Below are positions 1 through 64,000 of a stretch of 64,000 nt of DNA, piece by piece. This DNA comes from Luteitalea pratensis (lineage in GTDB: Bacteria; Acidobacteriota; Vicinamibacteria; Vicinamibacterales; Vicinamibacteraceae). A program made the translations under genes and the position numbers. Positions within the stretch are counted from its first letter, which is position 1. Each line of letters opens with the position of its first letter. The notes under the pieces were generated by a model. The model saw nothing but the letters and a program-made list of their open reading frames with translations. It was not told the DNA's origin and ran no database searches. The stretch covers positions 4,251,001-4,315,000 of the forward strand of contig NZ_CP015136.1 in NCBI RefSeq assembly GCF_001618865.1, given 5' to 3'.

Positions 1-234
1 ATAGACGCGGGCCTTGCGCTGGCTTTCGGTGACACTCCACGAGGACTTGACCCAGCCCTCCTGCTCGAGTCGCCGGAGGGCAGGGTAGAGGGAGCCCTCC
101 TCGACACGCAGCAGGGCGTGCGATGTCTGCTGGATGTGCTGGGCGATGGCGTAGCCGTGCCTTGGGCCCGCGTCCAGTGTCTTCAGGATCAGCAGGGTCA
201 GCGTGCCCTGGAGGGCATCAGTCCTTGGCGGCAC
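1..234 (-). CDS. PadR-family transcriptional regulator (3' end cut by window edge)
   Basis: The first 78 codons of a PadR winged-helix regulator, read on the minus strand from a GTG at 234; the rest lies beyond position 1. The protein opens MPPRTDALQGTLTLLILKTL, then HGYAIAQHI and EEGSLYPALRRLEQEGW, which are the recognition-helix and wing motifs of PadR N-terminal domains. Such proteins usually repress transporters or membrane-protease genes, often together with their own promoter. No ATG lies in frame upstream before a stop at about 277, and the N-terminus fits the family, so GTG is the likely start. It diverges from xerD across a short gap holding a tandem 14-bp repeat that could be its operator. 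The target is unknown from this window. Confidence 0.85.
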   Translation of the reverse strand, partial: MPPRTDALQGTLTLLILKTLDAGPRHGYAIAQHIQQTSHALLRVEEGSLYPALRRLEQEGWVKSSWSVTESQRKARVY

Positions 235-256
235 GGGGCCCCCGAATGCGATGCAT

Positions 257-284
257 CGACATCTATGCCTCGAATTCTATGCCT
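257..284. repeat. Tandem 14-bp direct repeat between padR and xerD
   Basis: Two adjacent 14-mers, cgacatctatgcct (257-270) and cgaattctatgcct (271-284), match at 12 of 14 positions. They lie 23 to 50 bp upstream of the padR GTG and before the xerD start. Position and spacing (14 bp, about 1.3 helical turns) would suit a regulator binding site, possibly PadR autoregulation. The repeat is seen directly; the function is inferred. Confidence 0.45.
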
Positions 285-320
285 AGAGAAGCGAGTGTGC
301 ACATCGCGATTTCAGGCGAT

Positions 321-1268
321 GTGAAAACGGCAGATTCGCGCGGTTATGCTGGCAAGGTGTCAGCGGACTCACCCAGCCCCAGCGACGCCCGGATCGACGC
401 CTACCTCGACCATCTGCGGGTGGTGCGGCGACTCCAACCGCTGTCGATCGAGAGCTACAACCGCGACTTGCTCCAACTGGCACGGTTCGCGGCAGGCCGG
501 GGGAGCTCGCCAGAGGTGCTGTCACTCCAGGACCTCGAGGCGTTCGTCCGGGCACTCATGGCGGAGGGATACTCGCCGCGATCGGTGGCGCGCATGGTTG
601 CCGGAGTGCGCGGGTTCTACAAGCACCTGCTGGTCTCGCGGGTCATCGCGTCGAATCCGTCCGAGGATTTGCGCCCACCCCGGGCCTGGCGGACTCTCCC
701 GCGGTACCTCTCGCTCGAGGAGGTCGATGCCCTGCTCGGGGCGCCCGATCTCTCCACGCCCCGGGGCCTGCGCGATCGCGCCCTGCTCGACGTGCTGTAC
801 GCAACCGGCCTGCGCGTGTCGGAACTGGTTTCGCTGCGACCGCCCGACCTGAACCTGGAGGTCGGATTCCTGACCTGTATCGGCAAGGGCGACAAGCAAC
901 GCATCGTGCCGGTGGGCGACCTGGCGATCGCGTCGCTGCGCGCCTACCTTGGCGGCGGCCGCATGGCGCTGCTGAAGGGGCAGGCGTCGCCGTGGCTGTT
1001 CCCCGGGGGACGCGGCACATCGGCGCTGACCCGGGTGGGGTTCTGGAAGCTGCTCAAGGGCTACGCGCTCAAGGCCGGCGTCTCGCACGACGTGTCGCCG
1101 CACGTCCTGCGCCACTCGTTCGCGACACACCTGCTGGATCGCGGCGCCGACCTCAGGGCCATCCAGATGATGCTGGGCCACGCCGCCCTGTCGACCACGC
1201 AGATCTACACGCACGTGCTCGAGGCGCGCCTGAAACGTGTCTACGATGCTCACCACCCGCGCGCGTGA
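321..1268 (+). CDS. xerD: Tyrosine recombinase XerD/XerC type
   Basis: A site-specific tyrosine recombinase of about 300 residues that would resolve chromosome dimers at dif with FtsK. An N-terminal SAM-like core-binding domain (DAYLDHLRVVRRLQPLS) precedes the catalytic domain. Catalytic residues are visible in order: Arg in ATGLRVSELVSL, Lys in GKGDKQRIVPV, His-x-x-Arg in HVLRHSFATHLL, His in GHAALSTTQIYTH and the Tyr in IYTHV. The length and lack of extra domains argue for a housekeeping Xer rather than a phage or integron integrase. The start is uncertain: GTG at 321 or GTG at 357 both fit, and the open frame runs back to 123 over non-family sequence. No mobile-element neighbours are present. 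Confidence 0.88.
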   Translation: MKTADSRGYAGKVSADSPSPSDARIDAYLDHLRVVRRLQPLSIESYNRDLLQLARFAAGRGSSPEVLSLQDLEAFVRALMAEGYSPRSVARMVAGVRGFYKHLLVSRVIASNPSEDLRPPRAWRTLPRYLSLEEVDALLGAPDLSTPRGLRDRALLDVLYATGLRVSELVSLRPPDLNLEVGFLTCIGKGDKQRIVPVGDLAIASLRAYLGGGRMALLKGQASPWLFPGGRGTSALTRVGFWKLLKGYALKAGVSHDVSPHVLRHSFATHLLDRGADLRAIQMMLGHAALSTTQIYTHVLEARLKRVYDAHHPRA

Positions 1269-1303
1269 GAAACCGGAACGGGGGATCAGGAACGCAGGAT
1301 CTG

Positions 1304-1448
1304 AGGAACGCAGGAACGCAGGGATCAGGATCTCAGGAATCCAGAAATCCAGGAATGACAATGCGCACGGTCGAGCGTTGTCGGCCGGCCGACTTTGGTC
1401 TGCGATCGCTTACGCTTCCAGGATTCGGGTGGGTGTTCCTGCGTTCCT
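1304..1448. repeat. Inverted word-repeat island between convergent xerD and lptFG
   Basis: The 193-bp gap 1269-1461 has no gene. It is built of reused words (ggatcagg, aggaacgcagg, aatccagg). The 13-mer aggaacgcaggaa at 1304-1316 recurs inverted as ttcctgcgttcct at 1436-1448, so the whole gap can fold back. It sits between two converging stop codons and could act as a bidirectional terminator, although there is no T-run. Confidence 0.55.
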
Positions 1449-1461
1449 GTGCTCCTGTGCT

Positions 1462-3933
1462 TTACGTCCGTGCACTGACGACGAGGTACGCGGCCACGGC
1501 GATGAAGAGGATGTTGGGCGCCCATGCCGCGAGCGGGGGAGCGATAGCCCCGGCACTGCCCACGGCCGCGAAGAGGCTCTGTGTCGTCCAGTAGAGGATC
1601 GCGAGGACGATCCCGATCCCGATACCGAAGAGGGTGCCCTTGCGGCCCGTGGTGACGCCAAAGGGAATGGCGATCAGGGTCATGATCAACGTGATGAACG
1701 GGAAGGCCATCTTGCGGTGCAGCGCCACCTGCAGGGGCACGCTGTTGTAGCCCGCCTGATCGAGCTCTGCGATGTGTTGCCGGAGTTGCCCGACCTTCAT
1801 GCGCTCGGCCAGCACCGCCTCCGGTTCCTCGACGCCGAAGTAATCCGGCGTCTCCATGGAGACGGTCCTGGTGGGGAAGACCGAGAAGGCAGTAACCGCG
1901 TTGCGGTCCCCAAAGCTACGCTGCCATCCCAGGTCGGCTCGCCAGGTGTGCGCATTCATGTGTGTCGTGACGCGCGCAAACGTGCGGCCCGTGACGTTCC
2001 AGCCGCGCGACCCGAACGTGTAGACCGTCAGGTCCTCGAGCCGTTGCGTGCGCGTGTCGAAACGCCCGTAGTGGTAGAGCTCGCCGTTGCTTCCAGCCAT
2101 CCACTGCCGGCTCGCGAGGTTGTAGGGCCGGGGCATGCCGGTCCGGATGGTGCTCTTCAGTTCCTCGGCACGCCGGTTGGACGCCGCGAGAATGCTCTGC
2201 TCCATGCCGAACAGCACCACGCTCCAGGCCAGTCCGAACAACAACATCGGCACGGTTGCGCGGTACAGGCTCACGCCGCACGCCTGCATCACCGTCAGTT
2301 CGCTGGTGCGGGTGAGCAGGCCCACGGTGACAAGTGTCCCGACAAGCGCCGCCAGGGCGGTGATGTAGTACGTGTACTGCGGGGTGGAGTAGAGGAAGAA
2401 GCTGAGGAGCATCTGCCCCGTGGTCTTCCCCTTGAAGAGGTACTCGCTGTAGTCGGTGAAGATCGCGATGTAGAACACCGCGAGCATGCCGAGGAACGTG
2501 ACGCCGAACACGCGCAGGTAGATGCGACTGAGGTACCGATCGAGCAGGTTGAAGGAGGGGAGTATCCCCTGTGGCACCTTGATGACCACCACGACCTGTT
2601 TGCGTCCGGAACTCCTGACCGCCGTCGCTGCCGGCGTCGCCGCAGGTGTCCCGGCGGGCACCGACCCGCTGTTGCCCACCGACGCGATGGCAGACGAGGC
2701 TCGCGGTGTCGAGCCGTCCGTCGTCTCGGCGGTGGCACGTGGCAACAGGCGCGCGAGCGCCTCCGGGATTGGAATGCGAATCGACGGCGAGAACTCGTAG
2801 CCGCGCGTCTTCAGCACCAGCAGGACGACGCCCGCGCCTCCCAGGACCACGTTCGGGATCCACAACGCGAATTCGGCGGGGACCTGGTGGCCCTTGGCCA
2901 GGGCCGTCCCCACGTACATCAGCACGTAGTACACGAGGACGACCGCGATACCGATCACGAACCCGGCATTCTTGCCGTCCTTGCGATGGCTGACACCAAG
3001 GACCAGCGCAATCAGGCCGAAGACCAGGCATGCAGCGGGAATCGTGTACTTGCGCTGGATCGCCATGATCGGGTTGTGCGGCGACAGGCCCTGTTCCCGC
3101 ATCTGGCGTGCTTTCGTGCGCAACTGCGGAATGGTCATCTCGTTGTCGCCGGGCGTGAGGCCCTGGCGGGGGAACACGGTTTCCGGATCGAGTTGCACTG
3201 TCAGGGCGTCGAATTGCTGGAGTTCATACTGCGCCGGCGCCTCGAGGGTCGACCGGTGCAGGATGCCGTCCTCGAGAATCAGGTCGACGCGACGTTGCGC
3301 CGGCTCGAGCACGAAATGCCCGCGGTCCGCCGTGAGCAGCTGCGTCTCGCCGGGCTTGCGCGTGTCGGCGAGGAACACGCCCTTCCAGCCGCGGGTGTTC
3401 GATGGGACGTCACGGACGTAGAGGACGAGGTTGGGAAACTCCTCGAAGAAGACCCGCGGCCGCACGTCGCTCTCGGCCTTGGCCTGGATGATGCGGAAAG
3501 TGATGTCGCGAAACGTCTGGTTGGCGCGCGGCATCGCCTCCATCATCGTGTAGGCGGTGACGGCGGTCGCAACCACCGCCATCAACAGCACCGGACGCAG
3601 GATGCGGTACAGGCTCACGCCGCACGCCTGCATGGCGACGGCCTCGCGGTCGGCCGACAGGCGGCCCAACGCCATCAGCAATCCCACCAGCAGGCTGATC
3701 GGGATCGTGATCGCCAGCGAGGAAGGCAGCAGCGTCAGGACGATACGGCCGATGATCGGCAGCGTCACGCCCTTGGCGATGAGCTTCTCCGCCACGTCCA
3801 TGATCGTGGGGATCTGCAGCAGGAACGTGAGGATGAGCAGCGTCAGGCCGAATGGCGCCAGCGTCTCACGGATGATGTATCGGTCGAGCGTTCGGAGCAT
3901 GGGGCAGGGGAACCGTCGGCACAGGCCCGCCAC
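1462..3933 (-). CDS. lptF-lptG: LPS export permease, LptF and LptG fused in one chain
   Basis: An 823-residue protein holding two complete YjgP/YjgQ permeases. The first copy (about residues 12-390, LptF-like) starts LRTLDRYIIRETLAPFG; the second (about 470-823, LptG-like) starts LLDRYLSRIYLRVFG. Both contain the family block VMQACGVSLYR or AMQACGVSLYR, six predicted membrane helices split 3+3, and a periplasmic beta-jellyroll between them. A low-complexity Ser/Thr/Ala/Pro linker joins the copies. In the usual system LptF and LptG are separate inner-membrane subunits that pair with LptB2 and LptC to extract LPS; here one polypeptide would supply both. GTG at 3933 has an AGGA six bases upstream, while ATG at 3900 gives a more family-like N-terminus (MLRTLDRY) but lacks a ribosome-binding site. 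Confidence 0.9.
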   Translation of the reverse strand: MAGLCRRFPCPMLRTLDRYIIRETLAPFGLTLLILTFLLQIPTIMDVAEKLIAKGVTLPIIGRIVLTLLPSSLAITIPISLLVGLLMALGRLSADREAVAMQACGVSLYRILRPVLLMAVVATAVTAYTMMEAMPRANQTFRDITFRIIQAKAESDVRPRVFFEEFPNLVLYVRDVPSNTRGWKGVFLADTRKPGETQLLTADRGHFVLEPAQRRVDLILEDGILHRSTLEAPAQYELQQFDALTVQLDPETVFPRQGLTPGDNEMTIPQLRTKARQMREQGLSPHNPIMAIQRKYTIPAACLVFGLIALVLGVSHRKDGKNAGFVIGIAVVLVYYVLMYVGTALAKGHQVPAEFALWIPNVVLGGAGVVLLVLKTRGYEFSPSIRIPIPEALARLLPRATAETTDGSTPRASSAIASVGNSGSVPAGTPAATPAATAVRSSGRKQVVVVIKVPQGILPSFNLLDRYLSRIYLRVFGVTFLGMLAVFYIAIFTDYSEYLFKGKTTGQMLLSFFLYSTPQYTYYITALAALVGTLVTVGLLTRTSELTVMQACGVSLYRATVPMLLFGLAWSVVLFGMEQSILAASNRRAEELKSTIRTGMPRPYNLASRQWMAGSNGELYHYGRFDTRTQRLEDLTVYTFGSRGWNVTGRTFARVTTHMNAHTWRADLGWQRSFGDRNAVTAFSVFPTRTVSMETPDYFGVEEPEAVLAERMKVGQLRQHIAELDQAGYNSVPLQVALHRKMAFPFITLIMTLIAIPFGVTTGRKGTLFGIGIGIVLAILYWTTQSLFAAVGSAGAIAPPLAAWAPNILFIAVAAYLVVSART

Positions 3934-3988
3934 CAGGCGTCCTGCTCATCTGACGATCATTTCAGAAGATTCGTCCGTCGCCAAACTT

Positions 3989-5950
3989 TCAGCGGCGCGC
4001 GGCGAGTGCTTCGATGGCGCGGCGCTGTTCTGCGGTGCCGGCAATCGCCAGCAGGTCGCACGCCTCGAGGGCTTCGGTCGGACCGGGGTTGGCGATCATC
4101 TGTCCCCGCCGCATGATGCCGACCACGGTCGCGCCGGTGCGTGTGCGCAACGCCAGGTCGGCGATGCGCCGGCCTTCCATCACGCTGCCTGACGCCACCT
4201 CGACCCACACGAAGTCGAACAGCTGGTGCGCGGCGCCGAGCTGGACGAGCTTCTGGTAGTCGCTGCCATCGCCGAACAGTGGCCCGTACATCTCCTGGCG
4301 CAGTCGGGTGCTCAGACGGTGCACCTCGGTAACTCCATAGTCCATGTGTAGCAGCGACTGCCGCACCATCTCGAGACCGGCCTCGAGCTCTGGCTGGACC
4401 ACCTCCGCAAGGCCACGTTCCTGCAAGTGCCGCAACTGCTCGGCCCCCTCGGCGCGCGCGACGATGCGCATCTGCGGGTTGATCTTGCGCACCTGCTCGA
4501 TGATCGCCTCGGTGACACTGATGATCGGCACCGTCACCAGCACCAGTCGGGCGCGGCTGACCTGCACCGCCTCGAGGACGACTTCCTGCGTCGCATCGCC
4601 GAACACCGCAGCGATCCCGGCGGTGCGCGCCTGGTCGAACCGACGATAGTCGAGCTCGACGAGCACGGCCGGCAACGTCAGACGCTGCAGGAACTGCGCG
4701 GTGAATCGGCCGACCCTGCCGCCCCCAACGATGACCACGTGATCGTGAAGGCCGGAGGCGGGGAGGTTGATGGTCTGGAACGGCTCCCGTCCTGACCGTC
4801 GGCGCCACCAGGCGTAGATGGGGCCGGTCAGCCCAGATACGGCCGGGGTGAGCACCATGCTGACCACCGCGGCGTTGAGGACGAGTGCAAAGGCCTCCGC
4901 GCTCAGCGCGCCACTGGCGAGGCCCACCCGGCCGAGCACGAACGCGAACTCGCCGATCTGCCACAACCCCAGGCCGACGGCGAGCGGCACCACGTTACGG
5001 TAGCCGAACCCATACGCCAGCCCCGCCAGGATCAGCGACTTGCCCACCAGGATCGCCAGCAACAAAACGACGACCTGACCAGCGGTGGCCAGCAACAGGC
5101 GCGGGTCGATGAGCATGCCGACCGAGGCAAAAAACAACATCCCGAACACGTCGCGTAGCGGAATGATGTCGCTCAGGGCCTGGTGCGCATAGTCGGACTC
5201 GCTCAGCACGAGGCCCGCCACGAAGGCGCCAAAGGCGAACGACAGCCCGAACAGGTACGTCGCGTAGCCCACGCCCAGCCCGATGGCCGTAATCGCGAGC
5301 AGGAACAGCTCCCGGGACTGCCGGACGGCGATGACCTGCATCAGGCGCGGCAGCAGTCGGGTACCGACCACGACCATCAGCCCGAGGAACAGGACGGCCT
5401 TCCCGGTGGCCGCGGCGAGCGCATGCAGCCCTGCCTCCGCATCCGAAAGGGCCGGCAGCAGGATCATCAGGGGCACGACGATGAGGTCCTGGGCGATGAG
5501 GACGCCGATCATGACCCGGCTCGACAAGGTGCCCATGCGACCCTGGCTCATCAGGGTCTTGAGGATGACCATCGTGCTGCTGAGCGCGATCAGCGCACCC
5601 AGCCAGAGCGACATGGTCCACGGCCAGCCGAACAGGTGGCCGAGTGCGGTACCGAGCAGGATCGTCAGCACCATCTGGATCGGCGTCCCGATGAGGGCGA
5701 TACGCCGGACCGGTTGGAGCTGCTTGAGCGAGAACTCCAGGCCGAGGGCGAACAACAACAGCGCCACGCCGATCTCGGCCAACAGCTCGATGTCGTGGGT
5801 GTTGGTGACGGCCCGGCCGATCGAGTGCGGCCCGACGAGCACGCCGGCGAGGATGTAGCCCAGGATCAGCGGTTGGCGCAGCGCCTGGGCGATGAGACCG
5901 CCGACCAGGCCGGCCACGATGACGATCGCGAGGTCTGCGGCGATGCCCAT
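3989..5950 (-). CDS. CPA2-family cation:proton antiporter with C-terminal RCK domain (KefB/YbaL-like)
   Basis: A 653-residue inner-membrane protein. About residues 1-380 form a 12-helix Na+/H+-exchanger-type domain with the family motifs [23 protein letters not shown] and [20 protein letters not shown] TrkA-N Rossmann domain follows, starting [15 protein letters not shown] (GxGxxG nucleotide site), and then a TrkA-C domain ending near [13 protein letters not shown]. This layout matches potassium or sodium efflux antiporters gated by a cytosolic nucleotide or metabolite. No KefF/KefG ancillary oxidoreductase is adjacent, so glutathione gating cannot be claimed. The next gene downstream, lptFG, begins 55 bp after its stop. 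Specificity for K+ or Na+ cannot be read from sequence. Confidence 0.88.
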
Positions 5951-6193
5951 CAGGCGCGTGAAGATGAGCGGCGATTGCGGCCCGACATCGCCGAAGCCGG
6001 GCGCGCCGAAGCGTTAGGTCGAATCACACAAGTGGATACACACATCGCTTCAACAGGCCGTATTCTGGTGTAGATATTCAGAGTCCGATAATACACATTA
6101 TGTTAACTTCTAGATCTGGATTGAGCGTCTCGCTCAAGACGCTGCTGCGGTGCCCTACCGGTCGATTACGAGCCGCCGGGCCGGTTCACCAAC
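5951..6193. other. AT-rich intergenic region between parB and the antiporter gene
   Basis: A 243-bp gap without an ORF of note, and the most AT-rich stretch in the window (about 6030-6120, including gttaac and several TATTAT/ATTATG words). It probably carries the promoter of the minus-strand antiporter gene. A short inverted repeat, agcgtc(8)gacgct near 6124-6143, lies after the parB stop and may be its terminator, but no T-run follows. No parS-like 16-bp palindrome was seen here. Confidence 0.4.
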
Positions 6194-7072
6194 TCAATCG
6201 AGCGTGAGATCGGGCCGTACTCCGTCGCCGGGCTTGGCCGCGGAGGCGCGTTGTGTGCGCAAGTCGTCGAGGATGCGCTCGAGCGTCTCGATGACTTCGT
6301 CAGGCTCGACGTCCGCCTTCTTGAAGCTCAATGAGAACGCGAACTGCTTGGTGGGAGCCTTGTAGGTGAACGTGAACGCCTGTGGTCGTCCGCGCTTGGC
6401 GGCTTTCGGCTTGACCTGTTCACGCACTTCCTGGCGGGTCATGCCACCTGGACGAGACATCTGTTCGACCAGGGCCGCCATTTTTTCTGGTTCGCCCTGT
6501 CTAACTACCTGTAACAGCAATGACTTGGAAGAAATGTCGGCCAGCCGACAAAGCTGCTTGATCGGGTCCGGCATCTGGTTCAACGACAGCGATTCCGTGA
6601 TGGCTGTCCGGCTCTTGCCGAGCTTCTGGGCGAGTTTCTCGTGTGTGTAACCAGCCTTCTGACAGAGCGCCTGAAGCGCTTCGGCTTCTTCGAACGCCGT
6701 CAGGTCCTTACGCTGCAGGTTCTCGACCAGCGCGACCTCGAGAATGCCGACGTCGTCCACATCGCGGATGACGACCGGGAGTTCCTCGATTCCGGCACGG
6801 ACCGCCGCCTGGTAGCGACGCTCACCGGCCACAATCTGGAACCGGCTGCCGCGTTGCCGCACGACGATCGGCTCGATGAGCCCGTGCTCCTTGACCGAGG
6901 CGATGAGCTCCGAGAGGTCGCCCATCACCTGGCGAGGCTGGTTTGGATTCGGGTCGATGTGCTCGATGGAAATCATCCGGCCCACCGGCGCACCCGCCGA
7001 TGCCGTCAGCGTCTCGACGTAGTGGGCGTCGTGGCGCATGCGGACCGTCTCTGGCAAACCACGCTTAGACAC
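6194..7072 (-). CDS. parB: ParB-family chromosome partitioning protein
   Basis: A 292-residue ParB/Spo0J-type protein. The N-terminal domain has IDPNPNQPRQ, then the CTP-binding and clamp motif IVAGERRYQAA, followed by VALVENLQRKDLTAFEEAEA and a helix-turn-helix core (LGKSRTAITESLSL). Unlike long ParBs, the C-terminal part is short, with a lysine-rich linker and a final helical segment (VIETLERILDDLRTQ). GTG at 7072 is chosen because VSKRGLPETVRMRHDAHYVE looks like a family N-terminus and because it overlaps the parA stop by 8 bp, indicating translational coupling. It would load on parS and recruit ParA for origin segregation. No parS was found in the window. Confidence 0.9.
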   Translation of the reverse strand: MSKRGLPETVRMRHDAHYVETLTASAGAPVGRMISIEHIDPNPNQPRQVMGDLSELIASVKEHGLIEPIVVRQRGSRFQIVAGERRYQAAVRAGIEELPVVIRDVDDVGILEVALVENLQRKDLTAFEEAEALQALCQKAGYTHEKLAQKLGKSRTAITESLSLNQMPDPIKQLCRLADISSKSLLLQVVRQGEPEKMAALVEQMSRPGGMTRQEVREQVKPKAAKRGRPQAFTFTYKAPTKQFAFSLSFKKADVEPDEVIETLERILDDLRTQRASAAKPGDGVRPDLTLD

Positions 7073-7823
7073 GGCTGAGGACCTCCTCGCTGAAGGAGTA
7101 GTACTCGGACGCCCCGGACGAGTCCGGGGCAAAGCTGAAGATCGCTTCCTTGTACGCCGGACTTTCTTCGAGCCGAACGCTCTTCGTGATGACCGTCTTG
7201 AACACTTTGGTGCCGAACACTTTCTGGATCTGATCCCGGATGTCGCGCGCCAGGCTTGTACGGCGGTCGTGCATGGTGATCAGGACGCCGAGCACCTGCA
7301 GCGATGGGTTGGCGCGAATCTGGACCTTACCCACCGTCTCGAGCAGGTCGTCGGTGCCCTCCAGCGCGAAGTACGATGACTGGATGGGGACGACCAGGTG
7401 CGATGCCGCGACAAGCGCGTTGACCGTGAGGAGGCCGAGCGTCGGTGGGCAATCGATGACGATGTAGGGGTACTCGGCCTCGAGCGGCGCGAGTTTCTCC
7501 TTCAGTCGGAAATGGGCATCCAACTCGCCCACCAGCTTGGCCTCGAGCTTGGCGAGCGCGATGCGCGCCGGTGCGATGCTGAGGTGCGGCTGGTTGGTGG
7601 ACCGGATGATCGTCGAGATGGTGGTGCCGCCCTCGCCGGTCATCGCCTCGAACATGGTTGGGCCGACGGTCGCCATGTCGAGGAACGACATGGTGCTGTT
7701 GGCCTGCGGGTCGAGGTCGACGAGCAGCGTCGGGCGTCCGCGGAGTGATAACGCGGCGGCAAGGTTGATGGCGGTCGTGGTCTTTCCCACGCCGCCCTTC
7801 TGGTTGGCTATGGCCAGGATCAT
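7065..7823 (-). CDS. parA: ParA-family chromosome partitioning ATPase
   Basis: A 252-residue ParA/Soj/MinD-type ATPase. The deviant Walker A motif is NQKGGVGKTTTAINLA near residue 7. Switch I follows as DLDPQANST and Walker B as YIVIDCPPTLG. There is no N-terminal DNA-binding extension, so it is a Soj-like, non-plasmid type. It would bind the nucleoid nonspecifically as an ATP dimer and be released by ParB. The parB start lies within its last codons. It starts 46 bp after the BFN-domain gene and is probably transcribed with recN, miaB and that gene. Confidence 0.94.
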   Translation of the reverse strand: MILAIANQKGGVGKTTTAINLAAALSLRGRPTLLVDLDPQANSTMSFLDMATVGPTMFEAMTGEGGTTISTIIRSTNQPHLSIAPARIALAKLEAKLVGELDAHFRLKEKLAPLEAEYPYIVIDCPPTLGLLTVNALVAASHLVVPIQSSYFALEGTDDLLETVGKVQIRANPSLQVLGVLITMHDRRTSLARDIRDQIQKVFGTKVFKTVITKSVRLEESPAYKEAIFSFAPDSSGASEYYSFSEEVLSRV

Positions 7824-7869
7824 CGGCAGTCGGGTGCGCCCCCGGGCATTCTACGGGATGCCAGCGCGA

Positions 7870-8352
7870 TCACATCTTGTACTTCCCCATCTCGTCCGGA
7901 TCGAGGCTCTCCAGCCAGTGCTGAAGGCGCTCGGTATCCTGCGAGGTGGGCGTATCGAGCGGCCGGGTGTCGGTCAGGACATGCTCGGCCACGTAGACCG
8001 GCGCGCGGGTCCGAAGCGCCAGCGCCAGCGCATCCGAGGGTCGCGAATCGACGGCCACCTGGTCACCGTTCGCGTTCAGGTAGATCAGGGCGTAGAAGGT
8101 GCCTTCACGGACGTCCGTGATGTGCACCTCCGTCACCGTCCCACCCAGGGCCTCGATCATGTGCTTGAGCAGGTCGTGGGTCATCGGGCGGGGTGAGCCG
8201 CTGTTCTCGAGCTGCAGCGCAACGGCGTGGGCCTCGAACATCCCAATCCAGATGGGCAGGGTCCGCTCCCCCGCCTCGTCCCGAAGCACGAGGATCGGCA
8301 TGTTGGTGACCGGGTCCATCATCAGGCCCTTGATCAGCATGCGAACCGGCAT
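7870..8352 (-). CDS. BFN-domain (DUF151) bifunctional-nuclease-like protein
   Basis: A 160-residue protein of the DUF151/BFN family, recognised by PILVLRDEAGERTLPIWIG at the N-terminus, then EAHAVALQLENS, TVTEVHITDVREGTFYA and the DSRPSDALALALR signature. Members occur in most bacterial phyla and resemble plant bifunctional nucleases, but the activity in bacteria is not settled. The ATG at 8352 shares its A with the last base of the miaB stop codon (TGATG), and a GGAGG sits just upstream, so it is translationally coupled to miaB. The C-terminal tail after the fold ends in DPDEMGKYKM. Confidence 0.88.
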   Translation of the reverse strand: MPVRMLIKGLMMDPVTNMPILVLRDEAGERTLPIWIGMFEAHAVALQLENSGSPRPMTHDLLKHMIEALGGTVTEVHITDVREGTFYALIYLNANGDQVAVDSRPSDALALALRTRAPVYVAEHVLTDTRPLDTPTSQDTERLQHWLESLDPDEMGKYKM

Positions 8353-9710
8353 CACGCCTCCACTTCCAGAACCTCGCCCCTGACGCTGTTCGGGCCGGCT
8401 GCGGTGATGCGCACCTGCGCCAGCCGTCCCATCCATGACGACTCCCCGGGGAAGTTGACGACAACATTGCCGCTGGTGCGGCCGGACAACTCGTGCTCGC
8501 GGCGACGGCTTGTCGCGTCCACGAGCACCTGCTCCACCGTGCCCACGGACTGGCGATGTAGATCGGACTGGATTTCCCGCTGCAAGGCCTGCAACTCGAC
8601 AATGCGTCGCGTCTTCTCGTCCTCCGACACATCGTCTGGCATCCGCTTGATGGCGAGCGTCCGCGGACGCGGCGAGTACTTGAAGCTGAACATGCTGTGG
8701 AAGCGAGCCTGCGCCGTCAGGCTCAGCGTGTCGTCGAAGTCCGCGGCGGTCTCGCCAGGGAAGCCCACGATCATGTCGGTCGACAGGCAGATGTCGGGTA
8801 CTGCCGCCCGGACTTCCCCGAGGATCTCCAGGTAGCGCTCGCGTGAATAGCGGCGGCGCATGGCCGCCAGCACGCGCGTCGAGCCTGATTGCACGGGCAA
8901 GTGCAGGTGGCGGCAGATGCGCGGTAGTGACTGATACGCCTCGAGCAGGCGTGGCGTCACGTGTCTCGGGTGCGGACTGGCGAAGCGGATGCGCTCGACA
9001 CCCGGAACCTCGTGAACTTGCTCGAGCAGGCTTGCGAAGTCGCAGGCGGCGTCGTCTGGTGCCTGGTAGTGATTGACGATCTGGCCGAGGAGCTGGATTT
9101 CACGGTGCCCGCGGGCGGCCGCATCGCGAACTTCCGCGAGGATCTCGGCCGATGGACGCATGCGTTCGTGCCCGCGCGTGTACGGCACCACGCAGAAGGC
9201 GCAGAACTCATTGCAACCCTCGATGATGTTGACGTAGGCCTTGACGGCATCGGCGCGGCGGGCGATGCCGAGCGGGAACGACACGTCCTCGTGCGGGTTG
9301 ATGTCGACCTGCGGGCCGATGTCCTCATCGAGCGCCCGCGTCACCAGCATCGGCAACTGCTTCACCTGCTGCGTCCCGATGACGACGTCGATGAGGCGGG
9401 AGCGCTTGAGGAGTGCGGCGCCTTCCTGCTGGGCGACGCAGCCGGTGACGGCGATGACTGGCGTGTGGCCGGCGGCCTGGGCGGCCTCGCGAAACTCGCC
9501 CAGGCGCGTGAACAGCTTCTCCTCGGCGCGCTCGCGCACGCTGCACGTGTTGATGACGATCACGTCGGCGTCAGCGGGATCGGCCGTCGCCTCGAATCCC
9601 GCGGATTCGAGGAGTCCGGCGAGTCGCTCGCCGTCGTGCATGTTCATCTGACAGCCGTACGCCTCAACCAGATACTTTCGCGCCACGTCCCTTGCCTTTT
9701 CGGCCGTCAT
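8352..9710 (-). CDS. miaB: tRNA-2-methylthio-N6-isopentenyladenosine synthase MiaB
   Basis: A 452-residue methylthiotransferase that adds a methylthio group to i6A37 of tRNAs reading UNN codons. The UPF0004 N-terminal domain carries the three auxiliary-cluster cysteines (YGCQMN, NTCSVRE, TGCVAQ). The radical-SAM core has the CNEFCAFCVVPYTRG cysteine triad near residue 160, and a C-terminal TRAM domain ends the protein (GTVEQVLVD to the end). ATG at 9710 gives MTAEKARDVARKYLVEAYGC. The open frame continues to 9806 over a lysine/arginine-rich stretch that is only the shadow of the recN tail. The start overlaps the recN coding end by 47 bp. Confidence 0.94.
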   Translation of the reverse strand: MTAEKARDVARKYLVEAYGCQMNMHDGERLAGLLESAGFEATADPADADVIVINTCSVRERAEEKLFTRLGEFREAAQAAGHTPVIAVTGCVAQQEGAALLKRSRLIDVVIGTQQVKQLPMLVTRALDEDIGPQVDINPHEDVSFPLGIARRADAVKAYVNIIEGCNEFCAFCVVPYTRGHERMRPSAEILAEVRDAAARGHREIQLLGQIVNHYQAPDDAACDFASLLEQVHEVPGVERIRFASPHPRHVTPRLLEAYQSLPRICRHLHLPVQSGSTRVLAAMRRRYSRERYLEILGEVRAAVPDICLSTDMIVGFPGETAADFDDTLSLTAQARFHSMFSFKYSPRPRTLAIKRMPDDVSEDEKTRRIVELQALQREIQSDLHRQSVGTVEQVLVDATSRRREHELSGRTSGNVVVNFPGESSWMGRLAQVRITAAGPNSVRGEVLEVEA

Positions 9711-11397
9711 CCCGGCCTGCACTTTCGCTTTCGCCTTTTGCCACCGCTTCGCTTTCGCCCTGCCGACTTTCGCCTTTCGCTTTCGCCTGCAGGAGCGCGC
9801 GGGCACCGTCCAGCAACGCTGCGGAGGTGTCCCCCGCCATCATCCGGGCCAGTTCCTCGACCCTCGCCTCGTGCCGCAGCGGCGCCGCCGAGGTGAGGGT
9901 TCGGCCGGCGGCGACCCGCTTGCTGATATGGATGTGCTCGTCGGCGTGGGCGGCAACCTGTGGAAGGTGCGTCACGCACAACACCTGGGCGTGGCCCGAG
10001 AGCGCGCGCAGGCGCGCACCGACCGAGTCGGCGACTCGCCCTCCGATGCCGGCGTCCACCTCGTCGAAGATCAAGGTCCGGCCGGACGCCTCGGGCGCGT
10101 CGAGGACCTTGACCGCCAGCATCACGCGCGAGAGTTCACCGCCCGACGCCACCCGCGCCAGCGGACGCGGTGTCTCGCCGGGATTGGCAGACAGGAGGAG
10201 TTCCGCGCGATCGATGCCGGAGGCGGACCACTCCCCTTCGCCACCCGCTTCCAGGAAGCGGAACGACACCTCGGCGTGCGGCATCGACAGATCCGCCAGT
10301 TCCTGCTGGAGCCTTCCAGCGAACGGGCCGGCCGCGGCCCGGCGGGCGGCGGAGAGCCGGCGCGCCGTGGTGAGATAGGCCTCGGCGGAGGCGTCGGCGG
10401 TGGCCTGCAGCGCGGAGAGCTGTCCCTCGGGCTGCTGGAGTGCAGCCAGTTGTTCGGCCAAGGCCTGCTGATGGAGGCGAACCGCGGCGAGCGTCGGTCC
10501 GTACTTGCGCTTCAGCCGCTCGAGCGACGCGAGACGGTCTTCGACCTCCTGGAGCCGCTCCGGCGAGGCGTCGATCGACGACACGTAGTGCCTCAGGAAG
10601 AACGCCAGGTCGTCCAGCTGTGCCTTGAGGCCCTCGCGCAGCGCCGCGTAGGGCTGGACCGAGGCGTCCACGTGCGCGAGTTCATCGAGGCGCTTCCAGA
10701 CGACCGACAACGTCTGCAGGGCCGCGTGCTCGTCCTCGTAGAGCGCCTGGTACGCCTCCTGACCGAGGCGCTGGAGGCGATCGGCGTTGGCGAGCACCTG
10801 CCGCGTCGCTGCCAGCTGCTCGTCCTCGTCCTCGAGCGGCTGGACCTTGTCGATTTCGCCCAGCTGGAACGACAACAGGTCGATCCGTGCCGCCCGCTCG
10901 CGAGCGTCCATCTGCGTCGCTGCCAGGGCGTCGCGAGCCGACACCCATGCCGCGTGCGCCGATTCGACCTCGGCCCGAGCCGGGGTCAGGCCTGCGACCC
11001 GGTCGAGCAGATCCAGGTGCGTGTCGGGCAGTTGCAGCGTCTGGTGCTCGTGCTGCCCATGCAGGTCCACCCACGCCGACACCCGCTCCCTCATCGTCCC
11101 CGCGGTGACCAGCACGTCGTCGATGAACGCCCTGGAGCGACCTTCCGAGGAGACCTCGCGACGGACGATCACGTCGGTGCCGTCCGGGGCAGCGATGATG
11201 GCCTGGACGGTGGCGGCTGTAGCGCCGGTGCGGACCATGTCGGCCGAAGCCCGGCCGCCGAGCAGCAAGCCGATGCCCTCGACCAGCACAGACTTGCCAG
11301 CCCCGGTTTCGCCGGTGAGCACGGTGAGGCCGCCCTCGAGTGACAGGTCGAGCGCCTCGATCACCGCGAGTTGTCGGATGCTGATGAACCGGATCAT
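9664..11397 (-). CDS. recN: DNA repair protein RecN
   Basis: A 577-residue SMC-like ATPase acting early in double-strand-break repair. Walker A is TGETGAGKSVLVEGIGLLLG at about residue 30. Two coiled-coil arms surround the middle, and the C-terminal half carries the signature ASGGELSRVMLAVK and Walker B TLIFDEVDAGIGG, followed by the RecN-typical VLCVTHLPQVAAHAD. The conserved fold ends near LARMMAGDTSAALLDGARALL. Beyond it lies an unusual tail of about 40 residues made of Lys/Gly/Glu/Ser repeats (KGES, QGES), encoded by a simple-sequence DNA tract (9722-9786). It is the promoter-proximal gene of the recN-miaB-BFN-parA-parB run and diverges from tolQ. Confidence 0.94.
   Translation of the reverse strand: MIRFISIRQLAVIEALDLSLEGGLTVLTGETGAGKSVLVEGIGLLLGGRASADMVRTGATAATVQAIIAAPDGTDVIVRREVSSEGRSRAFIDDVLVTAGTMRERVSAWVDLHGQHEHQTLQLPDTHLDLLDRVAGLTPARAEVESAHAAWVSARDALAATQMDARERAARIDLLSFQLGEIDKVQPLEDEDEQLAATRQVLANADRLQRLGQEAYQALYEDEHAALQTLSVVWKRLDELAHVDASVQPYAALREGLKAQLDDLAFFLRHYVSSIDASPERLQEVEDRLASLERLKRKYGPTLAAVRLHQQALAEQLAALQQPEGQLSALQATADASAEAYLTTARRLSAARRAAAGPFAGRLQQELADLSMPHAEVSFRFLEAGGEGEWSASGIDRAELLLSANPGETPRPLARVASGGELSRVMLAVKVLDAPEASGRTLIFDEVDAGIGGRVADSVGARLRALSGHAQVLCVTHLPQVAAHADEHIHISKRVAAGRTLTSAAPLRHEARVEELARMMAGDTSAALLDGARALLQAKAKGESRQGESEAVAKGESESAGRDDGRKGKGRGAKVSG
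9722..9786. repeat. CTTTCGC simple-sequence tract inside the recN 3' end
   Basis: Six copies of CTTTCGC (plus-strand reading) occur within 65 bp, two pairs overlapping head to tail. On the coding strand they encode the repeated KGES/GES tail of RecN, beyond the conserved domain and just before the miaB start. The word style is like the intergenic islands elsewhere in the window. Confidence 0.6.
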
Positions 11398-11472
11398 GGA
11401 CGGAATGACGCTGCCCGGCGCGCCGGACTGACGCTGCGGTCAAATGGCCAGAACTGCCACGATATCATAGAG

Positions 11473-11502
11473 TTGACGCTGATTTTCAGCGCGTGGTAGG
11501 CT
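11473..11502 (+). promoter_or_regulatory. Candidate sigma-70 promoter for the tol-pal operon
   Basis: A TTGACG box at 11473-11478 is followed after 18 bp by TAGGCT at 11497-11502, about 55 bp before the tolQ start. The first box matches the -35 consensus well, while the -10 box is weak. This gap also holds TATGAT on the minus strand (11465-11470), a plausible -10 for recN. Read by eye only. Confidence 0.35.
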
Positions 11503-11555
11503 TTGATGTTCGCGCCATCCCAGCGGCGCACTGATCATGCATAGCGGAGGCCTGT

Positions 11556-12311
11556 TTGCAGACGCTCTGGGTGTGCGCTCTTGCCCTGCAAGAGCTGGCC
11601 GGACCCGCGGCGGAAACCGCGGAGACGGCGACTGACGTCATCTCTCTCGTCACCCGGACCGGGCTCATCGAGCAGCTCGTCCTCGCGCTTCTTGTCATCT
11701 TCTCGATCGTGTCCTGGGGCATCGTTGCCTACAAGGCATGGGCCTTTCGTCGGGCCGACACGCATACCAGGCAGTTCCTGGATGTGTTCCGCCGGAGCAG
11801 CAAGTTCTCCGAAGTGCAGGCGGTGTGCCGCTCGCTTGGTGAGAGTCCGCTCGTGGGCCTGTTCCAGGCCGGCTACGGTGAACTGAATACCCAGCTGCGG
11901 GGAGCGACCGGGGACAAGCCGGCCACCACAGCCGCTCGTCCAACGCTGAAGAGCCTCGATGCCGTGGACCGCGCACTGCTGCGCGCCAGCGGCACGGAGC
12001 TCGCCAAGCTCGAGGAGCGGGTGGGATTCCTGGCGACCACGGCAAGCATCACGCCCTTCATCGGCCTGTTCGGTACGGTCTGGGGCATCATGACCGCCTT
12101 CCAGGCGATCGGCGCGGTGGGTTCATCCAACCTCGCGGTCGTCGCGCCGGGTATCGCGTCGGCGCTGATCGCGACCGCCGCGGGGCTCTTCGCCGCCATT
12201 CCGGCCGTCTACTTCTACAACCACTTCACGCACAAGGTGCGCGGGTTCGCGGCGGCGATGGAGGACTTCTCGCTGGAGTTCCTCAACATCTCCGAACGCA
12301 ACTTCACCTAG
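11556..12311 (+). CDS. tolQ: TolQ/ExbB-type proton channel protein
   Basis: A 251-residue inner-membrane protein with three predicted helices: LIEQLVLALLVIFSIVSWGIV, then the paired helices around TASITPFIGLFGTVWGIMTAF and IASALIATAAGLFAAIPAVYF. The GLFGTVWGIM and AL.ATAAGL..AIPA blocks are the MotA/TolQ/ExbB proton-channel signature. It would form the stator with TolR and drive TolA using the proton motive force. The start is a TTG at 11556 with GGAGG five bases upstream; the alternative GTG at 11571 lacks a good site. First gene of tolQ-tolR-tolA/tonB-tolB-pal-cpoB. Confidence 0.92.
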   Translation: MQTLWVCALALQELAGPAAETAETATDVISLVTRTGLIEQLVLALLVIFSIVSWGIVAYKAWAFRRADTHTRQFLDVFRRSSKFSEVQAVCRSLGESPLVGLFQAGYGELNTQLRGATGDKPATTAARPTLKSLDAVDRALLRASGTELAKLEERVGFLATTASITPFIGLFGTVWGIMTAFQAIGAVGSSNLAVVAPGIASALIATAAGLFAAIPAVYFYNHFTHKVRGFAAAMEDFSLEFLNISERNFT

Positions 12312-12333
12312 GCCACCGTCTCGGACACGACCT

Positions 12334-12798
12334 ATGCCCAAGGTACAAGCGGCCGGCGGTGGCGGGATGGGACGCGGACGACGCGGGCGGATGGTGGCGG
12401 CCACCGCCCTCGCGGAAATCAACGTCGTCCCGCTCGTGGACGTGATGCTGGTGCTGCTGATCATCTTCATGGTCGCGGCGCCGATGATGACGCGCGGCCT
12501 CGACGTGAACCTGCCAGTCGCGCGCCGATCCCAGAGCCTCAGCAGCGAACGCATCTTCGTCACGATTCCGTTGTCGTTCGGCAAGGACAACCGGGTGCAA
12601 CTCGACGAGGAACTGATTCGTGTCGACGTCCTCGGCGAACGCATGCGGCAGGCGCTGCAGGGCAAGTCGGACAAGTCGGTCTACCTGCGCGCCGACGGCG
12701 CCGTCACCGTCCAGCAGACGATGACGGTGATGGATGCACTGAAGACGGCCGGCGTCGAGAAGGTCGGCCTCGTGTCGCGCCTCCCGGGGGAGCGGTAA
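12334..12798 (+). CDS. tolR: TolR/ExbD biopolymer transport protein
   Basis: A 154-residue single-pass inner-membrane protein. The helix LAEINVVPLVDVMLVLLIIF holds the conserved proton-carrying Asp of the TolR/ExbD/MotB family (PLVDVMLVLLI). The periplasmic domain ends in the predicted peptidoglycan/partner-binding fold (VYLRADGAVTVQQTMTVMDAL). The N-terminus is glycine- and arginine-rich (GGGGMGRGRRGRM), which is commoner in TolR of acidobacterial type than in enterics. It follows tolQ by 22 bp and pairs with it as the stator. Confidence 0.92.
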   Translation: MPKVQAAGGGGMGRGRRGRMVAATALAEINVVPLVDVMLVLLIIFMVAAPMMTRGLDVNLPVARRSQSLSSERIFVTIPLSFGKDNRVQLDEELIRVDVLGERMRQALQGKSDKSVYLRADGAVTVQQTMTVMDALKTAGVEKVGLVSRLPGER

Positions 12799-12805
12799 CA
12801 CGCGC

Positions 12806-13609
12806 GTGGCCACCCCCGTCCACACCTACGCGCTGGCCACCGGGATGCCGGAGCGTCGCCGAACCGGACCTGACGGCTTCAAACGCATGGTCGGCGTCTC
12901 GCTGCTCGTGCATGCGGTGCTCATCGTCGGCGTCGCGCTGACGCCGGCATCGTGGCGCACACGGCGGACCGATCCGCGGGAAGTCATGACGATCAGCCTC
13001 GGCGGCGCGCCGGGGCCTCGTGCCGGCGGTCTGACGTCGATGTCCGGACGGCCCGTCCAGCAGGCGGTCCCCCCCAAGCCCGAGGAGAAGCCGGCGCCGA
13101 TCGCGCCGCCGGCCGCGAAGCCACCCGAGATGGTCGAGCCGACCAAGGCGGCGCCCAAGCCGTTGCCCAAGCCGGTGACCCCGCCGCAGACAGCCACCGA
13201 CCAGGGACGCGCCAAGGCGCCGTCGACAGGCGCGCGCGTCAGTGAAGGTCAGGCCAAGGCCGATACCGGCGTCGTCAGCGACAGCATCGGACTGTCGACG
13301 GGCGGCGGCGGTACCGGTGGGCAAATCAACCTCGGCACCTTCTGCTGTCCGGCATACGTGGGGGAGATGCTCCAGATCATCCACCGTAACTGGCGGCAAC
13401 AGCAGGGTGCGCGCGGCTCCACGTTCATGCGGTTCAAGATCGACCGACAAGGTACGCTGAGCGAAATCGCGGTGGCACGGACGAGCGGCAACTTCCTGCT
13501 GGATCAGGCCGCCACGCGGGCGCTCACGCTCACGAAATTGCCACCGTTGCCCCGCGAGTACACGAACCCGACGCTGACGGTGGACCTCGAATTCAACTTC
13601 ACACAATGA
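12806..13609 (+). CDS. tolA: TolA/TonB-like energy transducer
   Basis: A 267-residue protein that occupies the tolA position. It has a short cytoplasmic N-terminus, one membrane anchor (MVGVSLLVHAVLIVGVALTP), a long proline/lysine/alanine-rich periplasmic spacer (about 75-150) and a TonB-type C-terminal domain starting near GEMLQIIHRNW and ending VDLEFNFTQ. The last domain (FKIDRQGTLSEIAVARTSGN) fits the TonB C-terminal fold, so the protein would link the TolQR motor to TolB/Pal. A double cysteine (GTFCCPAYV) precedes this domain. Start GTG at 12806, seven bases after the tolR stop. Whether it serves Tol or Ton partners cannot be decided, but context favours Tol. Confidence 0.85.
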   Translation: MATPVHTYALATGMPERRRTGPDGFKRMVGVSLLVHAVLIVGVALTPASWRTRRTDPREVMTISLGGAPGPRAGGLTSMSGRPVQQAVPPKPEEKPAPIAPPAAKPPEMVEPTKAAPKPLPKPVTPPQTATDQGRAKAPSTGARVSEGQAKADTGVVSDSIGLSTGGGGTGGQINLGTFCCPAYVGEMLQIIHRNWRQQQGARGSTFMRFKIDRQGTLSEIAVARTSGNFLLDQAATRALTLTKLPPLPREYTNPTLTVDLEFNFTQ

Positions 13610-15036
13610 CGACTGCTCCCCGCTCTCTCCTCACCGCGGCCCTTGCTGCGCTCGCGTCGACGGTCCTCGTGCTGGCCGCTCCGCAGGGCCGCCAGGCGCC
13701 GGCGTCGCAGCAGCCCGCGCCTGCGCAGCCGCCGACCACGCCGCCGCCGGGCCAGCCACCGCCCCAGCAACCCGATCAGATCGGCGTCAGCATCACGCTG
13801 TCGGGGGGTGCGGCACCGCGTGTTGCCGTCCCGAACTTCATCGCCGCGTCGCCGGACCTGAAGGCCGCTGCCGACACCATCGGCGAGGTGCTCTGGGACG
13901 ATCTCCGCTTCGAGCGTGAGTACGACCTGATTCCGCGCGCCAGTTACGCGCCGATCACGCCGGCGACGTCGATGGAGACGGTGCCGTTCGATCAGTGGAA
14001 GGAACTCGGCGCAAACGCCGTGCTGATCGGGACCGTGCGCCAGAACGCGTCCAGCCTGACGGTCCAGGCTCGCCTGTTCGACGTCGCCACGCAACGCAGC
14101 GTGTGGGCCAAGGAATACACGGCGTCGGCGAACAACCCCCGTGGCTTCGCACACACGATTTCCGACGAACTGCACAAGGAGCAGCGTTCGCTTGTCGGCG
14201 TGGCCCGCACCAAGCTCGCGTTTGCCAGTGATCGCGATGGCGAGCAGGCCCGCGGCACCGTCGAGCAGCGCAGCATCAAGGAGATCTACATCGCCGATTA
14301 CGACGGCGACGCGCAGCGCCGCGTCACCGTGAACCGATCGCTGGCGATCAACCCGAGTTGGTCGTCGGACGGGCGGGCGATCGCCTATACCTCGTATCGC
14401 CGTGGCTATCCCGACATCTACGTCTCGTACATCTACCAGGGCAAGATGGACCAGCCTGCCGGTGGCACCGAGACCATCCATAACTTCCTGCCGGCTTTTT
14501 CGCCCGACGGTTCACGGATCGCGTTCATGACCAACCGCGATGGCAATATGGAGATCTACTCGGTCAGCCGCGACGGGTCGAACCTGCGCCGGGTCACCAG
14601 TCACCCAGGCAACGACTCGACGCCGACGTGGTCACCGGCGGGCAACCAGATCGCGTTCACGTCCGATCGATCAGGCTCACCGCAGATCTACATCGCCGAC
14701 GCCGATGGCATGGGTCAGCCACGCCGGATCACCAACGAGTCATGGGCGGACCGTGCGACGTGGTCACCGGCGCCGTACAACGAGATTGCATACGCCGGAC
14801 GCAACGGCCCCGGGTTCGACATCAAGATCTTCAGCCTGGAACAGGGTCAGATTCGCACGGTGACCGACAGCAACGGTAGTAACGAGAGTCCCTCGTGGGC
14901 TCCTAACGGACGGCATCTCGCGTTTGCGTCGACGCGCGCTGGCCGTACACAGATTTTCACCATCGCCCGCGATGGCAATGACCTGCATCAGGTCACCAAG
15001 GCGGGCAACAACGTGCAGCCGAGTTGGTCGCGCTGA
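13606..15036 (+). CDS. tolB: Tol-Pal system beta-propeller protein TolB
   Basis: A 476-residue periplasmic protein with a signal peptide (MTTAPRSLLTAALAALASTV) and a proline/glutamine-rich linker of about 45 residues. The N-terminal TolB domain follows (ASPDLKAAADTIGEVLWDDL), then a six-bladed propeller whose blades show the WSSDGRAIAYTS, FSPDGSRIAFMTNRDG and WSPAGNQIAFTSDRSG repeats. It binds Pal and is released by TolA. It overlaps the preceding gene by 4 bp (ATGA), which indicates translational coupling. The linker is longer than in enteric TolB. Confidence 0.95.
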   Translation: MTTAPRSLLTAALAALASTVLVLAAPQGRQAPASQQPAPAQPPTTPPPGQPPPQQPDQIGVSITLSGGAAPRVAVPNFIAASPDLKAAADTIGEVLWDDLRFEREYDLIPRASYAPITPATSMETVPFDQWKELGANAVLIGTVRQNASSLTVQARLFDVATQRSVWAKEYTASANNPRGFAHTISDELHKEQRSLVGVARTKLAFASDRDGEQARGTVEQRSIKEIYIADYDGDAQRRVTVNRSLAINPSWSSDGRAIAYTSYRRGYPDIYVSYIYQGKMDQPAGGTETIHNFLPAFSPDGSRIAFMTNRDGNMEIYSVSRDGSNLRRVTSHPGNDSTPTWSPAGNQIAFTSDRSGSPQIYIADADGMGQPRRITNESWADRATWSPAPYNEIAYAGRNGPGFDIKIFSLEQGQIRTVTDSNGSNESPSWAPNGRHLAFASTRAGRTQIFTIARDGNDLHQVTKAGNNVQPSWSR

Positions 15037-15104
15037 CCCGGATGCGCCGGCCTTCGCCCAGGTCACGCTGCGCCCCGGCCCACGCTCTCAAGGAGACGTC
15101 CCGC

Positions 15105-15701
15105 ATGTCCGTTCGCCCCATCCGCCTCGCCGCCCTGCTCATGGTGATCGTCGCCACGACGTCCGCGTGCAGCCGCAAGAAGCCGCCCGTCGCCCGGCCG
15201 ACGCCGCCGCCGCCGTCAGCCACCACGAACACGGGAGGCGCGCCGCCGCCGCCGCCGGCGCCGCTTCGCGAGCCCGAGCCGGTCTCCTCGGTGCCCGCCG
15301 AGCCGGCCATTTCCGGCACCGCGGTGGATTACAACGCCAGGTCGCTCGACGAGCTGAACCGGGAGAGCCCGCTGCAGCCCGTGTACTACGCCCTCGACAG
15401 CGCCGATGTCGCGGCCGACATGCAGGGCACCCTGACCAAGAATTCCGAGGTTCTTCGCCAGTATCCGAGCTGGGTGGTCACCGTCGAGGGACACTGCGAC
15501 GAGCGTGGCACCGCCGAGTACAATCTGGCCCTTGGTGAACGCCGGGCGCAGGCCGCTCGCGCGTACCTGATCTCGCTGGGTATTCCGGCCGAACGGATCA
15601 AGATCGTGTCCTACGGTAAGGAGTTCCCATTCGACCCGGGCACTACCGAGGAGGCGTACGCCAAGAACCGGCGCGCGCACTTCGTGGTCACCAGCAAGTA
15701 A
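15105..15701 (+). CDS. pal: Peptidoglycan-associated lipoprotein Pal
   Basis: A 198-residue outer-membrane lipoprotein. The signal peptide ends in a lipobox, VATTSAC, with the lipidated Cys at about residue 24. A proline-rich linker follows, then the OmpA-like peptidoglycan-binding domain. Its core motif VEGHCDERGTAEYNLALGERR matches Pal proteins, with the Asp and Arg that bind diaminopimelate. ATG at 15105 has AAGGAG nine bases upstream; the open frame runs back to 15024 but lacks family sequence there. It anchors the outer membrane to the wall and is the TolB partner. Confidence 0.95.
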   Translation: MSVRPIRLAALLMVIVATTSACSRKKPPVARPTPPPPSATTNTGGAPPPPPAPLREPEPVSSVPAEPAISGTAVDYNARSLDELNRESPLQPVYYALDSADVAADMQGTLTKNSEVLRQYPSWVVTVEGHCDERGTAEYNLALGERRAQAARAYLISLGIPAERIKIVSYGKEFPFDPGTTEEAYAKNRRAHFVVTSK

Positions 15702-15712
15702 GGACGATCGAC

Positions 15713-16636
15713 ATGACGCGCATCGTGATCGGCGCCCTGACGGGCGTCCTGCTCGTGGGGCTGGCGCAGCCTGCCCACGCCGCCAACCGCGAGCATCAGC
15801 AACTGATGGCCGACATCCGGATGCTGCAGGAGCAGTCGCAGCAGCTGCAGCTGGTATTGGTGTCGCTTGCCGATACGCTCAAGACGCTGAACGCGAAGTT
15901 GGACGACCAGTCGAGCACCTCGCGTAAGCAGTTTGCCGATCAGAAGCTCTTGATCGACAACGTGAGCAGCGACCTGCGCGTCGTGCGCGAGCGGCTCGAC
16001 GAGAACAACACCAAGGTCGGCACGATTGGGCAGGAGCTCAGCTCGCTCCGCGACGCAGTCAACACGCTGCCCTCGCAGCTGGCGCCGCCCGCCGCCCCGG
16101 CGATGGTGCCGGGCCCGGGTGGCACGATGGTGCCCGCGCCGACGCCGCCTGGTGGAACGACGGGCGTTCCGGCGTCGCAGACCAGCGGCACCACCACGAC
16201 ACCGGTGCAGAACACGCCGACGGTACCGAGCGGGCCCGCTGGCGGCCTCTCGCCGCAGCGCATGTTCGACACCGCGCAGGCCGACTACGCCGCGGGACAG
16301 TGGCCGTTGGCCATCTCTGGCTTCGAGCAGTTCATCCGCTCCTTCCCCACCAACGACAAGGCCGACGATGCGCAGTTCTACATCGGCGAGTCGTACCAAC
16401 TCGATGGCAAGTTCAAGGAAGCGGTCGGCGCGTACGAAAAGGTCATTTCCGACCACCCCAATGGCGACCGCGTGCCGCAGGCGCTCTACAAGCGAGGCGT
16501 CGCGTTGAGCCTGCTCGGAGAGAACGATCGCGCCCGTGAGAGCTTCCAGCAGGTGCTTCGGAACTACCCTCAGAGCGAAGTGGCGGTGCTCGCCAAGCAG
16601 GTGCTGGACGGATTGAACCGGCGCCCGCGGGAGTAG
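15713..16636 (+). CDS. cpoB: Tol-Pal system protein CpoB/YbgF
   Basis: A 307-residue periplasmic protein. A signal peptide (ALTGVLLVGLAQPAHA) is followed by an N-terminal coiled coil (about 25-125: MADIRMLQEQSQQLQLVLVS), a Pro/Gly/Thr-rich linker, and C-terminal TPR repeats (QADYAAGQWPLAISGFEQFI, YIGESYQLDGKFKEAV, ALYKRGVALSLLGENDRAR). In known systems CpoB coordinates peptidoglycan synthesis with Tol-driven outer-membrane constriction. It follows pal by 11 bp and is the last gene of the operon. Confidence 0.92.
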   Translation: MTRIVIGALTGVLLVGLAQPAHAANREHQQLMADIRMLQEQSQQLQLVLVSLADTLKTLNAKLDDQSSTSRKQFADQKLLIDNVSSDLRVVRERLDENNTKVGTIGQELSSLRDAVNTLPSQLAPPAAPAMVPGPGGTMVPAPTPPGGTTGVPASQTSGTTTTPVQNTPTVPSGPAGGLSPQRMFDTAQADYAAGQWPLAISGFEQFIRSFPTNDKADDAQFYIGESYQLDGKFKEAVGAYEKVISDHPNGDRVPQALYKRGVALSLLGENDRARESFQQVLRNYPQSEVAVLAKQVLDGLNRRPRE

Positions 16637-16740
16637 CGAAATCTGAGGGTCGAGAAGTGAAATTTTCAGCCTGTTCCGCCATGACGCCTGTCAGACGGCT
16701 GGCCGCGAGGACGTCAGCCGCAAGCATATGCGTAAGTCAA

Positions 16741-16787
16741 GCGTCATGCGTCAGGTCAGCGTCAGGCGTTAGGCATTAGGCATTACC
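16741..16787. repeat. GCGTCA/AGGCATT word-repeat island
   Basis: In the 221-bp gap after cpoB, the words gcgtca (four times, some as gcgtcagg) and aggcatt (twice in tandem) alternate over about 45 bp. A partial inverted counterpart, atgacgcctgtc, lies at 16681-16692. No ORF is present. It resembles the other intergenic islands in construction, with a different word. Confidence 0.5.
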
Positions 16788-16792
16788 TTGTA

Positions 16793-16837
16793 CCCCGACG
16801 GGGTCGTCGGGGCGTGACGGACCCGGGACGCCCGGGT
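16793..16837 (+). promoter_or_regulatory. Two tandem hairpins in the ssb leader
   Basis: The first hairpin has arms CCCCGACG (16793-16800) and CGTCGGGG (16805-16812) with a gggt loop. The second has arms ACCCGGG (16821-16827) and CCCGGGT (16831-16837) with an acg loop. Both stems are perfect. They end 20 bp before the ssb ATG, next to its ribosome-binding region (ggagag at about 16838). They could terminate upstream transcription from cpoB or control ssb translation; the lack of T-runs makes the second at least as likely. Confidence 0.45.
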
Positions 16838-16857
16838 GGAGAGAGAGCATTCAGCGT

Positions 16858-17346
16858 ATGGGCAGCGTCAACAAGGCGATTCTCGTCGGCAACCTCGGGC
16901 GGGATGCGGAACTGAAGTTCACGGGGAACGGCTTCGCGATTGCGCGGTTCAGCATCGCGACCACCGATCGTCGCAAGGACAGCAAGACCGGCGACTGGGT
17001 CGAGAAGACCGAGTGGCACCGTATCGTCCTGCTCGGCAAGCAGGCCGAGTCGCTGCAGGACTACCTGAAGAAGGGCAAGCAGATCTACGTCGAGGGTCGG
17101 ATCGAGACGCGATCCTGGGACGACAAGGACGGCCAGAAGCGGTACACCACCGAGATCGTGGCCGACCGGATCCAGTTGCTGGGTGGCGGCGGCGGCGGTC
17201 GCGGTGGTGGCGGCGGCACCCGCGGCGAGGACGACTACGATTACGGCGGCGGAGCGGCTCCGGCCGGCGGCACCGGTAGCGGTGGTGGCGGCGGCTTCGA
17301 CCCGACGGGTGGCGGCGGCGAAGGCGACGACGACATACCGTTCTGA
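16858..17346 (+). CDS. ssb: Single-stranded DNA-binding protein
   Basis: A 162-residue SSB. The OB-fold spans about residues 1-105, starting MGSVNKAILVGNLGRDAELK and including EWHRIVLLGKQAE and IYVEGRIETRSW. A glycine-rich flexible tail follows (long GGGG runs from about 105 to 150), and the acidic tip DDDIPF matches the interaction peptide that recruits replication and repair proteins. It binds single-stranded DNA as a tetramer. Two leader hairpins precede it, and a very long inverted repeat follows its stop. Confidence 0.96.
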   Translation: MGSVNKAILVGNLGRDAELKFTGNGFAIARFSIATTDRRKDSKTGDWVEKTEWHRIVLLGKQAESLQDYLKKGKQIYVEGRIETRSWDDKDGQKRYTTEIVADRIQLLGGGGGGRGGGGGTRGEDDYDYGGGAAPAGGTGSGGGGGFDPTGGGGEGDDDIPF

Positions 17347-17348
17347 GC

Positions 17349-17451
17349 GCGCCTCAGAAAATGCCGGAATGCCGAATGCTGGAATGTCGAGATCAGACCT
17401 CACCGCTCTCGACATTTCGGCATTTTCAGCATTGCAGCATTTCTGAGGCGC
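17349..17451. repeat. Long imperfect inverted repeat after ssb
   Basis: Arms of about 44 bp (17349-17392 and 17407-17451) face each other across a 14-bp loop. The outer 12 bp are perfect (gcgcctcagaaa with tttctgaggcgc), the inner 10 bp are perfect (aatgtcgaga with tctcgacatt), and the middle is made of repeated GAATGC/GCATT words with small mismatches. It lies between ssb and the aldo/keto reductase, both on the plus strand. As RNA it would be a very stable terminator or processing site. Confidence 0.65.
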
Positions 17452-17481
17452 CGCCCGCGGCGGTGAGCCTCCCCTCCCCCA

Positions 17482-18465
17482 ATGCAGCTTCGTGAGTTCG
17501 GGTCCACCGGCGTGTCGGTCTCCCCCGTCGCCTTCGGCGCGATGCGGATCACCGCCGACAGTGGTGGCACGTCGTCGGCGCTGCTGCATGCCCTCGAGCG
17601 CGGCGTCTCGATGATCGACACCGCCAGAAATTACGGAGAGAGCGAAGCCATCGTCGGGCAAACGTTGCGGGAGTGGCGCGGGCCGCGACCGTTGGTCGCC
17701 ACGAAGGTGAAGCCGAAGGACGTCAGCAACTGGCGCTTCTACGTGCCGATGTCGGAGCAGTTCACGCGAGCCAGCATCGTCGACTCCGTGGAGACCAGCC
17801 TGCGCACGCTCGGACTCGAGTGCATCGACCTCCTCCAGATCCATCAGTGGTACTACCGCTGGAGTCACGAGACCGAATGGCTCGAGGCGCTGGATGCGCT
17901 GCGCGCCTCCGGCAAGGTCCGCTTCATCGGCGTGAGCGCGCAGGACCACGAGCATGACGGCGTCCTCAGGCTCGTGGACGACCGCGTGGTCGACGCCGTG
18001 CAGGTCGTGTTGAACGCGTTCGAGTCGCGCCCCTTCGTCAGCGTCGTGCCATTGGCCGAGGCACGAGGCGTCGGCGTGATTGCCCGCTGCGTCTTCGATC
18101 ACTCCGCCGCACTCGCCGGCGTGGCGACCCGCGAGTCCCTCGCGCACGACGTCAAGTTGTCCAATGCCTCGCCGGAGATCGTCACGGAATACCTGCGTCG
18201 CATCGATCGTCTCCGGGATGAGGCGACTGCTCACGCGATGACCCTGGTGCAACTGTCGGTACGCTTCGCCCTGTCGCGTCCAGGCGTGTCGACAATCGCC
18301 GTCTCGTCGGCCACGCCCGGGCAGGTGGACGACGTCGTCGCGGCCGCGGAGCGGGGCCCGCTACCCTGGGCGCTCTTCGACCGCATCTGTCGCGAGCATG
18401 TCTGGGTGAAGAACTTCTACTACTTCAGCAAGGCCACGGTCGATGGGCAACCGATGCGCCCATAG
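17482..18465 (+). CDS. Aldo/keto reductase
   Basis: A 327-residue NADPH-dependent oxidoreductase of the AKR superfamily with a TIM-barrel fold. The N-terminus MQLREFGSTGVSVSPVAFGA is family-typical. The catalytic tetrad is visible as Asp and Tyr in MIDTARNYGESE, Lys in LVATKVKP and His in LLQIHQW. The C-terminal cofactor region contains ALSRPGVSTIAVSSATPGQV. Substrate cannot be read; close relatives are annotated as general carbonyl or sugar reductases. It is the last plus-strand gene before the minus-strand PTS genes, and its stop faces that of ptsI 34 bp away. Confidence 0.88.
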   Translation: MQLREFGSTGVSVSPVAFGAMRITADSGGTSSALLHALERGVSMIDTARNYGESEAIVGQTLREWRGPRPLVATKVKPKDVSNWRFYVPMSEQFTRASIVDSVETSLRTLGLECIDLLQIHQWYYRWSHETEWLEALDALRASGKVRFIGVSAQDHEHDGVLRLVDDRVVDAVQVVLNAFESRPFVSVVPLAEARGVGVIARCVFDHSAALAGVATRESLAHDVKLSNASPEIVTEYLRRIDRLRDEATAHAMTLVQLSVRFALSRPGVSTIAVSSATPGQVDDVVAAAERGPLPWALFDRICREHVWVKNFYYFSKATVDGQPMRP

Positions 18466-18499
18466 GCGGCCCTCGTCATACGGCCAGCGGCCCTGGTGG

Positions 18500-20185
18500 T
18501 TACGTCGTCGGAACGATGACGTCGCCTTCGTACAGAGCGTGTAACGCCGTGTCCCTGGCGTCGGCGATGCTGCATTGGCGCACGGCTTCGCGCGCCTGCC
18601 GCAGGGACGTCGCGGCCATGCTGAACTCCCGTAAGCCGAGACCGATCAGGACGCGCAGCAACGCCGCATCCGACGCCATCTCGCCGCAGACGGCGACGCG
18701 ACGCCCGTGACGACGCGCTCCCCGCAGCACCATCCGGATCAACTTGAGGACGGCCGGATGCTTCGGGTCGTAGAGATGCTGCACCCGCACGTCGCTGCGA
18801 TCGGCGGCCAGCGTGTATTGGGTCAGGTCGTTCGTCCCGATGCTGAGGAACGCCGCGTGACGGGCCAGGCGCTCGGCATCGAGGGCTGCGGCCGGCACTT
18901 CGACCATCGCGCCGGCTGGAGGGGCCGGAAGACCGAGCCTCTCGGCTTGCGCCTGCAGCATCGCGGTGGCGCGCGAGACCTCGTCGGCGCTGGTCACGAA
19001 CGGAAACATCACGCGCAGGTTGCGCCCCTGCCCGGCGCGAACGAGCGCGCGGAGCTGGCGCTCGAGCAGTTCCGGCCGCGCGAGCCCGAGGCGCAGGCCG
19101 CGCATGCCGAGCCGTTCCCGGGGTTCGACGTCGAGCAGCTCCGGGACACCCATCTCCTCCGGCGTGATGTCGAAGGTGCGGATCGTCACCTCGCGGTCGC
19201 CGGCGTGCTCGAGGATGGCGCGATACGCGTCGGCCTGGATCTGCTCGCTGACGTCGCCGATCGGCTGGCCGCCGAGCAGCAGTTCGGAGCGTACGAGCCC
19301 AAGGGCCTCGGCCCCCTCGCGCCACGCAAACTGCACGTCTTCCGGACGCTCGACGTTGGCGCACAGGCGAATGGGCGTCCCATCTGCCGTCAACGCCGGC
19401 CCGGAAATGGAGGGCTGCGGGAACGTGACCGACAGCAGGCGATGCCGCGCGGCTTCAACCACCGCTGGCGGCGGATCCACTGCGATGACACCGGAGGTGC
19501 CATCGACCAGCAGCACCGCCCCGGGGGGCACCATGCGCGTGGCTTCCTGCAGGCCCACCACCGCGGGAACCCCCATCGACCGTGCCAGGATCGCGGTGTG
19601 CGCCGTGCGCGTGCCGGCATCGGTTGCGAGCGCGGCAAGGCGGGACCAGTCGAGTTGGGCCGCGACGGAGACGGGCAGGTCGTCAGCGACGAACACGCAA
19701 GGCTCCGCGAATCGCGCGAGCTGCGCATTCAGCCAGTTGGCGTCGCTGTCGTCACGTTGCAGGTTGGCGCGCACGCGACCGAGGACGTCGTTGAGGTCAC
19801 CGTGCCGCTCCTGGAGGTAGGGGTCCTCGATCGCGCGCAGCCGCTGCATCAGTTCTTCGCCGGCTTCGACGACGGCCCACTCCGCGTTGACGTGGCGGGT
19901 GCGGATCAGGGCATCGGCGCGTTCGCGCAGGAGCGGGTCCGAGAGCATCAACAACTGCACATCGAACATGCCCGCGAGTTCAGCGCCAAGGACATGGCGC
20001 GTGCGCCCGCGAATGTCCTCCAGCTGCGCCCGCGTGCGATCGGAGGCCGCCGCGAGCCTGCCCTGCTCGCTCGCAACGTCCTCGCTGGCAATGCGATAGC
20101 GCACGTCGTGGGCGCGCAGGCGCACCACCACTGCCGGACCAATGGCCTCGCCCGGTGCGACTGCGACTCCGATGAGCATCAGCAC
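18500..20185 (-). CDS. ptsI: PTS enzyme I (phosphoenolpyruvate-protein phosphotransferase)
   Basis: A 561-residue enzyme that autophosphorylates from PEP and passes the phosphate to HPr. The N-terminal HPr-binding and swivelling domain has the active-site His in DAGTRTAHTAILARS. The PEP-binding barrel has LGLVRSELLL, RTFDITPEEMG, VMFPFVTSADEV, FLSIGTNDLTQY and CGEMASD, the last containing the conserved Cys. It is slightly shorter than typical 570-575 residue EI proteins. It follows ptsH by one base and is the terminal gene of the 17-kb minus-strand run. No EIIB or EIIC permease accompanies it, so it probably serves regulation. Confidence 0.94.
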   Translation of the reverse strand: MLMLIGVAVAPGEAIGPAVVVRLRAHDVRYRIASEDVASEQGRLAAASDRTRAQLEDIRGRTRHVLGAELAGMFDVQLLMLSDPLLRERADALIRTRHVNAEWAVVEAGEELMQRLRAIEDPYLQERHGDLNDVLGRVRANLQRDDSDANWLNAQLARFAEPCVFVADDLPVSVAAQLDWSRLAALATDAGTRTAHTAILARSMGVPAVVGLQEATRMVPPGAVLLVDGTSGVIAVDPPPAVVEAARHRLLSVTFPQPSISGPALTADGTPIRLCANVERPEDVQFAWREGAEALGLVRSELLLGGQPIGDVSEQIQADAYRAILEHAGDREVTIRTFDITPEEMGVPELLDVEPRERLGMRGLRLGLARPELLERQLRALVRAGQGRNLRVMFPFVTSADEVSRATAMLQAQAERLGLPAPPAGAMVEVPAAALDAERLARHAAFLSIGTNDLTQYTLAADRSDVRVQHLYDPKHPAVLKLIRMVLRGARRHGRRVAVCGEMASDAALLRVLIGLGLREFSMAATSLRQAREAVRQCSIADARDTALHALYEGDVIVPTT

Positions 20186-20186
20186 G

Positions 20187-20453
20187 TCACGACTCCCCGA
20201 ACCCCTCGGCCACGAGCGCCGCCAGCGACTCGACCGCGTGTTCCGCGTCCACGCCCTCGGCGCGAATCACGATCGTGGATCCACTGGCCGCCCCGAGCAG
20301 GAGCAGGCCGAGGATGCTCTTGCCGTCCAGTTCGCGCGCCCCTCGCGCCACCCGCACCGTCGCCGCATGCTGGGACGCCAGCCGCACGAACTTGGCGGCC
20401 GCCCGCGCATGCAGGCCGAGCCGGTTCACGATCGTCACCTCTCGCGTCACCAT
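20187..20453 (-). CDS. ptsH: Phosphocarrier protein HPr
   Basis: An 88-residue HPr. The catalytic His is residue 15 in NRLGLHARAAAKFV, and a regulatory Ser at position 46 sits in GKSILGLLLL, as needed for HPr kinase. Both sites are intact, matching the hprK gene nearby. The protein lies between the EIIA-Man gene (4 bp upstream) and ptsI. It would carry phosphate from PtsI to the EIIA and be switched off by Ser46 phosphorylation. Confidence 0.95.
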   Translation of the reverse strand: MVTREVTIVNRLGLHARAAAKFVRLASQHAATVRVARGARELDGKSILGLLLLGAASGSTIVIRAEGVDAEHAVESLAALVAEGFGES

Positions 20454-20457
20454 TCGC

Positions 20458-20892
20458 TTACGAACCGGCGTCGGGCCGCATCAGGTCCGAGGCGACGCGA
20501 ATGGCCTCGCGTGCATGCTCGCGCACCTGGCGAGCGATGCCGAGCAGGCCCGCGTTGCTGCGATCGAGGCCGGCCAGCTTGACGAGCATCGGCAGGTTGA
20601 CGCCGGTGATCAATTCCACCTGGTCGTCCTCGAGGAAGGTGATGCCGAGGTTGCTCGGCGTCCCCCCGAACATGTCGGTCAGGATGAGCACGCCCGACGG
20701 GCCGTGCACGCGGGCGACGGCGGCGGCGATCTGATCGCGCGCGGCGTTCGGATCATCGTGCCAGCCGAGCGCGACTGCCTCGAAGCGCACGAGTTCGCCG
20801 GCAATCATCTCCGCCGCGTTGACGAGTTCGTGCGCCAGTTGGCCGTGCGTCACCACGACCACGCCGAGCCGCTGTTGGTCCGAGTCGGTCAT
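20458..20892 (-). CDS. PTS EIIA component, mannose family
   Basis: A 144-residue EIIA of the mannose/fructose/sorbose family. The phosphorylatable His is residue 16 in LGVVVVTHGQLAHELV. ILTDMFGGTPSNL is the family hallmark, and EDDQVELITGVNLPMLVKL completes the fold. ATG at 20892 starts the family domain, while the open frame upstream is intergenic repeat sequence. In several proteobacteria a lone EIIA-Man next to hprK, rapZ, ptsH and ptsI acts as a regulatory phosphate acceptor; the same is likely here because EIIB and EIIC are missing. Confidence 0.92.
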   Translation of the reverse strand: MTDSDQQRLGVVVVTHGQLAHELVNAAEMIAGELVRFEAVALGWHDDPNAARDQIAAAVARVHGPSGVLILTDMFGGTPSNLGITFLEDDQVELITGVNLPMLVKLAGLDRSNAGLLGIARQVREHAREAIRVASDLMRPDAGS

Positions 20893-20906
20893 TGTCACTT
20901 CCAGAA

Positions 20907-21072
20907 GCCTGCAGCCTACTGCCTGCGGCCTCCAATGGCCTGCAAGCCTACCGCCTACAGCCTGCAACTGAAGCCAAACGCACTCTGTCGGCCACCACCC
21001 GGCCTTGCCAGGTTTCAGCGGCCGCTGCCATCGCTGGCTGTTGCCGTAGGCTGCAGGCCGCAGGCCGCAGCC
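20907..21072. repeat. Inverted word-repeat island between rapZ and the EIIA gene
   Basis: The 185-bp gap 20893-21077 lies inside the PTS gene run. Words such as gcctgcagcctac, gcctgcggcc and gcctacagcc fill 20907-20970. The 13-mer gcctgcagcctac (20907-20919) recurs inverted at 21046-21058 (gtaggctgcaggc), followed by ggccgcaggccgcagcc. The two ends can pair across the gap. It may attenuate or process the transcript between rapZ and the phosphotransfer genes. No ORF was found. Confidence 0.55.
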
Positions 21073-21077
21073 CGTTC

Positions 21078-21944
21078 CTATTCCTGCGCAATGTCGCGAT
21101 GCCTCACGCGCAGACGGATGCCCGGCACCGACGCCATGCGCCGCTTCAATTCCTCGGCGATCGCCACCGAGCGGTGCTTGCCGCCGGTGCACCCGATCGC
21201 CACGGTCACGTAACTCTTGCCTTCCTCGGCGTACCGTGGCAGCAGGAAGGCCAGCAGGTCGCCGACACGCTCGAGGAACGTCGCGTAGTCGTCGTACTGC
21301 TCGAGGAACGCACGGACCTCGGCATCACGGCCCGTGTGCGGACGCAGTTCCGGCACGAAATGCGGATTGGGCAGGAACCGCGCGTCGAACACGAGGTCCG
21401 CGTCGAGCGGGACGCCGTGCTTGAAGCCGAAGCTCAGGAACGTGACCACCGGACCGGCACTCGTGCCACGGTCACGTGACGCCGCCATGAACGCGTGCCG
21501 CAACTCGTGCACCGTCATGTCGGTCGTATCGATGATCTGGTCGGCCATCTCCCGGATCGGCGTGAGCTGCTCGCGCTCGACGCGGATGCCCTCGCTGACC
21601 GACTGGTGCTCGGCGAGCGGGTGCGGCCGCCGGGTCTCGCTGAACCGCCGCACCAGCGCGGCGTCAGATGCATCGAGGAAGATGAGCCTTGGATCAAGGC
21701 CCGGCATCGTGCGCAGCGACTGGTACGTGTCCGGGAACGCCTTGAGCAGCGACCGTTCACGGATGTCGACGACGACGGCGGCGCGGGTGATCTCGCCGCC
21801 GGTGCGCAGGGTCAGCTCGGCAAAGGTCGGGATCAGCGCGACGGGCAGATTGTCGACGCAGAAGTAGCCCAGGTCCTCGAGCGCGCGAATCGCCTGCGTC
21901 TTGCCCGAACCCGACAATCCGGTGAGCACGATGAAGCGGCTCAT
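21078..21944 (-). CDS. rapZ: RNase adapter RapZ (YvcJ-type NTPase)
   Basis: A 288-residue P-loop protein. Walker A is TGLSGSGKTQAIRALEDLG at residues 8-15 onward, and Walker B-like VVVDIRER follows. The C-terminal RNA-binding domain shows FGFKHGVP, DLVFDARFLPNPH and GCTGGKHRSVAIAEEL, all family signatures. In Escherichia coli RapZ senses glucosamine-6-phosphate and directs RNase E to GlmZ; in other phyla only NTP binding is established. ATG at 21944 matches the family start. Another ATG at 21998 overlaps the hprK stop as ATGA and would add 18 residues. Confidence 0.93.
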   Translation of the reverse strand: MSRFIVLTGLSGSGKTQAIRALEDLGYFCVDNLPVALIPTFAELTLRTGGEITRAAVVVDIRERSLLKAFPDTYQSLRTMPGLDPRLIFLDASDAALVRRFSETRRPHPLAEHQSVSEGIRVEREQLTPIREMADQIIDTTDMTVHELRHAFMAASRDRGTSAGPVVTFLSFGFKHGVPLDADLVFDARFLPNPHFVPELRPHTGRDAEVRAFLEQYDDYATFLERVGDLLAFLLPRYAEEGKSYVTVAIGCTGGKHRSVAIAEELKRRMASVPGIRLRVRHRDIAQE

Positions 21945-21994
21945 CGGCGCATGGCCCTCGGACGCGGGCCGTGGCGTGGCCGGTGCGCGCCGAC

Positions 21995-22960
21995 TCATGA
22001 TTCGCCTGCCTGCAGTTCCGCCTCGAGTCGTGCCGCGAGTCGCTGTGCCGCCGAGACGCCGCGGGCGAGCAGCAGGTGCCGCCGCGCGGCCACCTCCACC
22101 AGGATGCCGATGTTGCGGCCGGGCCCGACCGGCAGCGTCACAACGGGCACCTGCAACCCGAGCAACGGTTCGGTAGCCTCGTCGAGGCCGAGCCGCTCGT
22201 ACTCGGTGTGACTGTCCCACCGGACCAGCCGGACGATGAACTCGACCTGCATGCTCTGACGCGTCGACGCCACGCCGAACAGGTCCTGCACGTTCATGAT
22301 CCCGAGCCCGCGCACTTCCATGTGGTGGCGCGTGAGCGAGGGCGACGTGCCGCTCAACAGCGAGCCGCGCCTCGTGATCTCGACCGCGTCGTCGGCGACG
22401 AGGCGATGCCCGCGAACGACGAGGTCGAGGGCGCATTCGCTCTTGCCGATGCCACTCTCGCCGAGCAACATCACGCCGAGGCCAAGGATGTCGACGAGCA
22501 CGCCGTGCAGCGTGGTCATCGGCGCCAGCCCCTCTTCGAGGACACCGGTCAGCGCGACCAGCGTCTCCGACGTCAGCACACCGGTCGACAGCACGGGCAC
22601 GCCCCGTGCGTCGGCGACCTCCGCGAGGACGGGATCGATCGGCAGGCCCGCCGTCACCACCACGCATGGCAGCCCGGGGCGCAGTACCTCCCGAAGGCGC
22701 AGCAGCCGTTCCGCGGGATCGAGTCCGGCAAGGTACTGCACCTCGCTCCGGCCAAACAGCAGCACCCGGCCGTCTTCGAGGTACTGCGGCTGCCCGGTGA
22801 GCGCGAGGCCGGTCTTCTGCAGCGACACGCGCGTGATCGGTCGCGACAGTCCCGACGCGCCGGCGCGCAAGGCCAGGTCGCCGAGTGACGTCCCGGCGCA
22901 CCGCGCCAGGAGGTCACGGACGGTCAGGCTCGGTGCACCGGAATCGGGGGTGGCCACCAT
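21995..22960 (-). CDS. hprK: HPr kinase/phosphorylase
   Basis: A 321-residue bifunctional enzyme that phosphorylates HPr on Ser46 and reverses the reaction. The N-terminal domain (LTVRDLLARC to about 125) is the HprK MurF-like fold. The catalytic domain has Walker A LLGESGIGKSECALDL, the ADDAVEI loop and the HprK signature MEVRGLGIMNVQDLFG. The start ATG at 22960 is 14 bp past the hpf stop. The longer open frame upstream belongs to the hpf shadow. With HPr carrying Ser46, the pair looks functional. Confidence 0.94.
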   Translation of the reverse strand: MVATPDSGAPSLTVRDLLARCAGTSLGDLALRAGASGLSRPITRVSLQKTGLALTGQPQYLEDGRVLLFGRSEVQYLAGLDPAERLLRLREVLRPGLPCVVVTAGLPIDPVLAEVADARGVPVLSTGVLTSETLVALTGVLEEGLAPMTTLHGVLVDILGLGVMLLGESGIGKSECALDLVVRGHRLVADDAVEITRRGSLLSGTSPSLTRHHMEVRGLGIMNVQDLFGVASTRQSMQVEFIVRLVRWDSHTEYERLGLDEATEPLLGLQVPVVTLPVGPGRNIGILVEVAARRHLLLARGVSAAQRLAARLEAELQAGES

Positions 22961-22974
22961 CGGATCCGGTGTCG

Positions 22975-23544
22975 TCAGGCGTCGGGATCGACCAGACCGA
23001 TATGCCCGTCCCCGCGGCGCACCAGCACCTGCACGCGATCGAGCGTCGCATCGCGGAACACGAGCACGGCACCGGGCGCGGCATCGACGCGCAGGATCGC
23101 GTCTTCGAGTTGCATCGGCTTGGCGGTGGTGCGGCGGATGCGAATCACCCGCACCGCCGGCGCCACGGCGTCCACGGCCCTGCGTGACGCCCGCGGCGGC
23201 GGAGCCGGCGCGGGCGGCGCCTCGGCTGAAGCTATGGTGGTGGAGCGCCGCTTGCGCGCCTCCCACTTCCCCTTCACCTTGCTCGCCTGGTGCTCGACCT
23301 TGGTGATCGCGTCGATGACCGAGGCGCGGGCGTTTGTCGCTTCGCCATGGCCGCTGAAATCATGGTCGCCGCGCGTCGTGACGCGTACGTCGGCCTTGAC
23401 GCGATCCTTCTGGACCTGGAGCGCGATCTGGGCGGAGATGATGCTGCGATGGAGGAGTCGATCCAGCTTCTCGAGTCGACGCGTCACGACGAGCCGGAGG
23501 GCCGGAGTGATGGTCAGGTTGCGCCCGGTGAGCGCGAGCCGCAT
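22975..23544 (-). CDS. hpf: Long-form ribosome hibernation promoting factor
   Basis: A 189-residue protein with the N-terminal S30AE/YfiA domain (RLALTGRNLTITPALR, with VKADVRVTTRGDHDFSGHGE) and a C-terminal dimerisation domain (KPMQLEDAILRVDAA, VFRDATLDRVQVLVRRGDG). The two-domain layout means it would join two 70S ribosomes directly into 100S dimers, without Rmf. A Pro/Ala-rich linker separates the domains. ATG at 23544 has GGAAAGGA upstream. It lies between rpoN and hprK, the same neighbourhood as in proteobacteria. Confidence 0.93.
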   Translation of the reverse strand: MRLALTGRNLTITPALRLVVTRRLEKLDRLLHRSIISAQIALQVQKDRVKADVRVTTRGDHDFSGHGEATNARASVIDAITKVEHQASKVKGKWEARKRRSTTIASAEAPPAPAPPPRASRRAVDAVAPAVRVIRIRRTTAKPMQLEDAILRVDAAPGAVLVFRDATLDRVQVLVRRGDGHIGLVDPDA

Positions 23545-23563
23545 GAGGCGGTCCTTTCCCAGG

Positions 23564-25009
23564 TCAGTACAGGACCTTGCGCTGATTGGATGTAGGAATG
23601 CGAAGTTCCTCGCGGTACTTCGCGATGGTCCGACGCGCGAGCACGAGCCCCTCACGCTGCAGGATGCTCACGATCTTCGAGTCGCTGAGCGGCTTGCGGC
23701 CGTCCTCCGCCTCGATGATCTTGCGGATCCGCTGCTTGATCGTCACCGACGAGACGCTCTCCCCGAACGAGCTGCTGATGCCGCTGTGGAAGAAGTACTT
23801 CATCTCGAACACGCCCTGCGGCGTGTGCATGTACTTGTTGTTGACCACGCGGCTGACGGTGCTCTCGTGCATGCCGATGTCCTCGGCGACGTCGCGCAGC
23901 ACGAGCGGGCGCAGGTGTTCGATCCCGTGATCCAGGAACTCCTTCTGGAACTGGATGATGCTGTTGGCGACCTTGATGATCGTCTTCTGGCGCTGGTCGA
24001 CCGACTTGAGCAGCCACAGCGCCGAGCGGAACTTCTCCTTCACGTATGCACGCGTCTCGGCGGCCGATTCGTCGTGCTTGTTGTCGAGGAGGCGCTTGTA
24101 CACCGGGCTGATCCGCAGCTGCGGCAGACCGTCGTCGTTGAGGACGGCCACGTACTGGTCCTCGACCTTGACGATGTAGACGTCCGGCATCACGTACTGC
24201 GACGGTGCCGGATTGAAGCGGCTGCCGGGCTTGGGATCGAGATGGCGGATGACCTCGATGTGCTCCTTCAGCTGCTCGATGGGCATGCCCATCCGCTTGG
24301 AAATCTCCGGCACCTGGTGGTTCTGCAGCAGGCGCAGGTGCTCGCTGACGATCGTGTCGCAGGGCGTGTCGACGTGGCCGAGATACCGGAGCTGCAGCGT
24401 GAGGCATTCCTGCAGGTCGCGGGCGGCCACGCCGACCGGGTCGAGGTGCTGGAGGATGAGCAGCACCGTCTCGACCTGCGTCTGTGACCACGCCCCCATC
24501 TGGGCGAGCTCGTCGACCGACGCCATCAGGTAGCCGTCGTCATTGAGGTTGCCGATGATCGCCTCGCCGATCTCCCGCTGGTCGGCGGTGATGTCGGGGC
24601 GCATCGACAGCTGCCATAGCAAATGGTCGGCCAACGTACTGGAGGTCGAGAGCGTGTTCTCGATCGGTGGAAGTTCCTTGACTTCCACGGGCATCCGCGA
24701 TCGGTAGCCGCCGTCGTCCAGGTACTCGCCGAAGAAGTAGGCGTAGTCCTGATCGTCCCAGTTGGCGTCGGGCCGATCGGGCTTGGGCGGCTCGGGCGTC
24801 TCGGGCTCGGAGGTCTGGGCCTGAGGATCCACCGCCTGGATCTCTTCGGTGGGCACCTCCTCAAGCAACGGATTCTCGACAATTTCCTGATTCAGGAGCT
24901 CCGCGAGCTCGAGCGTCGTCATCGGCAGGAGCTTGATGGCCTGCTGCAACGATGGCGTCAGGACGAGCTTCTGCGAAAGGCGTGTCTGGAGCTTCTGGGT
25001 GATGGCCAT
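23564..25009 (-). CDS. rpoN: RNA polymerase sigma-54 factor
   Basis: A 481-residue alternative sigma factor. Region I is the glutamine/leucine-rich activator-binding segment (LSQKLVLTPSLQQAIKLLPM). An acidic region II (about 50-110) follows, then the core-binding domain (LDPVGVAARDLQECL) and the DNA-binding domain with VAEDIGMHESTVSRVVNNKY. The RpoN box near the C-terminus reads LARRTIAKYREEL, close to the consensus ARRTVAKYRE. It needs AAA+ activators, none of which is in the window. It starts 27 bp after lptB ends. Confidence 0.96.
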   Translation of the reverse strand: MAITQKLQTRLSQKLVLTPSLQQAIKLLPMTTLELAELLNQEIVENPLLEEVPTEEIQAVDPQAQTSEPETPEPPKPDRPDANWDDQDYAYFFGEYLDDGGYRSRMPVEVKELPPIENTLSTSSTLADHLLWQLSMRPDITADQREIGEAIIGNLNDDGYLMASVDELAQMGAWSQTQVETVLLILQHLDPVGVAARDLQECLTLQLRYLGHVDTPCDTIVSEHLRLLQNHQVPEISKRMGMPIEQLKEHIEVIRHLDPKPGSRFNPAPSQYVMPDVYIVKVEDQYVAVLNDDGLPQLRISPVYKRLLDNKHDESAAETRAYVKEKFRSALWLLKSVDQRQKTIIKVANSIIQFQKEFLDHGIEHLRPLVLRDVAEDIGMHESTVSRVVNNKYMHTPQGVFEMKYFFHSGISSSFGESVSSVTIKQRIRKIIEAEDGRKPLSDSKIVSILQREGLVLARRTIAKYREELRIPTSNQRKVLY

Positions 25010-25036
25010 GGTCTGGGCTACAAGTCGTCGGAGATC

Positions 25037-25762
25037 TCAGTCGAGTCGGAAATCGGCCCCGAGGTAGATGCGCTTGACCTCCTCGTCGGCCGCCAGTTCG
25101 CCTGGCGTTCCGCTCTTGAAGATGGTCCCCGCATGCACAATGTGGGCCCGATCCGTGATCTTCAAGGTCTCGCGGACATTATGGTCCGTAATGAGCACGC
25201 CGATGCCACGTTTTTTCAGGTGGAAGATGATTTTCTGGATGTCGGACACGGCGATCGGGTCGATTCCCGCAAACGGCTCGTCCAGCAGGATGAACTTGGG
25301 GTCGTTGACGAGCGCGCGGGTAATCTCTACCCGCCGCCGTTCGCCGCCCGACAGCGTGTACGCCTTGGACCGGGCGAGGTGCGTGAGCGACAACTCCGCC
25401 AGCAATTCCCTGCATCGTGCCCGACGTTGTGTACCGTCGAGCTTCAAAGTCTCCAGAATGGCCAGTACATTCTGCTCGACCGTGAGGCCGCGGAAGATCG
25501 ACGCCTCCTGGGGAAGGTACGCCAGCCCCTTCCTGGCACGGACGTAGATCGGGTCGGCGGTGACGTCCACCGCGTCGAGGGTCACCGTGCCCGAATCGGG
25601 GCGCGTCAACCCGACGCACATGTAGAACGTCGTCGTCTTGCCGGCCCCGTTCGGACCAAGCAGGCCCACGACTTCCCCAGAGTGCACCTCGAGGCTCACG
25701 CCGGCGACGACGGTACGGCCGCCGTAGGACTTCGTGAGGCGATCGGTTTGCAACAGGGCCAT
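25037..25762 (-). CDS. lptB: LPS export ABC transporter ATPase LptB
   Basis: A 241-residue ABC ATPase. Walker A is [19 protein letters not shown], the Q-loop [14 protein letters not shown] is specific to LptB, the signature is [11 protein letters not shown], and Walker B is [13 protein letters not shown]. The H-loop is [11 protein letters not shown]. Two copies would power LPS extraction with the fused LptFG encoded 21 kb away. It begins directly after the lptC/A-like gene: the stop of that gene and the ATG of lptB are adjacent, consistent with joint translation. Confidence 0.95.
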
Positions 25763-27871
25763 TTATGACGGCTTCAGGGCGGGGCACGTCCCGGCGGTGC
25801 GCCCCTGCGTGCGGGTGGACTGGTTGCCGTCCACCGAGATGACATCGGATGCGCGATAGAACGTCAGGCGCCGGCCTGTCGTCTCGCGACACTCACTGGG
25901 AAACTGCTCGAGGACCACCACGGGCGTGCCCCCCATCACGTAGCGCCCGTCCTTGGTGAAATACGTCAACCGCGCGCCAGTGGCGTGACGAGTCGATGTC
26001 TGCAGCGTGACCGCCTCGTAGGCTTCGAGCCGTTCGAGTTCACGACCGCCTTCGAGCAGGAACATCTCGATCCGTGCCCCGCGCAGGTCGCCGTCGCGCG
26101 TGCTCACCAGGCGGGCGGTGTTGCGCAGGATGGCCGTGCGCGCCTTGTCCTGGTACTCGAGTTCGTTGGCCGTGCCGGTGGTGACGTTGCGTTGCGGCTT
26201 GCCGGTGGTGGCGTCGGATTCCTCGAGTTCCATCACCGTCCGCACCTTACCGACCGCGAGCAGGTTGCCGGTGTCCTCGTCGAGCGTGATCGTGTCGCCC
26301 TTGATGGACGTCGCGCCCTGCCAGATTTGTGCGTCGCCCTTGTACGCGGCCATCTTCGCCTTGCGCTCGAGCGTCGCCGCGGTCACGTTCACGGGCTCGT
26401 CGGCTTTGAACATGCCTGGGCGGGCCGGTCCATCGCTTCCACCCTGCAGCACCGATCGCACGTCGGTCTCCGCGACCACGTCGTCACCGCCGCCGATGAT
26501 ATGGATGATGCGCGCCTGCACCGATCCGCGGGTGTCGTCGATGCGCGCCATCAGCGGCGTACCCTCGGCGCTCAGCGTGATGTCGCCCGACTCCGTGCGG
26601 TACACCAGCCGCGGCGCGGATGCGGTCCGTTCGGCGTCCTTCACGGAGACAGCGCCGGTGAACGTGGCACGGTCGATCGCGTCGAGGCTGCCCCGCGTCT
26701 GCAGATCCAGCGTCTCGGCGGTGATCGTCCGATCCATGGCGGTCTGCCCCTTGCCGGCCGTTCGCGTTTCCTTGAACGTGACGTTCTTGTTGAAGGTCGC
26801 CCCCGTCAGGCCGCGATCCGGCTGGCCGGTGCCGGTCAGCGTATCGCCGCTGATGACGCGTGCCGGCGTCGCTGCCGCCTGCGGCACCGTGAGCCTAGCG
26901 GACTCCTGCGCGGTGAGGCCGGTCATCGTCGAGCCATCCGCGCCGAGTTGCATGTCGATCAACGAGGCGTCGAGGCGTCGGCCGGTGCCCCCGCCCTGGG
27001 CGCGGAACTGGACCGCAGCCTTCTCGGCCAACGTGACCTGGCGCAGCGTTCGTCCGTCCGGCTGGTACGCGAGGTTGATGTCGGTCGACGCCATCTGCTG
27101 CAACTGTTGCGGCGCAGGCATCGACACGCTCGAACTCCCACGCAGTTCGACCAGTTCGATGATGTCGGCGGCAGGCTGCATGAATACCGTGATGCTGTCG
27201 CCGGCCAGCGTCTGCCCATCATGGACGACCGAGGCGGCATCCTGGAGACGGATGTAGCGCTCGGCCCGCGCGAAGCCGGCTGATCCGGCGCGCATGTGGG
27301 TCTCGGATTGCCCCTGGCCCGGTGGCACGTCGATGACCGCGCGCGCGAGCATCCACAGCACGTCGCGCGTGTTGTCGTAGGTCGCGCCAATCGAGGAGCC
27401 CGTCGTGGTCCCCTTGGTGAAGGTGACCGCCCCGGGGATCCGGATGATGCCGTCGGTCGAATCGTAGGTCGCTTCGCCGCCCTTCATCGTCAGTCCGTCG
27501 GTCGCCGTCAGCGAGACGTGACCGTTCACGCGGACCTGGGCGCTGTCCTTGGTGACCTCCGCCTCGTCGCCGCTGATGGTGAAGCCGCGACGATCGTCGC
27601 GCGGGGGCACCGTGACCACGACCGACTGGAAGACGGTGCGGCCATCGGGATACGTCCGCAGCCCCTTGTGCTGCAGGTCCATGTCGCGCGCCTGGCCGCG
27701 GGTCCGGGTGATCAGGCCGCCGCTCGACTCGACAACGGCGTTGGGGTCGGTGCGCGGATCGGTGGCCTGGCCGGTCATGAGGGACCGCCCGCGCAGTTGC
27801 AGGCCGAGCCAAGTGGCAAAGGCGATGGCGAATGCCGCGAGTACGTACCGCAGCAGCGTCCGCAGGCGCAT
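25763..27871 (-). CDS. LptC/LptA-like LPS transport protein, large form
   Basis: A 702-residue protein with an N-terminal membrane anchor (LLRYVLAAFAIAFATWLGL) and a long periplasmic part. The first 200 residues resemble LptC (GFTISGDEAEVTKDSAQVRV, LTMKGGEATYDSTDGIIRIPG). The rest holds repeated OstA/LptA-like beta-jellyroll strands (ISGDTLTGTG, YRTESGDITLSAEGTPL, IKGDTITLDEDTGNLLAVGK and RLTYFTKDGRYVMGGTPVVV). Separate LptC and LptA are each about 180-200 residues, so this looks like a joined LptC-LptA bridge. It sits where both genes normally lie, just before lptB, and no separate lptA is present. ATG at 27871 overlaps the recJ stop (TGATG). Confidence 0.82.
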   Translation of the reverse strand: MRLRTLLRYVLAAFAIAFATWLGLQLRGRSLMTGQATDPRTDPNAVVESSGGLITRTRGQARDMDLQHKGLRTYPDGRTVFQSVVVTVPPRDDRRGFTISGDEAEVTKDSAQVRVNGHVSLTATDGLTMKGGEATYDSTDGIIRIPGAVTFTKGTTTGSSIGATYDNTRDVLWMLARAVIDVPPGQGQSETHMRAGSAGFARAERYIRLQDAASVVHDGQTLAGDSITVFMQPAADIIELVELRGSSSVSMPAPQQLQQMASTDINLAYQPDGRTLRQVTLAEKAAVQFRAQGGGTGRRLDASLIDMQLGADGSTMTGLTAQESARLTVPQAAATPARVISGDTLTGTGQPDRGLTGATFNKNVTFKETRTAGKGQTAMDRTITAETLDLQTRGSLDAIDRATFTGAVSVKDAERTASAPRLVYRTESGDITLSAEGTPLMARIDDTRGSVQARIIHIIGGGDDVVAETDVRSVLQGGSDGPARPGMFKADEPVNVTAATLERKAKMAAYKGDAQIWQGATSIKGDTITLDEDTGNLLAVGKVRTVMELEESDATTGKPQRNVTTGTANELEYQDKARTAILRNTARLVSTRDGDLRGARIEMFLLEGGRELERLEAYEAVTLQTSTRHATGARLTYFTKDGRYVMGGTPVVVLEQFPSECRETTGRRLTFYRASDVISVDGNQSTRTQGRTAGTCPALKPS

Positions 27872-29610
27872 CAGGCCGTCCCCGGGGACACGGTCTGATC
27901 GGGACACCGCAGGTCGGCCACCGTCAACTCGATCGTGGTCTCGCCCCGGAAGGTCTGCTTGTCCAGCGAATACGCGAGGCGCAGCGATTGCCTGTGCTGC
28001 TCCCATTGCGCGGCCTTCTCCGCCGCGCGCCACGCGATCGCGTTGAAGACCCGCCCGTCCTGGCGGACCTGCACCTTGAGGTGTCGATCCTTGATGCGCC
28101 GTGGCGTCCCGAGCAGCTCCACGCCAGTCGCATCGAACACCGGCTTGGCGTTGGCCAGGCCGAATGGCGCCATCTGCTCCAGGCCGGCGACGACGCGCGA
28201 GTCGATGCCGGCGAGCCGCAGTTCGCTGTCGATCCGGAGCCGCGGCATCAGATCGGTCGGTTCGAGGCAGGCCAGGCCGTGCGCGTTGATACGATCCCTG
28301 AATTCCGGGATGCGGTCGGCGGTCATCGTCAGGCCGGCGGCCTGCTTGTGTCCGCCGTACTTCTCGAACAGGTCGGCACAGCCGTCGAGGGCGCCGAGCA
28401 TGTCGAAAGCGGCAATAGACCGGCACGAACCGTGCGCGATGCCGTCCTCGACCGACAGGACGATCGACGGCTTGTAGAACGCGTCGACGAGCTTGGACGC
28501 GACGATGCCGATGACGCCGCGATGCCAGCCCTCGCCTGCCACGACGAGGACGTTGTGAGCGCCGATGCGGACGTCGGTCTCGACCTGCTTCTTCGCGTCG
28601 GCGACGATGTCGGCTTCGTAGGCCTGGCGGCGGGTGTTCTCTTCGCCGAGTTGCTCGGCGAGCCGCCGCACTTGGTCGAGCTGGGACTCGTCGCTTGCGA
28701 GCAGCAGGCGCGTGGCGAGGTCGGGCGTGCTCATGCGACCTGCCGCGTTGACGCGCGGCGCAATCACGAACGCGACGTGGAACCCGTCGATGGCCGTGTT
28801 CTGCAGGCCGGCCGATTCGAGCAGCGTCCGCAGGCCGACGGTGTGCGGCCCTTGTGACAGCCGTTGCAGACCGAGCTTGGCGATGATCCGGTTCTCGCCG
28901 ACCAGTGGAACGACGTCCGCGACGGTGCCGATCGCCGCCAGTTTCAGGAACGCCGGCAGCCATTTCTCGCGATCGAACCGCTGACACAAGGCCTGGACGA
29001 CCTTGAACGCCACGCCAACGCCCGCGAGGTTCTTGTCCGGGTACGTGCAGTCGGGGCGCTTCGGGTTGATCACCGCCAGCGCGGACGGCAGGACCGCCTC
29101 CGGTTCGTGATGATCGGTGATGATCAGATCGACGCCGAGTTCGCGCGCACGGCGCGCCGCCTCGCCGCTGCGGATACCGCAATCGACCGACACGATCACC
29201 CGTACGCCATCGGCGTGCAGTCGCTCAACGGCCGGCACCTGCAGCCCGTAGCCGTCGCGCAGGCGCTCCGGGATGAAATGCGTGACGTCGCCGCCGAGCA
29301 GTTCCAATGCCCGGCGCAGGATCACCGTCGAGGTCACGCCATCGACGTCGTAGTCGCCATGGATCGCGATGCGCTCCTTTCGTGCGAGCGCGGCGCACAG
29401 CCGATCGACGGCGGCACGCATGTCCGTCAGCCCGTAGGGGTCGTGCAACTGCGACAGCTGTGGATACAGGAAGCGATGCGCCGACTCCGGGTCGCCGTGG
29501 CCGCGATGACACAGCAGGCGGGCGACGACGGGAGACACGTCGAGGGCGGCGGCCAGCGACTGCGCGGCCGTCTCGTCACAGACGACGGGGTCCCAGATCA
29601 GCGTCCGCAT
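27871..29610 (-). CDS. recJ: Single-stranded-DNA-specific exonuclease RecJ
   Basis: A 579-residue 5'-3' ssDNA exonuclease. The DHH domain carries IAIHGDYDVDGVTSTVIL, the ITDHHEPE motif that gives the family its name, and SVDCGIRSGEAA. The DHHA1 domain carries GEGWHRGVIGIVASKLVD and YGGHKQAAGLTM. A C-terminal OB-fold follows (GVELLGTPRRIKDRHLKVQV). It acts in recombination and mismatch repair. The start follows accA by 25 bp, and the stop overlaps the next start. Confidence 0.95.
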   Translation of the reverse strand: MRTLIWDPVVCDETAAQSLAAALDVSPVVARLLCHRGHGDPESAHRFLYPQLSQLHDPYGLTDMRAAVDRLCAALARKERIAIHGDYDVDGVTSTVILRRALELLGGDVTHFIPERLRDGYGLQVPAVERLHADGVRVIVSVDCGIRSGEAARRARELGVDLIITDHHEPEAVLPSALAVINPKRPDCTYPDKNLAGVGVAFKVVQALCQRFDREKWLPAFLKLAAIGTVADVVPLVGENRIIAKLGLQRLSQGPHTVGLRTLLESAGLQNTAIDGFHVAFVIAPRVNAAGRMSTPDLATRLLLASDESQLDQVRRLAEQLGEENTRRQAYEADIVADAKKQVETDVRIGAHNVLVVAGEGWHRGVIGIVASKLVDAFYKPSIVLSVEDGIAHGSCRSIAAFDMLGALDGCADLFEKYGGHKQAAGLTMTADRIPEFRDRINAHGLACLEPTDLMPRLRIDSELRLAGIDSRVVAGLEQMAPFGLANAKPVFDATGVELLGTPRRIKDRHLKVQVRQDGRVFNAIAWRAAEKAAQWEQHRQSLRLAYSLDKQTFRGETTIELTVADLRCPDQTVSPGTA

Positions 29611-29635
29611 GGTGCTGCGATTCCGGGTGTCGGAA

Positions 29636-30607
29636 TCAGGAGGCCGTACCGGAGATCTCGGCGCCGAGGCGACCGATGCGGCGGAACTTCTCGTAGCGAC
29701 GCTCGAGGCGTTCGGCCTCGGGCATGGCCATCAGCCGCTGCAGGGCGGGCCAGAGAGCCTCGTCGAGGCGCGAGGCGGCGAAGTCGTAGTCCTGGTGCGC
29801 GCCACCGGCCGGCTCGGGGATGATGCCGTCCACGATCTCCCGGGCCATCAGATCGGGCGCGGTCATCTTGAGGGCATCGGCCGCTTCGACCTTCTTGGCG
29901 GCGTCGCGCCAGAGGATCGCGGCGCAGCCCTCGGGCGGGATGACGCTGTAGACCGCGTACTCCTGCATGAGCACCGTGTCGCCGACGGCAATCCCGAGAG
30001 CGCCGCCGCTGCCCCCTTCGCCCGTCACGACGACGAGAATCGGGGTGTTCAGGACCGCCATCTCCCGCAGGTTCAACGCGATCGCCTCGGCAATGCCACG
30101 CTCTTCGGACTCCATGCCGGGGTAGGCGGCCGGGGTGTCCACCAGGCAAATCACGGGACGGCGGAATTTCTCGGCCAGTTGCATGGCACGAAGCGCCTTC
30201 CGGTAGCCCTCCGGACGCGCGTACCCGAAGTTGCGCGTGATCTTCTGCTTGGTGTCGCGGCCCTTCTGGTGGCCGACGAGGAGCACCGGCTGTTCGTGGA
30301 AATCGGCAAAACCGGTGACGATCGCCTGATCGTCGCCGAAGCGCCGATCGCCGTGGATCTCGGTGAAGTTGGGCCAGATCCGGGCCACGTAGTCGAGCAG
30401 GTACGGGCGCTGGGGATGGCGCGCGACGAGCACGCGCTGCCAGGGGGTCAGCCGCGCGAACAGGTCCTGGCGGACCTGCTTGGCGCGGGTCTGCAGCCGT
30501 GCGATCTCACCGGCCCGCTCGGGCGTCGGCGGCTGGCTGCCAAGCTGGGCAATCTCCTTCAGGAGTGCGGCGACGGGCTCCTCGAACTCGAGGGTGTCCA
30601 CGGACAT
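29636..30607 (-). CDS. accA: Acetyl-CoA carboxylase carboxyltransferase subunit alpha
   Basis: A 323-residue subunit of the carboxyltransferase that makes malonyl-CoA for fatty-acid synthesis. Family blocks include FTEIHGDRRFGDDQAIVTGF, GHQKGRDTKQKITRNFGYA, RPVICLVDTPAAYPG, ERGIAEAIA and VTGEGGSGGALGIAVGD. The beta subunit (accD) is not in the window. ATG at 30607 begins MSVDTLEFEEPVAALLKEI. GTG at 30637, inside the end of dnaE, would add ten non-family residues. Confidence 0.95.
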   Translation of the reverse strand: MSVDTLEFEEPVAALLKEIAQLGSQPPTPERAGEIARLQTRAKQVRQDLFARLTPWQRVLVARHPQRPYLLDYVARIWPNFTEIHGDRRFGDDQAIVTGFADFHEQPVLLVGHQKGRDTKQKITRNFGYARPEGYRKALRAMQLAEKFRRPVICLVDTPAAYPGMESEERGIAEAIALNLREMAVLNTPILVVVTGEGGSGGALGIAVGDTVLMQEYAVYSVIPPEGCAAILWRDAAKKVEAADALKMTAPDLMAREIVDGIIPEPAGGAHQDYDFAASRLDEALWPALQRLMAMPEAERLERRYEKFRRIGRLGAEISGTAS

Positions 30608-30617
30608 GACGGTCAGG

Positions 30618-33600
30618 TTACCGCAGTTTGACGGCACCGACCCCGCACAGACGCTCGAGGTCGGCCACCAGTTGTTCGGAAGGCCGCACCAGGACCATCC
30701 CCAGTTCGGCGAGCACGCGCATCGGCCGCGGCAGGTCGCGGATCTCGACCTCCAGACGCACGCGGCGATCGCCGCGGTGGCGCAGCAACACCACGGCCAC
30801 GTCCTCGAACATCGTCCGCGACGGCGTCTTAAGCGAGATCACGACCTCGCGGGACAGCGTCTCGTTAAGTGAGGAGAGCGGCTTGATTTCGCTTGCCAGG
30901 ATCTTCGCGGTGTCATCGCCAGCCTCGAGCTTGCCGCGCACCAGGACCATGCGGTCGTTCTCGATCGCGTGGGCGAAGTTGCGGAATGTCTCGGGGAAGG
31001 CCACCACCTCGAGCGAGGCATCGAGGTCCTCGAGCATGAACGCCGCCATGCGGTCGCCCTTCTTGGTCTTGACCTGCCGGACACCACTGATGATGCCGCC
31101 GACCAGCACGTCGGCCGCCGCCTCGGTGCATTGCCCGATCGGCCGTGCCCCGGCCTTGGCCAGGTCGTCCTGGTGCGCTGCCAGCGGGTGCCCGCTCAGG
31201 TAGAGGCCCAGCGCTTCCTTTTCGAAGGCGAGCACCTGGGCGTTCGGGAAAGGCTCGGCATCAGGCAATGCGAGGTCAGACGCGGTGAGGGCCCCGTCGT
31301 CGGAGCCATCCTCGCCGCCGAACATCGAGTCGAACAACTGCGTCTGGCCACGGTCGCGGTCCTTCTGGATGCGGTTGCCGTGTTCGAGCGCGCGATCGAT
31401 GGCTGCGCACAACCGCGCGCGCCGCGAGGTGATCGGCTCGTCAGGCGGGGCGAGCGAGTCGAGCGCGCCCGCCTTGGCGAGGCTCTCGAGCACGCGCTTG
31501 TTGACCAGGCGCAGGTCGGCGTGTTCGCACACGCTGCGCAGCGCGTCGATGCGGCCACCGCGCTCCGTGCGCACGCCGAGGATCGACTTGATCGCGCCTT
31601 CGCCGACATTCTTCACCGCCGTCAGGCCGAAGCGGACACCCTCCGGTTCGACGGTGAACGGCAGCTGGCTCAGGTTGACGTCGGGGGGCAGGACGGGCAC
31701 GCCGAGGTCGCGACACTCGCCGAGGTACTGCGACAGCTTGTCGGTGTTCTGCGCCTCGATGGTCAGCAGCGCCGCCATGAAGTAGCGCGGGTAGTTGGCC
31801 TTGAGGTAGCCCGTCTGGTACGCGAGCAGCGCGTACGTGGTCGAGTGCGACTTGTTGAAGCCATAGCCGGCGAAGTACGCCAGCAGGTCGAAGATCTCGC
31901 CGGCCTTCTTCTCCGACAGCTTGTTCTCGATGGCCCCGTGCACGAAGCGATCGCGCTGCGCGGCCATGACCTTGGGATCCTTCTTTCCCATCGCCTTGCG
32001 CAGCACGTCGGCTTCGCCCATCGTGAAGCCGCCGACATCGCGGGCCACGCGCATGACCTGTTCCTGGTACGCGATCACCCCGTACGTGTCGCTGAGGATC
32101 GGCTCCATCTGCGGCACCATGTACGTGATCGGCTCGCGCCCGTGGCGACGGTTCACGAAGCTGTCGACGACGCCGGCGCCAAGCGGCCCCGGCCGGTACA
32201 ACGCGTTCAGGGCGATGAGGTCGTCGAAGCGTGACGGCTTGGCCTTGCGCAGCACCTCGCGCATTCCCGATGACTCGAACTGGAAGACGCCCGCGGTCTG
32301 CCCGTCGGCAAACAGCGCGAAGGTCTTCTGGTCGTCCATCGGGATGGCGTCGATGTCGAGCGTCTCGCCGGTCGTGCGCCTGATCTCCTTCAGCGCATCG
32401 TCGATCAGCGTCAGCGTGCTGAGGCCGAGAAAGTCCATCTTGAGGAGCCCCATCCTCTCGATTTCCTTCATCGCCCACTGGGTGACGATTTCGTCGCGCG
32501 CCCCCTTGTACAGCGGCGCGTAGTCGGTGATGGCGCTGGGCGCAATCACGACACCGGCGGCGTGCACCGAGGCATGCCGCGTCATGCCCTCGAGGCGCTG
32601 ACCGATCTCGAGCAACTCCTTCACCTTCGGGTCGCTGTCGCGCAACTGCTTGAGCGCCGGGTTCTCGGCAAGCGCCTTCTCGAGCGTCATGTCGAGCGCC
32701 GGCGGAATCAGCTTGGCGACCCTGTCGACGTCCGCGTAGGTCATGTCGAGGACGCGGCCGACGTCGCGCACGACCGCCTTGGCCTTCATGGTGCCGAAGG
32801 TGATGATCTGCGCGACGTTCTCGCGGCCGTACTTGCGCGTGACGTACTCGATCACCTCGCCGCGGCGGCGCTCGCAGAAATCGATGTCGATATCGGGCAT
32901 CGACACGCGCTCGGGATTCAGGAAGCGCTCGAAGATGAGGTCGAACTCGATCGGGTCCACGTCGGTGATGCGGAGGCACCACGCGACGACGCTGCCGGCG
33001 GCCGATCCGCGACCCGGTCCGACCGGGATCCCCTGCTCGCGCGCGTACCGGATGAAGTCCCAGACGATGAGGAAGTACCCGGTGTACCCCATCTTCTGGA
33101 TCATCGCGATCTCGTAGTCGAGGCGCGTCGCGTACTCGTCGAGAGTGTGCCGGAGCGCGCCGCGGCCGATCAGTTCCTGCAGCCGCGGCAGCCGCCCCGC
33201 AAAGCCCTCGCGGGTGATCCGTTCGAAGTGCCCGTCGAGGGTCTCCCCCGCCGGGACGTCGAAGTTGGGCAGGTGGTAGCCCTTCGCGTCGAGGTTGACG
33301 TGGCATCGCTCGGCGATGCGCGCCGTGTTGGTGAGCGCGTCGGGATACTCGCCGAAACGCTCCCACATCTGCTCGGGCGTCTTCAGGTAGAACTCGTCGG
33401 ACCCGTACTTCAACCGATGCGCATCGTTGACCGACTTGCCGGTGCCGATGCACAGCAGGATGTCGTGCGGCTTGTGATCGCCGTTGCGCAGGTAGTGGAC
33501 GTCGTTGGTGATCACCATCGGGAGATCGAGCTCCCGTGCCAGCGACGGCAGGCTGTCGTTGACGACTTTCTGCTCGCGCAACCCCTGGTACTGCATCTCG

Positions 33601-34118
33601 AGAAAGAAGTTGCCCTTGCCGAAGATTTCCGCGTATTGCCCGGCCGCGGTCCTCGACTTCTCGATCTTGTCCTTGTAGATGCCCTCGGCGACCTCGCCCT
33701 TCAGACAGCTGCTGAGGCCGATCAGGCCGGCACTGTGCTTCTGCAGCAGTTGCTTGTCGATGCGGGGCTTGTAGTAGAAGCCGTCCGTGTAGCCCGAGGA
33801 CACCAGCTTGATCAGGTTGTGGTAGCCCTCGTTGGTCTCGGCCAGCAGCACCAGGTGGTTCTGCGTCTCGCCGGGCACACCGCTGCGGTCGCGACGATCG
33901 CCGGGCGCCACGTACACCTCGCAGCCGAGGATCGGACGCACGCCATGCTTCTTCGCCGTGTCGTAGAACACGACCGACGAGAACAGGTTGCCGTGCTCGG
34001 TGACGGCGAGCGACGGCATGCCGAGCCGCGCCGCTTCCTTCAACAGCTCGTCGACGCGGCAGGCGCCGTCCAGCAGCGAATACTCGGTGTGCAGGTGGAG
34101 GTGGACGAAGTCCTTCAC
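30618..34118 (-). CDS. dnaE: DNA polymerase III subunit alpha
   Basis: A 1166-residue replicative polymerase. The N-terminal PHP domain starts with FVHLHLHTEYSLLDGA. The polymerase domain carries the catalytic acidic residues in SMPDIDIDFCERRRGEVIEY and the GPGRGSAAGSVVAW block. A helix-hairpin-helix and an OB-fold (ADVLVGGIISGVRQVKTKKG) complete the DnaE1 layout. The length matches DnaE1 rather than DnaE2. GTG at 34118 is preceded by GGGAG and is 7 bp beyond the guaA stop. Confidence 0.96.
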   Translation of the reverse strand: MKDFVHLHLHTEYSLLDGACRVDELLKEAARLGMPSLAVTEHGNLFSSVVFYDTAKKHGVRPILGCEVYVAPGDRRDRSGVPGETQNHLVLLAETNEGYHNLIKLVSSGYTDGFYYKPRIDKQLLQKHSAGLIGLSSCLKGEVAEGIYKDKIEKSRTAAGQYAEIFGKGNFFLEMQYQGLREQKVVNDSLPSLARELDLPMVITNDVHYLRNGDHKPHDILLCIGTGKSVNDAHRLKYGSDEFYLKTPEQMWERFGEYPDALTNTARIAERCHVNLDAKGYHLPNFDVPAGETLDGHFERITREGFAGRLPRLQELIGRGALRHTLDEYATRLDYEIAMIQKMGYTGYFLIVWDFIRYAREQGIPVGPGRGSAAGSVVAWCLRITDVDPIEFDLIFERFLNPERVSMPDIDIDFCERRRGEVIEYVTRKYGRENVAQIITFGTMKAKAVVRDVGRVLDMTYADVDRVAKLIPPALDMTLEKALAENPALKQLRDSDPKVKELLEIGQRLEGMTRHASVHAAGVVIAPSAITDYAPLYKGARDEIVTQWAMKEIERMGLLKMDFLGLSTLTLIDDALKEIRRTTGETLDIDAIPMDDQKTFALFADGQTAGVFQFESSGMREVLRKAKPSRFDDLIALNALYRPGPLGAGVVDSFVNRRHGREPITYMVPQMEPILSDTYGVIAYQEQVMRVARDVGGFTMGEADVLRKAMGKKDPKVMAAQRDRFVHGAIENKLSEKKAGEIFDLLAYFAGYGFNKSHSTTYALLAYQTGYLKANYPRYFMAALLTIEAQNTDKLSQYLGECRDLGVPVLPPDVNLSQLPFTVEPEGVRFGLTAVKNVGEGAIKSILGVRTERGGRIDALRSVCEHADLRLVNKRVLESLAKAGALDSLAPPDEPITSRRARLCAAIDRALEHGNRIQKDRDRGQTQLFDSMFGGEDGSDDGALTASDLALPDAEPFPNAQVLAFEKEALGLYLSGHPLAAHQDDLAKAGARPIGQCTEAAADVLVGGIISGVRQVKTKKGDRMAAFMLEDLDASLEVVAFPETFRNFAHAIENDRMVLVRGKLEAGDDTAKILASEIKPLSSLNETLSREVVISLKTPSRTMFEDVAVVLLRHRGDRRVRLEVEIRDLPRPMRVLAELGMVLVRPSEQLVADLERLCGVGAVKLR

Positions 34119-34125
34119 GCGCGCG

Positions 34126-35712
34126 CTACTCCCACTCGATGGTGCTTGGTGGTTTGCTGCTGATGTCGTAGACGACGCGGTTGATGCCGCGCACCTCGTT
34201 GATGATGCGGCTGGATGCCTTCTTGAGCAATGCCATCGGCAGCGGCGCCCAGTCGGCCGTCATGAAGTCGGTCGTCTGCACCGCTCGCAACGCCACGACG
34301 TGCTCGTAGGTCCGGTAATCGCCCATCACACCGACGCTGCGAACCGGCAGGAACACGGCAAACGCCTGGCTCGTGAGGTCGTACCAGGTCTTGCCGGTCG
34401 CCTCGTCTCGCGTCGAGCGGAGTTCCTGGATGAAGATGTCGTCGGCGCGGCGCAGCAGCTCGGCGTACTCCGCTTTCACTTCCCCGAGAATGCGCACGCC
34501 AAGCCCCGGTCCTGGGAACGGATGACGATAGACCATCTCGGGCGGGAGGCCGAGCACGAGCCCCAGCTCACGCACTTCGTCCTTGAACAGTTCGCGCAGC
34601 GGCTCGAGCAGCGACAGGCCCAGCGTTTCCGGCAGGCCACCGACGTTGTGGTGGCTCTTGATCGTCTTGGACTTCTTCGTCTTGGCGCCGCCCGACTCGA
34701 CGACGTCGGGATAGATCGTGCCCTGCGCCAGCCACCTGGCATCGACCAGCGACGAGGCTTCGGCCTGGAACACCTCGACGAACTCGCGGCCGATGATCTT
34801 GCGCTTGGCTTCGGGGTCGGTCACGCCGGTCAGGTGACCGAGGAACTGCGCGCCGGCGTCCACGTGACGCACCTTCGCATGCAGCCGGCCGGCGAACATG
34901 TCCATCACCAGCGCCGCCTCGTTCAGGCGCAGCAACCCGTGATCGACGAACACGCACGTCAGCTGGTCACCGATCGCCTTGTGGATCAGTGCCGCCGCGA
35001 CGCTGGAGTCGACGCCGCCGGACAGCCCGAGGATGACGTGATCCTGCCCCACCTGCTCGCGGATCCGCGCCACCGCTTCGGTGACGTAATCGCCCATGCG
35101 CCAGTCGCCACGGCCGCCGCAGATGTCGCGCACGAACCGCGTCAGGATCGCCTGTCCCTGCTGCGTGTGCGTGACCTCGGGGTGGAACTGGACCGCGTAG
35201 TAGCCGCGCGCTTGGTCGGCCATCCCGGCGATGGGACAGCTCGGCGTGGACGCGAGCAGCGTGAACCCCGGCGGCATCGACGCCACCGAGTCGCCGTGGC
35301 TCATCCACACCTTGAGCATCCCGTGGCCTTCCGGCGACCGGAAGTCCTCCAGGTCCTCGAGGAGCCTGGTGTGCCCGTGCGCCCGCACCTCGGCGTACCC
35401 GAACTCGCGATGGTCGCTCCAGGACACCGCCCCACCGAGCTGCGCTGCCATCGTCTGCATGCCGTAGCAGATGCCGAGGACCGGGACGCCGCTCGTCCAC
35501 ACCTCGTCCGGCGCGCGGAGCTGGTGATCCTCGTAGGTGCTGCCGTGACTGCCCGAGAGGATGATCCCGATCGGCGCCAGGGCGGCAATCACATCACCCG
35601 ACACGTCGTGCGGGTGGATCTCGCAGTACACATGCGCCTCGCGCACCCGCCGCGCGATGAGCTGCGTCACCTGCGACCCGAAATCGAGGATCAGGACGGT
35701 CTGGTGGGACAT
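34126..35712 (-). CDS. guaA: GMP synthase (glutamine-hydrolysing)
   Basis: A 528-residue enzyme converting XMP to GMP. The N-terminal class-I amidotransferase has the nucleophile Cys in [10 protein letters not shown] and the His-Glu pair in [13 protein letters not shown]. The ATP-pyrophosphatase domain has the PP-loop [19 protein letters not shown]. The C-terminal dimerisation domain ends in the family terminus [10 protein letters not shown]. The usual LSGGP oxyanion-loop motif reads [11 protein letters not shown], a variant also known in other bacteria. It is the first gene of the 17-kb minus-strand run, and a TATAAT box lies 69 bp upstream. Confidence 0.96.
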
Positions 35713-35775
35713 TCGGCAAATAGGCAGGATGCGGGAATGCCAGGCGCTGGTCTGTCGAAACCCAGCGCCGGGAAG

Positions 35776-35790
35776 CCGCTATTATAGCGG
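35776..35790. promoter_or_regulatory. Perfect palindrome with -10 boxes in both directions
   Basis: The 15-mer ccgctattatagcgg is a perfect 7-1-7 palindrome. Read on the minus strand it gives TATAAT (35786-35781), a consensus -10 about 69 bp before guaA. Read on the plus strand it gives TATTAT (35780-35785), ending 6 bp before the GTG of the propeller gene. No convincing -35 box is seen on either side (TGGTTC on the minus strand, 18 bp away, is the best). Function is inferred. Confidence 0.45.
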
Positions 35791-35791
35791 A

Positions 35792-37039
35792 GTGTCGGGC
35801 ACCCGAACCACAACATCTCGCGGTCTTTCGGGCGTTCACCGCATTGTCTGGGCCACGTTCGTCCTTGGCGTTGCAATCGCGCTTCCGGCCCGGACGACCG
35901 CCCAGGCCCCAGCGGCGCCGGCCCCGCCGGTACCGGCGAAGGCCAGTAAGTCCAAGCCGGCCGTCCTCGCTCCCCTGCCGTTGTTTCCCCTGCGCCTGCG
36001 CTGGGCCGCCGACCTGGAGGCGCCGCCGTCGGCAGGCATCGCCAACGACGACCGGCGTGTCTTCGTCCCGCTGACGACCGGCGGCCTCATCGCGGTCGAT
36101 GTGGACAACGGCGCCGTCGTCTGGCGGTCCGACGTGGTCACGACGGTCCGTCCGGCGGTGGCCGACGATCACGTCTACGTGGTGGGCGGAGACGCCCTTC
36201 ATGCCCTCGACGTCTCGTCCGGTCGAGCCGCATGGCGCGTGGCCTTGACCGCGGCGGTGTCAGCTCCCGTCGTGGCGCGCTCGGGGTGGGTCATCGCCGC
36301 CCTCGAGAGCGGCGAGGTCATCGCACTTCGGGGCGCGGACGGGACCGAGGTCTGGCGCCAGCAACTCGCCGCACCCGTGGTGGCGCCGCCGGCCATCGAC
36401 GGCGACCGGCTATACCTGCCCGGTGCGGACGGGACGGTGCGCGCGCTGAGCGTTGCCACCGGCACCGCGATCTGGACCCAGAACCTCGGTGGCAGCATCG
36501 TGACCATCGCGCCGCTCGGCGGACGCGTCTACCTCGGCTCGACCGACAACCACTTCTATTGCCTGGACGACAAGCAGGGGCGCGTCCGCTGGCGCTGGCG
36601 GGCCGGCTCCGACCCAGTCGGCGCCCCGATTGCCGACGACGAACGCGTGTACTTCACGTCGCTGGACACCGTGGTCCGGGCGCTCGATCGCGGCCACGGC
36701 GCGCAGCGGTGGCGACAGCCGCTGCCCTGGCGGCCGCGGACGGGACCCCTCCGCGTCGGCAACACGCTGGTCGCGTCCGGGATCGCCGTCGACCTGCGCG
36801 GCTATGCGATGGACACGGGCAGTCCGGTCGGCGACTACGCATTGACCGAGAACCGCCTGGAAGTGCTGGAGGGAACCCCTGTGGTCATCGCGCGCGCGAT
36901 GCTTCCGGGCGACTTCCTCGTGGCCGCGATCGCGGACGGGCGTCTGGTGGCACTGGAGCACGTGTTCGGCCTGCCGGCACGGCCGCTCACCGACCTGCCT
37001 GGGGAACGGATGGCGCTGACGCCCCCACCGCCGCCCTGA
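35792..37039 (+). CDS. Secreted PQQ-like beta-propeller repeat protein
   Basis: A 415-residue protein with a signal peptide (HRIVWATFVLGVAIALPART) and a Pro/Ala/Lys linker, followed by a seven- or eight-bladed propeller of PQQ-type repeats. Each blade shows the Ala-Trp or Val-Trp dock pattern, for example IAVDVDNGAVVWRSDV, HALDVSSGRAAWRV, IALRGADGTEVWRQ, RALSVATGTAIWTQNL and CLDDKQGRVRWRW. The fold resembles BamB of the outer-membrane assembly machine, and BamB is one possible role, but no signature confirms it. It starts at GTG 35792 just after a palindromic -10 box, and its 3' end overlaps the convergent aminotransferase gene by 53 bp. Confidence 0.75.
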   Translation: MSGTRTTTSRGLSGVHRIVWATFVLGVAIALPARTTAQAPAAPAPPVPAKASKSKPAVLAPLPLFPLRLRWAADLEAPPSAGIANDDRRVFVPLTTGGLIAVDVDNGAVVWRSDVVTTVRPAVADDHVYVVGGDALHALDVSSGRAAWRVALTAAVSAPVVARSGWVIAALESGEVIALRGADGTEVWRQQLAAPVVAPPAIDGDRLYLPGADGTVRALSVATGTAIWTQNLGGSIVTIAPLGGRVYLGSTDNHFYCLDDKQGRVRWRWRAGSDPVGAPIADDERVYFTSLDTVVRALDRGHGAQRWRQPLPWRPRTGPLRVGNTLVASGIAVDLRGYAMDTGSPVGDYALTENRLEVLEGTPVVIARAMLPGDFLVAAIADGRLVALEHVFGLPARPLTDLPGERMALTPPPPP

Positions 37040-38240
37040 CGACGCCCGCGAGCCGGCCGATCCCTTCCTCGATGCGCGAGGCCGACGCGGCCGAGAAGGC
37101 CAGCCGCAAGGCGTTCGCGCCCGTGCCGTCGACGTAGAACGGCGCGCCAGCGACGTAGATCACCTGCGCCTCGATCGCCGCGCGCAGGAGCGCCCGCGTG
37201 TCGATGCCCTCCGGCAACACCACCCACAGGAAGAAGCCGCCGCGCGGCGGCGTCCAGTGCGCCACGTCGGCACATTGCGCCGACAGCGCCCGGCTCATCA
37301 CGTCGCGTTTGCGCGCGTATGTCTCGCGCAACAGCGGGAGTTGCCGATCGAGGACGCCGCGGACGATGGCTTGGTGGACGATGCGCTGGTCCAATGAACT
37401 CGAGCAGAGGTCGGCCGACTGCTTGGCGACGTCGAGGCGCGCGATCACCGCGGTCGGCGCGACCACCCATGCCGTGCGGAACGTCGGCGCAAGCGTCTTC
37501 GACGTGCTCTGCAGGTAGATGACACGCCCGTCGGCATCGTCGGCCTTGATCGGGCGCGTCTCGTCCAGCCGCGTGACGTCGGGGAACCACAGGTCGCCGT
37601 AGGGATCGTCCTCGACGATCAGCACCTGCTCACGGGCGCTCCAGTCGAGCAGCGCGCGGCGCTTCGCGAGCGACAGGATGCCGCCGGTAGGGTTCTGGAA
37701 ATTCGGGATGACGTAGAGGAACTTGACGCGACGCCCGGCCGCACGCTCGGCGGCGAGCACCGCGTCGAGGTGGGCGAGATCGAGGCCGTCGGCCTCCTGC
37801 CGGACGCCGACCAGGCGCGCCCCCGAACTCCGGAACGCCGCGATCGCTCCTGTGAACGTGGGCAGTTCGACGAGGACGACGTCGCCCGGATCCACGAAGA
37901 GACGCGTGACCAGATCGACAGCCTGCTGCGAGCCGGTGGTGAGCAGGACCTCGTCGCTCGTGCAGGTGATGCCCTGCGCGCGCAAGCGCGGAACGACCGC
38001 CTCGATCAACGGGGCATAGCCCCTCGTCTGACCGTACTGCAGCGTGTCCTCGTGCCCGCCTCGCAACAGGTCGTCCGCGATGTCGCGGTACGCCTGCCAG
38101 GCGAACGTCGACGGATCCGGGTAACCGGGCGCGAACGAGATCAGGTCCGGCCGCCCCGCGGCGAGGATGCCCATCTGGCGAATCGCCGACCCCGTGAGTT
38201 GCGCGCCCATGCGCGAGAACGACGCTTCCTGCCACGTCAT
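36987..38240 (-). CDS. PLP-dependent aminotransferase, fold type I (2-aminoadipate/MocR-like domain)
   Basis: A 417-residue aminotransferase. Family blocks include LISFAPGYPDPSTFAW, LQYGQTRGYAPLIEAV, LLTTGSQQAVDLVTRLF, VIPNFQNPTGGILSL, VEDDPYGDLW and the PLP-binding lysine in YLQSTSKTLAPTFR. Relatives include LysN (2-aminoadipate), aromatic and GntR-MocR-linked enzymes; the substrate cannot be chosen. There is no helix-turn-helix domain. ATG at 38240 overlaps the stop of the upstream membrane-protein gene as ATGA. Its last 53 bp overlap the 3' end of the propeller gene on the other strand. Confidence 0.88.
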   Translation of the reverse strand: MTWQEASFSRMGAQLTGSAIRQMGILAAGRPDLISFAPGYPDPSTFAWQAYRDIADDLLRGGHEDTLQYGQTRGYAPLIEAVVPRLRAQGITCTSDEVLLTTGSQQAVDLVTRLFVDPGDVVLVELPTFTGAIAAFRSSGARLVGVRQEADGLDLAHLDAVLAAERAAGRRVKFLYVIPNFQNPTGGILSLAKRRALLDWSAREQVLIVEDDPYGDLWFPDVTRLDETRPIKADDADGRVIYLQSTSKTLAPTFRTAWVVAPTAVIARLDVAKQSADLCSSSLDQRIVHQAIVRGVLDRQLPLLRETYARKRDVMSRALSAQCADVAHWTPPRGGFFLWVVLPEGIDTRALLRAAIEAQVIYVAGAPFYVDGTGANALRLAFSAASASRIEEGIGRLAGVVRAAVGASAPSVPQAGR

Positions 38241-39241
38241 GCCGGCACTCCCCCCGGCACGATCGCACCTTCGGGCGACTCGTGCGGGGCATCGTAGAGG
38301 AACAGATAAGCACCCGCTGACGTGAGCCCGAGGTACTGGAACACGAGTCCCCGCAGCAGCCAGGCGAACAACTGCAGCGGCAGCACGGCGAGCCCCACGA
38401 AGGGCACGAACGAAATCAGGCCAAGGCCGGCGGTCGCGACGATCGACGCCAGCGTGGCCAGTCCCACGAGACCGGCCGTCACGATGAACACGCCGAGCGT
38501 GCGCATCGGGTCGGCCCGGATCAGGCGGATCGCTTCCCCGACACCGGCCCGGACGGACAGGTCGTGGGCGGCGACGATCACCTGCAGCACGAGATAGAGG
38601 GTATTGACGAGCGCCAGCCAGGCCACCAGCAGGGCGCTGCACAGCGCCGCGATGACGGTCCAGCCGACCAGGAACCCGTCCTCGCCCACGGCGCGGTAGC
38701 CGGCGACGATGACGGCGAGGTAGGCAACTCCAGAGAGCAGGTAGATCGCGAGCAGGAACGCCCCCAGGCGCAGGAAGCGTCGTCTCAGCCGGCGCGTGCC
38801 CTGCAGGAACACGTCGACGTCCGTGCGCGAGGCGCGGCGCAGAAACGCCAGCCGCACCGGGTAGCGTTCGAGCGGGCCGGCATGGCGTTGTGCCTCGACC
38901 AGTACCGACAACGTGCCGCCCTTGAGGATGAACATGAGTGCCGATCCGCCGATCACCACGATCCCGACCGCGGACAGGAAACTGACCAGCGCGACCGGAT
39001 GCTCGAGGAGCGAGGTGGCCACGCCCGTCGCGCTCGCGCGCAGGTCGAGATCGTCGCCGAGCACGTCCTGGACATCCTGGTTCAGCGCCAAGGCCACCAG
39101 GAACGTGCCACCGACGATGGGCACGGCCAGGAGGATCTTGAACGTGGCTTCCGCGATGAACTGCAGCACCACAACCGGCCAGTTGGCGGCAGCAAGGAGG
39201 GCGCCTCGCTTGATCGGAAGTTTCAGGGCAGGAATGCGCAT
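38237..39241 (-). CDS. Multi-pass membrane protein of unknown function
   Basis: A 334-residue protein with about six to seven predicted membrane helices (for example FIAEATFKILLAVPIVGGTFL, ALVSFLSAVGIVVIGGSAL, LGAFLLAIYLLSGVAYLAVI, IAALCSALLVAWLALVNTLY and ASIVATAGLGLISFVPFVGL). An amphipathic Arg-rich loop (GTRRLRRRFLRL) lies in the middle. The last helices and a short tail (LGLTSAGAYLFLYDAP) resemble general DUF-type membrane proteins, but I recognise no family. It is coupled by ATGA to the aminotransferase. The frame continues upstream of the ATG at 39241 into sequence without coding character. Confidence 0.7.
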   Translation of the reverse strand: MRIPALKLPIKRGALLAAANWPVVVLQFIAEATFKILLAVPIVGGTFLVALALNQDVQDVLGDDLDLRASATGVATSLLEHPVALVSFLSAVGIVVIGGSALMFILKGGTLSVLVEAQRHAGPLERYPVRLAFLRRASRTDVDVFLQGTRRLRRRFLRLGAFLLAIYLLSGVAYLAVIVAGYRAVGEDGFLVGWTVIAALCSALLVAWLALVNTLYLVLQVIVAAHDLSVRAGVGEAIRLIRADPMRTLGVFIVTAGLVGLATLASIVATAGLGLISFVPFVGLAVLPLQLFAWLLRGLVFQYLGLTSAGAYLFLYDAPHESPEGAIVPGGVPA

Positions 39242-39369
39242 GCGTCGCGGGGTCCGCGCACCCTCCACTATAACGAACGCCGCCGGTGGGCAGCGGCACG
39301 CCTCGGCGGGCGCTGCGCGAGAGACCGCCCCGGCAGCCAGCATGGGGTGGGCGACGTCTGAAGGCCGAG

Positions 39370-39375
39370 TAAGAT
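39370..39375 (+). promoter_or_regulatory. Candidate -10 box for the giant histidine kinase
   Basis: TAAGAT at 39370-39375 lies 15 bp before the kinase ATG at 39391 in an otherwise GC-rich 149-bp gap. No clear -35 is present. The leader would be only about 9 nt long. Confidence 0.25.
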
Positions 39376-39390
39376 TCGGCCACCGCCTGC

Positions 39391-42300
39391 ATGCCTGCCA
39401 CAGCGCCTTCCTCCCGGTCCCGCAGCCTCGCGCCCCGCGTGCTGGCGGCCGGACTCGTGGGAACGGCCTGTCTCCTGCTGCTCGGCGCGGCCTGGATCCT
39501 GTGGCGTCTCGGCCCTGATGTCTCCGGCACGGCCCTCCGCGTCGAACGCGACGTGCGGGCACGTTTTGCGCGGCACGCCGAGACCCTGGCAAGGACGGTC
39601 GACCAGTTGCGCGGCCAACCGTCGGTCGTCGCCGCCCTCGATGCATCGACCCGGGATCAGCGCGCCCTGTTCGACGCGGTCGCAGAGGCGGCACGACGCA
39701 GCGGATCGGACATCGCGATCACCATCACGGCCGCGGACGGTACGGCCGTCGCCTGGGCCGGCCGGCCGCAAGCCGTCCCGGACTCCCGACAGAACACGGG
39801 CCCCACCCTCGTCCTGGCCCCGGGCGCGCTCGGGCTCCGGCTGGTGTACGTGGAACCGGTGCGCGTCACGGGCGAGGGCACCGTACGCGTCGTCGGCGCC
39901 GTCGCCGCCGAGCAATTGCTGTCGCGGGCGTCCACCGTCGACACGCGCGACGCGCTCGAGGCCCGATTCGAGACGTCACTCCTGCCGGTGACGCTGACGC
40001 CGCGGTTCCTCGGTGGAGCCCGGCAACCGGCCGGGACATCGGTCGTCACGCTCGAGGCCCCGACGGGTGAGGCGCTGGCCGACGTCCTGATTTCCCATGC
40101 GTCGCTGCAGGCGCTACGTGAGACGTGGTGGCGGCGCCTGTTCGGCCTTGGCGGCCTGACGCTCGCTCTCACGTGCCTCGTGCTCGCAGGCGTGCTCGCG
40201 TGGGAGCGGCGATGGCAGCCACCGGTGGAATTCCGGCGCTTCACGGGCCTCGCGTTCCTGAGCCTGATCGTGGCGCGCGTGCTCCTCTGGTTCGGCCTGG
40301 CGCCGTTGCAGGAGACCATGCGCGGGTGGGCCGACGCGACCTACACGGGCGACGTCCTCGAGTGGCTGCACCGGACCCCTGTCGATCTCTGCGTCACGGC
40401 GCTCTTGCTGCTCGCGGCGGTGATGCTGGCAACCGATCCGCTGCGGCGTGTCCGCCTGTCGCTGCGCCATGTGCGGCGCAGTCCCCTGGGGCCGCCGTCC
40501 CGCCGCGTAAGGTTCACCGGCGCGCAACTGCTGGCCGGAGTCGCCCTCGCCGTCCTGCTGGGCGTCCTGACGCACCTGGTCCAGGACACCGTCAACCACA
40601 CCGAGCTGGACCTGCTGATGCTGGCGCTGCTTCCACCGGTCGAGCCGCGACGCCTTCTGGTGCTGCTCGGCCTGCTGGCGCTCGGGGCATCCGTCTTCTG
40701 GGGCGGCGTACTGGCACTGCGGATCGGTGTGCTCCGCTGGCGGCTCGCCGGGCTGGGCCGATGGCATGGCACGGCCCTGCCACTCGCCCTGTGGACGACC
40801 CCGACGGTCATCGCGCTCGGCGTCATGCGCTGGCGCGGCGAGGATGCGCCGACGCTGGCCCTTCTCGCGATGGCCCTGTGCGCGGGTGGTGCCGCGCTCT
40901 TGAGTCCGCGCGGCATGTCGTCGTTCCGGCGCGGATCGCAGACCCGCCGCCTGGTCACGGCGTACGGGGCGCTGCTGCTGCCGGCACTGCTGCTCTATCC
41001 GCTCCTGCTGCATGCGATCGATCACGCACGCAAGGACCTGATCCGCACCCAGTACGCACCGCAGGTGGTCTCGCACCCGGCCGACCTCGAGCAGCGGCTC
41101 AATGCGTCGCTGGCGCAGATCGACGCGGTCCAGAGCCTGGCCGATCGCATTGCCGCCGTGCCGCGCGAATCCGCGCGCGTGCCCACCGACACGGCGTTCG
41201 ATCTGTGGCAGCAGACCGACCTCGCCAAGGCGCGCCTCACGTCGGCGGTCGAACTGTACGGACCGGACGGGGCGCTGGTGAGCCGCTTCGGCTTCAACTT
41301 CCCCGAGTACCAGGCCACGGTCCCGCAATGGCGCAGCGTGCTCTGCAACTGGGACGTGTTTGCCGAAACGGCCCTCTTCGGCTCCGAGGAACGGAGCATG
41401 CTGCACGCGGAGCGTGCGGTGTGCGACGCCAGCCGCGGCCGTGATCAGGTGCGGGGCGGCATCATCCTGCACGTGATGCTGGACTACAGCTCACTGCCGT
41501 TCCTCACGACGCAGGGCCCGTACTACGACCTGTTCCGCGGCAGCGCCCGGCAGGACGCGGCGCCCATCACGCAGCTGTCACGCGACATCGACCTGGTCGT
41601 CTATGGCTGGGGCCGGACGCCGATCTACAGCTCCGGCGAGCGGGCGTGGGAACTGCCCGAGCGCGTGTTCAGGCGCGCCTACCAGTCGCGCGACTCGTTC
41701 TGGGATACGCAGACGCGCGGCTCACGTGTGTACGACCTGCACGTCTCCAACGATCGCCTGGCGATCTATGTCGTCAGCGTGCCACGGGTGACGTTGGTCG
41801 AACACCTCGTGCACGTCGCCGAAGTCGCGACGCTGGCGGCACTCGCGCTGCTCTTCGTGCTGCTGGTACATGCGATCCTGCATCGCGTCAACCGCCGCGG
41901 GCCGCAGCCGGCGACGCTCCTGGTGCGGGAGATCCGGGCCAGTTTCACGCGCAAGCTGTTCCTGGCGTTCGTGGCGACCTCGGTCATCCCGGTGCTGACG
42001 CTCGCCTTCGTGGTGCGCACGTTCGTGGCCTCGCGCCTGCGAGCCGACGTCGAAGCCGAGGCCACGCGCACGGCCGCCGTCGCCCAGCGCGTGATCGAGG
42101 AAGCACTGGCGCTGCAGCAGCCACGCATGGTCACCGCCACCGCCCTGAGCGATGACGTGATGGTCTGGATCAGTCGCGTGATCAAGCAGGACGTGAACAT
42201 CTTCGACGGCCCGACGCTGCTGGCGACGAGCCAACGCGACCTGTTCTCCCAGGGGTTGTTGCCCGAGCGCACGCCCGACACCGTGTATCGCGCCATCGTC

Positions 42301-43380
42301 CTGCAGCGCCTGCCGACGTTCGTCGGCGAGGACCAGATCGGGCCGCTGCAGTACCAGCTCGCCGCAACGCCGATCCGCGTCGGCACCCGTGACGCGATCC
42401 TGACGGTGCCGATGACGCTTCGGCAGCGCGAAATCGAACGCGAGATCGCCGAACTGGATCGCAGCGTCAATCTCGGCGTCGTGGTCTTCATCCTGCTGGG
42501 CGCGGCGCTGGGCTACTCGATCTCGGGCCGGATCGGTGACCCGGTCCAGCGGCTGACTCGGGCCAGCCGGCGGATTGCGGCGGGCGACCTCGATCAGCAC
42601 GTGGTCGCCCGCACTGCCGACGAATTGCAGGGACTGGTCGAGGCCTTCAACAGCATGGCGGCCGAACTCTCCCGGCAGCGCGAGCAGTTGCAGCGGACCA
42701 ATCGCCTCGAGGCGTGGGCCGAGATGGCGCGGCAGGTTGCGCACGACATCAAGAATCCGCTGACGCCGATCCAGTTGTCGGCCGAGCATCTCCGGCGCGT
42801 CCACCAGGATCGTGGCACGCCGCTCTCGCCGGTCCTCGAACAGTGCGTGGACACCATCCTGCTGCAGGTACGCATCCTGCGGCAGATCTCCTCCGAGTTC
42901 GCGAGCTTTGCGTCCTCGCCCTCGGCACGACTCGCGCCGACGCGGCTGCCCGACCTCGTCGAGGAAGTGCTGGCCGGCTACCGCATTGGCCTGCCGTCCA
43001 ACGTGCGTGTCGAGGCGTCGGTGCCAGACGACGTGCCCGACGTGCTCATCGATCGCGCGCTGCTCGGCCGCGCGATGATCAACATCATCGAGAACGCGCT
43101 GCACGCCATGCCCTGGGGCGGTGTCGTCACACTGGGTGCGGACGCGCTCGACGCTGCATGGGTCCGCGTGTCGCTGTCCGATACCGGCGTCGGGATGGAC
43201 GAGGCCGCATTGGCCCGGCTCTTCGAGCCCTACTTCTCGACCAAGGCGGCGGGCACCGGGCTCGGCCTCACGATTGCGAAGCGCAACGTGGAGCTGATGG
43301 GGGGCCGCATTCACGTGGCCAGCGAGAAGGGCGTCGGTACGACGGTGTCGCTCGACGTCCCGCTCGCGGTGCCCGCCTAG
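39391..43380 (+). CDS. Very large NtrY-like sensor histidine kinase
   Basis: A 1329-residue kinase, about twice the length of NtrY. A first helix (residues about 15-38) is followed by a periplasmic domain (40-240) and a block of roughly eight helices (245-550). A second extracytoplasmic domain (550-805) comes next, two more helices (LVHVAEVATLAALALLFVLL; LFLAFVATSVIPVLTLAFVV), a third periplasmic loop and another helix (VVVFILLGAALGYSI). The cytoplasmic part has HAMP (GDPVQRLTRASRRIAAGDL), HisKA with the phospho-acceptor His at about 1118 (MARQVAHDIKNPLTPIQ), and HATPase (NIIENALHAM, DTGVGMD, GTGLGLTIAKRNVELMGG). No response regulator is adjacent. The stop codon interlocks with that of pssA. 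Confidence 0.9.
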   Translation: MPATAPSSRSRSLAPRVLAAGLVGTACLLLLGAAWILWRLGPDVSGTALRVERDVRARFARHAETLARTVDQLRGQPSVVAALDASTRDQRALFDAVAEAARRSGSDIAITITAADGTAVAWAGRPQAVPDSRQNTGPTLVLAPGALGLRLVYVEPVRVTGEGTVRVVGAVAAEQLLSRASTVDTRDALEARFETSLLPVTLTPRFLGGARQPAGTSVVTLEAPTGEALADVLISHASLQALRETWWRRLFGLGGLTLALTCLVLAGVLAWERRWQPPVEFRRFTGLAFLSLIVARVLLWFGLAPLQETMRGWADATYTGDVLEWLHRTPVDLCVTALLLLAAVMLATDPLRRVRLSLRHVRRSPLGPPSRRVRFTGAQLLAGVALAVLLGVLTHLVQDTVNHTELDLLMLALLPPVEPRRLLVLLGLLALGASVFWGGVLALRIGVLRWRLAGLGRWHGTALPLALWTTPTVIALGVMRWRGEDAPTLALLAMALCAGGAALLSPRGMSSFRRGSQTRRLVTAYGALLLPALLLYPLLLHAIDHARKDLIRTQYAPQVVSHPADLEQRLNASLAQIDAVQSLADRIAAVPRESARVPTDTAFDLWQQTDLAKARLTSAVELYGPDGALVSRFGFNFPEYQATVPQWRSVLCNWDVFAETALFGSEERSMLHAERAVCDASRGRDQVRGGIILHVMLDYSSLPFLTTQGPYYDLFRGSARQDAAPITQLSRDIDLVVYGWGRTPIYSSGERAWELPERVFRRAYQSRDSFWDTQTRGSRVYDLHVSNDRLAIYVVSVPRVTLVEHLVHVAEVATLAALALLFVLLVHAILHRVNRRGPQPATLLVREIRASFTRKLFLAFVATSVIPVLTLAFVVRTFVASRLRADVEAEATRTAAVAQRVIEEALALQQPRMVTATALSDDVMVWISRVIKQDVNIFDGPTLLATSQRDLFSQGLLPERTPDTVYRAIVLQRLPTFVGEDQIGPLQYQLAATPIRVGTRDAILTVPMTLRQREIEREIAELDRSVNLGVVVFILLGAALGYSISGRIGDPVQRLTRASRRIAAGDLDQHVVARTADELQGLVEAFNSMAAELSRQREQLQRTNRLEAWAEMARQVAHDIKNPLTPIQLSAEHLRRVHQDRGTPLSPVLEQCVDTILLQVRILRQISSEFASFASSPSARLAPTRLPDLVEEVLAGYRIGLPSNVRVEASVPDDVPDVLIDRALLGRAMINIIENALHAMPWGGVVTLGADALDAAWVRVSLSDTGVGMDEAALARLFEPYFSTKAAGTGLGLTIAKRNVELMGGRIHVASEKGVGTTVSLDVPLAVPA

Positions 43381-44183
43381 ACTTCGCGCGGGCCTTCGCT
43401 CACGATCGGCTCCGAGACGACCTGCTGCACATCCTCGCCGGCTCTCGGGCGCAGCCGCGACCAGACGAGGCCGACAAGGCCGGACACCAGGTAGGTGTAG
43501 GACACCAGCACCAGCGACCACTGCGGGTAGGTGACAATCGCGGCGATGCCGAGGGCCACGATCATCAGGGCGCTGGCGGGTCGCCGCGTGTTCAGGTTGA
43601 ACGTCTTGAAGCTGCGATAGCGGATCGTGCTGACCATCAGCGCGGCCGGCACGAGCAAGAGCGGCAGCGCGAGCGCCGCCATCCAGCCGGTGGGCAGGCC
43701 TTGCGGCAGCAGGAAGACTGTCGACGCAGGCACTCCAGCCGCCGCCGGACTGGGCATCCCGACGAAGTACCGCTTGTCGGGATTGGCGTTGGTCTGGATG
43801 TTGAAGCGGGCAAGGCGGATTCCCGCCGCAGAGACGAAGAGGAAGCCGACGGCCCAGCCCAGCCGCCCGAAGGTGTAGAGCCCCCACGCATAGCCGAGGA
43901 CAGCCGGGGCGATGCCGAACGAGATCATGTCGGCCAGCGAGTCGAATTCCCGGCCGAAGTCCGAAGTGGCGCCAGTCATGCGCGCAATCCGGCCGTCGAG
44001 CAGGTCCAGCACCACCGCCACGCCGATGAATGGCGCCGCCGTCGAGAACTCGCCGCGCATCGCGAAGATCACGCACGCGTAGCCGCAGAACATGTTCGCG
44101 AGCGTGAACAGGCTCGGCAACAGGTACATGCCTCGGCGGAGCCGGCGCTGCTCGGGGTCGCGGCGCCGCAGCACGTTGATCAT
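43377..44183 (-). CDS. pssA: CDP-diacylglycerol-serine O-phosphatidyltransferase
   Basis: A 268-residue integral membrane enzyme making phosphatidylserine. The CDP-alcohol phosphotransferase signature is complete: LDLLDGRIARMTGATSDFG followed by REFDSLADMISFG, with all the conserved Asp residues. About seven to eight helices are predicted. The N-terminal stretch before LPSLFTLANMFCGY is charged, and the C-terminal tail is hydrophilic. It follows psd by 16 bp, so both steps of phosphatidylethanolamine synthesis are together. The stop TAG overlaps the kinase stop on the opposite strand (CTAG at 43377-43380). Confidence 0.94.
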   Translation of the reverse strand: MINVLRRRDPEQRRLRRGMYLLPSLFTLANMFCGYACVIFAMRGEFSTAAPFIGVAVVLDLLDGRIARMTGATSDFGREFDSLADMISFGIAPAVLGYAWGLYTFGRLGWAVGFLFVSAAGIRLARFNIQTNANPDKRYFVGMPSPAAAGVPASTVFLLPQGLPTGWMAALALPLLLVPAALMVSTIRYRSFKTFNLNTRRPASALMIVALGIAAIVTYPQWSLVLVSYTYLVSGLVGLVWSRLRPRAGEDVQQVVSEPIVSEGPREV

Positions 44184-44199
44184 GTCCGCGATTCTACCC

Positions 44200-44832
44200 T
44201 CAGCCCTCCGGCCAGCGGGCGATCACGCTCTCGGCGGCCCTCACGGTATCGCCCGTCTTGACCTGGAGTTCGCACTCTGGTGGGACAAATACGTCCATGC
44301 GCGAGCCGAACTTCATCAGCCCGAACCGTTCGCCGGCAACCAACTGGTCGCCGACCTGCACGCGGCACACGACCCGGCGGGCGAGCACGCCGACCACCTG
44401 TCGGAAGACGACCGTGCGCCCGTCCGACGTCACCCACAGCTCGTTGCGCTCGTTCTCGGCGGCGGCGCGGTCGTCGTAGGCGGCCAGGAATTTGCCAGGC
44501 GTGTAGGCAATTCGCGTGATCTCGCCTCCATACGGGGTCCGGTTGATGTGCACGTCGAGCGGTGACAGGAAAATGCTGACCTGCTGCCACTCGCCCGGGG
44601 GCGCGACGCCGGCCTCGCCAGGCCCCGCCACCATCACCCGTCCGTCGGCTGGCGACAGGACGAGGTCGGGGTGCTGCGGCGGATAACGGTCCGGGTCGCG
44701 GAAGAAGTACGCCAGGAACGCGGCCAGCCCGAGCAGCGGCACGCCGAGGCCCGGCTTCTTCTTCAGCAGGAAGTACGCAGCCGGGGCGAACGCGCCGGCG
44801 ATGAACGGGTATCCTGCGCGGTCGAGCTTCAT
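44200..44832 (-). CDS. psd: Phosphatidylserine decarboxylase, short form
   Basis: A 210-residue pyruvoyl enzyme precursor that makes phosphatidylethanolamine. It is the short PSD-A type with two N-terminal helices (AGAFAPAAYFLLKKK and LLGLAAFLAYFF). Motifs: LSPADGRVMV, VSIFLSPLDVHINRTPYGG and MKFGSRMDVFVPP, where cleavage at Gly-Ser would generate the pyruvoyl group. Classical long Psd has LGST at this point; GS is typical for the short form. It is followed by pssA. Confidence 0.94.
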   Translation of the reverse strand: MKLDRAGYPFIAGAFAPAAYFLLKKKPGLGVPLLGLAAFLAYFFRDPDRYPPQHPDLVLSPADGRVMVAGPGEAGVAPPGEWQQVSIFLSPLDVHINRTPYGGEITRIAYTPGKFLAAYDDRAAAENERNELWVTSDGRTVVFRQVVGVLARRVVCRVQVGDQLVAGERFGLMKFGSRMDVFVPPECELQVKTGDTVRAAESVIARWPEG

Positions 44833-44874
44833 CGTGTCAGGGGATTAGTGGACCACGGCACGGCAGGAGCCACG

Positions 44875-44901
44875 GGTGCCCGCCGTATGGCGACGGGCAC
44901 C
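44875..44901 (-). terminator. Hairpin after the DUF465 gene
   Basis: In the 107-bp gap 44833-44940, GGTGCCCG (44875-44882) pairs perfectly with CGGGCACC (44894-44901) across an 11-base loop. It lies downstream of the DUF465 stop and upstream of psd on the minus strand. There is no T-run, so intrinsic termination is uncertain. Confidence 0.35.
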
Positions 44902-44940
44902 ACCTTGAATGGGAACCGGGTCGTCTTGAGGTGGCTTACG

Positions 44941-45198
44941 TCAGGCGTGAGCCATGTCCTGGGCCGGACCGGACGGCGGTGGTGCGGCGAATCGTCGGAC
45001 GATGTCCTCCATCCGATCCTTGAGCTGCAGCTTACGTTTCTTGAGGCGGATTTCCTCGAGCTGTTCGCCCTCGGAGAGGTGCGGGTTGGTGGACATGGAC
45101 CGAATCTGTTCGTCGAGCTCGTGGTGGAGGTTGTAGAGCTCTCTGTATTCCGCGTCGGTCCGGAGCAATTGCTCCTTCAGATCCTGCGCATCGGGCAT
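44941..45198 (-). CDS. Small DUF465/YdcH-family protein
   Basis: An 85-residue, charged, helical protein: MPDAQDLKEQLLRTDAEYRE, then LYNLHHELDEQIRS and EEIRLKKRKLQLKDRMEDIV. The ELDEQI and RLKKRKLQLKD blocks match the YdcH/DUF465 family of short hairpin-coil proteins, whose role is unknown. A strong ribosome-binding site (AAGGAGG) sits seven bases before the ATG at 45198, which suggests high expression. It lies between rimI and psd. Confidence 0.85.
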   Translation of the reverse strand: MPDAQDLKEQLLRTDAEYRELYNLHHELDEQIRSMSTNPHLSEGEQLEEIRLKKRKLQLKDRMEDIVRRFAAPPPSGPAQDMAHA

Positions 45199-45332
45199 TG
45201 CTGCCTCCTTGCTTGCGGGGGAACCGCACAGGGTGACCCCCGGGTTCAAGGGCACTCTACCACCGTCACGCGGGTGTCGCAACGCGGGAATTTCGCCCCA
45301 ACTGTGCGGCAGACCTCCACGGTTCACGGGCC

Positions 45333-45794
45333 TCAGGACGCCGGTGCCGCGGGCCGCCAGTGCATCAGGATCGCGTCCTCGGGCGGCGCATCGTAATAAC
45401 CCTTGCGACGCCCGTTTTCGGCAAACCCTTCACGCGCGTAGAGATGTCGCGCCGCGATGTTGGAGGCGCGCACCTCGAGGTACACGCCGAGCGGACATGC
45501 GTCAGCGACTGCTGACAAGACCGCGCGCAGGAGGACGCGGCCGATACCCTGCCGCCGCAGGTCCGGATGGACGGCGATGCGCAGCAACTCGCCCTCGCCG
45601 GCGACGATGCGCAGTATCGCCGCACCGACGGTCGCCTGCGACGTGCGGGCTTCCCACACGCGGGTCAGTCCATCGTCGAGCAGCGATCGCACCGCCGTGA
45701 TCGACCACGGCACGTCGAAGCAGGCGCTCTCGAGCGTGGCGACTGCGGGACATGCCTCGGCGCCTGCCTCACGGATCATCACCGGCGCGATCAT
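45333..45794 (-). CDS. rimI: Ribosomal protein S18-alanine N-acetyltransferase RimI
   Basis: A 153-residue GNAT acetyltransferase. The acetyl-CoA site is LRRQGIGRVLLRAVLS in the region LLRIAVHPDLRRQGIG, preceded by ESACFDVPWSITAVRSLL and followed by LEVRASNIAARHLYAREGF. These are close to RimI, which acetylates the N-terminal Ala of S18 and may assist TsaB/TsaD. ATG at 45794 overlaps the tsaB stop as ATGA, which supports the RimI assignment because the two genes are commonly coupled. Confidence 0.92.
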   Translation of the reverse strand: MIAPVMIREAGAEACPAVATLESACFDVPWSITAVRSLLDDGLTRVWEARTSQATVGAAILRIVAGEGELLRIAVHPDLRRQGIGRVLLRAVLSAVADACPLGVYLEVRASNIAARHLYAREGFAENGRRKGYYDAPPEDAILMHWRPAAPAS

Positions 45795-46519
45795 CCGACG
45801 TCGCCGGTCACCGGCAGACCGGCTTGCAGCCGGGTCAGCACGGCGTCGGGTCGCCGGACGTAGGCCGGCCTGACGGCCGCGGGCACGACGGCCTCGGCGA
45901 TGCGATGACCGGCCTCGATGGCCAGGACCTCGGCGAGGGGCGGCGCAACGACCGGTTCCAGGGCGTCGCCGAAGCGGGCGAGAAGCGCGGCAGAGGCCTC
46001 GGGCCACGCGTCGCCTATCACGGCAATGCGATTGTCGGGCCCGACCCCGGCCCACGTGTCGGCCGCTTCGTCGGGCGTGCCCACAAACGCGGGCACTACC
46101 GGCACCACGCCTGCGCCCACGGCCGACGGCTGGTACAGAGCGGTGAAGACCTCGCCTCGCATGCCGTGCATCCAGACGCCGATCCAGCGCGTATGCGGTG
46201 CCGCAGCATGGCCGGCCAGTGCCAAAAGGTCCAGCGTCGATGCGACGAAAACGCGACGATCGAGGGCCATAGCCAGGCCCTGGATCGTCGCCAGGCCTAC
46301 ACGCAGGCCTGTGAAGCCGCCGGGGCCGGCGGCGGCTGCGAACAGGTCGACGTCGGCCAGGCCGTGGCCATGCGACGAGAGCAGCGCCACGACGTCGCCT
46401 GGGAGGCGCACCGCTTGCCTGACGGCCGCGTCGCCGATGCGTGACGCGAGCACGTGGCCGTCGCGTGCAAGCGCGATACTGCCAGTGCGCGTGGAGGAAT
46501 CGAGGGCGAGGACGAGCAT
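45791..46519 (-). CDS. tsaB: tRNA threonylcarbamoyladenosine biosynthesis protein TsaB
   Basis: A 242-residue ASKHA-fold protein that dimerises with TsaD in making t6A37. The N-terminal MLVLALDSSTRTGSIAL and the block AAGPGGFTGLRVGLATIQGL are family hallmarks. It lacks the TsaD metal-binding histidines, as expected. The start at 46519 diverges from mutS across 87 bp. The C-terminal part (PAYVRRPDAVLTR) is typical. Confidence 0.93.
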   Translation of the reverse strand: MLVLALDSSTRTGSIALARDGHVLASRIGDAAVRQAVRLPGDVVALLSSHGHGLADVDLFAAAAGPGGFTGLRVGLATIQGLAMALDRRVFVASTLDLLALAGHAAAPHTRWIGVWMHGMRGEVFTALYQPSAVGAGVVPVVPAFVGTPDEAADTWAGVGPDNRIAVIGDAWPEASAALLARFGDALEPVVAPPLAEVLAIEAGHRIAEAVVPAAVRPAYVRRPDAVLTRLQAGLPVTGDVG

Positions 46520-46606
46520 GCTAGACTGGCCGCTGGTTCCACGGCCCCGCTCATTCTACCGGCCGCGCGGCCCCTTCCCGGTGCGCGCCGCGTGCCGTTG
46601 CCTCCG

Positions 46607-49255
46607 GTGTCCGATTCGATCCTGACAGCTCCGCCCGCCTCGTTGACCCCGGCGATGCGTCAGTTCCAGGACGCGAAGCGCCAGCACCCCGACGCCCTGC
46701 TGTTCTTCCGCATGGGCGACTTCTACGAGTTGTTCTACGAAGACGCGGTGGTCGCGTCCCGGGCCCTCGAGCTGACCCTCACGTCGCGCTCGAAGGACGC
46801 CGCCGGAACCGGCATCCCGATGTGCGGTGTCCCGTTCCATGCCGCCGACGGGTACATCACCCGCCTGATCCGCCAGGGATTCAGCGTCGCGATCTGCGAT
46901 CAGGTCGAGGACCCGAAGGCGGCCAAGGGGCTCGTCAGGCGCGAGGTGACGCGCGTCGTCACGCCGGGTACGCTGACCGACGTCGCCTACCTGGATGCAC
47001 GCGCGCCAGCGCTCCTCGCTGCCGTGCTGCCTCCCGGCAAAGGCAGCATGACGTGGGGCTTGGCGTGGGTCGAATTGTCGACGGGCGACTTTGCCGCGAC
47101 CGAGTTCGACGGCGAGGCTGCGGCCACGCTCCTTCGCGAGGAACTCGGCGTGCTGCTGCCGCGCGAGGTGCTGCTCCCAGAGGACGCGGATCTCGATCCG
47201 TTGCGGGCCGACGGCACTCCCCTCCCCGCGGTGACGCGCCGGGAGCGGTGGCAGTTCTCTGTCGACGCAGCGCAACGCGCGCTCACCGAGCAGTTGCAGA
47301 CGACCGGCCTCGCAGGCTTCGGCCTGGACGGCCATCCATGCGCGATCGGCGCCGCCGGAGCCCTCGTCCAGTACCTGCGCGATACGCAGAAGGGGGACCT
47401 GACGCATGTCCGCAGCCTCGCGTATCGCGAAACCCGTGATGGCCTGATCATCGACGCGACAACGCTGCGCCACCTCGAGGTCCTCGCCTCGACCGAGGGC
47501 GATCGCCAGGTCTCACTGCTCGGCGTGCTGGACGAGACGGTCACGACCATGGGAGCCCGCCTGCTGCGGGCCTGGCTCACGAAACCGCTGGTGGCACTCG
47601 ACGCCATCCGCGACCGTCTCGATGCCGTCGAAGACCTGGCCTTCAGGTCGGTGGAGCGCGGCACCCTGCGCGAGACGCTCGCGCAGGTCCATGACGTCCA
47701 GCGCCTCGTGGCACGAGCGGCCCTGGGCACGGCAGGTCCGCGCGACCTCGTCGCCCTGGCGCGCTCGCTCGCCGCCGTCCCTGGCCTGCGCGAGACGCTC
47801 GGTACCCTGCAGGCACCGCGGCTCGGGCAACTGTGCGCCGAGCTGGACGATCTGCCCGCGCTCCGAGAGCGAATCACCGCGACACTCGCCGACGACCCGC
47901 CGATGCTCGCCCGCGATGGCGACGTCGTCCGTGACGGCGCGGACCCGGAGGTCGATCGGCTGCGGCACCTCAGCCGCAGCGGCAAGGGCGACATCTCGGC
48001 GATGGAAGAGGCCGAGCGGCAGCGCACCGGCATCTCGTCGCTGAAGATCCGGTTCAATCGCGTCTTCGGCTACTACATCGAGATCTCCAGGTCGAACCTG
48101 CACGCGGTCCCGCCCGACTACATCCGCAAGCAGACCATTGCCGGTGGCGAGCGGTTCATCACGCCGACGCTCAAGACGTACGAAGAGCAGGTGCTCCATG
48201 CCGATGAGCACCTCGTCACGCTCGAAGTGGCGATCTTCGAGGCGTTACGTCGCGAGGTCGCAACAGACGCCCCGGCGCTGCAGCGCACCGCGCTCGCGCT
48301 CGCCACGCTCGACGTGCTGGCGACCTTCGCCGACGGCGCCGCCCGCCGCAACTACAGCAAGCCGCACCTGCACGACGGCGACGACCTCTCGATCGTCGAG
48401 GGCAGGCACCCGGTCGTCGAGACGATGACCCGCGAAGCGTTCGTCCCCAACGACCTCTCGCTCGACGGCACCACGCAGCAGTTGCTCGTCATCACCGGGC
48501 CCAACATGGGCGGCAAGAGCACGTACCTGCGACAGACGGCCCTGCTCTGCCTGATGGCCCAGGCCGGCGCCTTCGTGCCGGCGCGGCAGGCCAAGCTGCC
48601 GGTCGTCGACCGCATCTACGCCCGCGTCGGCGCCGCCGACAACATCGCGCGCGGGCAGTCGACGTTCATGGTGGAGATGCAGGAGACCGCGAGCATCCTC
48701 AACACGGCGACCTCGCGCAGCCTCGTCGTGCTCGACGAGATCGGCCGGGGCACGTCGACCTTCGATGGCCTCAGCATCGCCTGGGCCGTGGCCGAGCATC
48801 TCGCCACGAGCCTGAAGGCGCGGCCGAAGACGCTGTTCGCCACGCACTACCACGAGCTCACGGACCTGGCCGACGCGCTGCCGGGAGTCGCCAATGCGCA
48901 TCTGCTGGTGCGCGAATGGCAGGATCAGATCGTCTTCCTGCGCAAGGTCGTGCCGGGACGATCGGACCGCAGCTACGGCATCCAGGTGGCGCGACTTGCC
49001 GGCCTCCCGGCCAGCGTGATCCGCCGCGCGCGCGAGATCCTCACCGGGCTCGAACAGGACGAACTGGCACGAGGCGGACGCCCGACGATCGCCGGCGCGG
49101 CCACGCGCGAAGGCCCGCAGCAGCAGCTCGGGCTCTTCCAGGTGCCGGCCGACGAACGACTGCGTGAACGCCTGCGCGAGATCGACGTCAACGCGCTCAC
49201 CCCCTTGCAGGCGCTGACGATCCTTGCCGCGCTCAAGGACGAGGCCGAGGCATGA
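46607..49255 (+). CDS. mutS: DNA mismatch repair protein MutS
   Basis: An 882-residue MutS. The mismatch-binding domain opens MRQFQDAKRQHPDALLFFRMGDFYELF with the conserved Phe-x-Glu reading head (DFYELFYED). Connector, lever and clamp domains follow (FNRVFGYYIEISRSN). The ATPase domain has Walker A ITGPNMGGKSTYLRQTALL, STFMVEMQETA, LVVLDEIGRGTSTFDGLSIA and ATHYHELTDL. GTG at 46607 (VSDSILTAPPASL) is preferred to the far-upstream open frame; ATG at 46655 is also possible. The stop overlaps the next gene by ATGA. Confidence 0.95.
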   Translation: MSDSILTAPPASLTPAMRQFQDAKRQHPDALLFFRMGDFYELFYEDAVVASRALELTLTSRSKDAAGTGIPMCGVPFHAADGYITRLIRQGFSVAICDQVEDPKAAKGLVRREVTRVVTPGTLTDVAYLDARAPALLAAVLPPGKGSMTWGLAWVELSTGDFAATEFDGEAAATLLREELGVLLPREVLLPEDADLDPLRADGTPLPAVTRRERWQFSVDAAQRALTEQLQTTGLAGFGLDGHPCAIGAAGALVQYLRDTQKGDLTHVRSLAYRETRDGLIIDATTLRHLEVLASTEGDRQVSLLGVLDETVTTMGARLLRAWLTKPLVALDAIRDRLDAVEDLAFRSVERGTLRETLAQVHDVQRLVARAALGTAGPRDLVALARSLAAVPGLRETLGTLQAPRLGQLCAELDDLPALRERITATLADDPPMLARDGDVVRDGADPEVDRLRHLSRSGKGDISAMEEAERQRTGISSLKIRFNRVFGYYIEISRSNLHAVPPDYIRKQTIAGGERFITPTLKTYEEQVLHADEHLVTLEVAIFEALRREVATDAPALQRTALALATLDVLATFADGAARRNYSKPHLHDGDDLSIVEGRHPVVETMTREAFVPNDLSLDGTTQQLLVITGPNMGGKSTYLRQTALLCLMAQAGAFVPARQAKLPVVDRIYARVGAADNIARGQSTFMVEMQETASILNTATSRSLVVLDEIGRGTSTFDGLSIAWAVAEHLATSLKARPKTLFATHYHELTDLADALPGVANAHLLVREWQDQIVFLRKVVPGRSDRSYGIQVARLAGLPASVIRRAREILTGLEQDELARGGRPTIAGAATREGPQQQLGLFQVPADERLRERLREIDVNALTPLQALTILAALKDEAEA

Positions 49256-50829
49256 CTTCCCGCCGGGTTCCGCGTGCCGGGTACCGGGTGCGAACGATCG
49301 CCGACGCCCTGCGCAGCCACCGAGTGCTGGTGCTACTGGCATTGGCAGTGCTCGGCGGCGCCTGCCGTGAGCGTAGCGCGCAGCAGGATCCGGCTGTCAT
49401 CGTCGGCATCGCGGTCGGCCCGACCAATCTCGACCCGCGCGTGGGCAGCGACGAGGCGAGCCAGCGTGTCCATCAGCTGCTCTACGCGTCGCTTGTACGC
49501 CTCGACGACCAGCTCCAGGTCGTGCCGGAACTGGCCGAGCGCCTCGAAGCCAGGGACACGACGACGTTTGTGGCACACATGCGCGCCGGTGTGCGGTTCC
49601 ACGACGGCTCGGCGCTTGACGCGGAAGACGTCGCCTACACGTTCCGCAGCTTCCTCGACAAGGCGTTCCTGTCGCCGCGCAAGGGCGCCTACGCGCAGCT
49701 CGCGTCGGTCGACGTCGAGGACGCGCGCACGGTCGTCTTCCACCTCAAGGAGCCGTTCGCGTCGTTTCCGGTGAACCTCGTGATGGGCATTGTCCCTGCC
49801 GGTACGCCGGCCGGAGCGCCCGCGCATGTCGGCGCGGGGCCCTACCGCTTCGTCCGCATGCAGTCCGATGACCGGGTCGAACTCGCCCCGTACGCCGGCT
49901 ACTTCGAAGGCGCGCCGAGCAATGCGGGGGTGATCCTGCGCGTCATTCCCGATGACACGATGCGCGGCCTCGAACTGCGCACCGGTGCCATCGACCTCGT
50001 CATCAACGACCTGGCCCCCGACATCGTCAGGACGCTGCAGCGCGAGGATCGCATGCAGGTGGTGACCGCGCCGGGACTCGACTACGCGTACATCGGCATG
50101 AACCTGCGCGACCCGCTGTTGAAGGACGTGCGGGTGCGGCGCGCACTGGGGCTCGCCGTCAACAGTGCCGCCATCATCGAGCATCTGCGCCGGGGTCTCG
50201 CGGTGCCGGCCACCGGCATCATCCCGGCGATGTCATGGGCGAACGCCGACGACCTCCAGCCGACTCCCTACGATCCGGAGGAGGCAGGCCGACTGCTGGA
50301 TGCGGCCGGCTATCCGGACCCGGACGGCGCCGGTCCGGCCCCGCGATTGCGGCTGACGCTCAAGACCTCGACCGCCGAGTTCGTGCGCCTGCAAGCCGCC
50401 GTGATCCAGCAGGATCTTGCGCGCATCGGCGTTGCCGTGGACGTACGCACCCATGAGTTCGCAACGCTCTACGCCGACGTCCTCAAGGGACGCTTCCAGC
50501 TCTTCACCCTGCAATGGGTCGGCGTGTCCGATCCCGACATGCTGCGTCGCGTCTTCCATTCCTCGCAGATGCCACCGGCCGGCTTCAACCGCGGCTTCTT
50601 CAGTGATCCCGAGGTGGACGCGCTGATCGAGCGCGCCACGACCACGGCGGACCTGACCCTGCGGCGGGCGCAGTACATCGACGTGCAGCACCGCCTGTTC
50701 GCGGCGGCCCCGTACGTGAGCCTCTGGACGAAGGTCAACGTCGCCGTGGCGCAGCCATGGGTGAGCGGCGTGCACCTCACACCGCAGGCCAGCTTCACGA
50801 CGCTGCGCAACGTCACGAAACGAAGGTAG
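49252..50829 (+). CDS. ABC-type peptide/oligosaccharide-binding lipoprotein (SBP family 5)
   Basis: A 525-residue extracytoplasmic solute-binding protein. A signal peptide with lipobox VLGGAC (Cys near residue 38) follows a charged N-terminus. The SBP_bac_5 fold shows GPTNLDPRVGSDEASQRVHQ, FVAHMRAGVRFHDGSALDAEDVAYTFRS, APGLDYAYIGMN and FFSDPEVDALIERA. Such proteins deliver peptides, sugars or nickel to DppBC-like permeases, but no permease or ATPase gene lies near, so this is an orphan. The ATGA overlap with mutS implies coupling to an unrelated repair gene. The stop codon TAG lies inside the 50825-50902 repeat element. Confidence 0.88.
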   Translation: MTSRRVPRAGYRVRTIADALRSHRVLVLLALAVLGGACRERSAQQDPAVIVGIAVGPTNLDPRVGSDEASQRVHQLLYASLVRLDDQLQVVPELAERLEARDTTTFVAHMRAGVRFHDGSALDAEDVAYTFRSFLDKAFLSPRKGAYAQLASVDVEDARTVVFHLKEPFASFPVNLVMGIVPAGTPAGAPAHVGAGPYRFVRMQSDDRVELAPYAGYFEGAPSNAGVILRVIPDDTMRGLELRTGAIDLVINDLAPDIVRTLQREDRMQVVTAPGLDYAYIGMNLRDPLLKDVRVRRALGLAVNSAAIIEHLRRGLAVPATGIIPAMSWANADDLQPTPYDPEEAGRLLDAAGYPDPDGAGPAPRLRLTLKTSTAEFVRLQAAVIQQDLARIGVAVDVRTHEFATLYADVLKGRFQLFTLQWVGVSDPDMLRRVFHSSQMPPAGFNRGFFSDPEVDALIERATTTADLTLRRAQYIDVQHRLFAAAPYVSLWTKVNVAVAQPWVSGVHLTPQASFTTLRNVTKRR

Positions 50830-50902
50830 GGACGCCTCTCCGAGGCGTCCCTCGCCTCGACGTGAACTGCGGACATGGACCGCTCGGAGAGCGGTCCCTA
50901 CC
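50825..50902. repeat. BIME-like double-hairpin intergenic repeat
   Basis: A 78-bp element with terminal inverted repeats GGTAGGGAC (50825-50833) and GTCCCTACC (50894-50902). It contains two perfect hairpins. The first pairs AGGGACGCCTC with GAGGCGTCCCT around tcc (50828-50852). The second pairs GGACCGCTC with GAGCGGTCC around gga (50877-50897). The TAG in the left terminus is the stop of the solute-binding protein (50827-50829), and the TAG in the right terminus, read on the minus strand, is the stop of the hydrolase (50900-50898). The layout resembles paired REP sequences and would terminate transcription from both sides. Confidence 0.75.
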
Positions 50903-51725
50903 AACCAAGCCACTCGGCGAGCAGTTCCACCACCACCTCGGGCGACTCGGCGTGGATCCAATGCCCGCCCTCGCGCTGGTGAAGATGCACGTGCGCCGCC
51001 CCTGCTCGCGGGTGTGCCTGCAACTCGACGAGCCGGGCGACGACCGCCGGCGAAATCACACTGGATTCGGTCGCCTTGAGCACGTGGATGTCATGCCTGG
51101 CCGCGCCAGGGTCGAGAACGTGCCACAACGACGTCTGGAAGAACTCGTGGAGCAGGCGCTCCATGACGTCGAAGTCGAGGCGCCATCGGAACCCATCGGG
51201 ATCGTGGACCAGGTTCGTCGACATCCATTGCGCGACCCCGGTGCTGAATCCACCGGCCTCGATTCCCGTGATCGCGGCCTGGCGCGATGGGAACGTCGCT
51301 GGCAGCGCCCGGACGATGCCGAGCATCTCCCAAGCGCTTCCGGACGGCGACTTGGCTTCGGGCGTCGAGTCGATCACCCAGGTCTGGAGCGTTCTGGTCG
51401 ATTGCCGGGCGGCATGGGCGAGCGCGACCTTGCCACCGAACGAATGCCCGAGCACCGCATCAGGCTGCACCCCCTGCTCGACGCCCCACGACTCGATATC
51501 GCCAGCCAGCGCGTCAAGCGTGCCTGCTTCCGGCCCTGGATGCGCATCGCCGTGGTGACGCATGTCGGCGAGCCAACAACTCCAGTCCGGCCGGCGTTCG
51601 ACGAGGAGCCGCGCCACCGCCAGCCAGTTCCTGCCGCGGCCGTAGATGCCGTGGAGCATCAGGAGCTGCCGCGTACCGGACTCGGCGCCTACGCGCCTGG
51701 CCACCATCGGCGAGCGTGACGTCAT
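50898..51725 (-). CDS. Alpha/beta-hydrolase fold protein
   Basis: A 275-residue hydrolase. It has QLLMLHGIYGRGRNW (the HG oxyanion region), the nucleophile elbow AVLGHSFGGKVALAHA (GHSFG) and a final catalytic His in HLHQREGGHWIHAE. The acidic residue is probably in the DPGAARHDIHVLKA region. This is the general fold of YbfF-like esterases; substrate is unknown. ATG at 51725 is chosen because the upstream frame is repeat DNA; ATG at 51707 is possible. The stop lies in the 50825-50902 element. Confidence 0.85.
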   Translation of the reverse strand: MTSRSPMVARRVGAESGTRQLLMLHGIYGRGRNWLAVARLLVERRPDWSCWLADMRHHGDAHPGPEAGTLDALAGDIESWGVEQGVQPDAVLGHSFGGKVALAHAARQSTRTLQTWVIDSTPEAKSPSGSAWEMLGIVRALPATFPSRQAAITGIEAGGFSTGVAQWMSTNLVHDPDGFRWRLDFDVMERLLHEFFQTSLWHVLDPGAARHDIHVLKATESSVISPAVVARLVELQAHPRAGAAHVHLHQREGGHWIHAESPEVVVELLAEWLGW

Positions 51726-51824
51726 CACCGACACGGTATCCTTGAACGCGGCCCCCGTCACGCCGGGGTACTGACGCCGCGGCGCATGGCCGGGCTCGGA
51801 GAGTCGGCTGTATCTGCGGACGCG

Positions 51825-51881
51825 ACTCCGACTCCCGACTCCCAACTCCCGACTCCCGACTCCCGACTCCCGACTCCCGAG
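51825..51881. repeat. Heptamer tandem array (ACTCCCG) before the DUF72 gene
   Basis: Eight near-identical copies of actcccg run over 57 bp, the first 6 nt long and the third reading actccca. They are preceded at about 51780-51810 by ggcgcatggccgggctc and a tcggagag core. The array ends 5 bp before the GTG of the DUF72 gene, leaving no room for a ribosome-binding site. A shorter copy of the same arrangement sits at 53092-53200. Confidence 0.7.
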
Positions 51882-51885
51882 TAGT

Positions 51886-52887
51886 GTGAACGACGACCAG
51901 CTCTCGCTCTTCGACCTTACGCCGCCTCCGCGCGGACGCGACGATGAGACCAACGTGTCGGAGACGGACTGGCCGGCGGAGGTCCGCGCCCTTGGCGAGC
52001 GACTTCCCGCTGGTGTCCGTTTCGGCACCAGCAGCTGGAGTTTCCCTGGCTGGGCCGGCCTCGTCTATCGTCGGCCGCGCACACAGGCCGAACTCGCGCG
52101 CGAGGGCCTGCGCGAGTACGCCCGCTATCCGCTGTTCGGCACCGTCGGCATCGATCGCAGCTACTACGCGCCGCTGACGGGCGAGGACCTCAAGCGCTAC
52201 GCCGCGCAACTGCCTGCGGGCTTTCCATGCTGCGCGAAGGTTCCCGCGATGTACGCCTCGCCCGTGCTACCCGGTAGCGGCCGCGGCGCAGAGGCCCTTC
52301 CCAATCCGGACTTCCTCTCCGCCGGGGGATTCCTGGCCGACGTGGTCCAACCGTTCCACCTGCACTTTGCCCGGCATCTCGGCCCGTTCGTGCTCGAGAT
52401 TCCCCCGGTGCCGCCGGAGGTCCGGCTCGACCCGTCGGCGTTTGCCGACCGGCTCGGCCGATTCCTGGACGCACTCCCGGACAGTTGCCCGATCTCGGTC
52501 GAACTGCGTGATCGGCGACTCATCACACCCGCCTACGAGGCGGTGCTGAACCAGTACGGGGCCGCGCACGTCCTCAACTATTGGTCGGCCATGCCGTCGC
52601 CCCGGGAACAGGCGGGCATGCTCGACGTGACACGTGCGCCGTTCACGGTCGTGCGTCTCCTGCTCCGTCCCGGCACGCGCTACGAAGCGCGGCGCGAAGA
52701 CTTCCGCCCGTTCAACCGCATCGTCGACCAGAACGACGTACTGCGCCGGGACGTAACGCGGCTGATCAGCGACGCGACGGGGCGGCAGCAGCCGGTGTAC
52801 GTGCTGGTGAACAACAAGGCGGAAGGGTCGGCGCCGCTGACGATCCGCGCGCTCGCCGAGCAACTCGTCGCAGAAATGCAGCTGTAG
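51886..52887 (+). CDS. DUF72 family protein
   Basis: A 333-residue TIM-barrel protein of the DUF72/YecE family. The motifs GVRFGTSSWSFPGW, GTVGIDRSYYAPLTGEDLKRYA, CAKVPAMYASP, FADRLGRFLDALP and SVELRD match. Related proteins bind or process RNA or DNA by genetic evidence, but the reaction is unknown. GTG at 51886 begins VNDDQLSLFDLTPPPRGR. A start inside the array is unlikely. It lies between two copies of the intergenic repeat. Confidence 0.85.
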   Translation: MNDDQLSLFDLTPPPRGRDDETNVSETDWPAEVRALGERLPAGVRFGTSSWSFPGWAGLVYRRPRTQAELAREGLREYARYPLFGTVGIDRSYYAPLTGEDLKRYAAQLPAGFPCCAKVPAMYASPVLPGSGRGAEALPNPDFLSAGGFLADVVQPFHLHFARHLGPFVLEIPPVPPEVRLDPSAFADRLGRFLDALPDSCPISVELRDRRLITPAYEAVLNQYGAAHVLNYWSAMPSPREQAGMLDVTRAPFTVVRLLLRPGTRYEARREDFRPFNRIVDQNDVLRRDVTRLISDATGRQQPVYVLVNNKAEGSAPLTIRALAEQLVAEMQL

Positions 52888-52937
52888 GTGGGAACCTTTC
52901 GACGCGTCGGCCCGTAGCGGAAAAGAGCAGGGCTCCC

Positions 52938-53069
52938 ATGACACCGCCGACGACGTCACGTCCGCTCGCCTACGACATCGCCCCGGCGGCGACGCTCGAA
53001 TGGCCGCGCCTGGCGCGGCTGCTCGCCGCTGCCGCCGTCATCGGCGCCATCATCGGCAGCGTCGGCTGA
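52938..53069 (+). CDS. Small single-helix membrane protein
   Basis: A 43-residue ORF: MTPPTTSRPLAYDIAPAATL then WPRLARLLAAAAVIGAIIG as one predicted membrane helix. ATG at 52938 has AGGG six bases upstream. It is hydrophobic, GC-rich and short, and no family is recognised. It may be a real small membrane protein or a chance ORF in a gap of about 316 bp; the ribosome-binding site and helix favour the first. Confidence 0.4.
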   Translation: MTPPTTSRPLAYDIAPAATLEWPRLARLLAAAAVIGAIIGSVG

Positions 53070-53091
53070 TCATCCAGCCGGGGGACACAGG

Positions 53092-53203
53092 TCACGGCGC
53101 ATGGCCGGGCTCCACCTCCGCCAAGGCTACGGTGGGACAAGTCGGAGAGCCGAGCTACGTCCGTTCCCGATCCGCTATTCCCGACTCCCGACTCCCGATC
53201 ACT
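53092..53203. repeat. Second copy of the 51.8-kb repeat arrangement
   Basis: The words cggcgcatggccgggctc, tcggagag (53142-53149) and a short array of tcccgactcccg units (about 53177-53197) occur in the same order as at 51778-51881. The gap 53070-53203 has no other ORF. It ends at the stop codon of the quinone oxidoreductase. Confidence 0.55.
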
Positions 53204-54199
53204 CTAGACGGTAAGCACTATCTTGCCGACGTGCGCACTCGATTCCATGAGCGCGTGGGCATCTGCTGCGCGCGCGAGTGGAAACGTCCGGAAGATCTGC
53301 GGGCGCACTTCGCCCGCCTCGAGCCACGGCCAGACGTGCGCTTCGAGCGCCGCGGCGATCCGCGCCTTCTCGGCCACCGGGCGCGGGCGCAGCGTGGAAC
53401 CGGTAAACGTCAATCGCCGCCGCATCACCAACGCCGCGTCCACGGTCGCCTTGCTTCCCTGTAGCACCGCGATCTGCACGAGGCGGCCGTCCTCGGCGAG
53501 CAGCGAGAGATTCCGTGCGACGTACTCGCCGCCGACCATGTCGAGAATCACGTCGACGCCGCGATCGCCGGTCGCCTCGCGCAGGACCGCGACGAAGTCC
53601 TCATCGCGATAGTTGGCGCAGCGTGCCGCCCCGAGCCGCTCGCAGGTGGCGCACTTGTCAGCTGAGCCGGCGGTGCCGAACACCGTCGCGCCCCATCGCA
53701 CCGCCAACTGGATCGCGGTGGTGCCGATGCCGCTGGACGCGCCGTGCACGAGCAGCGACTCGCCGGCCCGTAATCGCCCCCGCTCGAACACGTTGGTCCA
53801 CACGGTGAAGAAGGTTTCCGGCACGGCCGCCGCCTCGATCATCGAAAGGACCTTCGGCCGGGGCAGGCACTGCCCTTCAGGGGCGACGGCGTACGCGGCG
53901 TAGCCACCACCGGCGAGCAGGGCGCACACCTCATCGCCCTCTCGCCATCTCGTGGTCCCCGTCCCGGCGGCGATCACGGTTCCCGCGACCTCGAGACCCG
54001 GCAGGTCTGAGGCACCGGGCGGCGGCGCGTAGCCACCCTTGCGCTGGAAGACATCCGGCCGATTGACGCCGGCGGCCGCCACGTGGATCAGCACCTCGCC
54101 CGCGGCCGGCACCGGTACCGGGCGCTCCGTCGGCGTCAGCACCTCCGGGTCGCCGAACCCGCGGATCTCCACGGCCGCCATCGTCGCTGGCATGCTCAT
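53204..54199 (-). CDS. NAD(P)H-quinone oxidoreductase, zinc-less MDR type
   Basis: A 331-residue medium-chain dehydrogenase/reductase of the QOR/PIG3 type. Family blocks are MAAVEIRGFGDPEVL, VAAAGVNRPDVFQRKGGY, PGLEVAGTVIAAG, LLVHGASSGIGTTAIQLAVRWGATVFGTA (nucleotide fold) and RPVAEKARIAAAL. It lacks the zinc-binding cysteines of alcohol dehydrogenases. It would reduce quinones with NADPH. ATG at 54199 or 54193 is close to the divergent MATE gene. Confidence 0.9.
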   Translation of the reverse strand: MSMPATMAAVEIRGFGDPEVLTPTERPVPVPAAGEVLIHVAAAGVNRPDVFQRKGGYAPPPGASDLPGLEVAGTVIAAGTGTTRWREGDEVCALLAGGGYAAYAVAPEGQCLPRPKVLSMIEAAAVPETFFTVWTNVFERGRLRAGESLLVHGASSGIGTTAIQLAVRWGATVFGTAGSADKCATCERLGAARCANYRDEDFVAVLREATGDRGVDVILDMVGGEYVARNLSLLAEDGRLVQIAVLQGSKATVDAALVMRRRLTFTGSTLRPRPVAEKARIAAALEAHVWPWLEAGEVRPQIFRTFPLARAADAHALMESSAHVGKIVLTV

Positions 54200-54254
54200 G
54201 CCGCGAGAATACGGCAGACACCGCCACGGCGCAGCGACGCCCGCGGTGAGGCCG

Positions 54255-54260
54255 TATGAT
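54255..54260 (+). promoter_or_regulatory. Candidate leaderless -10 box before the MATE gene
   Basis: TATGAT at 54255-54260 lies six bases before the ATG at 54267, with no ribosome-binding site. The same spacing of a TATTAT box to the start codon occurs at 35780-35792. The arrangement suggests a leaderless mRNA; no -35 is evident. Confidence 0.3.
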
Positions 54261-54266
54261 GGGCGG

Positions 54267-55637
54267 ATGGCCGTGCGTGGATCGTTCGTACGTGAGGCGC
54301 TGCTGCCGATGATCCGCCTGGCGCTGCCGGTGATCGCCGCTGAACTCGGCTGGATGTCGATGGGCGTGGTCGACACGGTGATGGTCGGCCCGCTTGGCGC
54401 CGCCGCACTCGGCGGCACCGGCATCGGCAGCGTCCTGTTCGTTGCCGTGGGCGTGTTCGGCATGGGCCTCTTGCTCGGCATGGACACGACCGTGTCGCAG
54501 GCATTCGGCGCGGGCAAGCGGGCACAATGCGATCAGTGGCTTGTCGCCGGTCTCTGGGTCGCCGTACTCGTGACGCCGCCTCTGGCCGCCGTCCTGTACC
54601 TGATGCAGCTTGCACTGCCCTCCTTCGGGTTCCACCCGCAGGTGCTGCCACACGTGCAGGCCTACTTTCCCGTCGTGGCGCTGAGCCTGCCGCCGTTGCT
54701 GCTCTACGCGGCGCTGCGCCGATACCTGCAGGCGCTGTCGCGCGTCGGCGTCATCGCCTTCACGCTGGTGTCGGCCAACCTCGTGAACGTGCTGGTCAAC
54801 TGGGTCCTCATTTACGGCATCGGGCCTTTCCCCGAACTCGGCGTGGTCGGCGCGGCGTGGGCGACGGTCCTCTCGCGCCTGTACATGGTGGCGGTGCTCG
54901 CGACGGCGGCATGGCGGTTGCACCGCGGCGAATCGTTGCCACGGATGTCACTGGCCCTCCCTGTGGAGCGGGTCCGGCGCCTCCTGACTCTCGGGTTGCC
55001 GGCCGCCGCACACCTGACCTTCGAGGTCGGCGTCTTCAGCGCGGTCACGGCCATTGCGGGCCAGTTGGAACCGGATGCGCTCGCGGCGCACAACATCGCC
55101 TTGAACATCGCCAGCGTCGTGTTCATGGTGCCGCTCGGCATCTCGGCGGCCGCGGCGGTGCTGGTCGGGCAGCATGTCGGGGCGGGGGATGCAGCCGGGG
55201 CGCGTCGCGCCGGGTGGGCGGCCATCCTGGTGGCACTCGCGTTCATGGGATCGTCAGCCGTGGCATTCCTGGTCGCCCCCGGCGGGTTCATCCGGCTGTA
55301 CACACGGGAGATCGCCGTGATCGCCATCGGTTCGCAACTCCTCGGCGTGGCCGCTGCGTTCCAGCTCTTCGACGGACTGCAGGTGACCACCACCGGCGCG
55401 CTGCGGGGGCTGGGGGAGACGCGCGTGCCGATGGTCATCAGCCTGGTCGGCTACTGGGTCAGCGGCCTGCCCCTCGCGTGGTGGCTGTGCTTCAAGGCGG
55501 GCTACGGCGTGATCGGGTTGTGGCTCGGGCTGGCGGCAAGCCTCTTCTTCGTGGGCACGTGCCTGCTGTGCCTCTGGCGCGTCCGCATCGGCCAAGCCGT
55601 CCGCGGCGTGGCGGCGCTGACGGTGACCTCGACATGA
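54267..55637 (+). CDS. MATE-family multidrug/sodium antiporter
   Basis: A 456-residue membrane protein with about 12 predicted helices in two six-helix bundles. The N-terminal block LALPVIAAELGWMSMGVVDTVMVGPLG, then LLGMDTTVSQAFGAGK and the second-half block GLPAAAHLTFEVGVFSAV with QLEPDALAAHNIALNIAS are typical NorM-like MatE features. It would export cationic drugs or metabolites using Na+ or H+. It is coupled by ATGA to the PLP enzyme downstream, a coupling seen also for detoxification cassettes, but function together is unknown. Confidence 0.93.
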   Translation: MAVRGSFVREALLPMIRLALPVIAAELGWMSMGVVDTVMVGPLGAAALGGTGIGSVLFVAVGVFGMGLLLGMDTTVSQAFGAGKRAQCDQWLVAGLWVAVLVTPPLAAVLYLMQLALPSFGFHPQVLPHVQAYFPVVALSLPPLLLYAALRRYLQALSRVGVIAFTLVSANLVNVLVNWVLIYGIGPFPELGVVGAAWATVLSRLYMVAVLATAAWRLHRGESLPRMSLALPVERVRRLLTLGLPAAAHLTFEVGVFSAVTAIAGQLEPDALAAHNIALNIASVVFMVPLGISAAAAVLVGQHVGAGDAAGARRAGWAAILVALAFMGSSAVAFLVAPGGFIRLYTREIAVIAIGSQLLGVAAAFQLFDGLQVTTTGALRGLGETRVPMVISLVGYWVSGLPLAWWLCFKAGYGVIGLWLGLAASLFFVGTCLLCLWRVRIGQAVRGVAALTVTST

Positions 55638-56656
55638 CGCTGCGACTCGATCGGCTCGCAGCGGCGCTGGCGCCGCTGCCGCGCGTCTCGCTCGGCGCGT
55701 GGCCAACACCGCTCGTGCCGCTGCGACGGCTGGGTGATGCGCTCGGCCTCGACCTGTGGCTGAAGCGCGACGACTGCAGCGGTCTCGCACTCGGCGGCAA
55801 CAAGGCGCGCAAGCTCGAATTCGTGATCGGCGAAGCCATCGTGCGCGGTGCGCACACCCTGGTCACAGCCGGCCCGGTGACGTCCAACCATACGCTGATG
55901 ACCAGCGCGGCCGCACGGCGCCTCGGGCTCGAGGTCCACGTGGTGCTCGGCGGCGAGGCACCCACATCCTCGACAGGTAATCTTGCGCTGACGCAGTTGT
56001 ACGGGGCGCACGTGCACTTCACGTCGATGAACACCGCCGACCCGTCTCCCGGTGATCTGGCCGCCTCGCGGGTCCTCTGTGAGCGGCTGGTGCGCGACAC
56101 CGGCGGTTACTGGATTCCGCCTGGCGCATCGATGCCTGCCTCGATCCCGGGCTACGCGGACGGCGTGCGCGAGGTGATCGCGCAGTCAGGCGGAGCGTTC
56201 CCGTTCGACGATGTCGTCGTAGCCTATGGAACGGGATCGACGTCGGCAGGTGTATACGCTGGACTCGTCCTGGCCGACCTCCCGGCAACGGTGCACGCCA
56301 TCGCCGTGTCGTCACCGACAGCGATGGAGCGCTTCGCCGCCCCGCCGCCGTCCGAGATGGTGCAGGCCGCCATCGCCTTGTTCGGCTGGCCCGTGACGCT
56401 CGACGCGACGCGAGCGCGATGCAACTGGGTTCGACCCGTGGACGAGCCAGGCTATGGACTACGCACGCCGGCGGCTGACGCCGCCCTGCTCGGCATGGCG
56501 CGCGAGGAAGGCTACCTGCTCGATGCGACCTACACGGCCAAGGCCGCGGCGGCGATGATCGCGATGGCCCGCGACGGCCGGCTCGCCAGGGGCGCACGCG
56601 TGCTGTTCATCCATACCGGCGGTCTCTCGACCACGGCTGCCGCTGCGGCGCACTGA
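55634..56656 (+). CDS. D-cysteine desulfhydrase / ACC deaminase-like PLP enzyme
   Basis: A 340-residue fold-type II PLP enzyme. The PLP lysine is in ALGGNKARKLEFVIGEA, preceded by LWLKRDDCSGLALG. Further blocks: TAGPVTSNHTLMTSAAARRLGL, YWIPPGASMPASIPGYADG, VVVAYGTGSTSAGVYAGL, and VLFIHTGG near the end. It fits the D-cysteine desulfhydrase/1-aminocyclopropane-1-carboxylate deaminase family; the two activities cannot be separated by reading. ATG at 55634 overlaps the MATE stop. Confidence 0.88.
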   Translation: MTLRLDRLAAALAPLPRVSLGAWPTPLVPLRRLGDALGLDLWLKRDDCSGLALGGNKARKLEFVIGEAIVRGAHTLVTAGPVTSNHTLMTSAAARRLGLEVHVVLGGEAPTSSTGNLALTQLYGAHVHFTSMNTADPSPGDLAASRVLCERLVRDTGGYWIPPGASMPASIPGYADGVREVIAQSGGAFPFDDVVVAYGTGSTSAGVYAGLVLADLPATVHAIAVSSPTAMERFAAPPPSEMVQAAIALFGWPVTLDATRARCNWVRPVDEPGYGLRTPAADAALLGMAREEGYLLDATYTAKAAAAMIAMARDGRLARGARVLFIHTGGLSTTAAAAAH

Positions 56657-56668
56657 AGGAGTTCGCAC

Positions 56669-57628
56669 ATGACGACCTTGCCGCCCCTCGGCTTCGGCGT
56701 GACCGGCACGCTGCCGTTGCGCCTGAACGACGCCCATTGCCATTTCTTCTCGTCGCGCTTCTTCGATGTGCTGGGCCGCCAGAAGGGTCTCCCGGGCGAC
56801 TCGCCGGGCCTTGAAATCACGCGCCTGGTCGGCTGGGACCATCCGGGCTCGCCCGAAGCGCTGGCCGACCGCTGGGCCGAGGCGTTGACGGAGGGCGGCG
56901 TCGGGCGAGCCCTGCTGATCGGCAGTGTGCCCGGCGAAGAGGAGCAGGTGGCACGGGCCGTGACGCGCCACCCGGATCGCTTCGTCGGCGCGTTCATGCT
57001 CGATCCCACGCAGGAGGGCTCGCTGACCCGCGTCGCCTGGGCACTGAACCAGCCCGGCATGCGCGTGGTCTGCCTGTTCCCGGCGATGCATGGCTACACG
57101 CCATCGGATCCGCGTGTCCTCGGCCTGGCCGAACAGGTGGCGGGCAGCGGCGCCGCGCTGTTCGTGCACTGCGGCGTGCTCACGGTCGGCATCCGGAAGA
57201 AACTGGGGCTGCCGAGTGCGTTCGAAGCGCGCCACGGCAACCCGCTGGAACTGCAGGGGCTCGCGCTGCGTCACCCGTCGCTGCCGATCATCGTGCCGCA
57301 CTTCGGCGCGGGTTTCTTCCGCGAGTTGCTGATGGTGGCCGACACCTGCCCGAACGTCGTCGTCGACACGTCCTCGAGCAACGCGTGGACGAAGTACAGC
57401 CCGGGCCTCACGCTCCGGCACGTCTTCTCGCAGGCCCTGGCGGTGCTCGGCCCCGAACGACTCCTGTTCGGTACCGACTCGTCGTTCTTTCCGAGAGGGT
57501 GGCACGCGGCGATCCGTGACGCCCAGTTGGGCATCCTCGACGAACTCGCCGTGCCGCTCGTCGATCAGCAGGCGATCTGCGCGGGCAACTTCGATCGCCT
57601 GTTCCCCAGGCCTACCTCACGTCCATGA
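56669..57628 (+). CDS. Amidohydrolase family 2 (TIM-barrel metal-dependent hydrolase)
   Basis: A 319-residue hydrolase. The metal-binding pair reads LNDAHCHFFSSRFFD (HxH), and further candidate ligands are LFVHCGVLTVG, IIVPHFGAGFF and the conserved Asp in LLFGTDSSFFPRGW. These give the amidohydrolase-2 (decarboxylase or lactonase) type. Substrate is unknown. ATG at 56669 has GGAG seven bases upstream. The last 17 bp overlap the convergent FKBP gene. Confidence 0.88.
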   Translation: MTTLPPLGFGVTGTLPLRLNDAHCHFFSSRFFDVLGRQKGLPGDSPGLEITRLVGWDHPGSPEALADRWAEALTEGGVGRALLIGSVPGEEEQVARAVTRHPDRFVGAFMLDPTQEGSLTRVAWALNQPGMRVVCLFPAMHGYTPSDPRVLGLAEQVAGSGAALFVHCGVLTVGIRKKLGLPSAFEARHGNPLELQGLALRHPSLPIIVPHFGAGFFRELLMVADTCPNVVVDTSSSNAWTKYSPGLTLRHVFSQALAVLGPERLLFGTDSSFFPRGWHAAIRDAQLGILDELAVPLVDQQAICAGNFDRLFPRPTSRP

Positions 57629-58103
57629 GCTCGAGCTCGAAGACGAGCGTCGCATCGGGCGGAATGCCGGGCGGCGAGCCCTCGTCTCCGTATCCAAGTC
57701 GCGACGGAATCGTCAATTCGCGGGTACCGCCCTCCTTCATCCCGGCGACGCCGCGCTCCCAGCCGGGGATCACCTGTGCGGCCCCCAACACGAATTCGTA
57801 CGGGCGCCCCCTGGTGCGCGACGAATCGAATGCCTGCCCGCGGTGGTCGGGCGCGGCACTGTCGTACAGCCACCCGGAGTAGTGCACCACGAGTCGGCGT
57901 CCCGTCTCGGCGGGCTCACCCGTGCCCGGCGCGAGATCGCGGATCTGCACCGTCTCGATCGTGGTGCGTGCACGCGCGGCCTGCTCGGCGGTGTAGCGCG
58001 TGTCAGGGCCTCCGCATCCAGCGGACACAGCGATGAGCAACAGGGTCGGCATCGGCCGGCAGCGACGACGCAGGGCGGCGAATAGGGGGCGGGTGACAAG
58101 CAT
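57612..58103 (-). CDS. FKBP-type peptidyl-prolyl isomerase, putative lipoprotein
   Basis: A 163-residue protein. The signal segment LLLIAVSAGC forms a plausible lipobox with the Cys near residue 28. The FKBP domain reads VVHYSGWLYD, AFDSSRTRGRPYEFVLGAAQVIPGWERGVAGMKEGG and ELTIPSRLGYGDEG, with the GxxPPDATLVFELELM end, all typical. It would catalyse proline isomerisation at the inner or outer membrane. It overlaps the amidohydrolase end by 17 bp and follows the metalloprotease-like gene by 20 bp. Confidence 0.9.
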   Translation of the reverse strand: MLVTRPLFAALRRRCRPMPTLLLIAVSAGCGGPDTRYTAEQAARARTTIETVQIRDLAPGTGEPAETGRRLVVHYSGWLYDSAAPDHRGQAFDSSRTRGRPYEFVLGAAQVIPGWERGVAGMKEGGTRELTIPSRLGYGDEGSPPGIPPDATLVFELELMDVR

Positions 58104-58123
58104 GCGCGTTGAATGAAAGCGAT

Positions 58124-59491
58124 TCAGGGTGCCGGTGCCGCGAGTTCGCTGGGCAGGCGGGGAACGCGGAGCAGGTCGAGGAACACGTCCCAGCGACGCG
58201 ACGGGTTGGCGTCGGTCCCGCCCTGGCGCTCGACGAACGCCTCGACGAGGTCCTCGCCGAGGTTGTAGTTGATCACGTAGCTTCGGTAGCGATCGAAGAA
58301 CCGCACGCGTTGTACAGCACGGTCGTGGCTCATGAGGGCAAACCGCTCGAGCCACGCGACGGCATCGTCGGCCGACACCGTGCCATCGAGATAGCGCCGT
58401 GCCGCCTCGTTGCCGGCATACGAGAGGCGGGCGGCCAGTCGCTGCACGTCCTGGTAACGCGCGGCCAGCGCCGGGTCGAGTCCCGCGCGCGGAAACAACT
58501 CGTCTCGTTCGAACGTCAGGCGTTCCGCGTCCGGGAACGCCACCGCGATGCCGAAGTTCGCCGTACCCTCCGCGATCAGACTTTGCGGCGAAAAGAGTGG
58601 ATAGACGGACCACTCGATCCAGCCCCGTTCGCGCACGAGCTGCTGCTCGATCAGCACGTTGTAGACATGGTGTCCGGGGTATCCCTCGTGGCACGCCAGG
58701 TCGAGGGCGCGGTCGATGAAGATCGGCAGGGCCGTATTGACCTGGATCACACTGCGATAGTCGCCCTGGTACCAGTTGTACCCACTCCACGGCTTGTCCT
58801 TGACGTACTCGAGGGTGAACCGCTCCCCCGGCGGCAACTCGACGTGGGCACGCGTTCGGGCGCGACACGCCTCGATGGCGGCGCGGAAGACGGAGTCCAC
58901 CCTGGCTGGAGGAATCACGAAGCCGGCGCGGAACGATTCGTAACGCGCCGGCACGGGGCCGCTGCCTGGGAGGACCGTGGCCAGCGCGTGCAGCAGTCCC
59001 TCGAAATGCGCCGCGTCGTGGGTAGGCGCGACGACATCGTAGATGGCGGCCGACTCGTCGTCGAAGGGCAGCAGGCGGCCTTGCCGCATGGCGATGCGCG
59101 TGATGAGCGCCCGCACCTGGACCCGCAGCATTCTGAGGCGCCTTCCGTCCAGGTCGCCGCCCGGCACGCGCAAATCGGCGAGTTCACTGGCGAGACGTGC
59201 GGCGTCGCGAGCAAGGTCCGGGAGCGGCGTGGCTGCCGCTCGCGCCTGCTCCTGCAGCGCCGCGGGACCATAGTAGGCGTCGACGGCGTCAGGGTCGTGC
59301 ACGCCGAGCGAGAGCACGAGGCGCACGTAGTCGCGTGCCAGATCGTCCATGGTCACCATGCCTCGTGCAGCATGCCCCGGCTGTCCCAGGTGCCACAAGG
59401 CACGCCGCGGGACCGTGTGTCGATGCTGACCTGGCATGTACGTGACAAACAGCAGCACCGCCGCGGCCGTTGCGGCCAACGGGTTCGGCAT
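58124..59491 (-). CDS. DUF885-like putative secreted metalloprotease
   Basis: A 455-residue protein with a signal peptide (MPNPLAATAAAVLLFVTYM). The active-site-like motif is LACHEGYPGHHVYNVL, in the spacing HExxPGHH that DUF885 proteins share, with a later Glu in LIAEGTANFGIAVAFP as a possible third ligand. The N-terminal half is helical (ARDYVRLVLSLGVHDPDAVD). No peptidase assay of this exact type is implied; metal binding is inferred from the motif. ATG at 59491 gives a clean signal peptide, whereas the ATG at 59575 would add 28 charged residues. Confidence 0.75.
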   Translation of the reverse strand: MPNPLAATAAAVLLFVTYMPGQHRHTVPRRALWHLGQPGHAARGMVTMDDLARDYVRLVLSLGVHDPDAVDAYYGPAALQEQARAAATPLPDLARDAARLASELADLRVPGGDLDGRRLRMLRVQVRALITRIAMRQGRLLPFDDESAAIYDVVAPTHDAAHFEGLLHALATVLPGSGPVPARYESFRAGFVIPPARVDSVFRAAIEACRARTRAHVELPPGERFTLEYVKDKPWSGYNWYQGDYRSVIQVNTALPIFIDRALDLACHEGYPGHHVYNVLIEQQLVRERGWIEWSVYPLFSPQSLIAEGTANFGIAVAFPDAERLTFERDELFPRAGLDPALAARYQDVQRLAARLSYAGNEAARRYLDGTVSADDAVAWLERFALMSHDRAVQRVRFFDRYRSYVINYNLGEDLVEAFVERQGGTDANPSRRWDVFLDLLRVPRLPSELAAPAP

Positions 59492-59610
59492 CAATCCCCG
59501 ATCCTCTCGACGGTCACGTCCGGTACGAGAACGGAGGCTCGTCCCGCTGATGGTGCGGGCGTGCGACTCGGTCATGGCGCGCCCGCCCAGGCGCAGGGCG
59601 ACAGCCGGAC

Positions 59611-59619
59611 TACTATACG
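59611..59619 (+). promoter_or_regulatory. Candidate -10 box for the 866-residue membrane protein gene
   Basis: TACTAT (59611-59616), overlapping TATACG (59614-59619), lies 9-12 bp before the GTG at 59629. No -35 is clear. The leader would be very short or absent. Confidence 0.28.
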
Positions 59620-59628
59620 CACGTTCTC

Positions 59629-62229
59629 GTGGTGTCCTCTGCCCCGCCCGTCATCGCCGCGCGCCCCCCGCGGTGGCCATTCGCGCTGCTGGCCGTCCTG
59701 CTGCTTGCCGCGCTGTGGATGTTCGACACCCACCAGCCCGCCGCATGGCCTGACGCGGCAACGCCGTGGTTTGGACAGGTGCGTGCGCTCTCCCCAGCCA
59801 CCTGGGCGCTCGATCGGCTCAACGCCCACGCGTCACTCGCGCCCGACGTGCCCCTCGGTTCGGCACTGGTCCTGCTGGCGACGGCCCTCTGCTCGCTCGC
59901 GACGCTGCTCGCGATCGACGTACCGGCGGCCCTCGCCATTGCGGTTGTCCTCGGCCTTGCGGCCACGCGCTCCCTCTGGAGCACCGCGTCGCCCGGACAC
60001 GACGCCCTGCCAGTCGCGGTGGTGGCCTTCGCTGTCGCCGCGCTGGCGCGGCCGATGGGCTTGCTGACCGAAACGCTGCCGGCCCTGGCCAGCATCGCCC
60101 TCAGCCCGCCGGCCGCATGGTTGGCCCTGCCCGCATCGTTGGCATCACGATCATCGGCACTACGGCGGGTGGCGCTGGCGATCGGTGTCGCCATCGTCGC
60201 CATCGGCGCCCAGCTGCACCTGCTGCACGGCACGTGGACGCAGATATGGTGCCTCGCGCCTGCCATGTGGGGGTCAGCCATCGGCGAGGTCCTCCGCCCG
60301 GGCCTCTCCGCTGATGCGTCGGCGTGGATGGCCATCCGACAGTCGGCCGCGGTGTTCGCAGGCGACGTGCATCTGTTCGGGATCGCCGTCGCAGCGTTCG
60401 GGTTGACTTACGAATTGCCACGCACGCACGGCTTGCGCGGCCCGACCGTCGCCGCATGCGCGGTCGCCCTCATCGCGGTTGCAACGGGACTGCTTCCGCC
60501 CGCCTTTGCTGCAGCGCTGCTGCTGCCCTGGTGGGCGCCATGGTTCGGACTCGGCCTTACCGGACTCGTCCGGCTCGCCGGCCACCGTGAGCCACGGCTC
60601 GCGATGGCGCTCGCCCTGGCGCTGGCGGCGTTCCTGCCGCCCCTGCGTCACGCGACGGTCGTCCCCGGGCCGTGGCGGAGCGGCATGCCGGCAACGACAC
60701 GATCGGTATCGGAGACGTGGCACGGGCGCCTCGTGGCCAGCGACGACGCAGCCCTCACGCGGCGGCTTCGCCTGGTGGGGGGCACGACCGTGCCCGCAGA
60801 CGCGCGGACACTCGCCGCATGCGTTGCGTCGGGTCGCGACGTCTTCGCAATCGGATCGATGGTCGACCGCGTGCAGCAACTTGGCCACCGCGTGATCGAG
60901 CGACCGTTGCGGCCGTCGCTGGCCGCGGTGATCCAGGACCTGCGTGCCAATCAACTGATCGCACTCGCGATCGCACCCGGCGCGATCTCGTGGGCGGGAC
61001 CAGCCGGGCTCACTGCGCTCGCCCGGCTCGGCGTCGGGCGCGGCACGCCGGCAACCACGTCGATCGGCGTCATCGCTCGTACCGGACACGGTGGCGACGT
61101 TCGCACGGGCCGCCACGGCATCGACCTCACCTGGCAAGAAGGCGATGTCCTCGCCGGGCGTCAGTTGCTGGCGCCTCTCTCCGTTGCAGCACACGACGAC
61201 GACACCAGCGTCGACAGCACACCGACGCGGCTTGCCACGGGTCGACAGGCGGCCATCGCGATCTTCGATCGTGGCCAGGACGTGGTGCTGCGCGGCGTCG
61301 GTTCAGCGACGCCTGGGCTGCCAGTCGCGCTGACGAACCAGGCAGACTGGCGCCATGCGCTCGTGCGCGACCAACCACGGTGCGTCGACGCGTCGACAAC
61401 ATGGACAGCGCTTCCCGCGTCGATGGCCCGACTTTCGGTCCCCGTGGCCGGGGCGACTCTCACGAATCCGGCGATCGTGCTGCTCGGGTCGGATGCACGG
61501 TCGCAGATCGCGATTGACGGCCGGCCCATTGACCCGCTGTGGAAGCCATCACCAGTCACCGTGTTCGATCGGCAATCGCCAGCCGACGCGGCGCGCCTGC
61601 GCGACACGCAGCGCCAGGACGAGATGTCCGACGGGCAGCCGCTGCGAGGCCGATGGATCTCGCGGATCGAAGTCCGCCCACGAAACGCGTACGCCGTACG
61701 GGCGTCGATCACGCCAGGCGTCGTGCCCGCTAGTTGGCTGGTCCGGCTTGCCTCGAGCGGTTCGCGGCCGGCCAACACCGCGGTGTGCGACATCGTGGCG
61801 GGCGAGCGAATGCTGGCCGGCCAGTCGGGTGTGGTGGACGACGATACCGTACGTGAGATCGCGGTTGTCGTCGGACATGGCTGGCACCTACCCGAGCGCG
61901 TGAGCAACAGCGTCTTCCAGTGGAGCGCGTCGCCCACGGCGACGGCGACGTTCGTGCTGGAGCGGCCCACGGCCGTCGTCCTTGCACTGGACGCCACCAG
62001 CGCCTCGACACCTGCGGGCCCTCAAGCGGTCTCGGTGCGCGTCAACGATCACCAGGTCAGTGCCGACTGGCCCGGTGCGGATCGGGCGACGATTCCGGTG
62101 GAGGCGTTGCGTGCAGGGACCAACACGATCACGCTGTCGGTGCCGCAGACCGTGCAGCCCGGGCATGACACGCGCACCCTGGGAGTGCTGGTGCGTCAAT
62201 TGCGCGTCATCACGCCGGAGGCGCGATGA
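59629..62229 (+). CDS. Large multi-pass membrane protein of unknown function
   Basis: An 866-residue protein I do not recognise. The first 330 residues hold about eight to ten predicted helices (for example WPFALLAVLLLAALWMF, GSALVLLATALCSLATLLAI, AALAIAVVLGLAATRSLW and TVAACAVALIAVATGLLP) separated by short loops. The rest (about 350-866) is soluble, rich in Asp, Thr and Val, and ends in a beta-rich segment (VRVNDHQVSADWPGADRATI, EALRAGTNTITLSV) that looks like a carbohydrate-binding sandwich. The topology could suit a GT-C glycosyltransferase, but no catalytic motif was identified. The start is GTG at 59629; GTG at 59632 is equally possible. Its end overlaps the next minus-strand ORF by 20 bp. 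Confidence 0.7.
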   Translation: MVSSAPPVIAARPPRWPFALLAVLLLAALWMFDTHQPAAWPDAATPWFGQVRALSPATWALDRLNAHASLAPDVPLGSALVLLATALCSLATLLAIDVPAALAIAVVLGLAATRSLWSTASPGHDALPVAVVAFAVAALARPMGLLTETLPALASIALSPPAAWLALPASLASRSSALRRVALAIGVAIVAIGAQLHLLHGTWTQIWCLAPAMWGSAIGEVLRPGLSADASAWMAIRQSAAVFAGDVHLFGIAVAAFGLTYELPRTHGLRGPTVAACAVALIAVATGLLPPAFAAALLLPWWAPWFGLGLTGLVRLAGHREPRLAMALALALAAFLPPLRHATVVPGPWRSGMPATTRSVSETWHGRLVASDDAALTRRLRLVGGTTVPADARTLAACVASGRDVFAIGSMVDRVQQLGHRVIERPLRPSLAAVIQDLRANQLIALAIAPGAISWAGPAGLTALARLGVGRGTPATTSIGVIARTGHGGDVRTGRHGIDLTWQEGDVLAGRQLLAPLSVAAHDDDTSVDSTPTRLATGRQAAIAIFDRGQDVVLRGVGSATPGLPVALTNQADWRHALVRDQPRCVDASTTWTALPASMARLSVPVAGATLTNPAIVLLGSDARSQIAIDGRPIDPLWKPSPVTVFDRQSPADAARLRDTQRQDEMSDGQPLRGRWISRIEVRPRNAYAVRASITPGVVPASWLVRLASSGSRPANTAVCDIVAGERMLAGQSGVVDDDTVREIAVVVGHGWHLPERVSNSVFQWSASPTATATFVLERPTAVVLALDATSASTPAGPQAVSVRVNDHQVSADWPGADRATIPVEALRAGTNTITLSVPQTVQPGHDTRTLGVLVRQLRVITPEAR

Positions 62230-62527
62230 ACGTTGTGCCTTCGACGTTGACGAGGCGGCCTTCGCCGTCGAGCACGAACACCTCGAGACGGCGGCCGTCG
62301 TCCATGCGCAACATGAAGGTCCCGCCACGTCCGGCGAGCGCCGCGAGCGCCTCGGGATGCGCGAGCAGGTGCCCCTCGATCACCCATTCGCCGGCGACCA
62401 TCGTGCCAGCCTCGATCGTCCAGTCGCGGTAGACGTCCAGTTCGTACGCGGTGGACAGCGGCGCGCCGGGCGCATTCGGATCGTCCAGCTGCCCTTCGCC
62501 GATCAGGCGCTCCACCAATCGCAGCAT
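62210..62527 (-). CDS. Small protein of unknown function
   Basis: A 105-residue acidic protein: MLRLVERLIGEGQLDDPNAP, then YELDVYRDWTIEAGTMVAGE and GTFMLRMDDGRRLEVFVLDG. The beta-rich middle looks like a compact single-domain fold; no family is recognised. AAGGAGA sits seven bases before the ATG at 62527, which supports translation. The start codon overlaps that of the divergent plus-strand gene in a CATG palindrome, and its 3' end overlaps the large membrane protein gene. Confidence 0.65.
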   Translation of the reverse strand: MLRLVERLIGEGQLDDPNAPGAPLSTAYELDVYRDWTIEAGTMVAGEWVIEGHLLAHPEALAALAGRGGTFMLRMDDGRRLEVFVLDGEGRLVNVEGTTFIAPPA

Positions 62528-62939
62528 GCGTAATCTCCTTGGACGCCAGTGGCGCCCCATCGCGAGGATCGCGGCCGTGGCGTGGTTGCTGGTGCTGGCC
62601 CCGGCCGAACTCGCCGCGACGCTGGCCCGGCTGATCTCCGCACCGGCGGGCGAGCCTGGTTTCGGCCCCGCAACGCTCATCGCGCTGCGTGTGCTGGTCA
62701 CGGCTGGCGGCCTCATGCTCGGCCGGCGACTGGTGTCCGGCGCAACCGGCATGCGGCCGGCAGCACTCGCCTGGGCTGTCGCTGATCTTGGCACGCTGGT
62801 CCTTGTGCTGACCAGCGGGCGCGTGCCATCCAACCGCGCCCCCGGCGACGCGCCGATCGTGTGGGCTGTGTACGCGATGGCGGCACTCGTCGTGATCGCG
62901 GCATCGTCTTCCACCGCGCCTCCGGGGCGAGAGCCGTGA
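62526..62939 (+). CDS. Four-helix membrane protein of unknown function
   Basis: A 137-residue protein with about four predicted helices (ARIAAVAWLLVLAPAELAAT, ALRVLVTAGGLMLGRRL, LAWAVADLGTLVLVLTSG and AVYAMAALVVIAASS). No family is recognised. The ATG at 62526-62528 shares two bases with the start of the divergent minus-strand gene (CATG at 62525-62528). No ribosome-binding site is visible upstream, so a leaderless or later start is possible. Confidence 0.55.
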   Translation: MRNLLGRQWRPIARIAAVAWLLVLAPAELAATLARLISAPAGEPGFGPATLIALRVLVTAGGLMLGRRLVSGATGMRPAALAWAVADLGTLVLVLTSGRVPSNRAPGDAPIVWAVYAMAALVVIAASSSTAPPGREP

Positions 62940-63063
62940 GTCGTCGGTCCATGCGCAACTGACACACAGGGCGCTTGTCGCGCTGCGACGCCCGAGGTAG
63001 CATCCCCGCTTCCCCACGCGACGCGCGGGGCGGCTCATGCATTTCGTGGAGGAGGTCGCGTTG

Positions 63064-64000
63064 GTGATCGCTGCGCGGTTGCGCACGGCGGCGTTTGGTG
63101 TGGCGTGCGCGCTCGGGACGGGGACCATCGGACAGGCCCAGCCCGTGGCGCCCATCGCCATCCGCAACGCACGTATCGTGCCCGTTTCAGGTGCGCCGAT
63201 CGACGGGGGCAGCATCGTCCTCGTCAACGGACTCATCAAGTCCGTGGGATCGAACGTGGACGTGCCCGCCGAGGCTGTCGTGATCGACGGCACCGGTCTC
63301 ACCGTGTACCCCGGCCTGATCGACGCCCTGACGGATCTGGGCATGGCACAGCCCACCGCGGCCCCCCCTGCCGGCGCAGCGCCCGGTGGCGGCCCCAACG
63401 CGCCTCGTCCGCCGTCCCGCATCCGTGGTCCCGAGGATCGACCGGGCTCGACGCCCTGGCTGCAGGCCGCCGACGAGTTCCGGGCCGACGATCGCCGGAT
63501 TGAGACGTGGCGCAACGGCGGCGTGACGACCGTGGTGACGGCACCGCGGGTCGGCATCTTCCCCGGCCAGGCCGCGGTCATCAACCTGAGTGGCGAGCGG
63601 CGTGAGGACGTCGTCGTGCGCAGCGCCGTTGCGGTGCCGCTGGTGATGACTCCGCCCGCCGGCGGCGGGACGTTTCCCGGCTCGACGATGGGCCTGGTCG
63701 CGTACGTGAGGCAGGTGTTCCTCGATACGCGCTACACGGCCGAACAGGTCAAGCGGTACGACCAGGACGCACGCGGCAAGGCACGCCCGGAAACCGACCG
63801 CACGGTGCAGGCGCTGCAGGCCGCGCTGCAGGCGAAGGTGCCGTTCCTGCTGCCTGCGGGCAACGAAGTGCAGATCGATCGCATGCTTGCCCTCGGGCGC
63901 GAATTCGACGTGCCCGCCGTGCTGTACGGCGTGCACGAGGGGTACGCCGCGGCCGGCCGGATCGCGAAAGCCAGGATTCCGGTCATCGTCAGCGCAAAGT
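63064..64000 (+). CDS. Amidohydrolase-like protein, metal-site-degenerate (3' end cut)
   Basis: The first 312 codons of a secreted protein whose 3' end is beyond the window. It has a signal peptide (ARLRTAAFGVACALGTGTIG) followed by the urease/imidazolonepropionase-like N-terminal fold: AIRNARIVPVSGAPIDGGSI and IDGTGLTVYPGLIDALTDLG. In active amidohydrolases the last block ends in HxH (GLIDxHxH); here it is ALTDLG, so the metal site is lost. A Pro/Gly/Ala linker follows (about residues 105-120), then ADEFRADDRRIETWRNGGVT. GGAGGAGG at 63048-63055 fits the GTG at 63064 or the TTG at 63061; the in-frame ATG at 63037 is less likely. Confidence 0.8.
   Translation, partial: MIAARLRTAAFGVACALGTGTIGQAQPVAPIAIRNARIVPVSGAPIDGGSIVLVNGLIKSVGSNVDVPAEAVVIDGTGLTVYPGLIDALTDLGMAQPTAAPPAGAAPGGGPNAPRPPSRIRGPEDRPGSTPWLQAADEFRADDRRIETWRNGGVTTVVTAPRVGIFPGQAAVINLSGERREDVVVRSAVAVPLVMTPPAGGGTFPGSTMGLVAYVRQVFLDTRYTAEQVKRYDQDARGKARPETDRTVQALQAALQAKVPFLLPAGNEVQIDRMLALGREFDVPAVLYGVHEGYAAAGRIAKARIPVIVSAK

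Follow-up and report, generated by a model that had tools for sequence, protein, structure and literature searches.

We are highly confident that the 78-base element between a solute-binding protein gene and a hydrolase gene belongs to the GTAG-class REP dimers (BIME/REPIN), as one copy of a short non-autonomous repeat that was presumably dispersed in the Luteitalea genome by a cognate RAYT (REP-associated tyrosine transposase) and whose copies, presumably selected for frame, close genes. The element lies in the window, which is the whole stretch of 64 kb that was analysed (4251001-4315000 of a genome consisting of one contig, C1, of 7,480,314 bases (7.48 Mb)). The features of the element and its two neighbours are as follows (window positions).

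50825-50902, no strand assigned: GTAG REP dimer (BIME/REPIN), an inverted REP pair with the GTAG ends outward, from the sequence and the genome copies of the full pattern
50826-50851, plus strand: REP 1, GTAG with a 9-bp stem and a 3-base loop (GTAGGGACGCCTCTCCGAGGCGTCCC), genome site C1:4301826
50827-50829, plus strand: TAG of REP 1, the in-frame stop codon of the solute-binding protein gene
50876-50901, minus strand: REP 2, GTAG with a 9-bp stem and a 3-base loop (GTAGGGACCGCTCTCCGAGCGGTCCA), from the sequence
50898-50900, minus strand: TAG of REP 2, the in-frame stop codon of the hydrolase gene
49252-50829, plus strand: gene for a family 5 extracellular solute-binding protein of 525 aa (SBP_bac_5, 4.9e-76; matches of 78-87% identity in four same-genus genomes)
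50898-52028, minus strand: alpha/beta hydrolase ORF, 376 aa as listed (Abhydrolase_6, 8e-13, residues 122-368)

Structure of the element and its repeat family

The element is bounded by perfect 9-base terminal inverted repeats (GGTAGGGAC at 50825-50833 and GTCCCTACC at 50894-50902) and consists, in order, of GGTAGGGACGCCTCTCCGAGGCGTCCC, a spacer of 24 bases and an inverted GGTAGGGACCGCTCTCCGAGCGGTCCA. Both stems are perfect, with 9 bp right behind GTAG, and the first reaches 10 bp when the G of GTAG is counted. According to the rule given in PMC6006769, a GTAG REP carries GTAG or GTGG 0-2 nt 5' of a hairpin with a stem of 7-20 bp and a loop of 2-5 nt; in both halves of the element, GTAG directly abuts a 9-bp perfect stem with a 3-nt loop, and the two halves are inverted with GTAG outward, which is the arrangement of a BIME or REPIN. 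The RNA fold of 50815-50912 had an energy of -48.3 kcal/mol versus a shuffled mean of -31.6 (z = -4.7), and none of the 200 shuffles was as low. No Rfam family matched 50400-51400 at E <= 1. The solute-binding protein ORF terminates in CGA AGG TAG and the minus-strand hydrolase ORF in GGT TGG TAG, with each TAG inside the element. The sequence-only reading, which had placed the element and its termini at these positions, described two perfect hairpins and taken the TAG of each terminus as the stop codon of the neighbouring gene, was therefore correct on all of these points when the sequence was read again.

To the question of whether the element belongs to a repeat family, the genome gave a clear answer. 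The sequence GGTAGGGAC occurred 298 times (164 + 134) genome-wide versus 51 times (22 + 29) for the reversed control, and the full hairpin pattern occurred 186 times (110 + 76) versus 0 for the control, a high copy number as is typical of GTAG REPs. In 59 relatives, including four of the same genus, the full pattern was matched once in total, in G001. There is practically no chance that the element is a single palindrome without a family: it is the only such element in the window, but its genome copies refute this reading. The search of the genome and its relatives that had been proposed earlier thus bore out a dispersed REP/BIME-type repeat, described beforehand as a mobile or duplicated element that would have to be regarded as a lone palindrome if it were found nowhere else.

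The placement of the copies was analysed with a strict hairpin filter in a contiguous 1.2 Mb, which yielded 24 clusters: 14 single copies, 7 simple outward pairs, one six-pair array, one '-+' and one '+--'. Twelve of these lay between convergent genes, 9 between tandem genes, 1 between divergent genes and 2 within predicted genes, so that the repeat is mostly extragenic and found in convergent or tandem spacers, as is usual for GTAG REPs. Convergent gene pairs were enriched (12/24 clusters versus 132/831 gene pairs, p = 1e-4; p = 0.001 by intergenic bases).

Several other arrangements of the repeat were seen. Whole-dimer REP arrays were present at C1:4605336-4606353 and C1:832446-833067, repeating every 177 and 175 bases, respectively. 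Tandem 18-base units, each made of the first REP half and a short tail (GGTAGGGACCGCTCCGTT and similar), adjoin a complete REP at C1:4055461-4055577 and C1:2350029-2350127 (L052 and L042, respectively) and look like repeated copying of the REP 5' half. Among the 100 of 186 places listed, 55 were in 3.455-4.124 Mb and 31 in the first 3.45 Mb; the copy density near the RAYT described below, provisional on these 100 places, is approximately nine times that of the first 3.45 Mb. A strand bias of the copies at 3.5-4.06 Mb was rejected, as minus copies were present once the stretches were read.

RAYT genes and comparison with known REP systems

The sequence-only reading had noted that no REP transposase lies in the window, and indeed no Y1_Tnp/RAYT match was found within the 64 kb; the genome does contain one, a RAYT approximately 301 kb from the element and between copies of the same repeat. 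Pfam Y1_Tnp gave four matches in the genome, one of which, at C1:4000455-4000637, falls in the gene at C1:4000311-4000772 on the minus strand. This gene encodes 154 residues, scored 94.7 bits with NCBIfam REP_Tyr_transpos (cut-off 80) and matched PDB 4er8 (E. coli TnpArep) at 2.2e-8, with the HxH, WQ, EH..R and Y..NPV motifs aligned. Residues W94, Q95, E100, H101 and R104 are discussed in PMC6006769 as part of the GTAG-recognising stretch, and, judging from their spacing, the aligned residues are probably their counterparts. Copies of the repeat lie on either side of the gene, whose own stop is a repeat TAG (TGG TAG), and a tyrosine transposase between copies of the same REP is the arrangement of a RAYT/REPtron. 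We infer that this RAYT mobilises the repeat. Approximately 15 tandem units of 54-56 bases with one GTAG hairpin each take up the whole space that separates the RAYT gene from a symporter gene (L035:9442-10320, C1:3999441-4000320), and these two genes each stop at a repeat TAG.

A second RAYT at 1497499-1497918 was 51% identical to the first and, at 86.1 bits, also exceeded the NCBIfam cut-off. Behind its stop we found, by eye, a GTAGGGCC-type hairpin, imperfect and inversely oriented, that the hairpin filter had missed. RAYT relatives in G001 (62%) and G004 (55%) were flanked by GTAGGG hairpins beginning with GTAGGGCG and GTAGGGCC, respectively, with different stems. In the three genomes examined, each RAYT has its own stem and the GTAGGG head is common to all. 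Across the phylum, the RAYT model matched in 135/199 genomes at E <= 0.001 and exceeded the cut-off in 78; among 14 control genomes, 6 matched and 1 exceeded the cut-off, and the looser count of 135 therefore includes other IS200-type transposases.

Compared with published systems, the Luteitalea repeat shares with the GTAG-tagged REPs/BIMEs of Di Nocera et al. 2013 (PMC3733652) the GTAG head, the short stem, the dimers, the placement at 3' ends and between convergent genes, the nearby RAYT and the provision of TAG stops. It differs from those described there in its stem sequence and its acidobacterial host; section 16 of that paper names acidobacteria for TIR-flanked transposases (TIRYTs). 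As in the REPIN/RAYT systems of Nunvar 2010 (PMC2817692) and Nunvar 2013 (PMC3686654), the transposase gene is flanked by its own REPs and the orthologous RAYTs of related strains are paired with REPs of different classes, an own stem for each orthologous RAYT having been reported in PMC3686654; what differs from the systems treated there is the host phylum and the heads GTAGGGAC, GTAGGGCG and GTAGGGCC within one genus. GTAG plus a hairpin is also the pattern of the E. coli and S. maltophilia REPtrons (PMC8266576). The perfect stem and 3-base loop are like those of the S. maltophilia REP (8 bp, 3 nt), whereas the bulge of the E. coli REPs is absent. Our literature search, which chiefly covered work outside subscription journals, returned no report of a REP/RAYT system in Luteitalea and, among the matches listed, none pairing Luteitalea with 'repetitive extragenic palindromic'. 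What is new is the acidobacterial genus as host, its own RAYT-REP pairs and the counts, whereas GTAG REPs that supply TAG stops were known already (PMC3733652). A GTAG REP and RAYT system with species-specific stems is now placed in Luteitalea (Acidobacteriota).

Stop codons and C-termini at the repeat

GTAG termini that often provide a TAG stop to flanking ORFs were published in 2013 (Di Nocera et al., PMC3733652), and this habit now has a count. Genes were called with a simple codon-usage script in the contiguous 1.2 Mb, which gave 832 genes ending in TGA (511), TAG (246) or TAA (75). In the stretches taken, 186 GTAGGGAC starts had enough flank (a number separate from the 186 full-pattern copies); of these, 140 carried a hairpin, and the outermost copies numbered 87. 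A gene ran toward 54/87 outermost copies, and 22 of these genes stopped at the repeat TAG, while 32 stopped before the copy, 5 at a TAG immediately ahead of it (TAG, then GTAG) and 27 earlier. Since a first frame count, with 22 in frame and none beyond, might have overlooked genes reading more than 250 bases past the repeat, the frame test was redone without this length bias. Among the open coding frames entering an outermost copy, the TAG was in frame in 20/22 with read-through in 2 (p = 3e-8 versus one third); over 12 settings, the result varied from 21/25 to 22/23 in frame, with p between 5e-10 and 4e-7. By comparison, GGTAG outside the repeat was in frame in 30/114. Genes in the other two frames would extend by a median of 56 codons (range, 4 to 463). 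Provision of the stop is thus general among the copies, as nearly every open coding frame that enters one is closed in frame. The base before GTAG was G in 87/87 copies and the base preceding it was A or T in 78/87, which explains the last codons at the 23 stop-providing copies: AGG in 18, TGG in 3 and CGG in 2. In the second family (GTAG[CG]CGTCG...), the stop habit is weaker, since the TAG was used by 2/15 genes.

The most likely course of events is that the RAYT copies the REP dimer to many sites, that copies within genes are lost and that copies in spacers, or over the last codon in the closing frame, persist. Since the GTAG recognised by such transposases holds TAG and the element begins mostly with (A/T)GGTAG, a copy at the extreme 3' end of a gene would, in one of three frames, close it with Arg-stop or Trp-stop. 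In either of the remaining frames, a copy would append a tail to the protein, and most such copies would be removed by selection, the presumed source of the frame bias; between convergent genes the closing condition could be satisfied at both ends of the element. Cleavage depended on GTAG in each of three systems tested, with a strict requirement in E. coli and a looser one in Marinomonas (PMC8266576), and an active element would therefore be expected to retain its TAG and to keep serving as a stop.

We compared the C-termini with those of orthologues, as had been suggested earlier. Of 56 query genes, 33 had an orthologue with an identity of 60% or more, and the C-terminal alignment set comprised 16 genes whose stop is supplied by a GTAGGG hairpin (14 GTAGGGAC and 2 GTAGGGCC) and which have an orthologue in G001. 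The C-termini were nearly unchanged: 7 proteins were equal in length to the orthologue, 5 were one residue shorter, 1 was two shorter, 1 one longer, 1 seven shorter and 1 eleven longer, so that the C-terminus was at most 2 residues from the orthologue end in 14/16. In most cases, therefore, what the element changes is the final one or two residues, and the earlier idea that it fixes C-termini holds to that extent and no further. In particular, both window genes have the same end residue as their G001 orthologues, whose stop is TGA, and the window solute-binding protein is 8 residues shorter than its G004 counterpart. In BLAST tails of the GTAGGGAC genes, exact equality of length was rarer than in controls (6/15 versus 249/337, p = 0.007), from which it follows that the element shifts ends by a residue; agreement within two residues was like that of controls (13/15 versus 301/337). 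Genes stopping before the repeat resembled controls, with 16/18 equal.

The alternative that survives best concerns the origin of the stop and not the identity of the element: the repeat may have inserted just 3' of a native host (W)GGTAG, with the stop and last codon being native. One gene ends CAG ATC AGG TAG followed by the REP, while its G001 orthologue ends CAG ATC AGG TAA without one, and the last codon CGG was retained at 4123989. C-terminal Arg was also commoner in orthologues of repeat-ended genes (7/15 versus 61/337 controls, p = 0.013), which suggests that part of GG-TAG may have been there before the repeat at some sites. However, the proteins one residue shorter than their orthologue, and the small number of equal ones, argue against a native stop, and 35 GGTAG stops in the 1.2 Mb have no GTAGGGAC repeat behind them. 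Additionally, A or T precedes GG at 57/64 copies that provide no stop, which points to sequence borne by the element. We consider a native stop somewhat unlikely, and insertion behind a native GGTAG was dropped as the whole story because 9/16 C-termini differ in length; a stop supplied by the REP dimer remains the preferred reading.

The same gene ends in relatives and the role of the hairpins in RNA

At the junction of the solute-binding protein and hydrolase genes, G001 and G004 have hairpins of another GTAG family (GTAG[CG]CGTCGAC...), of which 38 are present in 1.2 Mb of the genome that contains the window; under the same filter, no GTAG hairpin was found at the G002 and G003 loci (L059 and L058, respectively). 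At 4464376, the window's species and G001 both read GTG AGG TAG with a REP dimer of their own behind it, and these dimers have a loop motif pair in common (GTCCC, then TCTCCGA) with different stems. At 3537716, the gene is closed in both species by its own differently stemmed REP, with the ends 11 residues apart. A stop-providing REP was therefore common to both species in 2/16 genes, one of them this latter gene. Sharing of stop-providing REPs in the contiguous 1.2 Mb was not significant (1 shared, p = 0.15), nor was it for the second family alone (1 shared, p = 0.38). Any GTAG hairpin was shared at 7/339 orthologous gene ends versus approximately 2 expected (p = 0.002), a figure that counts the window junction twice and is raw for spacer length. 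It is conceivable, and in our judgement unlikely, that REP dimers keep their gene-end sites across Luteitalea while their stems are rewritten in place to the sequence cognate to each species' RAYT, with the TAG retained. If such turnover occurred, the repeat family would now be part of the coding ends of its neighbours.

A bidirectional terminator had also been proposed, considered here as an intrinsic one that is retained for this function between convergent genes. Two strong hairpins right behind the stops, the enrichment between convergent genes and one weak terminator-like match at the window element on the minus strand (0.3 expected) are in line with this proposal. On the repeat's own strand, however, none of the 87 outermost copies had at least 5 T in the 8 bases behind the hairpin and 9/87 had 4, so that the T-rich tract of an intrinsic terminator was absent there, and 9/24 clusters lie between tandem genes. 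The proposal was accordingly not supported, and we regard it as quite improbable.

A Rho-dependent role or one in RNA stability is possible for the REP dimer. By analogy with E. coli REPs, the hairpin right behind the stop would probably act as a 3' mRNA stem that shields from decay, and it may slow ribosomes; according to work cited in PMC12306157, translation in E. coli is lowered by REPs that lie less than 16 nt from a stop. The copies form a natural test, outside the gamma-proteobacteria, of how a stem right behind the stop affects the ending of translation and mRNA decay.

Two further repeats were observed. A 7-base repeat, CGACTCC, is present in 8.4 copies at window positions 51823-51880, within the listed hydrolase ORF and upstream of its Abhydrolase_6 domain; the true start of the hydrolase is probably further in than listed, downstream of this repeat. 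A string resembling it (gggagtcggg) stands behind a gene in G001, where several spacers also contain gaaatctgaaatttgaaattg-type repeats, possibly another short repeat family.
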